From the NCBI GenBank assembly GCA_017418445.1, contig JAFONM010000023.1, positions 1-34,800 of the forward strand: a DNA stretch of 34,800 nucleotides. Reading direction: 5' to 3'. Source of the DNA: Kiritimatiellia bacterium (GTDB lineage: Bacteria; Verrucomicrobiota; Kiritimatiellia; RFP12; UBA1067). Every line of letters starts with the position of its first letter. Positions within the stretch are counted from its first letter, which is position 1. The translations under genes and the position numbers were made by a program. Positions 1 to 34,800 of this stretch are shown here, piece by piece. Below the pieces are notes generated by a model. The model was given only the letters and a program-made list of their open reading frames with translations. It had not been told where the DNA came from and searched no databases.

Positions 1-534
1 ACACTTCGAGTAGACCTCGGCGGTGGAAGAAAACACGCCGGGATTCACGAGCGCGATTCGGAGCCTTACAGACGCAGGCGAGCGTTCTCCGAACAGACGC
101 GAAACTTTTTCTCCGCGGCCTTCCATGATGATTGGTTCGCGATAGCTCTGGGCGAGGACAAGTGCGGGGACGTCGCTGCCGACGGAGGCGCCGATTTCCG
201 CGAGTTCCTCGGGGGCATGTCCGAGGGACTTCATCTCGTTCAGCGCACGTAGGACTGCCGCGGCATCGGCGCTGCCGCCCCCGAGTCCGCCGCCCGCCGG
301 AATGCGCTTCTCCACGCAGATTCTGCATCCTACACCGAGCGCCCTGGCCGCCTTCACGCAGAGATCGGCGTCGCCGTAGCCGGTGTCGCTGGATATGTCG
401 TCCGCGGGCTCGATGGAGATCGTATCCGAAAGCGTAATGGGCACGACTACCGAACGAAGCGCGTGATATCCATCAGCGCGCTTCGGAAAGACTTCGAGAG
501 TGAAGTTCAGCTTGCAGCAGGCCTCAATCTTCAT
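1..534 (-). CDS. ispE: 4-diphosphocytidyl-2-C-methyl-D-erythritol kinase (3' end missing at window edge)
   Basis: Cytosolic GHMP-family kinase that phosphorylates CDP-methylerythritol in the MEP isoprenoid pathway. The reading frame is open from the ATG at 534 to the window edge, 178 codons of a usual 280-300, so the C-terminal part is missing. The start gives MKIEACCKLNFTLEV, with the conserved Lys-8 and Asn-10 of the substrate pocket. The GHMP ATP loop PAGGGLGGGSADAA lies near residues 88-101, followed by GSDVPALV with the catalytic-type Asp, and later IALVNPGVFSSTAEVY, typical of IspE. It starts 16 bases after the stop of the upstream secreted paralog and is probably co-transcribed with it. 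Family assignment is firm. The presence of the MEP route fits a bacterium outside the mevalonate users. Confidence 0.93.
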   Translation of the reverse strand, partial: MKIEACCKLNFTLEVFPKRADGYHALRSVVVPITLSDTISIEPADDISSDTGYGDADLCVKAARALGVGCRICVEKRIPAGGGLGGGSADAAAVLRALNEMKSLGHAPEELAEIGASVGSDVPALVLAQSYREPIIMEGRGEKVSRLFGERSPASVRLRIALVNPGVFSSTAEVYSKC

Positions 535-550
535 CGGGCTTCCGGCCGGT

Positions 551-2065
551 TTACTCCTCGACCGGCTCTTCGACGAAACCGTCGTCAACGATTTCCCGCG
601 CCTCGGTCGTTTCAAACCCCGACACGGCGGCGGTAACGATGAACGCAATGGCCGAAGTGAAGTTCTTGAGTTCGCGCGCAGTAATGCGTCCGAAGAGCCT
701 GAACACCCCTTTCTCCTTCCAGCAGCCGAAGGATATGGAACTGTCCGAAACGGCGGGGAGCGTCATCGTCAGGCTCCTGAACTTCGCGGCAGCCGGATCG
801 TCCCCCATTGCGGCCAGCATTCCGTCGACCATGGCGCGACATTCCGCATAGAGCGACATGACGACCGCGCTGGCGAACTTCCTGCCCCTCAGTTCAGGAA
901 GCGCGGCGTCGAAGCGCTCGGCGGGAGTCGTCGCAAGGGACGTCCCCTTTACGGAAAGCGACATCGCCCACGCAGGAGTCTCGAGAAGAGGCCGCACCGG
1001 AGCGGTGGAGGAGTCGTCAAGACCCTTGAGGAAGGCCGCCGGATCGTCGATCTTCCCGATGGCGTCCTTTCCCTCGCCCATCACGTACTTTCCAAGCTCG
1101 CAGGCATCCAGTTCGCACCTGGCGGCCCTGCCGTCTCGGGACAACCTGACAAAGTCTGTCTTGAATCCCTTGGCGCGCAAGTATTCGAGGACTTCGTCGA
1201 CTGCCGCACTCTGGTCCGCAACTCCGCTCTTCTCGGTCGCGGCCATGGCGACAAGCGACTCCTTGCCGGCGAAGGCCAGGAGTTCGGAGACAGGCTTGAG
1301 GATTTCGCACGTGCGCGAGAGGTCCGATCCCCCGGAAGCGGTGCTATCGGCGGCGAAGTCCAAGCCGAGATCGGAGACGCCAAGCCCCACGCGTCCGCCG
1401 GTGGACTGCAGCAGGACGTCGCAGGCATATTCGATCTCGGCCCTGTCCGCATCCGTGAGTCCCGAGGCGGACAGCACCTCCTCGTTGTCCAGAAGACACC
1501 TGAGACCGTACGAGACCGCCCTGAGCCCCTTCTCCGTGAACTTGACGTCGATGGCGAGTCCGTCGGCGATCCTGTGCCTGCCGGCCTCCGCCAGGACGAG
1601 CCTTGCGCGCTCCTCGTCGCCGCCCGTCGCGACCCACCTGCCGTCCGGAGAGAATATTATCCTGTCGAATCCGGGAAGGACTACGACGCCGTTCGTCTCC
1701 GTCGCGTTCGGATGCTCCTTGAGGAACGTCTCCTTCGTCATGTCGCAGGGATAGACGGCGGAGAGGTCGAGCGTCTCGGCGAAAGCCTCGATATTTGAGG
1801 GCGAAAGGAGCGCCGCGTCGCCGTAGACGACAGCGGTGAGCGTCTCGCCTTCGCGCATCGGTCCGAACTTGTTCGACAGTATGTTGTCGCGAATTCCCTC
1901 GGCCGCCGCCATGCCGATCACCGGCATTCCGCAATGGTCGCCGAGCTTTGCGGCCTGGCGGATGAGCGCGGAAGTATCCGCGACTTCAATCTCAGCCAGC
2001 TTCTCCTGCGCGGCGGACGCGGCAAAAGCCGCGAACGCCGCGGTCAGCGCGACGAGCCGCTTCAC
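551..2065 (-). CDS. Secreted protein of unknown family, tandem paralog B
   Basis: 504 residues, family not recognised. The chosen start is a GTG at 2065 that shares GTGA with the stop of the preceding gene. The frame is open further upstream, but only this start puts a signal peptide (VKRL, hydrophobic Ala-rich core, AASAA|QEK) at the N-terminus. The mature part therefore lies outside the inner membrane. It matches its upstream neighbour over the whole length: a CGMPVIGM-type segment near residues 44-51, FGPMREG, a YPC...TKE segment, ETNGVVVLP, a FSPDGRWVA segment, AMSLSVKG, LPAV.D.SI and RIT..ELKN. Cysteines at the CGMP and YPC sites are shared by both copies and could form a disulfide. The C-terminus is acidic (DDGFVEEPVEE). 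I can assign no catalytic motif. Translational coupling to the paralog suggests that the two proteins work together. Confidence 0.85.
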   Translation of the reverse strand: MKRLVALTAAFAAFAASAAQEKLAEIEVADTSALIRQAAKLGDHCGMPVIGMAAAEGIRDNILSNKFGPMREGETLTAVVYGDAALLSPSNIEAFAETLDLSAVYPCDMTKETFLKEHPNATETNGVVVLPGFDRIIFSPDGRWVATGGDEERARLVLAEAGRHRIADGLAIDVKFTEKGLRAVSYGLRCLLDNEEVLSASGLTDADRAEIEYACDVLLQSTGGRVGLGVSDLGLDFAADSTASGGSDLSRTCEILKPVSELLAFAGKESLVAMAATEKSGVADQSAAVDEVLEYLRAKGFKTDFVRLSRDGRAARCELDACELGKYVMGEGKDAIGKIDDPAAFLKGLDDSSTAPVRPLLETPAWAMSLSVKGTSLATTPAERFDAALPELRGRKFASAVVMSLYAECRAMVDGMLAAMGDDPAAAKFRSLTMTLPAVSDSSISFGCWKEKGVFRLFGRITARELKNFTSAIAFIVTAAVSGFETTEAREIVDDGFVEEPVEE

Positions 2066-3588
2066 TGGGCGTCCCCTTCGTCGCTTTCGTCCTCCCAATC
2101 GTCGTCGCTGCCGCCGACCATGCCCATCTCCCCCGACAAGGTGGGGATGGCGAAAAGCGTGAAGAACGTGGTAAGGTTCTTGAGTTCCTCGGGGGAAATG
2201 CGGACCATTCCCTTCAGGAGCGCCCTGTCCCTCCAAAACGCACCGACGATCGATCCGTCGCCTACGGCGGGAAGCGCCTGGAGCATGGGCTTCATCTTTT
2301 TCACCTGGGGATCGTCCGTCTTAGCCGCGACGACGCCGTCGATGATACTGCGGAAAAACGCATAGAGAGAGAACACGCAGACCGAGAAAGGCTTCTTGGA
2401 ATTCAATTCGGGGACTGTCTTCGCATAGCGCTGCGAAGCGGTCGACGGAAGAGTCACGCCCTTCAGGGAGAGGGACATCGCCATCTCGGGCGAAGCCGCC
2501 CTGAACTTTCCGTCGGAGGCGGGCGTGCAAGCGGCCTGAAGTCCCTGGAGGAAGGCGACAGGATCGGAAAGCCCCTTGAAGGACTTCTCCGCCTCGCCGC
2601 TTGAGACGTACTTGATTATGGACTGGAGGTCGATCGAAAGCCTGCATTCGCTTCCCTTGCGGTCGACGGCGACATAATCGGTCTTGATGCCCTGATTCTT
2701 CAGGTAGGCAAGCACCTTGTCGAGGCAGTCAAGCGAGTTCGCGCTGCCGCAATCGGGCGCCGACGCGCCTACCGCGAGGGATTCCCTGCCGGCGAACGCA
2801 AGAGGGTCGGCCTTCGTGAACGGCTTCTCGCCGCACTTCGCAAGTTCGCTTCCGGTTGCCGGCGTCGCGCTGAAGAGGAAGTCAAGCCCCTTGTCAGACA
2901 TGCGGACAGCCAAGAGCGCCCTCCCGATCTGGGAGATGACGTCAAGAGAGCGGTCCAGCTGGGCGCTCTCGGCCGGAGACATGCCAGATTTCGTCTTGGA
3001 CAGTTCCTTCCGTAGGGAGTCACCGAGAAACTTCATGCCTGCGGACGTAAGGCGGATGTCGAACGCGGCTCCGGCGGCGGGCGTCGTCTTGCCGGCGTCC
3101 TGGAAGGCGTTCTTGATATCCTTTTCCCTGGTTGCGATCGCGACCCACTTGTTGTCGGGCGAGAACTTCATGTATCCGGGAAAGATGACCGGAGGGAGCT
3201 TCATGACGCCGTTGGTCTCGACGGTTCCGGGATTGGCGGCGAGGAACTTCTCCTTGGTCGTCGTGCACGGATAGAGCGCCACAACGCCGAGCGACTCGGC
3301 GAACGCACTCGCACTTTTCGACTCGGACAGCCTGGCGACGTCTCCGGAGACGGAGATGCTGATGCAAGCGCCGTCGCGCATCGGGCCGAACATTTCCGCA
3401 AAGGGATTGGACTGGAGACCCTGAGCCGCCATCATCCCGATCATCGGGAATCCGCACTGCTCGCCGAGCAATGTCGCCTGCCTCGTAATCGACGCGGAGT
3501 CGGCCAGCACGACCTGTGCAAGCTTTTCATCGGAGGCAGAAGCAACGATGGCGACGGCCACTGCCGCAAAACTGATGAGTCTTTTCAT
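2062..3588 (-). CDS. Secreted protein of unknown family, tandem paralog A
   Basis: 508 residues, family not recognised. The ATG at 3588 has an AAAGGA ribosome site about 8 bases upstream and begins a clear signal peptide (MKRLISFAAVAVAIVASAS|DEK). The open frame extends another 29 codons upstream, but that extension has no export signal. The protein aligns from end to end with the 504-residue product that follows, with shared landmarks RQA..LG..CG.P.IGM near 35-51, FGPMR, YPC..TKE, ETNGV, FSPD..WVA, LAFAG.ESL, AMSLS.KG and LPAV.D.SI. The C-terminus is a strongly acidic tail (DDDWEDESDEGDAQ). It lies 47 bases downstream of an aminotransferase gene. A local duplication of an exported, possibly ligand-binding or structural, protein is the simplest reading; no enzyme motif is visible. 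Confidence 0.87.
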   Translation of the reverse strand: MKRLISFAAVAVAIVASASDEKLAQVVLADSASITRQATLLGEQCGFPMIGMMAAQGLQSNPFAEMFGPMRDGACISISVSGDVARLSESKSASAFAESLGVVALYPCTTTKEKFLAANPGTVETNGVMKLPPVIFPGYMKFSPDNKWVAIATREKDIKNAFQDAGKTTPAAGAAFDIRLTSAGMKFLGDSLRKELSKTKSGMSPAESAQLDRSLDVISQIGRALLAVRMSDKGLDFLFSATPATGSELAKCGEKPFTKADPLAFAGRESLAVGASAPDCGSANSLDCLDKVLAYLKNQGIKTDYVAVDRKGSECRLSIDLQSIIKYVSSGEAEKSFKGLSDPVAFLQGLQAACTPASDGKFRAASPEMAMSLSLKGVTLPSTASQRYAKTVPELNSKKPFSVCVFSLYAFFRSIIDGVVAAKTDDPQVKKMKPMLQALPAVGDGSIVGAFWRDRALLKGMVRISPEELKNLTTFFTLFAIPTLSGEMGMVGGSDDDWEDESDEGDAQ

Positions 3589-3635
3589 TGTTCGGTTCCT
3601 TTCGTGTGGGGGTGTTTTGTAGATTGTCTGTGGCA

Positions 3636-4913
3636 TTATGCCTTCTTGAGTTCGAGGACGGCATCCGCGACGCACTGGAAAAGCCTCTGGAGCTTCTCCG
3701 TGGGAATCGTCGAAAAGGCGATGCGGATGAGTCCCGAGAGGACGATCGTTCCGATCGAGTACCTCTCGATCAGGTGCCTGCGGACCTTCTCGGCGTCGAC
3801 GCCCTTCGGCTTAACGCACATGAAGTATCCGGAATTGAAAGGCATCGCCTCGAACGAATCCGCGTATTCCGGATGGTCCGCCAGGATTTTCCTTATCGCC
3901 TCGTAGCGGTTTTTGAGAACCGCGTACTTCTCCGACTTCTGGGCGTGGTAGTCGGGGTCCGCAAAGGCGGCGAGCGCGAGGCGCTGCCCGATCGAGGACG
4001 CATTCGAGATGCAGCTCCTCACGTTGCCGGCGGCCTTCGCCTCGAGCGCCTTGAGCTGCTCTTCGGTCGCGCCCTTGAACGCGAAGGATATGAAACCGAC
4101 GCGCAGACCCCAGACGTAGTCCTCCTTCGTCGTGCCGTCGAGCTTGACGGCGAGGACGTTCTCGGAGAGGTCGGAGAACTCGGCGAAGAGCGATTCGTTG
4201 TGGATGCCCTTCTCGTAGACGAGCCCGAAATACGCGTCGTCAAGGACGACTACCACGCGCCTGCCCGCGTCCGCCGCGGACTTGACCGCGGCGACGATCT
4301 TCGTCGCGTCCTCAATCGTAGCCGTGTAGCCGGTCGGATTGTTCGGGAAGTTGAGGATGAGTATCTTCTTGTCGCCTGGAGCCATCAGCGCATCCTTCAT
4401 CGCGTCGGCATCGAAACATCCGTTCTTGAAGGTGTTGAAGAGCGCGAGCCCGGAGCCGACCGCCTCCTTGAAGACCAGAGCGTAGTTGTCCCAGAAGAGG
4501 TCGGGGACGACGACCGTGTCGTCGGGACCGGCAAAGAGCTCCGCCGTTATGCGGAGTCCGTGGGTAAGCGCGTTTGTGACGACGGGATTCGAGAAGCTCT
4601 TCCCCTTCAGCGAGGGATTCTTCTCGAACTCCATGTCGCGCCACGCCTTGCGAAGGTCCGGGAGTCCGAAGCTGCCGGCGTACAGGAAGGCCTTCTTGTC
4701 GAGCGCGAGGTTCTTGGAGAAGCACTTCATCACGAGGGGGGAACCGTCCTCCTCGAACGCCATGCCTATCGTCGCGTTGATGTCGCAGGACCTGGCCTCG
4801 GCACCCTGGCCGAGGATTCCACCGTACGGAAAATACATGCGCCCGCCGGCCGGGGAAAGGAAATTCGCGGCCTGGCCAAGCGTTTCGTTGAGCTTAATGG
4901 CCAATTCGTTCAT
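3636..4913 (-). CDS. PLP-dependent aminotransferase, class I/II (fold type I)
   Basis: 425-residue cytosolic pyridoxal-phosphate enzyme that transfers amino groups; the substrate is unknown. Fold-type I landmarks occur in order. NFPNNPTGY (188-196) contains the Asn that contacts the cofactor ring. DDAYFG (225-230) supplies the Asp/Tyr pair. TTKEDYVWGLRVGF has the Schiff-base Lys at 263, followed at the normal distance by GLR. The length is near the family norm of 390-430. The N-terminal GGRMYFPYGGILGQGAEA is Gly-rich, unlike AspC or HisC, so I do not give a symbol. The ATG at 4913 follows an extended -10 box with only 11 bases between, and no Shine-Dalgarno site is seen. It heads a run with the two secreted paralogs and ispE, to which it has no obvious metabolic link. 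Confidence 0.88.
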   Translation of the reverse strand: MNELAIKLNETLGQAANFLSPAGGRMYFPYGGILGQGAEARSCDINATIGMAFEEDGSPLVMKCFSKNLALDKKAFLYAGSFGLPDLRKAWRDMEFEKNPSLKGKSFSNPVVTNALTHGLRITAELFAGPDDTVVVPDLFWDNYALVFKEAVGSGLALFNTFKNGCFDADAMKDALMAPGDKKILILNFPNNPTGYTATIEDATKIVAAVKSAADAGRRVVVVLDDAYFGLVYEKGIHNESLFAEFSDLSENVLAVKLDGTTKEDYVWGLRVGFISFAFKGATEEQLKALEAKAAGNVRSCISNASSIGQRLALAAFADPDYHAQKSEKYAVLKNRYEAIRKILADHPEYADSFEAMPFNSGYFMCVKPKGVDAEKVRRHLIERYSIGTIVLSGLIRIAFSTIPTEKLQRLFQCVADAVLELKKA

Positions 4914-4924
4914 GATGGGTTATC

Positions 4925-4933
4925 ATTATACCA
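4925..4933 (-). promoter_or_regulatory. Extended -10 promoter of the aminotransferase unit
   Basis: On the minus strand this reads TGGTATAAT, a perfect extended -10 element (TG-N-TATAAT). It ends 11 bases before the ATG at 4913, so transcription should begin about 4 bases before the start codon. The -35 region, CCCACA at 4948-4953, is weak. No ribosome site precedes the gene. Confidence 0.7.
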
Positions 4934-4983
4934 TTTTTGGACCATCGTGTGGGAAACGAATTCGGCCGTCGCCGATGTCGCGC

Positions 4984-5625
4984 TCAGGCGCGGAGCTTCC
5001 GGACGAGCGCCGAGGCGTCAGACGCGAGCCTCTCGATGCGGGCGTAGTCGCCGTCGGCGAGGGCGTCCTTCGGGACGATCCACGTCCCGCCGCACGCGAC
5101 GATTTCCGGAACAGCCAGGTAGTCCGCGACATTCGACAGGTTCACTCCTCCCGTAGGCATGAACTTCACTCCCGTGAAGCGAAAAGCGCCAAGCAGATTC
5201 CTGATCATCCCGACTCCGCCTGCGGCCTCCGCGGGGAAGAACTTGACCATCTCAGCTCCGGACGTCAGAGCCTGCGAAAGTTCGCTCGCCGTCGCGATTC
5301 CGGGGCAGAACGGAAGCCCCGCGGCCTTCGCAGCCTCCACGACGGCCGGATCGAAGCCGGGAGCAACGCCGAACGCGCATCCGACGGCCGCGGCCTCCTT
5401 GACCATCGCAGGCGTGAGGAGCGTCCCCGCGCCGACGATCGCATCGGGAACCTCGGACTTGATGGCGGCGATCGCCGCGGGGGCGGCCTTCGTGCGGAAG
5501 GTCACCTCGAGGACGGGGAGCCCGCCATTCACGAGAGCCTTCGCGAGCGGCACGGCCTGCTCTTCCCTATCGATTACGATCACCGGAATTATTCCGGCCG
5601 ACTTCAGCGTCTCGACGATGTCCAT
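4984..5625 (-). CDS. eda: 2-dehydro-3-deoxy-phosphogluconate / 4-hydroxy-2-oxoglutarate aldolase
   Basis: 213-residue class I aldolase of the KDPG/KHG family, which splits KDPG to pyruvate and glyceraldehyde-3-phosphate, or 4-hydroxy-2-oxoglutarate to pyruvate and glyoxylate. The active-site Glu is at residue 40 (VLEVTFRT) and the Schiff-base Lys at 128 in MVKFFPAE. GAGTLLTP (65-72) and the phosphate-binding PTGGVNLSN (157-165) are also typical. The ATG at 5625 is chosen because it gives the normal N-terminus and has GGAG 5 bases upstream. A GTG 10 codons earlier lies in a heptamer-repeat tract. The gene follows the M50 protease gene by 47 bases and is probably co-transcribed with it. No edd or sugar-acid dehydratase lies nearby, so the physiological substrate (Entner-Doudoroff, uronate or hydroxyproline breakdown) cannot be told. 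Confidence 0.93.
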   Translation of the reverse strand: MDIVETLKSAGIIPVIVIDREEQAVPLAKALVNGGLPVLEVTFRTKAAPAAIAAIKSEVPDAIVGAGTLLTPAMVKEAAAVGCAFGVAPGFDPAVVEAAKAAGLPFCPGIATASELSQALTSGAEMVKFFPAEAAGGVGMIRNLLGAFRFTGVKFMPTGGVNLSNVADYLAVPEIVACGGTWIVPKDALADGDYARIERLASDASALVRKLRA

Positions 5626-5640
5626 GTCCGCTCCACTTTG

Positions 5641-5682
5641 CCTTTCACCTGTCACCGGCCGTCAACCGCCGGTCACCCTCTG
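5641..5682 (-). repeat. Degenerate 7-nt tandem repeat, M50-eda junction
   Basis: Read on the minus strand in steps of seven: CAGAGGG, TGACCGG, CGGTTGA, CGGCCGG, TGACAGG, TGAAAGG. Most units fit YGRYYGG. The TGACCGG unit supplies the stop codon of the M50 protease gene, and the tract runs up to the ribosome site of eda. Three other intergenic spots in the window carry the same kind of repeat. Confidence 0.6.
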
Positions 5683-6536
5683 GTCACGTCGCAGTCGTCC
5701 CCGTCTCCGCCGTACGGCGGAGGCGAAACCCTGGCGCGGTATGTGCCGTCGCCTTCGTAGTCCCAGACGGATTCCATGCGCGCAACCACATATTCCCTGT
5801 AGCCCTCGCGCCATATCATCCACGCGATCAGCAGCGTGACGAAGCCCCAGTCGCCGCCATGGAAGATGGCCCAGAGACCGCGAATGGCGATGAGCACGGC
5901 GACGCCCCGTCCGACGACCATGGCGATGTACGTGGCGCGGACGCGGGACATGAAGGGGCGGATCGCGCTCCTGAAGACACGACCGCCGTCCATCGGGAAG
6001 CCTGGGAGCATGTTGAAGAAACCGAGCATCAGATTCATGACGCCAAGGTATAGGCACGTACGCGCAAGGACCATGTTTTCTTCGGATACCATCACTGCAG
6101 ATCCAAGCGAGACATCGATTCCGAAGGAAGCAAGCGCCTCCTCCAGGACAAGGCCCATCGTGTCGACAAAACCACCGCCGACGGTCACCAGGGAGAGCAG
6201 GAACGCTCCGAGCGCCGAAAGGGCGAAACTGACGGCGGGACCGGCTATTGCCGTCAGGAACTCCTGGGACGCCTTCCTGGGAAGCGCGATGAGCGACGCG
6301 CACCCGCCAAGGAGCGAGAGGGTTATGTCGCGCGTCCTGCAGCCGAACGAACGGGCCGTGAGGGCATGCCCGAGTTCGTGTGCGGTGATGGAAGCAAGGA
6401 GCAGTGCGGCGCTGACGATTCCCGACCACAGAGTACCTCCGCCCGTCACGAAGAAGAAAAGAAGAATGATCAGCGAGAAGTCGAGATAGAGCGGTATCCC
6501 GAACACGTCGCAAAGATGGTATCTTGTCTTGAACAT
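5673..6536 (-). CDS. Site-2-protease-type membrane metalloprotease (peptidase M50)
   Basis: 287-residue intramembrane zinc protease. The zinc site HELGH is at residues 53-57, inside a hydrophobic helix that follows an N-terminal helix (20-30). The third-ligand motif NMLPGFPMDGG has its Asp at 183. Several further hydrophobic helices are visible (about 100-120, 160-175 and 205-240), as in the short SpoIVFB/YdfE-like M50 subgroup. There is no PDZ domain and no CBS pair, so this is the minimal form; it may cut a membrane-bound regulator, but none is encoded nearby. The ATG at 6536 lies 8 bases after an extended -10 box. The last 20 residues (SPPPYGGDGDD...) run through an 18-base palindrome and into a heptamer repeat, which suggests that the C-terminus was extended by repeat DNA. 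Confidence 0.9.
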   Translation of the reverse strand: MFKTRYHLCDVFGIPLYLDFSLIILLFFFVTGGGTLWSGIVSAALLLASITAHELGHALTARSFGCRTRDITLSLLGGCASLIALPRKASQEFLTAIAGPAVSFALSALGAFLLSLVTVGGGFVDTMGLVLEEALASFGIDVSLGSAVMVSEENMVLARTCLYLGVMNLMLGFFNMLPGFPMDGGRVFRSAIRPFMSRVRATYIAMVVGRGVAVLIAIRGLWAIFHGGDWGFVTLLIAWMIWREGYREYVVARMESVWDYEGDGTYRARVSPPPYGGDGDDCDVTRG

Positions 6537-6544
6537 TTCCTGAA

Positions 6545-6553
6545 ATTATATCA
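6545..6553 (-). promoter_or_regulatory. Extended -10 promoter of the M50 protease gene
   Basis: The minus strand reads TGATATAAT, ending 8 bases before the ATG at 6536. The predicted start of transcription falls on or next to the start codon. The -35 region (TCCACA at 6568-6573) is poor. Confidence 0.65.
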
Positions 6554-6601
6554 TAATCGGGGGATGATGTGGACGATGGCGGCTTTCGGAATCAAAGCCT
6601 G

Positions 6602-7540
6602 TCAGGAGCGGGTCGACCTGAGGACGGCATAGCCGCGTCGCTTCACGACTTCGACGTCGGGGAAATAACGACGCTGGACCGGTTCGAGTCCGGCCGCGTT
6701 CTTGCAGACCGTGTAGCAGACTCCGCCGGGCTTGAGCGCGCGCTTCGCAGTCTCGAGGAAGACGTCGGCGATGCGGTAGTCCGAATAGTACGGAGGGTTT
6801 CCGGCGAAGACGTCGAAAGTCCCGTCCATCCGCGCAGGCGTGCCGTTGTCCGAGAGGACGATCTCGGCATCGACTCCCTGCGCCTTCGCATTCAGCGTCG
6901 CCGCCTCCACGGCGCGAGAATGGGAGTCTGCCATCACGAGAGAGATGCCCTTGACTTGAGACGCGACGAGAAGTCCCACGAGTCCGCAGCCGCAGCCCAT
7001 GTCGAGAAGACGGAGTCCACCGGCCTTTTCGCGGGCCTGCAAATCTCTCGCCACCACCTCGGCGAGGGCGAGTCCGCCCTCGTCCCTGCGACGGTGGCAG
7101 AAGCAGCCCGGGAAACTCGTGAACTCGACCTCGGGTCCGCCGGGGACGCTCGCCTTCCATCTGGCGGAGAAGTCGCGGACGCGGTCGGGATCCTTGCGTA
7201 TCTTGTCGAGAAGATCGTTCTTGTCGCGCTCCCTGCCGACATAGTCGAGGACGAACCTGGCCGGCCTCATGAGATGGATTTCCTGGAGGATGTCCAGCGA
7301 AAGTTCGCCGCTCATCAGCTTCGGTCCGGTCCGGAACCTTATCTCGTCCCAGGGTCCCTCCGGGAGATGCGCGGAGCAGATCGCCTTCGCGTGATGGACC
7401 TTTTCTATCGCGTGGCGCTGGTAGATGTCGAGGCAGTGGCAGGTGACGTCCGGCGTCAGCCAGGACGCGGTGTGGCGCTTCCCGTGCTTCGCGTTCTCGA
7501 AAAGGTCGGACGCCGTGTATCCCGTCAGCAGTATCTTCAC
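6602..7540 (-). CDS. Class I SAM-dependent methyltransferase, RsmC/RlmG-like
   Basis: 312 residues. The C-terminal half is a Rossmann methyltransferase: the SAM-binding LLDMGCGCGLVGL is at about 178-190 and the base-flipping NPPYY at 248-252. An NPPY-type motif late in the fold is typical of enzymes that methylate exocyclic amino groups of guanine or adenine, including the 16S/23S rRNA guanine-N2 enzymes RsmC and RlmG. The segment PGCFCHRRRDEGG (144-156) sits where RsmC-like proteins have their PGVFS..D.G element. The first 140 residues look like a divergent substrate domain. The GTG start at 7540 overlaps the gltX stop as GTGA; the longer open frame upstream merely shadows gltX. An rRNA target fits the translation-gene neighbour, but the exact base is unknown. 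Confidence 0.82.
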   Translation of the reverse strand: MKILLTGYTASDLFENAKHGKRHTASWLTPDVTCHCLDIYQRHAIEKVHHAKAICSAHLPEGPWDEIRFRTGPKLMSGELSLDILQEIHLMRPARFVLDYVGRERDKNDLLDKIRKDPDRVRDFSARWKASVPGGPEVEFTSFPGCFCHRRRDEGGLALAEVVARDLQAREKAGGLRLLDMGCGCGLVGLLVASQVKGISLVMADSHSRAVEAATLNAKAQGVDAEIVLSDNGTPARMDGTFDVFAGNPPYYSDYRIADVFLETAKRALKPGGVCYTVCKNAAGLEPVQRRYFPDVEVVKRRGYAVLRSTRS

Positions 7541-8856
7541 GGACAGTACTTCTCCGCAGCCGCCCTGAGGCGCGCGACAGTCTTCGCCTTGCCGAGGAGC
7601 TGAAGCATCTCGAAGAGTCCTATGCCCTCGCCGCGGCCGGAGACGGCGACGCGGATCGGATGGACCCACGGTCCCATTCCATTGCCCTGTGAAAGCCCCT
7701 TCACGAGCTCCTCGAGCGTCGGAGCGGTCCAGTCCGCATCCGCGACCGCCTCGAAGCGCCGGACGAGGTCGAGAAGAGTCGCCTTGACGCCGTCCTTGGC
7801 GAGACGCTTCGCCACGGCCTTCTCGTCGAACTCGTAGTCGTCCGAAAGGAAGCACCTGCAGGCCGCCGGGATGTCGTTGAGAAACTTGGTGCGGACCTGA
7901 AGCTGGTCGCAGAGGTAGTCCCACCAGTCATCCGAGTGGCCGGCGGATTCGGCGCAGCGGGACTGGACCTCCTTCCTGAAGACGTCCTTCGGCATGCGCT
8001 TGATGTACTCGCCGTTCATCCAGGCGAGCTTCTTCGGATCGAACATCGCCGCCGTGACGTGGACCTTCTCGAGCTCGAACAGCTCGATCATCTCCTCGCG
8101 CGTCAGCACCTCGCGGTCGTCGCCGGGATTCCATCCGAGCAGCAGGAGGTAGTTGAAAAGCGCCTCCGGGAGATAACCCTGCTCGCGGTACTCGCCGACG
8201 AACGCCGCGCCGTCGCGCTTCGAGTAGGGCTTCCCCTGCTGGTTGACGATCATCGAGAGGTGTCCGTACTTCGGGACCGGAGCTCCGAGGGCCCTGAAGA
8301 TGCAGATATGCTTGAAGGTGTTCTCGACGTGGTCGTCGCCGCGGATGATGTGGGTGACGCGCTGGTCGATGTCGTCGACGACGTTCGCTATGTGGAATAT
8401 CGGCGAACCGTCGGAGCGGACTATCGCGAAGTCCTGGATGTCCTCCGCCTTCTTCGCCATGTGTCCCTTGACGATGTCGTCGAACTCGATCGTCCCTTCC
8501 TTGGGCATCCTGAACATGGTGACGACGCCGGTCTTGCCGTCGCGCGAAGTCTTCTCGACCTTGTAGGCGTGGCCCGAGGCGAGAAGCCGGTCCACGACCT
8601 CGAGGTGGCGCTTCACGTTCTTCGTCTGGTAGAAGACCTCCTCGTCCCAGTCGAGTCCGAGCCACTCCATGCACTCGAAAAGGACGCGTATGGCCTCAGG
8701 CGTCGAGCGTTCGAGGTCCGTGTCCTCGACGCGCAGCAGGAACCTGCCTCCCGTGTGGCGCGCGAACAGCCAATTGTAGATCGCGGCACGGATGTTGCCT
8801 ATGTGAACCTTGCCCGTCGGCGACGGAGCGAACCTGACTCTTACCTCGTTGCTCAT
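7537..8856 (-). CDS. gltX: Glutamate--tRNA ligase
   Basis: 439-residue class I aminoacyl-tRNA synthetase that charges tRNA-Glu in the cytosol. The N-terminus has FAPSPTGKVHIGN, with the HIGH-type signature at 18-21, and the KMSKS-type loop is PYSKRDG at about 210-216. LLRVEDTDLERS and IRGDDHVENT are typical of bacterial GluRS. It is slightly shorter than the common 460-490 residues, mostly in the C-terminal anticodon domain. The ATG at 8856 gives the canonical start, 13 bases after the purF stop; the open frame extends 12 codons upstream without support. The stop overlaps the GTG of the downstream methyltransferase. Whether the enzyme also charges tRNA-Gln cannot be told here, as neither glnS nor gatCAB is in the window. 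Confidence 0.96.
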   Translation of the reverse strand: MSNEVRVRFAPSPTGKVHIGNIRAAIYNWLFARHTGGRFLLRVEDTDLERSTPEAIRVLFECMEWLGLDWDEEVFYQTKNVKRHLEVVDRLLASGHAYKVEKTSRDGKTGVVTMFRMPKEGTIEFDDIVKGHMAKKAEDIQDFAIVRSDGSPIFHIANVVDDIDQRVTHIIRGDDHVENTFKHICIFRALGAPVPKYGHLSMIVNQQGKPYSKRDGAAFVGEYREQGYLPEALFNYLLLLGWNPGDDREVLTREEMIELFELEKVHVTAAMFDPKKLAWMNGEYIKRMPKDVFRKEVQSRCAESAGHSDDWWDYLCDQLQVRTKFLNDIPAACRCFLSDDYEFDEKAVAKRLAKDGVKATLLDLVRRFEAVADADWTAPTLEELVKGLSQGNGMGPWVHPIRVAVSGRGEGIGLFEMLQLLGKAKTVARLRAAAEKYCP

Positions 8857-8869
8857 TTTGCAGTCCGTA

Positions 8870-10357
8870 TCACTGTGGATCGTCGAAATCAAGCATCTCC
8901 TGGCACGGACAGTGCGGACAGTGGTGGCAGTCGCCCGTGACGGCGTAGTCCTTGCCGGTCCAGCAGTACGTGCACAGGCGTTCCGCGGGGAGGCCGATCG
9001 CCTTTATGAGGTCGTCGATCCTCTGGAACGCAAGCGTCGTAAGGTTGAGCTTCTCGCGGATGAACTCGACCATGTCCCTGTAGGCGGGGGAGTCCGGATT
9101 CGAGTACTTCCCGAGGTCGACCTCGGGGCCGTCCCCCTCGTGTCCGCGGATATAGCGGCGCGTGATGAGGTCGTAGACGCTCTTCGACCGGGAGAAATTG
9201 ATGAACTGGCAGGGATACACGAGCGGCGGACACGCGATGCGCATGTGCGTCTCGAGGCATCCGAGCGAATAGAGCTTCGCAGCCTGCTTGCCGAGCTGCG
9301 TTCCGCGTACGATGGAGTCGTCGCAGAAGACGAGGCGTCGGTTCCTGATGAGTCCCGGAATGGGGATGAGCTTCATCGAGGCGACGTGCTCGCGCTGGTT
9401 CTGCTCCTGCGGCATGAAGCTGCGGGCCCATGTGGGAGTATACTTGACGAACGGACGGGCGAACTTGATGCCGGCCTCGTGGGCGTAGCCGAGCGCGTGG
9501 GAGGTTCCCGAATCCGGAATGCCGCACGCCGCGTCGGCGATGGTTGGCGTACGCTTCGCGAGGGCCGATCCGCAGCGGTAGCGCGTCATCTCGACGTTGC
9601 GTCCCTCGTAGCTCGAGGCCGGGTAGCCGTAGTAGACCCAGAGGAACGAGCAGATCGCCATCTTGTCGCCGGGCTTGACGAGCGTCATGTCCGCCTCAGG
9701 CGTGAGCTCGGCAATTTCGCCGGGACCCATGTCACGGACGTACTCGTAGCCGAGGTTCGGGAGCGCGCAGCTCTCCTGCAGCGCGATCATCGCGCCGTCC
9801 TTCCTGCCGAGTATGATCGGTGTACGCCCCCAGCGGTCGCGGCTCGCGTAGAAGCGTCCCTTCTCGTCGACGACGAGCACGGAGCAGCTGCCCTTTATCT
9901 TCTCGTGAACGTACTGGAGTCCCGCGACGATGGAATCCTGCGTCGCTATGAGCGCGGAGACGACCTCGGTCGGACCGACCATGCCGCTCGTCGTCGAGAA
10001 CTGGAGCTGCATGTCGTTCTTCTCGAAAAGTTCCTTCATCAGCTCGTCGATGTTCGTGATGAGTCCGACGGTGACGATCGCGAACGTACCGAGCTTGGAG
10101 CACATGACGAGAGGCTGCGGATCGGTGTCGGAGATGACGCCGATTCCGACAGGACCCGAGAAGCTTCCGAGGTCGTGCTCGAACTTTGAGCGGAACGGCG
10201 CGTTCTGGATGTTGTGGATCGAACGCCTGAACGTTCCGTCGGGCTTGAGGACCGCAAGGCCGCCGCGGTGAGTGCCGAGATGTGAATGATAGTCCGTTCC
10301 GAAGAAAAGGTCGCTTACGCAATCCTCTTTCGACACAACTCCGCAAAAACCGCCCAT
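8870..10357 (-). CDS. purF: Amidophosphoribosyltransferase (glutamine PRPP amidotransferase), Fe-S type
   Basis: 495-residue first enzyme of purine synthesis, which makes phosphoribosylamine from PRPP and glutamine. It has an N-terminal Ntn glutaminase domain and a C-terminal PRTase domain with the PRPP loop LVFCDDSIVRGTQ at 342-354. The nucleophile should be Cys-5 (MGGF|CGVVS), exposed by removal of a four-residue propeptide. Cys-236, Cys-383, Cys-462 and Cys-465 fall where the Bacillus-type enzyme holds its 4Fe-4S cluster. Unusually, the protein continues into a Cys/His-rich tail with Cys at 477, 480, 483 and 485. The ATG at 10357 has AAGGAG 5 bases upstream. The gene follows the beta-mannosidase gene by 32 bases and precedes gltX by 13, so it is in one unit with both. 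Confidence 0.95.
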   Translation of the reverse strand: MGGFCGVVSKEDCVSDLFFGTDYHSHLGTHRGGLAVLKPDGTFRRSIHNIQNAPFRSKFEHDLGSFSGPVGIGVISDTDPQPLVMCSKLGTFAIVTVGLITNIDELMKELFEKNDMQLQFSTTSGMVGPTEVVSALIATQDSIVAGLQYVHEKIKGSCSVLVVDEKGRFYASRDRWGRTPIILGRKDGAMIALQESCALPNLGYEYVRDMGPGEIAELTPEADMTLVKPGDKMAICSFLWVYYGYPASSYEGRNVEMTRYRCGSALAKRTPTIADAACGIPDSGTSHALGYAHEAGIKFARPFVKYTPTWARSFMPQEQNQREHVASMKLIPIPGLIRNRRLVFCDDSIVRGTQLGKQAAKLYSLGCLETHMRIACPPLVYPCQFINFSRSKSVYDLITRRYIRGHEGDGPEVDLGKYSNPDSPAYRDMVEFIREKLNLTTLAFQRIDDLIKAIGLPAERLCTYCWTGKDYAVTGDCHHCPHCPCQEMLDFDDPQ

Positions 10358-10389
10358 TTTGGCTCCTTGACTGACTTGTTACCGATTCC

Positions 10390-12885
10390 TTAGAGTGCGG
10401 GATCCCCGAGATGCGTGACCGACGGCGGCTGCTTCGCGGTCCACCCGCGGCACTCTACCGTCTTCTCGGTTCCCGGAAGGAGCAGGAACGAGTTGTCGGT
10501 GAACTCGCCTTCCCCTTCCATCCACACGAAGAACGCAGGCCTGTCGGCGGAGAGCTTCACGCCTCTGCCGCCGTCCACGACCTGGACGGACACCTTCGAG
10601 GCGGGAAGCTTCGCATCCTTGTACCTGCCGAAGAGGTAGTGGTTGTCGGGTCCGAGGCCCTTCATGACGAGGAACGTGTCGACGCCGCCGCGCCTGACGA
10701 CGGTCACCCTGGCGACGGACCGCGGCGGAACGACGGCCTCTACGTCGGTCGAGCCCTCGCACTTCGTTCCGTCGAACTTCCAGGTCTCGATCGTGACGGG
10801 AGCCTTCACGGTCTCGTCCGTGTCGTTGAGCGCCCAGATTCCGACGTCCTTCGTCTCGTCCCCGTCCTCGGGAACCGCGACGACGGCGATCGGCGCGAAG
10901 AAGCGCTTCTCGGCGTAGTGGAGGTGCTTCCATTTGCCGCCGTACTCGAGGCTCGACCAGGAGCTCACCGGCCAGTCGTCGTTCAGCTGCCAGACGATCG
11001 TGCCCATGCAGCGCGGACGGAGGGTGCGCCAGTATTCGACGGCGGTCTTGATGGCGAGCGACTGCTGCACCTGGGAGATGTAGAGCATTCCGTCGCCGGT
11101 CTTCGGAACCGTGAAGTAGCGCTCCATCGTCCTGGCGATGCGGCGGTTTCCGCCGACGTTCTTCTGGTGGTGCTCGAAGTCGGCGAATCCAGGTCCCGCC
11201 TTGCCCTCGGGGCAGAAGGTCTGCGCGACCTTCTTCGATGGATAGCTCTGGAAACCGAACTCGCTGCAGAAGCGGGGCTTCTTCGAATAGTAGTCGGAGA
11301 ACGGCTGGTTGCCGTGCCAGACGTCCCAGTAGTGCAGGTCGCCCTCGGCGTCGTTGTGCCATCCGTCGGAGAAGTTGCCGGGGCCGCCGCACGGGGAGCT
11401 CGGCCAGTAGGTCCTCGCGGGATCGTACTTCTTGACGGCCGCCTCCCTGACCTTGTTGAGTTCGTTCCATTTCGCGACCTGTCCGTCGCGGTCGTTGTGG
11501 ACGGCCTGGTACCATCCGATTGCTCCGAGGCACTCGTTGTCGCCGCACCAGAGCGCGATGGACGCATGGTCGCGCAGCCTGCGGATCTGGTGAGCGAACT
11601 CCGCGCCCGTCTCGGCGAGGAAGTCCGCGTCCGACGGGAAGAGCCAGCACGCGAACATGAAGTCGTGCCAGAGCATGATGCCCGCCTCGTCGCACGCCTC
11701 GTAGAACGCGTCACGCTCGTACTGTCCGCCGCCCCACACACGGATCGCGTTCATGTTCGCCTCCTTCGCGCTGAACACGAGGTTGCGGATGCGCTCGGGA
11801 GTCTGGCGGTTGATGAACGCGTCGCAGGGAATCCAGTCGGCGCCCTTCGCGAACACGTCCTTGCCGTTCACCCTGATGGACATTGAAGTGCCCCACTTGT
11901 CCTTCTCGTTCACGATCTCGAGCTTGCGGAGTCCGACGCGGCGCTCGAGCGTCGCCCCGCCGACCGCGACTCGCAGGTCGTAGAGGTTCTGCCTGCCTTC
12001 GCCGTTCGGCCACCAGAGGCTCGGATTCCTTACGACGAGCGGGACGGACACCCTGTTCATTCCGGCCTTGAGCCTGACGACGACGCCCCTGGCGGCGATC
12101 GAGTCGCCGCAGGCGAGACGGGCCTTGAGCTCGACCTCTCCGCCTTCCGGCGAAAAGACCTCGGCGTTCACAGTCACGCCGACCTCGGAGAGGTCGGCAT
12201 TGAAGTCCTGGTCGCAGTAGACGTAGTCGATGCGCGCGACGTCCGTGCCGACGATCACAGGCTCGTCCACGAAGCCGATCACCATCATCGCGAGACCCCA
12301 GTCCCAGCCGCCGTGGCAGGCCGTCTTGCGGAGGAGGTGCAGGTCCGGAATGGTCCCGTCGCGGTCCATCTTCAGCTCGTTGCGGTACTTTTTCGCTCCA
12401 AGGTCGTAGGCGTACTTCTCGGCGGACCTGAACACGGCCTTGAACGTGTTCTTGCCGGGCCTGAGGAGAGCCTTCACGTCGAAGTCGTAGCGGCGGAAGG
12501 AGTTGCACGTCTCGCCCGCCTTCTTGTCGTTGACGTATATCTCGGCAACGGTGTCGACCTTGTCGAGGCGGAGGACTACGCTCTTCTTCTCGAGGAGCTC
12601 CTCGGAGACGTCGAACTCGCGTTCGACGATCCAGTCCTTCCTGCCGACCCACTGGACAAGGTTCTCGTTGCGCCCGAAGTACGGATCGGGAATCTCGCCG
12701 GCCCTGAGGAGCGCGGTGTGGACTCCGCCCGGAACCGTAATCGGGCATGTCACGGCCTCGTTGTCGGCCTGAGTGAGCGTCCACTCTCCGCCGAGCCTGA
12801 TCGCCGCATCGTATCCGAGCTTGTCCGCAGACGCCGCAAGCGACGCCAACGCCATGACTGCCGCTCCGAGAATCTTACAGTTCAT
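10390..12885 (-). CDS. Secreted glycoside hydrolase family 2, beta-mannosidase type
   Basis: 831-residue exported enzyme that removes terminal beta-linked mannose from oligosaccharides. The signal peptide is MNCKILGAAVMALASLAASA|DK. A GH2 sugar-binding domain follows, with VPGGVHTALL and NENLVQWVGRKDW near 51-85, then a beta-sandwich and a TIM barrel. FAKGADWIPCDAF at about 345-357 and RVWGGGQYE at about 382-390 are beta-mannosidase signatures. The acid/base is Glu-451 in WCGDNE, and the nucleophile Glu-542 in CSEFGFQSYP. The ATG at 12885 has GGAAAG just upstream; the further open frame overlaps the preceding gene and has no signal peptide. It sits between a UDP-sugar pyrophosphorylase gene and purF. 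No other mannan enzyme or transporter is adjacent, so natural substrates (plant mannan or host N-glycans) are open. Confidence 0.93.
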   Translation of the reverse strand: MNCKILGAAVMALASLAASADKLGYDAAIRLGGEWTLTQADNEAVTCPITVPGGVHTALLRAGEIPDPYFGRNENLVQWVGRKDWIVEREFDVSEELLEKKSVVLRLDKVDTVAEIYVNDKKAGETCNSFRRYDFDVKALLRPGKNTFKAVFRSAEKYAYDLGAKKYRNELKMDRDGTIPDLHLLRKTACHGGWDWGLAMMVIGFVDEPVIVGTDVARIDYVYCDQDFNADLSEVGVTVNAEVFSPEGGEVELKARLACGDSIAARGVVVRLKAGMNRVSVPLVVRNPSLWWPNGEGRQNLYDLRVAVGGATLERRVGLRKLEIVNEKDKWGTSMSIRVNGKDVFAKGADWIPCDAFINRQTPERIRNLVFSAKEANMNAIRVWGGGQYERDAFYEACDEAGIMLWHDFMFACWLFPSDADFLAETGAEFAHQIRRLRDHASIALWCGDNECLGAIGWYQAVHNDRDGQVAKWNELNKVREAAVKKYDPARTYWPSSPCGGPGNFSDGWHNDAEGDLHYWDVWHGNQPFSDYYSKKPRFCSEFGFQSYPSKKVAQTFCPEGKAGPGFADFEHHQKNVGGNRRIARTMERYFTVPKTGDGMLYISQVQQSLAIKTAVEYWRTLRPRCMGTIVWQLNDDWPVSSWSSLEYGGKWKHLHYAEKRFFAPIAVVAVPEDGDETKDVGIWALNDTDETVKAPVTIETWKFDGTKCEGSTDVEAVVPPRSVARVTVVRRGGVDTFLVMKGLGPDNHYLFGRYKDAKLPASKVSVQVVDGGRGVKLSADRPAFFVWMEGEGEFTDNSFLLLPGTEKTVECRGWTAKQPPSVTHLGDPAL

Positions 12886-12919
12886 GTCTTTCCGCCGATA
12901 GTGTTTCAAGATCTCCGAA

Positions 12920-14263
12920 TCACTCCGCTCCGAGGCAGATTCCGATGGACCTGAGATCCTCGGCATCCACGGCATAGGCGGGATCGATCTCGACGGGCAC
13001 GCCGTCCGGGACCTTCACGCCGATCTCCGCGAACCAGCGCCTCCACTTCGCCTGCATGTCGGCGCGGCACGTCGCCGGCGAGTCGTTGCCCTCGGCGTTC
13101 TTGACCGGGGAGAACTCCTCCTTCTGTTCGAACGCGAGGAACGCGGTGCGCTTCGCCTTGGGCAGGATGTCGAAGATGAACTTCTCGAACTTGTAGGCGT
13201 TCGGCTCCGAGGGCTTCACGACCCTGCCCTTCGCGTCGACGAACGGAATCTTCTTGAACGCGAGGTGGACGGGCATCGGACGCGACGCCTCGCGGTCGAG
13301 GAACGCGCGGTCGAAGACGTGTATCGCCGGCGACCCGTAGAGGAAGTAGAGCCTGCCGTCCTTCGTGCGGCGGTTCGCCTGCTCGTCGGTGAGCTCGGTG
13401 TACTCGACCATGCGGTGGATGTCGCCGAAGCGCATGGCCATGCCGACCTTCTCCCTGGGGTCGCGCTTGGCGCAGAGCTTGAGAGAGTACTCGGACTTGT
13501 TCATCACGTGATAGCCGATGAACGCGGGATCCGCGATCTCGACCAGCGGATTGTCGACCTGGAAGAAGAAGACGCTCCTGATGCCGCGCTTCTTCATGTC
13601 CGCGAGCGCGCCAGAGCGCTTGAGCGCCGCGAGGAGTCCGCCGTGCCCGTCAGGGGACATGAAGACGTGCCCGGGAGCGTCCATGATGATCTTCCCGTCC
13701 TTCGTCATCCCAGGCCACATGCCCTGCGTGAAGAAGAAGACGTCGTCCGGATTGAGTCCGAAGTAGTCGTTCTCCTCGAAGCACTTGACCGTCGCCGCGT
13801 TGTTCGCCTCGGACGTCATGACGTAGAACGGGATGGCGGCGCCGTAGCGGATCGTCCTCGCGAGGATCTTCCTCGCATGGAAGTAGAAGAGCGGGGCGTT
13901 GGTGACGGGTCCGATCTGGTAGCAGCCCTTCGGACCGTCGTAGCCGAGGCGCGAGCCCTGTCCGCCGGCGACGAGGAGCGCCGCGACGCGGCCCTTCATG
14001 AGCTCCTTCTCGCCGACGGCGACGGCATCCTTGAGCGCCCTGCCCTTGAGGACCGCGACCTTAGGTGCCTTGCCCCCGGAGCTGTCGGGGACGTCAGCGC
14101 CCTTCGCGAGCGCCTGCCTGCAGTAGGTCAGAGACCTGGGTTCGATCCTGGCGACCTGTTCGAGGAGCGCGGCCCGTCCCGCCTTGTCCAGCTTCTTCCA
14201 CCACGCGAGGACGTGCTCCTGGCCGCATTTCTTCAACATCTTTTCAGCTTCTGCGTAATTCAT
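12920..14263 (-). CDS. UDP-sugar pyrophosphorylase, eukaryote-like UDPGP/UAP family
   Basis: 447-residue nucleotidyltransferase of the UDPGP type 1 family, which makes UDP-GlcNAc/GalNAc or UDP-hexose from UTP and the sugar-1-phosphate. The signature LLVAGGQGSRLGYDGPKG lies at 97-112 and binds the nucleotide. FMSPDGHGGLL, FFFQVDNPLVEI and MVEYTEL match the UDP-N-acetylhexosamine pyrophosphorylase (UAP) type rather than bacterial GlmU or GalU. The ATG at 14263 has GGAG 7 bases upstream; the GTG directly before it is less likely. It is first in a unit with the GH2 beta-mannosidase, purF, gltX and a methyltransferase. Enzymes of this group occur in PVC and Bacteroidetes lineages (from memory). 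The exact sugar specificity cannot be read from the sequence. Confidence 0.88.
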   Translation of the reverse strand: MNYAEAEKMLKKCGQEHVLAWWKKLDKAGRAALLEQVARIEPRSLTYCRQALAKGADVPDSSGGKAPKVAVLKGRALKDAVAVGEKELMKGRVAALLVAGGQGSRLGYDGPKGCYQIGPVTNAPLFYFHARKILARTIRYGAAIPFYVMTSEANNAATVKCFEENDYFGLNPDDVFFFTQGMWPGMTKDGKIIMDAPGHVFMSPDGHGGLLAALKRSGALADMKKRGIRSVFFFQVDNPLVEIADPAFIGYHVMNKSEYSLKLCAKRDPREKVGMAMRFGDIHRMVEYTELTDEQANRRTKDGRLYFLYGSPAIHVFDRAFLDREASRPMPVHLAFKKIPFVDAKGRVVKPSEPNAYKFEKFIFDILPKAKRTAFLAFEQKEEFSPVKNAEGNDSPATCRADMQAKWRRWFAEIGVKVPDGVPVEIDPAYAVDAEDLRSIGICLGAE

Positions 14264-14303
14264 CACTTTGCTCCTTTGTAAAGTGCTTGCCGTGTAGGGG
14301 TAT

Positions 14304-14312
14304 ATTATACCA
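14304..14312 (-). promoter_or_regulatory. Extended -10 promoter of the UDP-sugar pyrophosphorylase unit
   Basis: The minus strand reads TGGTATAAT, and the TAA stop codon of queH (14305-14307) lies inside the box. The box ends 40 bases before the ATG at 14263, so this is one of two units in the window with a real leader, and that leader carries AAAGGAG. Confidence 0.65.
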
Positions 14313-14847
14313 AAAAACCTCGCCTTGCCGCGTCCGCCCTGGAGAATTCGCAGCCGCAGTAGTTCTGCCTGTAGAGTCCAAGTTCCTTCGCCCTTCGGAC
14401 CGAAATCCTGAAGCCCTCGCGCTTCTTGAAGTCCTCGTGGAGGAACTTCGGATCGTCCGAGGCGGCGAACACCATGGCGGAAACCTTGTGCGGACTCACC
14501 GTGAGCGACGTCGCGAACGCGTCAAATCCGTGTTTTGCCGCGTATTCGGCAGTGCGCGCGAGGCTGAACCTGAAGCAACGCCCGCACCTTGCTCCCCTCT
14601 CTGGCTCGTTCTCGAACCCCGCCGCGACCTCGCGCTTCCACGCCTCGTGGTCGTATTCGTCGGCGACGATCCCCACCCCGTCGTTCTGCGCGAGCCTCTC
14701 CGCCGAAGCACGGCGCTTCTCGAACTCCGCAGCGGTGTCGATGTTCGAGTTGGAGTAGAACATCGTGACCTCGTGCCCCTGCTCCTTCAGGCGTGGAACG
14801 CACGCGCCGGCGCAGGGACCGCAACAGGTGTGGAGAAGGACTTTCGT
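14305..14847 (-). CDS. queH: Epoxyqueuosine reductase QueH, with apparent ACG start
   Basis: 180-residue iron-sulfur protein of the QueH (DUF208) family, which reduces epoxyqueuosine to queuosine in tRNA. Cysteine landmarks occur in order: HTCCGPC (6-12), RCGRCF (88 and 91) and YCGCEFS (164 and 166); TSLTVSPHK (113-121) is also characteristic. The length is normal for the family. No ATG, GTG or TTG lies in frame between the panB stop and the HTCCGPC motif; the nearest, a GTG, is 70 codons upstream inside panB. The codon ACG at 14845-14847 sits exactly where the family starts (M/T-KVLLHTCCGPC), so I take it as the start. A heptamer repeat replaces any ribosome site. Non-canonical initiation, poor expression or a one-base sequence error are all possible. 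Confidence 0.8.
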   Translation of the reverse strand, partial: TKVLLHTCCGPCAGACVPRLKEQGHEVTMFYSNSNIDTAAEFEKRRASAERLAQNDGVGIVADEYDHEAWKREVAAGFENEPERGARCGRCFRFSLARTAEYAAKHGFDAFATSLTVSPHKVSAMVFAASDDPKFLHEDFKKREGFRISVRRAKELGLYRQNYCGCEFSRADAARRGFLV

Positions 14848-14888
14848 GGCTGGTGACCGGTGGCTGGTGGTTGGTGATCGGCGGTTGG
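14847..14888 (+). repeat. Degenerate 7-nt tandem repeat between panB and queH
   Basis: Six perfect-phase units on the plus strand: TGGCTGG, TGACCGG, TGGCTGG, TGGTTGG, TGATCGG, CGGTTGG (consensus YGRYYGG). The first base is also the first base of the apparent ACG start codon of queH, so the repeat fills the place where a ribosome site would be. Confidence 0.75.
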
Positions 14889-14912
14889 CGAGAAGACGAA
14901 CGGCCGTGCCGC

Positions 14913-15692
14913 CTACTTTGCGGGGAAGACGCCGTCGGCCACTTCGCCCACGTATTTCGCGAAGGCGTCGCGGACCTCTCCCGCGAGATGCGCGTACCGC
15001 TTCACGAAGGCCGGAGTCTTCTCGTTGAGACCGAGAAGGTCGTGCATGACGAGCCACTGCGCATCGCATACGGGCCCGGCGCCGATTCCGACCGTGACGA
15101 TCTTGAGCGCCGCCGTTATTTCGGCCGCGAGGTCCGAAGGAATGCACTCGAGCGTTACCGCGAACGCGCCGGCAGCCTCGACGGCCTTCGCGTCCGTCAT
15201 CACCTGATCCGCGGCCTCGCGCGTCTTGCCCTGCTTCTTGAACCCCCCGTACTCGTTGACGCTCTGCGGTGTCATGCCGACGTGCGCGAGAACCGGTATG
15301 CCCGTCTCGACCAGTCGCCTGATGAGTGAGCAGACCCTGGGAGTCGCGCCCTCCAGCTTCACCGCGTCCGCGCCGGTCTGCAGACACTTGACCGCATTGG
15401 CGACGGCCTCGTCCTCTCCGCACTGGTAGCTGCCGAACGGAAGGTCCGCGACCACCATGGCGTCCTTCGCGCCGCGGGCGACGGCGGCGACTGCGGAAAG
15501 CGTCTCCTCCATCTTCACGGGAAGCGTCGTTTCGTATCCGAGGACGACCATTCCCATCGAATCGCCGACGAGCAGGACAGGCACGCCCGCCTCGTCCGCA
15601 AGCCGCGCGAAGCACGCATCGTACACCGTGCAGCATCCGAGTTTCCTGACGCCTTTCGACGCCTTCACCGTTGCCACGTTCCATTTCTTCAT
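14913..15692 (-). CDS. panB: 3-methyl-2-oxobutanoate hydroxymethyltransferase
   Basis: 259-residue first committed enzyme of pantothenate synthesis, which transfers a hydroxymethyl group from methylene-tetrahydrofolate to alpha-ketoisovalerate to give ketopantoate. The TIM-barrel landmarks are all present: CCTVYDACFARLADEAGV, LLVGDSMGMVVLGY (40-53), DLPFGSYQ (83-90), AVKLEGA (109-115), AHVGMTPQS (136-144), ECIPSDLA and GIGAGP..D.Q. The length is normal (about 260-280). The ATG at 15692 has AAAGG about 10 bases upstream. It follows obgE after a 90-base gap that holds a heptamer repeat and precedes queH. panC and panD are not nearby. Confidence 0.96.
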   Translation of the reverse strand: MKKWNVATVKASKGVRKLGCCTVYDACFARLADEAGVPVLLVGDSMGMVVLGYETTLPVKMEETLSAVAAVARGAKDAMVVADLPFGSYQCGEDEAVANAVKCLQTGADAVKLEGATPRVCSLIRRLVETGIPVLAHVGMTPQSVNEYGGFKKQGKTREAADQVMTDAKAVEAAGAFAVTLECIPSDLAAEITAALKIVTVGIGAGPVCDAQWLVMHDLLGLNEKTPAFVKRYAHLAGEVRDAFAKYVGEVADGVFPAK

Positions 15693-15717
15693 GATTGAAT
15701 GCCTTTCAAGATAAATC

Positions 15718-15759
15718 CCAATCGCCTGCCGCAGGCCGTCGGCTGCCGGTCGCCTCCAG
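15718..15759 (-). repeat. Degenerate 7-nt tandem repeat between obgE and panB
   Basis: Minus-strand units: CTGGAGG, CGACCGG, CAGCCGA, CGGCCTG, CGGCAGG, CGATTGG. They keep the seven-base phase and G-rich ends seen in the other tracts. The middle units also form a short inverted repeat (GCCTGC/GCAGGC). Confidence 0.5.
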
Positions 15760-15782
15760 GATTCGACGGCGGGCCGCCTTCG

Positions 15783-16943
15783 TCAATGGATGTTCCCCCT
15801 GCTCGGATGGCTCTTCTTCTTCGGCTTCCCGAGTTTGAGGAAGGTCGCGAACTTCATCGCCTCGGCGGGAATCTCGTCGCCCGTCGTGTCGGGCATGTCC
15901 TTCAGGTCGAGCCCGTGCTCCGCGTGCGTGTGGTGAAAGCGCGTCTTCGGATCGACGATCTTCCTGAGCTCGTCCTTGAATGCGTCGAGTCCCTCGCGCG
16001 TCTCGCACGAAATCGCAATCGGCCGGACTCCGGTCTCCTTGACGAAGCGCGCGAGGTTCTCCCTGGAGACCTCGGCGTCCATCTTGTTCGCGACGACGAG
16101 AGCCGGACGGGAGGCGAGCTCTATCGAGTAGTCGGAAATCTCCTTCTTCAGGACTTCATAGTCCGTCCACGGCTCCCGGCTGTCGGTCCCGGCCATGTCG
16201 ATCACGTAGACGAGGACCTTCGAGCGCTCGAGGTGCTTGAGGAACGCAAGGCCGAGTCCCACCCCCCTCGCCGCGCCCTCGATGATGCCGGGGACGTCCG
16301 CCATCGCGATCCTGGCGTAATCGGGATATACGATCGTCCCGACCATCGGATTTATCGTCGTGAAAGGATAGCTCGCGATCTTCGGGGTCGCGGACGAAAG
16401 GACGGAGAGGAGCGAACTCTTGCCCGCGTTGGGGAATCCGAGGAGTCCCGCATCGGCGATCGTCTTGAGCTCGAGGCGCAGCCTGCGCTCCTCAGGCTCG
16501 CCGCCTGGTGTATGCTCGGTGGGCGCCTGGTTGACGGACGACTTGAAGTGGACGTTTCCGAATCCGCCGGCGCCGCCCTTTGCGACTATCGCGGACTGTC
16601 CCGGACTCGTTATGTCGGCTACGAGGAGGCCGGTGTCTTCGTCGTACACCTCGGTCCCCAGCGGAACCGGTATGACGAGGTCCCTGCCGCGCCTGCCGTA
16701 CATCTTCTGGCCCTGTCCCGGTCCTCCGTCCTGCGCGTAGCACTTCGGATCGTAGTAGAGCGAAAGGAGCGAGTTGATGTGTTCGGACGCCTTGAAGACG
16801 ACGTCGCCTCCACGGCCTCCGTCGCCTCCGTCGGGTCCGCCGAACATGACGAGCGCCTCGCGGCGGAACGACGTCGCGCCGTCTCCGCCGCGTCCGGAAC
16901 GGACCTGTACGACAACCTGGTCTATGAACGACTTCGCCTTCAT
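15783..16943 (-). CDS. obgE: GTPase Obg/CgtA
   Basis: 386-residue ribosome-assembly and stress GTPase. The Gly-rich Obg fold fills residues 1-158 (SGRGGDGATSFRREA, GGPDGGDGGRGGDV, KGGAGGFGNVHF). The G domain has G1 GFPNAGKSS at 169-177, switch I PFTTINP, G3 DVPG at 216-219 and G4 NKMD. The C-terminus is a short tail ending in KKKSHPSRGNIH, not a full OCT domain. The ATG at 16943 lies 10 bases after the stop of the GH2 beta-galactosidase gene, with no clear ribosome site, so translation may depend on coupling. An essential GTPase gene directly behind a secreted glycosidase is an odd pairing. Confidence 0.96.
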   Translation of the reverse strand: MKAKSFIDQVVVQVRSGRGGDGATSFRREALVMFGGPDGGDGGRGGDVVFKASEHINSLLSLYYDPKCYAQDGGPGQGQKMYGRRGRDLVIPVPLGTEVYDEDTGLLVADITSPGQSAIVAKGGAGGFGNVHFKSSVNQAPTEHTPGGEPEERRLRLELKTIADAGLLGFPNAGKSSLLSVLSSATPKIASYPFTTINPMVGTIVYPDYARIAMADVPGIIEGAARGVGLGLAFLKHLERSKVLVYVIDMAGTDSREPWTDYEVLKKEISDYSIELASRPALVVANKMDAEVSRENLARFVKETGVRPIAISCETREGLDAFKDELRKIVDPKTRFHHTHAEHGLDLKDMPDTTGDEIPAEAMKFATFLKLGKPKKKSHPSRGNIH

Positions 16944-16953
16944 CGCATCACTG

Positions 16954-20130
<3,177 letters not shown>

Positions 20131-20757
20131 CTAGAATCCGAGGTCTTCGTCCACGACGAAGACGCGGATGTCGGTACGCCTCGGCCGCCGGTCCATTATC
20201 ACGGTGACGTTGCAGATCCTGTCGGGCGAATCGCAGTCGGCGCAGGCCCCGGTAAGCGCGCACGGCGTCTTCTTGTCCAGTCGCACGCAATTTGGCGGCG
20301 AGGCCTTGGCGTGGACGCGTGCTATCGCGGCGCCGACATCCCCTTCGACGATCTTGTTGCGGCCAACGACGAAGACGACCTCCTTCGGACCGAAAATCGA
20401 GGCCGCGACACGGTTGCCGTTGCCGTCGATGTTAACCAGCAGCCCGTCCGCCGTGAGCGCGTTGGCGCTCAGGAGAAAGAGGTCGCAGGTGAGCTCCGCC
20501 TTCATGACCTCCATCTTCTCGTCCGGGGAAAGCGTCGGGTCCCCGTGGCGGAGGATTCGCTTCCCCGCGGCCTTCGCCGCGTCGGCTATTCCGAGCGCTC
20601 CGACGGTCTTCGACCCGCCGAATCCGACGGACGAGGCCTTCTCCACCTCGCGCATCACTAGTTCCCTCGCCGTCGCCGGGTCGGAGCAGTACTCCGCGGC
20701 GAATCCGCGCGCCCTGAGGCCCTCTACGGCCTTCATGCAAAGTTCCCTGGTTGTCAT
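20131..20757 (-). CDS. LUD-domain (lactate-utilisation-type) protein
   Basis: 208-residue protein of the LUD family (LutB/LutC, YkgG, DUF162). Visible landmarks are [14 protein letters not shown] near 41-54, [37 protein letters not shown] near 97-133, and [18 protein letters not shown] toward the end. Stand-alone members of this type are often annotated simply as lactate utilization proteins, and their reaction is unproven. The cluster of four Cys at the end could bind metal. The ATG at 20757 is chosen because it lies 7 bases from a good promoter; the frame upstream of it passes through that promoter. It is transcribed divergently from the cyclophilin gene and has no LutA/LutB partner here, so a role in lactate oxidation is doubtful. 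Confidence 0.85.
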
Positions 20758-20764
20758 GACGGTA

Positions 20765-20793
20765 GTTATACCATTTTCGACCGCCAAAGGCAA
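20765..20793 (-). promoter_or_regulatory. Promoter of the LUD-domain gene
   Basis: The minus strand has -35 TTGCCT (20788-20793), a 17-base spacer ending in TGG, and -10 TATAAC (20765-20770), which ends 7 bases before the ATG at 20757. Transcription should start at or one base from the start codon. Confidence 0.75.
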
Positions 20794-20814
20794 GGGGCGC
20801 GGACGTCCGAAATA

Positions 20815-20823
20815 TGGTATAAT
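20815..20823 (+). promoter_or_regulatory. Extended -10 promoter of the cyclophilin-purN unit
   Basis: The sequence is TGGTATAAT, with 7 bases between the box and the ATG at 20831. There is no recognisable -35 hexamer. The perfect 10-base palindrome CGGACGTCCG (20800-20809) lies just upstream and could be an operator. Confidence 0.75.
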
Positions 20824-20830
20824 ATCGCCC

Positions 20831-21325
20831 ATGAAAGCAACCATTGAAACCACGATGGGCACGATCAGCCTCGAACTCAACGCCGACAGGGCGCCGGAGA
20901 CCGTACGCAACTTCGTCGAATACGCGAAGAGCGGACACTACGACGGGACGATCTTCCACCGCGTCATAGACGGATTCATGATCCAGGGAGGCGGCTTCAC
21001 GAAGTCCATGGACCAGAAGCCAACCCGCGACCCGATCCGCAACGAGGCGATGAACGGGCTCAAGAACACGCGCGGCACGATAGCCATGGCCCGCACCATG
21101 GTCGTCGACTCCGCCACGAGCCAGTTCTTCATCAACCTCGTCGACAACGACTTCCTCGACTTCTCCTCGCCCACTCCGCAGGGATTCGGCTACGCCGTCT
21201 TCGGAAAGGTGACGGACGGGATGGACGTCGTCGACAAGATCGGCAAGGCCAAGACAGGCTTCTCGGGTCCCCACCAGAACGTCCCGGAGACTCCGATCGT
21301 CATCAAGAAGGTGACGGTGGTCTGA
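20831..21325 (+). CDS. Peptidyl-prolyl cis-trans isomerase, cyclophilin type
   Basis: 164-residue cyclophilin that speeds proline isomerisation during protein folding. The core motifs are [13 protein letters not shown] at about 41-53, with the catalytic-type Arg and Phe, then [24 protein letters not shown] and [16 protein letters not shown]. There is no signal peptide, so it resembles cytosolic PpiB rather than PpiA. A much longer open frame continues upstream, but it only shadows the opposite-strand LUD gene. The ATG at 20831 is supported by the family N-terminus ([17 protein letters not shown]) and by the promoter 7 bases away. Its stop codon shares one base with the ATG of purN (TGATG). 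Confidence 0.95.
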
Positions 21326-21939
21326 TGGCCAGGCTGAAACTCGGAGTGCTCGGCTCGGGAGCCGGCTCGAACATGCAGTCGATCGTGGACGCGATCGACG
21401 CCGGAACGCTCGATGCGGAGATCAGGATAGTCCTCGCGGACGTTCAGGACGCGAAGATACTCGATCGCGCGAAGCGCCGCTCGATCCCCTGCCGGTATCT
21501 CGACTGCGCCCCCTGGAAGACGAAACTCGAGGGTCCCGCCGAGGACCGCTGCATAGAGATCCTGAGGTCCGCCGGGGTCGACACCGTCGTCCTGGCGGGA
21601 TTCATGCGCATCGTGAAGCCGAAGCTCCTCGCCGCGTTCCCGAACCGCGTCGTCAACATCCACCCGGCCATCCTCCCCGCCTTCCCGGGAGTCCACAGCT
21701 GGACGCAGGCTCTCGACTACGGATGCAAGGTCGCGGGCGTGACGGTCCACTTCGTCGACGCGGGAACGGACTCCGGTCCCATACTCGTGCAGAAGACGGT
21801 CCCCGTCATGGAGGACGACACTCCGGACACGCTCCATGCGCGCATTCAGGTGCAGGAGCACATCGCGTACCCCGAGGCGCTGAACATAATCGCCACGGGC
21901 AAGTACAGGATCGAGGGACGGCGCGTCAGGATCGGATAA
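21325..21939 (+). CDS. purN: Phosphoribosylglycinamide formyltransferase (10-formyl-THF dependent)
   Basis: 204-residue GAR transformylase, the third step of purine synthesis. The N-terminal LGVLGSGAGSNMQSI binds GAR phosphate. The catalytic triad is Asn-111 and His-113 in VVNIHPAILPAFPG and Asp-149 in VDAGTDSGPI. The length and order match PurN. It is translationally coupled to the cyclophilin gene through TGATG. Its last 14 bases overlap the end of the convergent deaminase gene, and a strong hairpin 26 bases past the stop is a likely terminator. purD and purF lie elsewhere in the window in separate units, so purine genes are dispersed here. Confidence 0.96.
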   Translation: MARLKLGVLGSGAGSNMQSIVDAIDAGTLDAEIRIVLADVQDAKILDRAKRRSIPCRYLDCAPWKTKLEGPAEDRCIEILRSAGVDTVVLAGFMRIVKPKLLAAFPNRVVNIHPAILPAFPGVHSWTQALDYGCKVAGVTVHFVDAGTDSGPILVQKTVPVMEDDTPDTLHARIQVQEHIAYPEALNIIATGKYRIEGRRVRIG

Positions 21940-23203
21940 GCCCGAGCCGCGCGACCGCCGCGAGGAACCCGTTTCGGACGTCGTCCGAAACGGGTTTCGA
22001 CTTTTCGTAGACGCACCTGCCGGCGACATATGTCGCGACGACGTCCGAGGCCTGCATCGAATGGACCGCCAGGTTCGCGACATCGAGGCACGGAACGAGG
22101 TGCGGGGCGGAGAGGTCGACGATCGCGAGGTCCGCGGACTTGCCGACCTCGATAGATCCGGTCTCCGATTCCATTCCCAGCGCCTTGGCGCCGTTCAATG
22201 TCGCCATCTCAACCACGTCCCACGGCTGGAGGACCGTCGGATCCGACGCGAGCCCCTTGTGGATGAGAGAGGCCAGGTGCATCTCCTCGAACATGTCGAG
22301 ATTGTCGTTGGACGCGCAGCCGTCGGTCCCGAGCGCGACGTTCACCCCGAGCTCCATCGCGCGGCGTATGCGGGCGAATCCGCTGCCGAGCTTCATGTTG
22401 CTTGTCGGATTGTGGACGAGCGATACGCCGTGTTCGGCCATTATCCTGAAGTCGTCGTCAGTGCAGTGGACGCAGTGCGCTGCGTATCCGCCGAAGTCGA
22501 GGATTCCTGTATCGGCGAGATACGCGATCGGCGTCTTGCCGTGTCGGCCGATGCATTCCTCGTGCTCCCTCTTCGTCTCGCTGACGTGGACGTGGAGAGG
22601 ACGCTTCAGCCAGCGGTTCGCGTCAGCAAGGGCGCGGCAGAACTTTTCGTCGGTAAGGTATTCGGAATGGATGCAGATGTCAGCCTCGACGAGGGAAGGT
22701 GCGTGACCGGAATTCCAATCCCTCGTGAACGTGACGCAGTCGTCCAGACGTCCCTCGACGAAGGAGAGTCCGACACGCGAAACCCTGCCGCGCATTCCCG
22801 CCTCGAGAAGCGCCCGGCCCGTTCCGTCGCCGGGGAAGTCGTACATGTCCGCGACGGTCGTCGTTCCGCCCGCGAACATCTCGAGGATCCCCCACCGCGC
22901 GCCGGCGTATACGTCCGCGGGAGTCATCTTCGCCTCGACGGGGAAGATCGCCTCCTCCAGCCAGCGCTTCAACGGGAGTCCGCCGCCGAGTCCCCTCACG
23001 AGCGTCATCGCGGTGTGTCCGTGGCAGTTGACGAAGCCCGGCATGACGAGCTTCCCGGAGCAGTCGACTGCTGCGGCGCCGTCGGGCTCCTCGCGGGAGG
23101 CTCCGACCGACTCTATCCGTCCATCCTCGCCGATGACGACATCGCCGGCGGCGACCTTGCGCCCCGGGAGGAGCATCGTTCCGTTCCTTAGTATCGTCTT
23201 CAT
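21926..23203 (-). CDS. Amidohydrolase, 5'-methylthioadenosine/S-adenosylhomocysteine deaminase type
   Basis: 425-residue metal-dependent deaminase of the amidohydrolase superfamily. The metal site HxH is at 61-63 (MPGFVNCHGHT), followed by HVHVSETKREHEE (third metal His and catalytic Glu region), AAHCVHCTDDD (His), HNPTSNMKLGSG and ALGTDGCASNDNLDM (metal Asp). These segments match MtaD/SAH deaminases closely. The likely reaction is deamination of MTA or SAH to the inosyl compounds; related enzymes act on other adenosine derivatives or guanine. The ATG at 23203 overlaps the stop of the BioH-like gene (ATGA). Near the C-terminus the codons for KPVSDDVRNGF contain a 31-base near-perfect palindrome that doubles as the purN terminator. 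Confidence 0.9.
   Translation of the reverse strand: MKTILRNGTMLLPGRKVAAGDVVIGEDGRIESVGASREEPDGAAAVDCSGKLVMPGFVNCHGHTAMTLVRGLGGGLPLKRWLEEAIFPVEAKMTPADVYAGARWGILEMFAGGTTTVADMYDFPGDGTGRALLEAGMRGRVSRVGLSFVEGRLDDCVTFTRDWNSGHAPSLVEADICIHSEYLTDEKFCRALADANRWLKRPLHVHVSETKREHEECIGRHGKTPIAYLADTGILDFGGYAAHCVHCTDDDFRIMAEHGVSLVHNPTSNMKLGSGFARIRRAMELGVNVALGTDGCASNDNLDMFEEMHLASLIHKGLASDPTVLQPWDVVEMATLNGAKALGMESETGSIEVGKSADLAIVDLSAPHLVPCLDVANLAVHSMQASDVVATYVAGRCVYEKSKPVSDDVRNGFLAAVARLGLIRS
21966..21996 (+). terminator. Terminator-like hairpin for purN, inside the convergent gene
   Basis: Two perfect 15-base arms, AACCCGTTTCGGACG and CGTCCGAAACGGGTT, are separated by a single T. On the plus strand they are followed by TCGACTTTT, a weak T-rich tail; on the minus strand there is no T tract. 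It begins 26 bases after the purN stop and lies within the coding part of the opposite deaminase gene. Confidence 0.7.
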
Positions 23204-23850
23204 GACATCTCCCTCACTGCGGCGTCTATCTTTTCTGGAATCATTATCGGAAGCGCGTGCTCGCCTCCGGGCACCATCTCGACCTTCGCCCCCGGAAAGA
23301 CGGTCTCGAGGAAGTGCGCGTTCTCGGGACGCACGATGCCGTCGCGCTCGCTCTGGAAGATCCTTACGGGAAACCTCGCCTTGCCCGACGCGAGAAGATC
23401 GATGAGCTCTATGCGGAGATCGGTATCCTTCAGATAGTCGAGTCCGCGCTGGAGATGCTCGTCCGTGTCCATCATGTACGGATTCGGCCTGCCTTCCGGC
23501 GCCCCGAAGAATCCCTCTCCGTGCGTGGCCTTGAGGCCGACCTCGAGCGCCTTAAGCCGACGGTCGCTCATGCCTTTCCAGTTCGGAGCCTCCATCATGC
23601 GCGCAGTCGCTGCGACGAGAACGAGCCCCTTGATCCTCTTCGGACGCGAACAGGCGAGCGCCAGGGCGCGGCTTCCGCCCATGGACCAGCCGACGACGAC
23701 GGCGGAGCCCATGTCGTCGAGCGCCTTCTCGGCGACTCCGTCCATCTGCTCCACGTATGAGACCATCCTGGCGCCGGGATCCTTCACGAACCCGCAAAGG
23801 TCCCACGCCCGCTCGTGCGCGGCCCATCCGTTGAGCACGAGCACTCGCAT
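23200..23850 (-). CDS. Alpha/beta hydrolase, BioH-like
   Basis: 216-residue alpha/beta-hydrolase. The nucleophile elbow is GWSMGGS with Ser-56, the acid is Asp-170 in QSERDGIV, and the His is 198 in PGGEHALP. The short N-terminus MRVLVLNGWAAHERAWD and the GWSMGG elbow resemble BioH, which frees pimeloyl-ACP from its methyl ester for biotin synthesis. A minimal BioG/BioH-type esterase is possible, but no bio gene is adjacent, so I leave the symbol blank. The ATG at 23850 overlaps the stop of the upstream metallo-hydrolase gene (TGATG), and its own stop overlaps the ATG of the deaminase gene. It is therefore tightly coupled in the trpS-to-deaminase run. Confidence 0.82.
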   Translation of the reverse strand: MRVLVLNGWAAHERAWDLCGFVKDPGARMVSYVEQMDGVAEKALDDMGSAVVVGWSMGGSRALALACSRPKRIKGLVLVAATARMMEAPNWKGMSDRRLKALEVGLKATHGEGFFGAPEGRPNPYMMDTDEHLQRGLDYLKDTDLRIELIDLLASGKARFPVRIFQSERDGIVRPENAHFLETVFPGAKVEMVPGGEHALPIMIPEKIDAAVREMS

Positions 23851-24632
23851 CACGCAGCCCCCCATGTGACTGGTTCGTACGGCGGGAGGACGGCGAGGTC
23901 CACGTCCTCGCGCGCGATCTCCCTCAGCGCGTCGCGCACCGCGGCGTCCGCGAGATGCGGCGCGTTGCATTCGCACGACAGGTGCGCGAGGCGGAGCGCC
24001 TTGAGGCGCCGAGACGCGAAGCGACGGACGAGGTCCGCAGCCTCGTCGTTGGAAAGGTGTCCGCGCGGACCGCGGATGCGGCGCTTGAGCATCTCGGACC
24101 TGTCGCTGCCGGCGAGAAGCCCCCTGTCGTGGTTCGCCTCCAGCGTCGCGTAGTCGGCTTCGGCGAGATGGACGCCTATCGAATCAAGGGGGGTGCCGAC
24201 GTCTGTCGCGTGGAAGTAGCCGATCCCCTCGGCGCGCACCATGAAGCCGACGGGGTCCGGAACGTCGTGCGGAATCGGGAACGCGCACACCTCGAAGGGT
24301 CCGACCTCGAAGGACTGTCCGTTCTCGAACGGAATGAATTCCTCTTCAGGGACTCCGGCAGAGGACGCGATCGCCTCGGAGGTCATCAGGTTCGCGAAGA
24401 GCGGAATGTCCGGGAACTTCCTGTGGAAGACGCCGAGTCCCTTTGCGTGGTCCGAGTGGTCGTGCGTGAAGACGATTCCGACTATCGAGTCCGGCGAGAT
24501 TCCAACGGAGCCCATGCGGGCAAGCATCTCACTTCTCGCGGCGATCCCGCAGTCGATCATCAGGACCGAGCCCGCGGACTCCACGAGATACGCGTTGCCT
24601 GCGCTGGAACTCGCTAGCGAGTGGAACTTCAC
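23850..24632 (-). CDS. MBL-fold metallo-hydrolase, YycJ/WalJ family
   Basis: 260-residue metallo-beta-lactamase-fold protein. The start motif FHSLASSSAGNAYLV and the metal motif FTHDHSDHAKG (HxHxDH at 57-62) are those of the YycJ/WalJ group, probable nucleases linked in Firmicutes to cell-wall and replication control. Further His residues (HATDVGT, ANHD and HLS) occur in the expected order. The GTG start at 24632 overlaps the purD stop as GTGA and has AAAGG just upstream; the longer open frame is a purD shadow. It is followed directly by the BioH-like gene. No WalK/WalR system is present, so its role here is unknown, but a DNA or RNA phosphodiesterase is plausible. Confidence 0.87.
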   Translation of the reverse strand: MKFHSLASSSAGNAYLVESAGSVLMIDCGIAARSEMLARMGSVGISPDSIVGIVFTHDHSDHAKGLGVFHRKFPDIPLFANLMTSEAIASSAGVPEEEFIPFENGQSFEVGPFEVCAFPIPHDVPDPVGFMVRAEGIGYFHATDVGTPLDSIGVHLAEADYATLEANHDRGLLAGSDRSEMLKRRIRGPRGHLSNDEAADLVRRFASRRLKALRLAHLSCECNAPHLADAAVRDALREIAREDVDLAVLPPYEPVTWGAA

Positions 24633-25933
24633 CTTTCGAACGCCCTGTGGGCGATGTCCTTCCTGTAGAACATCCCGTCGAAGGAAATCCTCCCGAGTCG
24701 CGCGTACGCGCGGTCGACGGCCTCGCGCAGTGTCGCGCCCCTGCCGGTAACGCTCAGGACGCGTCCGCCGGAGGTGACGATTCCGCCGTCCTGCGCCTTT
24801 GTACCGCAATGGAAGACGATCGTGTTCGGGTCGTCGCCCTCGAGTCCGGAGATGCTCCTGCCCTTCTCGTAGGAACCGGGATATCCGCCGGAAGAAGCGA
24901 TGACGGTCGCCGCGGCCTCGTCCGAGACGACGATGTCCTCGTCGCGCAGCGCGCCGGTCGCGGCGTGGAGCAGCGCCGTAGCGAAGCTGCCGCCGAGACG
25001 CGGCAGGACCGCCTCCGTCTCGGGGTCTCCGAAGCGTGCGTTGAACTCGACGACGTTCACCGTCGAGCCGCTCTTCGCGAGCGGACCGTGCGGATTCGAA
25101 TCCGCGTCGTTCACCATGAGTCCCGCGTAGAGGATCCCGCGATATGCGACTCCGCGCCTCCTGAGCTCGCGGACGACGGGAAGTATGATCTTTTCCTTGA
25201 TGAACGGGAGCCGGTCGGTCGTGACGACGGGAGCGGGCGAATACGCGCCCATGCCGCCCGTGTTCGGACCCTTGTCACCGTCGAAGATGCGCTTGTGGTC
25301 CTGCGAGCTCGGCAGGAGGACGGCGTTCTCGCCGTCCACCATCGCGAGGATCGAGCACTCTTCGCCATGCAGGAACTCCTCGACGAGGACCTCGGCTCCG
25401 GCGGCGCCGAACCTGCCGCCGACGAGCATGTCGTCGATCGCGGCCTCGGCCTGCTCCTTCGTCTCGGCGACGATCACGCCCTTGCCGGCGGCGAGCCCGT
25501 CGGCCTTTATGACGACGGGGAGTCCGAACGCGGGGAGCGCGGCCTTCGCCTTCGCGGCGTCGGTGAAGGTCTCGGCCATTCCGGTAGGGACGCCGGCGGC
25601 CTTCATGACTTCCTTGGCGAAACGCTTCGAACCCTCCATGCGGGCTCCGGCGGCGACGGGTCCGAACGCGGGGATGCCCAGCGAAAGGAGCGCGTCGACG
25701 AGACCCTTCACGAGCGGCGCCTCGGGTCCGACGACCACGAGGTCCGGCGAATTCTCCCTCGCCCACTTCGAGATTCCGTCGACGTCCTCCGCGCCTATCG
25801 CGACGTTCTTCGCGACCGCCGCGGTCCCGGCGTTCCCCGGAGCGCAGAAGATTTCGTGCCTCTCCTCGTCCTGCGCGAGCCTCCAGGCGATCGCGTGTTC
25901 CCTTCCGCCGCCGCCGACTACCAGAATCTTCAT
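24629..25933 (-). CDS. purD: Phosphoribosylamine--glycine ligase (GAR synthetase)
   Basis: 434-residue ATP-grasp ligase, the second step of purine synthesis. The N-terminus KILVVGGGGREHAIAW is diagnostic. ATP-grasp landmarks follow: PVVIKADGLAAGKGVIVA, VLVEEFLHGEECS, SQDHKRIFDGDKGPNTGGMGAYSPAP, GILYAGLM and NVVEFNARFGDPETEAVLPRL. The length is typical (420-430). The ATG at 25933 has AGGG about 9 bases upstream; the TTG two codons earlier is less likely. It follows the coiled-coil LysM gene by 43 bases and overlaps the metallo-hydrolase gene. It is the only metabolic gene inside this run of envelope and chromosome genes. Confidence 0.96.
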   Translation of the reverse strand: MKILVVGGGGREHAIAWRLAQDEERHEIFCAPGNAGTAAVAKNVAIGAEDVDGISKWARENSPDLVVVGPEAPLVKGLVDALLSLGIPAFGPVAAGARMEGSKRFAKEVMKAAGVPTGMAETFTDAAKAKAALPAFGLPVVIKADGLAAGKGVIVAETKEQAEAAIDDMLVGGRFGAAGAEVLVEEFLHGEECSILAMVDGENAVLLPSSQDHKRIFDGDKGPNTGGMGAYSPAPVVTTDRLPFIKEKIILPVVRELRRRGVAYRGILYAGLMVNDADSNPHGPLAKSGSTVNVVEFNARFGDPETEAVLPRLGGSFATALLHAATGALRDEDIVVSDEAAATVIASSGGYPGSYEKGRSISGLEGDDPNTIVFHCGTKAQDGGIVTSGGRVLSVTGRGATLREAVDRAYARLGRISFDGMFYRKDIAHRAFER

Positions 25934-25976
25934 TGTCAAATTCCCTTCTTCGCTAGGTTGGACGTCTCGACTGACC

Positions 25977-26516
25977 TCACTTGTCGGCGGGGACAGTAAG
26001 CTTCTGTCCGATCCGCAGCATGTCGCTCTTGAGTCCGTTCATCTGCCTGAGCTTGCTCACCGTCGTGTTGAACGCCTGGGCTATGAGCGAAAGAGTGTCG
26101 CCGGCCTGGACCGTGTAGGTTCCGCGCGGACCCGCGCTGCGCTCGGCCTGGCGCTGGCGCTCGGCTTCGCGCTCCGCCTGGACCCTCCGCTCCTTCTCCT
26201 GCTTGTCGATGCGCGAGGAGAGGTCGCTCACGATCGCGGAGCGCTGGGACTGCATCTCCTTCCTGATGCTCGCGATCTCGGACTTGAGCGCGGCGATTTC
26301 CGCCTTCAGCGCGGCTATCTCGCTGTTTTTCTCGAGCTTCGCGACGCGATCGGCGATTGCGTTCTGGTTCTGTTCGAGAATGTCGACTTGACCCGCGACG
26401 CGCTGGACGTCCTCGTACGCCTGCTGCTTGACGAACGCATCGCGTCCGCTTTCCGACGGAGCCGCGACGGAGGCGGCCGCAAGCATCGTCATCGCCAGTG
26501 CAACATGTATCTTCAT
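25977..26516 (-). CDS. Exported coiled-coil protein with C-terminal LysM domain
   Basis: 179 residues. A signal peptide (1-19, [19 protein letters not shown]) is followed by a long charged coiled coil (about 35-128) with regular [15 protein letters not shown]-type heptads, an Arg/Gln/Glu-rich stretch and one LysM at 133-176 ([29 protein letters not shown]). LysM domains bind GlcNAc-containing glycans, chiefly peptidoglycan, so the protein probably forms trimers or dimers held to the cell wall. GGGAG lies just before the ATG at 26516. It is the third gene of a cassette with a TPR-LysM lipoprotein and a tiny membrane protein, all behind scpAB. The layout recalls CpoB/YbgF-type periplasmic helpers, but no sequence match to them is evident. 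Confidence 0.85.
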
Positions 26517-26544
26517 AGTTTCTCCCTTCTTTCGTTTAAACGTC

Positions 26545-26712
26545 TCAGAACCATATCAGGACGACGAGCCACGCCGCAGCCGCGACACCCGCGACCGCGA
26601 GGAACCTGTTCCTCTTCGCGTCGACGGGATCAGTCCCGGCCCTGAGCCGGATTCCGCTCATGCCGGCCCCGGAGAGGTAGTGGAATATCGCCAGACGGCT
26701 CCTCGTCTTCAT
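26545..26712 (-). CDS. Small single-pass membrane protein of unknown function
   Basis: 55 residues: a basic cytosolic half ([20 protein letters not shown]...) and a C-terminal membrane helix (about 35-55, [19 protein letters not shown]) that ends the protein. The helix is near the extreme C-terminus, so it may be tail-anchored with the N-terminus inside. The ATG at 26712 shares ATGA with the stop of the TPR-LysM lipoprotein gene; the 27 codons upstream in this frame shadow that gene. Its fixed place between two LysM-protein genes suggests a membrane link in the same assembly. No family is recognised. Confidence 0.7.
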
Positions 26713-27713
26713 GGCAGCACGAGCTCCACTCCCGCGCGGACCTTGCCGTCCGTCGACACCGTCGCCTTGTTCGCCTCGCGGATCTGCGTCCATGCGGACT
26801 TCCTTCCGTAGAACCTTCTCGCGATGGAATAGAGCGTGTCTCCAGGCTCGACCGTGTACGTCTTCGGACGAACGGCGGCCATGCGATCCGCATCCTGCTC
26901 TTCGCGGACCTTCCCGAGATCGGAAAGCCTGACGTTCGCCCTGCTGTCCTCGGTCTGCGCCGGAAGAAGCTGCGAGCCTTTCCTCTCCGCCTCCTCCTCG
27001 GAATCGTTCAGCGCGAGCGCCTCGGGATTAAGCCTGAGCTCGCCCCTGCCGTCGTCCTGGACGTCGGCGACATTCACGCTGCGCGGCGCGGCGTTTTCGG
27101 AATCCGCCGCGGTCCTGACGGCGGTCGGGCGCTTCGGAGAATCGTCGTCGTCACCGAACGCACCCATCCTGTCGATCAGCGCCTTGCGCTGCGCGCTCAC
27201 CTTCTTCTCGACTTCGAGATCCTTTCGGAGCTTTTCGTTTTCCGCGACAAGCTTCGCATTCGCGGACTCGGCCTTGTCCTTCGCCGCGAGAGCGAGGTTG
27301 AGCTCCTCGAGAACCTCCGAATTGTCGGTGAGGTTCAGCTTCGACGCAAGCTCGCGCGCGAGATGCCTTTCGCAATTGGCTGCACGGTCCCTCGCGAAAC
27401 CGGTCTTCTCGCCGGACGGCGAGAGCAGGATGAAGTCCCTGTACGCGCAGATCGCCCCGAGGTAGTCCTTCTTCGTCTCCTCAAGAAGAACGGCAAGCTG
27501 GAAGCGCGCGCTCGCGTTTCCCGGGTTGACGCGAATCGCCTTGCGGAACCCTTCTATCGCCGCGTCAAGGCGGCCGGCCGTGTAGTCGGCGATCGCCGCC
27601 TGGTAATCGCGCTCGGCCCGCTCCGCCTCGTACTCCTCGCGCCTCGTCCTGTCGCAGGCTGCCAGCGCAAGGGAGGCGAGAACGACAACCGCAAGCTCAG
27701 CTCTCTTCGTCAT
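26709..27713 (-). CDS. TPR lipoprotein with coiled coil and C-terminal LysM domain
   Basis: 334 residues. The N-terminus MTKRAELAVVVLASLALAAC is a lipoprotein signal with Cys-20 as the lipidated residue. Tetratricopeptide-like helices occupy about 31-120 (ADYTAGRLDAAIEGFRKAIRVNPGNASARFQLA), then a coiled coil (about 130-185), a low-complexity acidic linker and a LysM at 285-333 (YTVEPGDTLYSIARRFYGRKSAWTQIREAN). It would thus tie an outer- or inner-membrane lipid anchor to peptidoglycan while offering a TPR docking surface. The ATG at 27713 overlaps the last 17 bases of scpB; the longer upstream frame is only the shadow of the acidic scpB tail. Its stop overlaps the start of the 55-residue protein. 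Confidence 0.87.
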   Translation of the reverse strand: MTKRAELAVVVLASLALAACDRTRREEYEAERAERDYQAAIADYTAGRLDAAIEGFRKAIRVNPGNASARFQLAVLLEETKKDYLGAICAYRDFILLSPSGEKTGFARDRAANCERHLARELASKLNLTDNSEVLEELNLALAAKDKAESANAKLVAENEKLRKDLEVEKKVSAQRKALIDRMGAFGDDDDSPKRPTAVRTAADSENAAPRSVNVADVQDDGRGELRLNPEALALNDSEEEAERKGSQLLPAQTEDSRANVRLSDLGKVREEQDADRMAAVRPKTYTVEPGDTLYSIARRFYGRKSAWTQIREANKATVSTDGKVRAGVELVLP

Positions 27714-28596
27714 CGTCCTCCTCCTCGTCCTCGCCATCCTCGTCGTCGTCATCCTCGTCATCGTCCTCGTCGTCGAACTCGTCGGGCGTGTCGTCGATGA
27801 AGAAGTCGTCCTCCTCGGCCTGCGCGGGAGACTCCCCGGGAGCCTCGTGCTCCTCGTCTTCTTCTGCATCCTTGGCGGTCTCGGCCTCGGCGGCAGCCTG
27901 CTCGGCCTTCTCCTTCTCCTCGTCCGCGACCGCCTGCTCGAGTTCCGTCTTCTCCTCCTTCTCTGGCCTCCTGTACTTAGCGGCCTGGGCGCGCGGATTC
28001 GAGCGCTGGAGAGTGGGATCGATTTCGTTGAGCTCCTTCAGCGAGGCGAGTCCGAAATGCTCCAGGAAGAGCGGAGTCGTCCCGTAGAGGAACGGATGCC
28101 CGGGGAGCTCCGACTTGCCGACAAGCCGGATGATCTGGAGGTCCATCAGCGTCTTGATGTTCGCCGTCACGTCCACTCCGCGTATCTCCTCGATCTCGCT
28201 CTTCGTGATCGGCTGGCGGTAGGCGATGATCGCGAGGGTCTCGAGCGAGGCGCGTCCCAGACGGCTCGGACGGTCCATCTTGAGCATGGCGCGAACGTAC
28301 CTGCCGCAGCTCGGGACGGTCTGTATGCGATAGGCTCCGGCGGTGCAGACGAGCCCGAAGCCGCATCCGGCGACCTCGAGCGCCTTGGAGAGTCCCTTCA
28401 ACGCCTCGTCGATCTCCTGCGACGTCGCGGTGCGGTAGACGTCCATCACCTCGGCGTTCTCGCCCTCCTCGGGCTCGACGGCCCGCACCGCGGCCTTGAG
28501 GTCCCCGGCGGTGAGCGGCGTCTCGCTCGCGAAGAGGAGCGATCCGACAATCTCCTGCAGGCTTCCCGGAAGCGGAATCTTGACATCATCACTCAT
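27697..28596 (-). CDS. scpB: Segregation and condensation protein B, with long acidic tail
   Basis: 299 residues. ScpB pairs with ScpA and Smc in the bacterial condensin that folds and segregates the chromosome. The core is two winged-helix units, with LETLAIIAYRQPITKSEIEEIRGVD at about 118-142 and the second-unit segment LYGTTPLFLEHFGL at about 170-183. Bacterial ScpB is usually about 170-200 residues. Here about 95 more follow, first an Ala/Glu/Lys-rich stretch and then, over 274-299, almost only Asp and Glu. The ATG at 28596 overlaps the scpA stop by 8 bases and has AAAGG upstream. The tail could mimic DNA or regulate loading; this is inference. Confidence 0.94.
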   Translation of the reverse strand: MSDDVKIPLPGSLQEIVGSLLFASETPLTAGDLKAAVRAVEPEEGENAEVMDVYRTATSQEIDEALKGLSKALEVAGCGFGLVCTAGAYRIQTVPSCGRYVRAMLKMDRPSRLGRASLETLAIIAYRQPITKSEIEEIRGVDVTANIKTLMDLQIIRLVGKSELPGHPFLYGTTPLFLEHFGLASLKELNEIDPTLQRSNPRAQAAKYRRPEKEEKTELEQAVADEEKEKAEQAAAEAETAKDAEEDEEHEAPGESPAQAEEDDFFIDDTPDEFDDEDDDEDDDDEDGEDEEEDDDEES

Positions 28597-29389
28597 AGTC
28601 GTCAGGCCTTTCAAGCGGTTTGTCCTCCGGCATCTCCTTCGAAGGAAGAATCGTGATCTCGTGGAAAGCCGCGTTCTGGTACACGATCACGCGGTGCTGG
28701 CGGAGAAGCTCGAGCAGCGCGAGAAACGTGACGATTATCTCGCCCTTCGGCGCAGTTGGCTCGAACAGGCTGACGAACGAGACGCGTCCCTCGCTGCGCG
28801 TCCGCCCGAGGACGTAGTCCATCTTGTCCGGAACCGAGAAGCGGATGCCCTTGAGTTCCTCGTGGGGGATCTCCGCGGCGCGGGCGAGGACTTCCTGGAA
28901 CGCGGTCAGCAGGTCGTACAGATCGAGGTTCGCTATCGCGTTCTTCGCGTCAGCCTCGGTCTTCTCGAACTTCGGCCTTCCGCCGCCGTAGTCGAAGCTG
29001 TTGGCCCGCATCTGTTCCATCGTCCCGAGCCGGACGGCGGCGTCCTTGAACTTCTTGTACTCTACGAGCTGCCTGACGAGGTCGAGGCGCGGGTCCACCC
29101 ACTCCTCGTCGCTGTCCTCGTTCGCGCTCCTGCGGTCCACGGGCAGCAGCATCCTCGACTTGATGACCATCAGCGTCGCCGCCATCACTATGAACTCGCC
29201 GGCTATGTCGAGGTTCATGTCGCGCGCCACCTTGAGGAACTTCATGTACTCCGACGTGACGTGCTCGATCGGGATGTCGTATATGTCGAGCTCCTCGCGG
29301 CGTATGAGGTACAGCAGGAGGTCGAGCGGACCCTCGAACACGTCGAGCGTCACCTTGTAGTCGTCCGCGAATAGCTGTTCCTGCGCCAC
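28589..29389 (-). CDS. scpA: Segregation and condensation protein A (kleisin)
   Basis: 266-residue kleisin that bridges the Smc heads and carries ScpB. The N-terminal segment VFEGPLDLLLYLIRREELDIYDIPI is the ScpA hallmark, followed by EFIVMAATLMVIKSRMLLP and, at the end, IIVTFLALLELLRQHRVIVYQNAAFHEITI, the Smc-cap winged helix. The GTG at 29389 is preferred: it has GGGA 5 bases upstream and starts after the trpS stop. A TTG seven codons earlier would overlap trpS. It overlaps scpB by 8 bases, so the two subunits are made together. Confidence 0.94.
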   Translation of the reverse strand: MAQEQLFADDYKVTLDVFEGPLDLLLYLIRREELDIYDIPIEHVTSEYMKFLKVARDMNLDIAGEFIVMAATLMVIKSRMLLPVDRRSANEDSDEEWVDPRLDLVRQLVEYKKFKDAAVRLGTMEQMRANSFDYGGGRPKFEKTEADAKNAIANLDLYDLLTAFQEVLARAAEIPHEELKGIRFSVPDKMDYVLGRTRSEGRVSFVSLFEPTAPKGEIIVTFLALLELLRQHRVIVYQNAAFHEITILPSKEMPEDKPLERPDDYE

Positions 29390-29399
29390 GTCTTCCCGC

Positions 29400-30359
29400 C
29401 TAGAGCCCAACAGCCTTTCTGACCTTCTCCATCGTCGGCGCCGCGGCCTCGCGCGCCCTGCGTCCGCCCTCGCGGAGGATATCCTCGAGCGTCGCCGGAT
29501 CCTTCGCGAGCTCCTCGCGCTTCGCGCGGAACGGATCGAAGAGCCTGTGGTAGGCCTCGAGAAGCGCCTTCTTCGCGTGTCCGTAGCCGTAGCCGCCCTT
29601 CCTGAAGCTGTCCGCCATCTCGGCGGCCTCCTCGGGCGTCGCGAAGAGCTTGTAGAGTTCGTAGATCGAATTGCCCTCGGGCTCCTTCGGCTCCTCCAGA
29701 CCCTTCGAGTCGGTGACGATCGACATCACCTTCTTCTTGATGGACTTCACGTCCTCGAAGAGCTCGATCGTATTGTGGTAGCTCTTGGACATCTTCTGTC
29801 CGTCGAGACCTGGAATCGTCGCGACGCGCTCCGGGATGTAGGCGTCGGGAAGCCTGAAGACCTCGCCGTAGGCGTTGTTGAACTTCTGCGCCAGGTCGCG
29901 CGTCACCTCGAGGTGCTGCTTCTGGTCCCTGCCCACGGGAACGAGGTCCGCCTGCATGATGAGGATGTCCGCCGCCATGAGGACGGGGTACGCGAAGAGT
30001 CCGTGCGTCGCGTCGAGTCCGCGCGCGAGCTTGTCCTTGTAGCTGTGGCAGCGCTCGAGGAGTCCCATGGGGGTAAGGCACGAGAGATACCACGCGAGTT
30101 CCTGCACCTCGGGAACGTCGCTCTGGCGGTAGATGAGGGACTTCGCCGGGTCGAGTCCGCACGCAAGGTAGTCGAGCGCGACGTCGCGCGTCGCGTCCCT
30201 GAGTGTCGTGCCGTCGCGGACAGTCGTCATCGCGTGGAAGTTGGCGATGAACATGAAGAGGTCGTCGGTGTTCTGGCGGTCGAACATGGATCGCATCGCG
30301 CCGAAGTAGTTGCCCCAGTGAAGCTTGCCCGAGGGCTGGATTCCTGTCAGTGTTCTCAT
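29400..30359 (-). CDS. trpS: Tryptophan--tRNA ligase
   Basis: 319-residue class I synthetase that charges tRNA-Trp. The N-terminus has TGIQPSGKLHWGNYFGA, with the HIGH-type HWGN at 14-17. The KMSKS loop is perfect at 189-193. FMFIANFHAMTT, PVLMAADIL and VPVGRDQKQHLEVTRDLA are typical of TrpRS. The ATG at 30359 lies 9 bases past an extended -10 box, and no Shine-Dalgarno site is seen. It heads the ten-gene run that continues with scpA and scpB; its stop falls about 10 bases before the scpA start. Confidence 0.96.
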   Translation of the reverse strand: MRTLTGIQPSGKLHWGNYFGAMRSMFDRQNTDDLFMFIANFHAMTTVRDGTTLRDATRDVALDYLACGLDPAKSLIYRQSDVPEVQELAWYLSCLTPMGLLERCHSYKDKLARGLDATHGLFAYPVLMAADILIMQADLVPVGRDQKQHLEVTRDLAQKFNNAYGEVFRLPDAYIPERVATIPGLDGQKMSKSYHNTIELFEDVKSIKKKVMSIVTDSKGLEEPKEPEGNSIYELYKLFATPEEAAEMADSFRKGGYGYGHAKKALLEAYHRLFDPFRAKREELAKDPATLEDILREGGRRAREAAAPTMEKVRKAVGL

Positions 30360-30368
30360 ATCTCTGAT

Positions 30369-30377
30369 ATTATATCA
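30369..30377 (-). promoter_or_regulatory. Extended -10 promoter of the trpS run
   Basis: The minus strand reads TGATATAAT preceded by a T-run. The box ends 9 bases before the ATG at 30359, giving a leader of about 0-3 bases. No -35 match is seen, and a heptamer repeat occupies that region. Confidence 0.65.
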
Positions 30378-30384
30378 AAAATAC

Positions 30385-30419
30385 GGTGCCGGGTGCGGGA
30401 AGCGGGCGCCTGGATCAGG
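30385..30419 (+). repeat. G-rich 7-nt tandem repeat before trpS
   Basis: Plus-strand units: GGTGCCG, GGTGCGG, GAAGCGG, GCGCCTG, GATCAGG. This is the least regular of the four tracts. It spans the gap between the activase-fusion stop codon (30415-30417, inside the tract) and the trpS promoter. Confidence 0.4.
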
Positions 30420-32505
30420 CGGAGACGACCCTGCCGAAGACGTTGCCGTAGCGCTTCAGGTTGAGCGCCTCGACGAAGGCCTGTATCTTCGTGACCGTGG
30501 AGCACGGGTCTATCGACGCGTCCATGCAGTCGCCCTCGAGTATGAGGAGCGGGACGCCCGTCTCCTCCATCCTGGCGCGCAGGCGCTTCGTGAACGGCCT
30601 GTCCGCAAGATTGCATCGCCCGAATCCGTGCACGTAGAGGATCATCCCGGAGAGCTTCGCCTTCTTCGCGACCTCCGCGGCGTACTTCGCGCGCAGCGCC
30701 GGGTCGAGGAATCCCGAGGTGAGCATCTTCTCGGCGAGGGACCGTATCGGATTCTTCGGGTCGAGGGAACCCCATCCGATGAAGTTCGTCTCCTCGAACA
30801 CGATCGGCGCGTTGAGCGTGTCCTCGATGTAGTCGAGGTGCTTCGAGGCGTAGAAAGGCGGCAGATGCATCCAGCAGAGACGATGCGTGTCGTCGATGGA
30901 GAAGCGCTTCTCGGCCCACTCCTTCTTCGCGAGAAGCTCCTCGTAGTACTGCTTCTGGATGTCGACGAGGTCCCTGGTGCCCCAGAGCTGGGAGAAGAGG
31001 ACCGCGTTGTAGACCGCCTGCGATCCGCGAACGAGAGGCGGAGAGGTCCAGCGGAGTTCGTTGGACTTCCGGGCCCAGTCGGCGGCCTCGTTCGAGAGTA
31101 CGCAGGCCTCCTCGAGACGTCCGCGGTCGAGCTTCCTGCCGAAGACCTTCTCCATGCGGACAATGGACTCCTCGAGTCCGGCGGCGATGGTGTCGACGGA
31201 GTGGCCGAATCCGATGCTGATGGGCGTCTGCAGCGAATAGAACCGGTCCGAGACTCCGTAGTCCGTGGCGAGGTCCGCGAAGATGCGTTCGCCCTGCTGG
31301 CACGGCTCGCTCGTCGAGACGATGAAGTCCGGCTTCTCGAGATCGGCCCCCTCGAGGACGCGCAGGAAGGAGCACGTCTGCTGGTCGAAGCCCTTCTGTG
31401 CGGCCACGTCGAGCGCGGCCTTGACCTGCTTGGTGCGGCGTCCGACCAGCGCCGCGGCCGTCTCGAGCGTAAGGGTGCGGCAGCCGAATGCGTTCAGTAT
31501 CTCCATCGGGAAGAACAGGTTGCGCCACACGAGCGGCTTCGAGGTGTCGCGGGAGAAGAAGTCGCGCTTCGTCGCATGGATGCGCATCATGACGGACTTC
31601 TGGCGGGTAGGCTCGTAGGCGACCTTCTCCGTCTCGAGGCGTCCGCCCAGCTCGGCGAACTGAAGCGCGAGGACCGCGGCGCCGATCGCACCCATCACCT
31701 GGTGGTACCTGGGGATGATGATTTCGCTTCCGGTGAGTTCCTTGAGGTAGTGCGCCACGGCCGCGTTGGACGCGACCCCGCCCTGGAAGAGTATCCTGCG
31801 CCCGGGGCAGCGCAGGAGAAGCTGTCCGACGCTGTTCAGGATCGTGCGGGCCTGCGCCTTGCACGCGCCGGCGAGCAGGTCGCCGAGCGGGATGCGGTTC
31901 TTGAACTTGTTGATCGAAGTCGCGGAGAGGACGGCGCAGACCGAACTGAACTCGGTGGTCGCCTTGTAGTTCACCTTGCTCGCGATCTCCTCGACGAGAA
32001 CGCCGAGCTTGGCGGCCACGCTGTCGAGGTAGCTGCCGGTCCCGGCGGCGCAGACGCCGGACATCATCGAGGTCCACATCTTCATCGCCTTGTCGAAGAC
32101 CATGCACTTCGAGTCCTGTCCGCCGCAGTCTATTATGGCATCGGCGTCGGGATGGAAATGCTTGGCGCCAGCGACGTGCGCGGACACCTCGCTCACCTGG
32201 AGATCGTAGTCGAGGAACCGCTTCGTGTCCTCCACGATCTGACTGCCGGTTACCGCAGTCACGGCTATGTCCTCCCGGACGACGCCGCTGTCCCTGAGAA
32301 AATCCTCGGTCGTCTTCCTGACTGCGCCCAGGTTGCAGCGTCCGCATCCGGTGCATCTTCCGGTGCATGCGAGACGTCCCGCCTCGACCGGCTGGGTGCG
32401 CTGGTAGGTTGTATTGAGAACCTCGCCCTTATCGTCCATCAGAACGGCCTTGTAGGTCGTCGAACCGATGTCGATACCAAGAAATTTGTGCCTTCGGGGT
32501 GCCAT
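30415..32505 (-). CDS. Fused acyl-CoA dehydratase activase / 2-hydroxyacyl-CoA dehydratase-like Fe-S protein
   Basis: 696 residues. The N-terminal part (about 6-285) is a BcrA/BadF/HgdC-type ATPase: GIDIGSTTYKAVL, DCGGQDSKC, GVCAAGTGSYLD with Cys-152, SSVCAVLSATS with Cys-190 and the FQGGVASN loop. Cys-152 and Cys-190 match the residues that hold the dimer-bridging 4Fe-4S cluster in HgdC. The rest (about 325-696) resembles the HgdB/double-cubane-cluster proteins: LNAFGC, QTCSFLR with Cys-378, STSEPCQQG with Cys-402, GFGRCN with Cys-631 and LEGDCMD with Cys-660. Such pairs use ATP to drive very low-potential electron transfer. An extra CTGRCTGCGRC (47-57) lies in the activase part. The substrate is unknown and no CoA-transferase is nearby. 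The ATG at 32505 follows its promoter by 8 bases. Confidence 0.87.
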   Translation of the reverse strand: MAPRRHKFLGIDIGSTTYKAVLMDDKGEVLNTTYQRTQPVEAGRLACTGRCTGCGRCNLGAVRKTTEDFLRDSGVVREDIAVTAVTGSQIVEDTKRFLDYDLQVSEVSAHVAGAKHFHPDADAIIDCGGQDSKCMVFDKAMKMWTSMMSGVCAAGTGSYLDSVAAKLGVLVEEIASKVNYKATTEFSSVCAVLSATSINKFKNRIPLGDLLAGACKAQARTILNSVGQLLLRCPGRRILFQGGVASNAAVAHYLKELTGSEIIIPRYHQVMGAIGAAVLALQFAELGGRLETEKVAYEPTRQKSVMMRIHATKRDFFSRDTSKPLVWRNLFFPMEILNAFGCRTLTLETAAALVGRRTKQVKAALDVAAQKGFDQQTCSFLRVLEGADLEKPDFIVSTSEPCQQGERIFADLATDYGVSDRFYSLQTPISIGFGHSVDTIAAGLEESIVRMEKVFGRKLDRGRLEEACVLSNEAADWARKSNELRWTSPPLVRGSQAVYNAVLFSQLWGTRDLVDIQKQYYEELLAKKEWAEKRFSIDDTHRLCWMHLPPFYASKHLDYIEDTLNAPIVFEETNFIGWGSLDPKNPIRSLAEKMLTSGFLDPALRAKYAAEVAKKAKLSGMILYVHGFGRCNLADRPFTKRLRARMEETGVPLLILEGDCMDASIDPCSTVTKIQAFVEALNLKRYGNVFGRVVSA

Positions 32506-32513
32506 TGAGGTAT

Positions 32514-32542
32514 ATTTTAGCATTATTCCCACTGACAGTCCA
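32514..32542 (-). promoter_or_regulatory. Promoter of the activase-fusion gene
   Basis: The minus strand has -35 TGGACT (32537-32542), a 17-base spacer ending in TGC, and -10 TAAAAT (32514-32519). The -35 hexamer is identical to that of the beta-galactosidase gene. The -10 ends 8 bases before the ATG at 32505. The -35 directly abuts the stop codon of the GH3 gene. Confidence 0.72.
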
Positions 32543-34633
32543 TTAAAGAGATACAGTTCCCGTCAGCACGTCGGCGAAGCCCGGCTGTCCGCCGCCGACG
32601 AAGACCTTCGTCTCGCCATCCGGAACGAACGTCGAGCCGTCGTCCCTGTAGACCTGGAACTGCTCGCGGTTGAGGTCGAACGTGACTTCGCCGGATTCGC
32701 CTGGCTTGAGCGCTATGCGAGCGAAGCCCTCGAGATGATGCTTGCGACGGTCCGACGCCGAGGCGGGTGCGCGAAGGTAGAGCTGGGCGACCTCCTCGCC
32801 GGCGACCTTGCCGGTGTTCGTCACCTTCGCATAGACGCGATACCTCCCGTCGGGGAACGCCACGACCTTGAGATCGGAGTAGGCGAACGTCGTGTAGGAG
32901 AGTCCGTAGCCGAACGGATACGCCGGCTCCTTCGTCGCATAGCGATACGTGCGGCCCGCGAGCGAGTAGTCCGTGAAGTCCGGGAGGTCGTCGTAGGACT
33001 TCGGGAACGTGACCGGGAGCCGTCCCGACGGATTGGACCTGCCGAAGAGCGTGCGGGCGATGGCCTTGCCGCCGGCCTCGCCGGGATACCAGGCGACGAT
33101 GACCGCGTCAGCGACTTCCACGATCGGCCGGAGGTCGATGGGGCTGCCGCCGAAGACGATCGCGACGAGGCGCTTGATGCGTCCCGACGTGCGGCACTTG
33201 CGGAGTCCCGCGAGCTGCACGTCTGAGATTCCGTAGCACGTGCGGTCCCCTGACTGGTTGTCCATTCCGCAGCCTTCCTCGCCCTCCTCGTCAGCCGTAA
33301 TGCCTACGCAGTAGATGACCGTGTCGCCGTCGCCCCACTCGTCCGTCACCTGAACTGCGGGGCCGGCCTCGGACGTTACCGCGGCTATGACCGAAACCGG
33401 CGCCGCGGCCTGTCCGTTGTAGTTGCCGCGCATCGGGAGCTCGCTCGCGGAGAGCGGACCCGACACGGCTATCGGGCCCTCGTTCGGATCGAACGGAAGC
33501 GCGCCGTTGTTCTTTATGAGGACGAGCGACTTCTCGGCCATCTCCAGGGACACCGCACGGTGCTCGGGCGTCGCTATGCGCTCCGCGCCGTAGCCGTCCC
33601 ATGGAGTCGGGTCGAATTCGCCGAGGAGGACGCGCGTGGTATAGAGCCTCACGAGCGCCTCGACCACTTCGCTCTCGTCGAGGAGGTCAAGGACTCCGTC
33701 GGCGCCCTTGAAGGTCCATTCGCTGTAGAGGTCGAGTCCGGCCCTGGTGCACATGGCGGAAGCCTCCACGTAGGACTTCGCAAACCTGTGTCCCGAGAAC
33801 ACGTCCTGCACCGCGCCGACGTCGCTGACGACATGCCCCTTGAAGCCCCACTCGCCGCGGAGGATGTCCGTGAGGAGCCACTTGTTCGCGCAGCACGGGA
33901 CTCCGTTGATCGCGCTGTACGCGCCCATGAACGCCTCGACGTCCGCCTCGACCGCGAGCGCCCTGAAGGCGGGGAGGTAGTACTCGGCCATGTCGCGCTT
34001 CGAGACGACGGCGCTGAACCTGTGGCGGAGGCTTTCGGGTCCGGAATGGACGGCGAAGTGCTTGGCGCAGCCCGCGGCCTTGAGGTACTTCGGGTCGTCG
34101 CCCTGGAGTCCCTTCACGAACGCGACGCCCATGCGCGAGGTGAGGTACGGATCCTCGCCGAACGTCTCCTGTCCGCGGCCCCAGCGCGGATCGCGCACCA
34201 GGTTGACGTTCGGACTCCAGTAGGTGAGGTTGAGGTAGCGGTCCTTCCTGTTCTGCGGCGCGAAGAGGTTGTGCTTCGCGCGCCCTTCCTCGGCGATGAT
34301 CTGGGCCATGCGGAATTCGAGTTCCGAATCGAACGTCGCGCCGGCGCCGATGGACTGCGGGAACACGGTGGCGAGTCCGCAGCGGGCCACGCCGTGCAGA
34401 GCCTCGTTCCACCACTCGCGGTGGCGGATGCCGAGACGCGGAATTGCGCAAGAGCACATCCAGAGCTGGCTCAGGCGCTCGGCCGGCGTCATCTTCATGA
34501 CAAGCTCCCTCGCGCTCTTCTCGGCCTCGGCGCGCCTTGCGGCGTCCGGCTGCGCGACGGCCGCCAGCGTACCGGCAAGCGCCAGCGCTGCGATCGAAAC
34601 GGACGCGACGACCCTCTTGAGATTCGAAATCAT
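32543..34633 (-). CDS. Secreted glycoside hydrolase family 3, beta-xylosidase type
   Basis: 696-residue exported exo-glycosidase. The signal peptide covers about residues 1-27 (MISNLKRVVASVSIAALALAGTLAAVA). HREWWNEALHGVA (71-83), TYWSPNVNLVRDPRWGRGQE (138-156) and KHFAVHSGPE mark the xylan 1,4-beta-xylosidase side of GH3. The nucleophile is Asp-271 in GHVVSDVGAVQD. The alpha/beta sandwich follows (LVLIKNNGALPF, WYPGEAGGKAIA, GRLPVTFP), then YPFGYGLSYTTF and a fibronectin-III-like end domain. It is shorter than many GH3 enzymes (750-850). The ATG at 34633 has AAGGA about 9 bases upstream and a 30-base leader. Beta-xylosidase, arabinofuranosidase or beta-glucosidase activity are all possible; the motifs favour xylose. 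Its stop abuts the next promoter. Confidence 0.93.
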   Translation of the reverse strand: MISNLKRVVASVSIAALALAGTLAAVAQPDAARRAEAEKSARELVMKMTPAERLSQLWMCSCAIPRLGIRHREWWNEALHGVARCGLATVFPQSIGAGATFDSELEFRMAQIIAEEGRAKHNLFAPQNRKDRYLNLTYWSPNVNLVRDPRWGRGQETFGEDPYLTSRMGVAFVKGLQGDDPKYLKAAGCAKHFAVHSGPESLRHRFSAVVSKRDMAEYYLPAFRALAVEADVEAFMGAYSAINGVPCCANKWLLTDILRGEWGFKGHVVSDVGAVQDVFSGHRFAKSYVEASAMCTRAGLDLYSEWTFKGADGVLDLLDESEVVEALVRLYTTRVLLGEFDPTPWDGYGAERIATPEHRAVSLEMAEKSLVLIKNNGALPFDPNEGPIAVSGPLSASELPMRGNYNGQAAAPVSVIAAVTSEAGPAVQVTDEWGDGDTVIYCVGITADEEGEEGCGMDNQSGDRTCYGISDVQLAGLRKCRTSGRIKRLVAIVFGGSPIDLRPIVEVADAVIVAWYPGEAGGKAIARTLFGRSNPSGRLPVTFPKSYDDLPDFTDYSLAGRTYRYATKEPAYPFGYGLSYTTFAYSDLKVVAFPDGRYRVYAKVTNTGKVAGEEVAQLYLRAPASASDRRKHHLEGFARIALKPGESGEVTFDLNREQFQVYRDDGSTFVPDGETKVFVGGGQPGFADVLTGTVSL

Positions 34634-34663
34634 CTGTTGAAATCCTTTCTGGCTGTTTCGGAC

Positions 34664-34672
34664 ATTATACCA
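34664..34672 (-). promoter_or_regulatory. Extended -10 promoter of the GH3 gene
   Basis: The minus strand reads TGGTATAAT, ending 30 bases before the ATG at 34633. With the UDP-sugar pyrophosphorylase gene, this is one of two units here with a leader long enough for its Shine-Dalgarno site. The -35 region, GTGAAC at 34687-34692, is weak. Confidence 0.68.
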
Positions 34673-34689
34673 AATCCCGGCGGAATGTT

Positions 34690-34742
34690 CACGGACAAAG
34701 AAGAAGGACGCGCCGGTGGCGGCGCGTCCCCTTTCGTCCGTG
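34690..34742 (-). terminator. Long hairpin, probable terminator of the gene entering from the right
   Basis: The inner stem is GGACGCGCC (34706-34714) with GGCGCGTCC (34721-34729) around a 6-base loop. An outer stem pairs CACGGACAAAG (34690-34700) with CTTTCGTCCGTG (34731-34742), with one bulged base. On the minus strand the inner stem is followed by TTCTTCTTTG, a T-rich tail. It lies 16 bases past the stop of the partial gene at 34759. Confidence 0.6.
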
Positions 34743-34758
34743 GACGTACGACCCCGCG

Positions 34759-34800
34759 TCAACCGCGGAGGTTCTCGTGGTACACGGTGTGGAGGAGGTG
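34759..34800 (-). CDS. C-terminal end of an unidentified gene (cut by window edge)
   Basis: Only 13 codons and a TGA stop are visible, reading HLLHTVYHENLRG. The support is indirect: the frame is open to the edge and a terminator-like hairpin follows 16 bases later. I cannot name the product from so few residues. Confidence 0.4.
   Translation of the reverse strand, partial: HLLHTVYHENLRG

Follow-up and report, generated by a model that had tools for sequence, protein, structure and literature searches.

The window, by which we mean the whole 34,800-nucleotide stretch analysed here, carries on its minus strand a gene in which a BcrAD/HgdC-type activase and a dehydratase-type acceptor are joined in one chain. 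The frame can also be opened at an in-frame GTG at 32532 (30415..32532, minus strand; 705 residues, protein P0001), and the residue numbers used below are those of P0001, which run 9 above the numbers of the original prediction, counted from the ATG. A start at the ATG at 32505 matches both that earlier numbering and the point at which orthologues begin. The features of the locus are as follows.

30415..32505, minus strand: fusion gene, 696 residues from the ATG, with orthologues beginning near this ATG
31666..32481, minus strand: BcrAD/HgdC-type activase (ASKHA ATPase) domain, residues 18-289, from Pfam, NCBIfam and structure match
32335..32367, minus strand: four-cysteine insertion C56-x3-C60-x2-C63-G-x-C66, invariant in 73/73 fusions and a gap in the alignment with 1hux
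32050..32052, minus strand: C161, predicted as the first of two ligands for a bridging [4Fe-4S] cluster (CAAGTG motif), aligned to HgdC Cys127; 73/73
31936..31938, minus strand: C199, predicted as the second of these ligands, aligned to HgdC Cys166; 73/73
30463..31518, minus strand: HGD-D (HadB/BzdO-like) domain, residues 339-690, from Pfam, with HadB and BzdO as nearest folds
31462..31464, minus strand: E357, counterpart by alignment of the active-site glutamate BzdO Glu65; 73/73
31372..31374, minus strand: C387, cluster ligand by alignment (HadB C84, counted from the alignment; BzdO C95); 73/73
31300..31302, minus strand: C411, cluster ligand by alignment (HadB C117, counted from the alignment; BzdO C128, aligned to within 1-2 residues); 73/73
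30613..30615, minus strand: C640, cluster ligand by alignment (HadB C346, counted from the alignment; BzdO C380, aligned to within 1-2 residues); 72/73 plus one X
30502..30528, minus strand: family-specific cysteines C669 and C677 (GDCMDxxIDPCS), replacing GDQADPR...AQ of HadB; C669 73/73, C677 72/73

The genes flanking the fusion, called with a coding-score gene finder, encode a GH3 beta-glucosidase, TrpRS, ScpA, ScpB and a LysM protein, and, as first reported from the sequence, no CoA-transferase, acyl-CoA dehydrogenase or ferredoxin gene adjoins it in the window. Elsewhere in the window, the minus strand of 551-3561 holds two neighbouring genes, each of about 500 residues, with similar N-termini (ADTSALIRQAAKLGDHCG, ADSASITRQATLLGEQCG); judged by these, they look like a tandem duplication.

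Both halves of the proposed activase-dehydratase fusion score above their Pfam cut-offs: BcrAD_BadFG (PF01869) at residues 18-289 (E = 1e-33; 117.5 bits against 31.5) and HGD-D at residues 339-690 (E = 2.9e-44; 152.5 bits against 28.4). The activase domain also passes NCBIfam TIGR00241 (135.6 bits, cut-off 125.4) and matches the structures 4ehu and 1hux with a Z-score of about 27. Each chain holds the two bridging cysteines expected of an activase, C161 and C199, which are Cys-152 and Cys-190 of the original prediction and whose alignment partner is HgdC (PDB 1hux). The HadI/HgdC activators (archerases; 4eht, 1hux) have in common with this domain the ASKHA fold, the CAAGTG motif and the second bridging cysteine, at an identity of about 28-30%, but they are separate proteins that lack the four-cysteine insertion, whereas the window protein is fused and carries it. 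A further cysteine on a helix of the activase domain, C224 (window 31861-31863), is likewise invariant (73/73).

A survey of fusions, suggested alongside the original prediction and carried out here by searching relatives and the phylum, gave 73 proteins (that of the window included), all with the four-cysteine motif and all from Verrucomicrobiota, the others being 54-77% identical to the window protein. Carriers include Kiritimatiellia, Victivallales, Lentisphaeria and Verrucomicrobia, and relatives are widespread in Lentisphaeria-type bacteria of the gut and rumen. Ten cysteines are invariant throughout the 73: C56, C60, C63, C66, C161, C199, C224, C387, C411 and C669. The first four of these (47, 51, 54 and 57 in the earlier numbering) form the C-x3-C-x2-C-x2-C motif, which indeed lies early in the ATPase fold, between strand 3 and helix 1. 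The question of whether orthologues conserve it is answered by all 73, which keep the four cysteines and G64 at constant spacing, while most spacer positions vary with an entropy of 1.6-3.0 bits. With this combination of invariant and variable positions, the motif is no chance match. The motif is missing from 16 of 16 other activase-like open reading frames (from Verrucomicrobiota, Monoglobus, Acetoanaerobium and Proteus), and a comparison of the four-cysteine loop with solved structures gave no meaningful similarity. Structure prediction, also proposed as a check, put the motif in the loop that connects strand 38-45 to helix 69-81; the cysteine loops themselves were modelled at pLDDT below 50.

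The invariance of the four cysteines suggests that, as originally proposed, the site probably holds an additional cluster. Alternatively, the loop could be a structural zinc site or a redox switch that carries no electrons, which would be compatible with the rest of the interpretation developed below; four cysteines are by themselves no proof of an iron-sulfur site, and the loop is not resolved in the model. We regard this alternative as rather unlikely, since four cysteines spaced so compactly, within 11 residues and around a CxxCGxC core like that of ferredoxins, point more typically to a [4Fe-4S] cluster when they occur in a low-potential iron-sulfur protein of anaerobes.

Two loci of one genus (L079 and L080; family f48, genus g97) have an insertion of about 10 residues directly after the four-cysteine motif, which splits the profile match. 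DUF2229-type activase fusions (acyl-CoA dehydratase activase-related) likewise combine fused activase domains with a cysteine-rich motif, but theirs is C-x2-C-x3-C in another position, and they have no HGD-D match at the threshold used. In these and related activases (L121-L123, L132-L138), the C-x2-C-x3-C motif does not coincide in position with the motif of the fusion and may be a site of its own for a cluster or for zinc.

The acceptor domain is, by both sequence and fold, nearest to the subunits that carry a single [4Fe-4S] cluster. In a profile search HadB was the best match (E = 2.3e-18), followed by BzdO, with weak matches to DCCP and BzdN; VIA-align Z-scores were 36.6 for HadB, 35.9 for BzdO, 32.1 for MbdO, 30.3 for HadC and about 28 for DCCP. 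The best fold match, HadB (3o3m), is the alpha subunit of (R)-2-hydroxyisocaproyl-CoA dehydratase, and its active-site glutamate and three cluster cysteines are aligned in the fusion; we take C84, C117 and C346 to be HadB's cluster ligands. The class I benzoyl-CoA reductase subunits BzdO and MbdO share the fold, the three cluster cysteines and a Glu65 counterpart with the fusion, the BzdO ligands being C95, C128 and C380 and Glu65 its acid/base residue (PMC11971306). BzdO His131 has no equivalent (Gln413/Gly414 take its place, and no histidine follows C411). Moreover, class I benzoyl-CoA reductases have four subunits, including a double-cubane partner, BzdN, whereas the fusion is a single chain. 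NCBIfam models specific to dehydratases, benzoyl-CoA reductases or double-cubane proteins all give scores below cut-off, among them NF052455, the (R)-2-hydroxyisocaproyl-CoA dehydratase alpha equivalog (55.4 bits, 750 required).

The R337-N-L-F-x-P-x-E motif around Glu357 is invariant, and the position of the HadB/BzdO active-site serine (Ser37 in HadB) is Leu339 in all 73 fusions. C640 and C669 lie on loops that follow consecutive strands (629-635 and 662-667 in the predicted secondary structure), so C669 is probably close to the acceptor cluster, and C669 and C677 may cap it. Because the serine has been replaced by Leu339 and C669 and C677 are new, the catalytic behaviour of this cluster may depart from the model.

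These cysteines also admit a reading in which C669 or C677, as fourth ligand, closes the acceptor cluster; the protein would then be no catalyst itself but would use ATP to supply another enzyme with low-potential electrons. C669 is invariant, and its loop comes one strand later than the loop of C640; moreover, catalytic HadB is marked by a fourth site that is open (PMC11574389), and the neighbouring genes have no link to a substrate. We consider a closed cluster a live alternative but an unlikely one, since the invariance of Glu357 and of the motif around it fits catalysis and no partner protein was identified.

The genomic distribution of HGD-D genes bears on whether a second subunit takes part. 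Among 144 genomes of one class (that of genome G063), each at least 85% complete, 80 have an HGD-D match and 74 carry the fusion, as counted by open-frame length from the tabulated matches; in 69 of these 74 the fusion is the sole HGD-D gene. The genome of the window, which is 65% complete, has one HGD-D match, the fusion itself. A second HGD-D subunit, as in the alpha/beta heterodimer of 2-hydroxyacyl-CoA dehydratases such as HadB, is thus missing from most carriers, and the fusion therefore probably works as a homodimer without a separate activator or second subunit.

This pattern weighs against an ordinary (R)-2-hydroxyacyl-CoA dehydratase of amino-acid fermentation to which the activator has merely been fused. 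HadB-type subunits are the nearest relatives by fold and sequence, and the cluster ligands and Glu357 are kept, but the known enzymes need an alpha/beta pair, the active-site serine is replaced, and C669 and C677 are extra. In addition, neither a CoA-transferase nor an acyl-CoA dehydrogenase adjoins the gene in the window or recurs as a neighbour elsewhere. We judge such an enzyme improbable, and an ordinary 2-hydroxyacyl-CoA of amino-acid fermentation is an unlikely substrate.

The only recurrent neighbour is a short Cupin_2 protein, which several families encode directly after the fusion (27 of 73 loci). A diaminopimelate/ornithine-type decarboxylase and a TsaB-like gene usually come next (loci L073-L119, +1 position; e.g. 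L103:7630-7980:-), and the fusion-cupin arrangement has been lost in the clade that holds the window. Because the cupin is common in the class (106 of 144 genomes) and often lies away from the fusion, we did not take the link as functional evidence from which to derive a substrate. The window neighbours, in line with the original prediction, point to no substrate, and neither do the recurrent ones.

The original prediction had described the acceptor as HgdB/double-cubane-like; the dehydratase-type part of this description agrees with the HGD-D match, and the double-cubane part is not supported by sequence, fold or ligands. Of the six cysteines of a double-cubane set, compared using the BzdN ligands (PMC11971306), the inner three are kept and the outer three are absent or not conserved: DCCP C309 aligns with Asn583 (73/73), the next ligand region has no cysteine, and the N-terminal outer-cluster position is variable, with C351 in 15/73. 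Double-cubane membership was rejected on these ligands together with the score against NF040772, the double-cubane protein model (25.4 bits, far below the 350 required). The double-cubane protein and its reductase (6eno, 7yyl) are, like the fusion, an activase-driven acceptor system of the same superfamily, but they are separate chains with the six-cysteine set. A fusion of DCCP with DCCP-R that would reduce small molecules at an [8Fe-9S] cluster is accordingly very improbable: the acceptor resembles DCCP in having no second subunit, and weak DCCP matches exist (E about 1e-5), but the outer-cluster ligands are missing and the HadB/BzdO fold fits better. Since the double-cubane likeness is not supported, the analogy by which small-molecule reduction had been suggested is weak, although the substrate may still be an unusual one.

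We therefore favour, with a probability of about 0.6, a reading in which activase and iron-sulfur acceptor in one chain form a homodimer that activates itself, draws on ferredoxin and works, driven by ATP, as a low-potential reductase or dehydratase. In the systems known so far, two activase chains hold a [4Fe-4S] cluster between them and, at the expense of ATP, drive an electron from the dimer onto the cluster of the dehydratase; one iron of the catalytic cluster is open, and this open fourth site is a hallmark of catalytic HadB (PMC11574389). In the fusion, the two activase domains would share a bridging [4Fe-4S] cluster through C161 and C199 of each chain. A further [4Fe-4S] cluster, held by the four-cysteine loop with its ferredoxin-like CxxCGxC core, would accept electrons from reduced ferredoxin and hand them on to the bridging one. 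Powered by ATP hydrolysis, an electron would then reach the HadB-type [4Fe-4S] cluster of the acceptor domain (C387/C411/C640), where a ketyl-type radical route would lead to reduction or dehydration of a substrate. C669 and C677, whose loop neighbours C640, probably alter access to this cluster. Homologues of POR_N (2-oxoacid:ferredoxin-type oxidoreductase) in 10 of 10 carrier genomes checked are consistent with a low-potential ferredoxin supply; in the window genome the POR_N search was positive and a search for EKR-domain PFOR was negative. We hypothesize more tentatively that this single-chain, self-activating, ATP-driven reductase combines a ferredoxin-like entry cluster with a modified acceptor cluster, in which C669 and C677 lie close to the counterpart of HadB's open iron, and that it either acts on a substrate outside the known CoA-esters or supplies low-potential electrons to another enzyme.

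In the known ATP-driven low-potential systems of this type, pump and acceptor are separate proteins that have to associate and dissociate. A conserved form that unites both in one chain and brings an extra cluster of its own would, if this reading is true, be a compact system for studying gated low-potential electron transfer and would offer a handle on radical chemistry in uncultured Lentisphaeria and Kiritimatiellia of the gut and rumen. Our literature search found no paper on an activase-dehydratase fusion of this kind, and no characterised member was found in the literature searched or among PDB sequences, with a clade search of low sensitivity beyond the phylum. Beyond the phylum, the search covered plasmid, phage and viral collections, where no full-length fusion was found among the relatives, and one pattern-based genome scan, which reaches close relatives only.

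In a quick tree rooted at its midpoint, the window's family (f1) falls in a 15-row clade within a fully supported 27-row set, which also holds family f54, part of f48 and one row of f42, all from another class of the phylum. This placement, together with the patchy presence of the fusion in the window's genus, makes it likely that the genus gained the fusion laterally.
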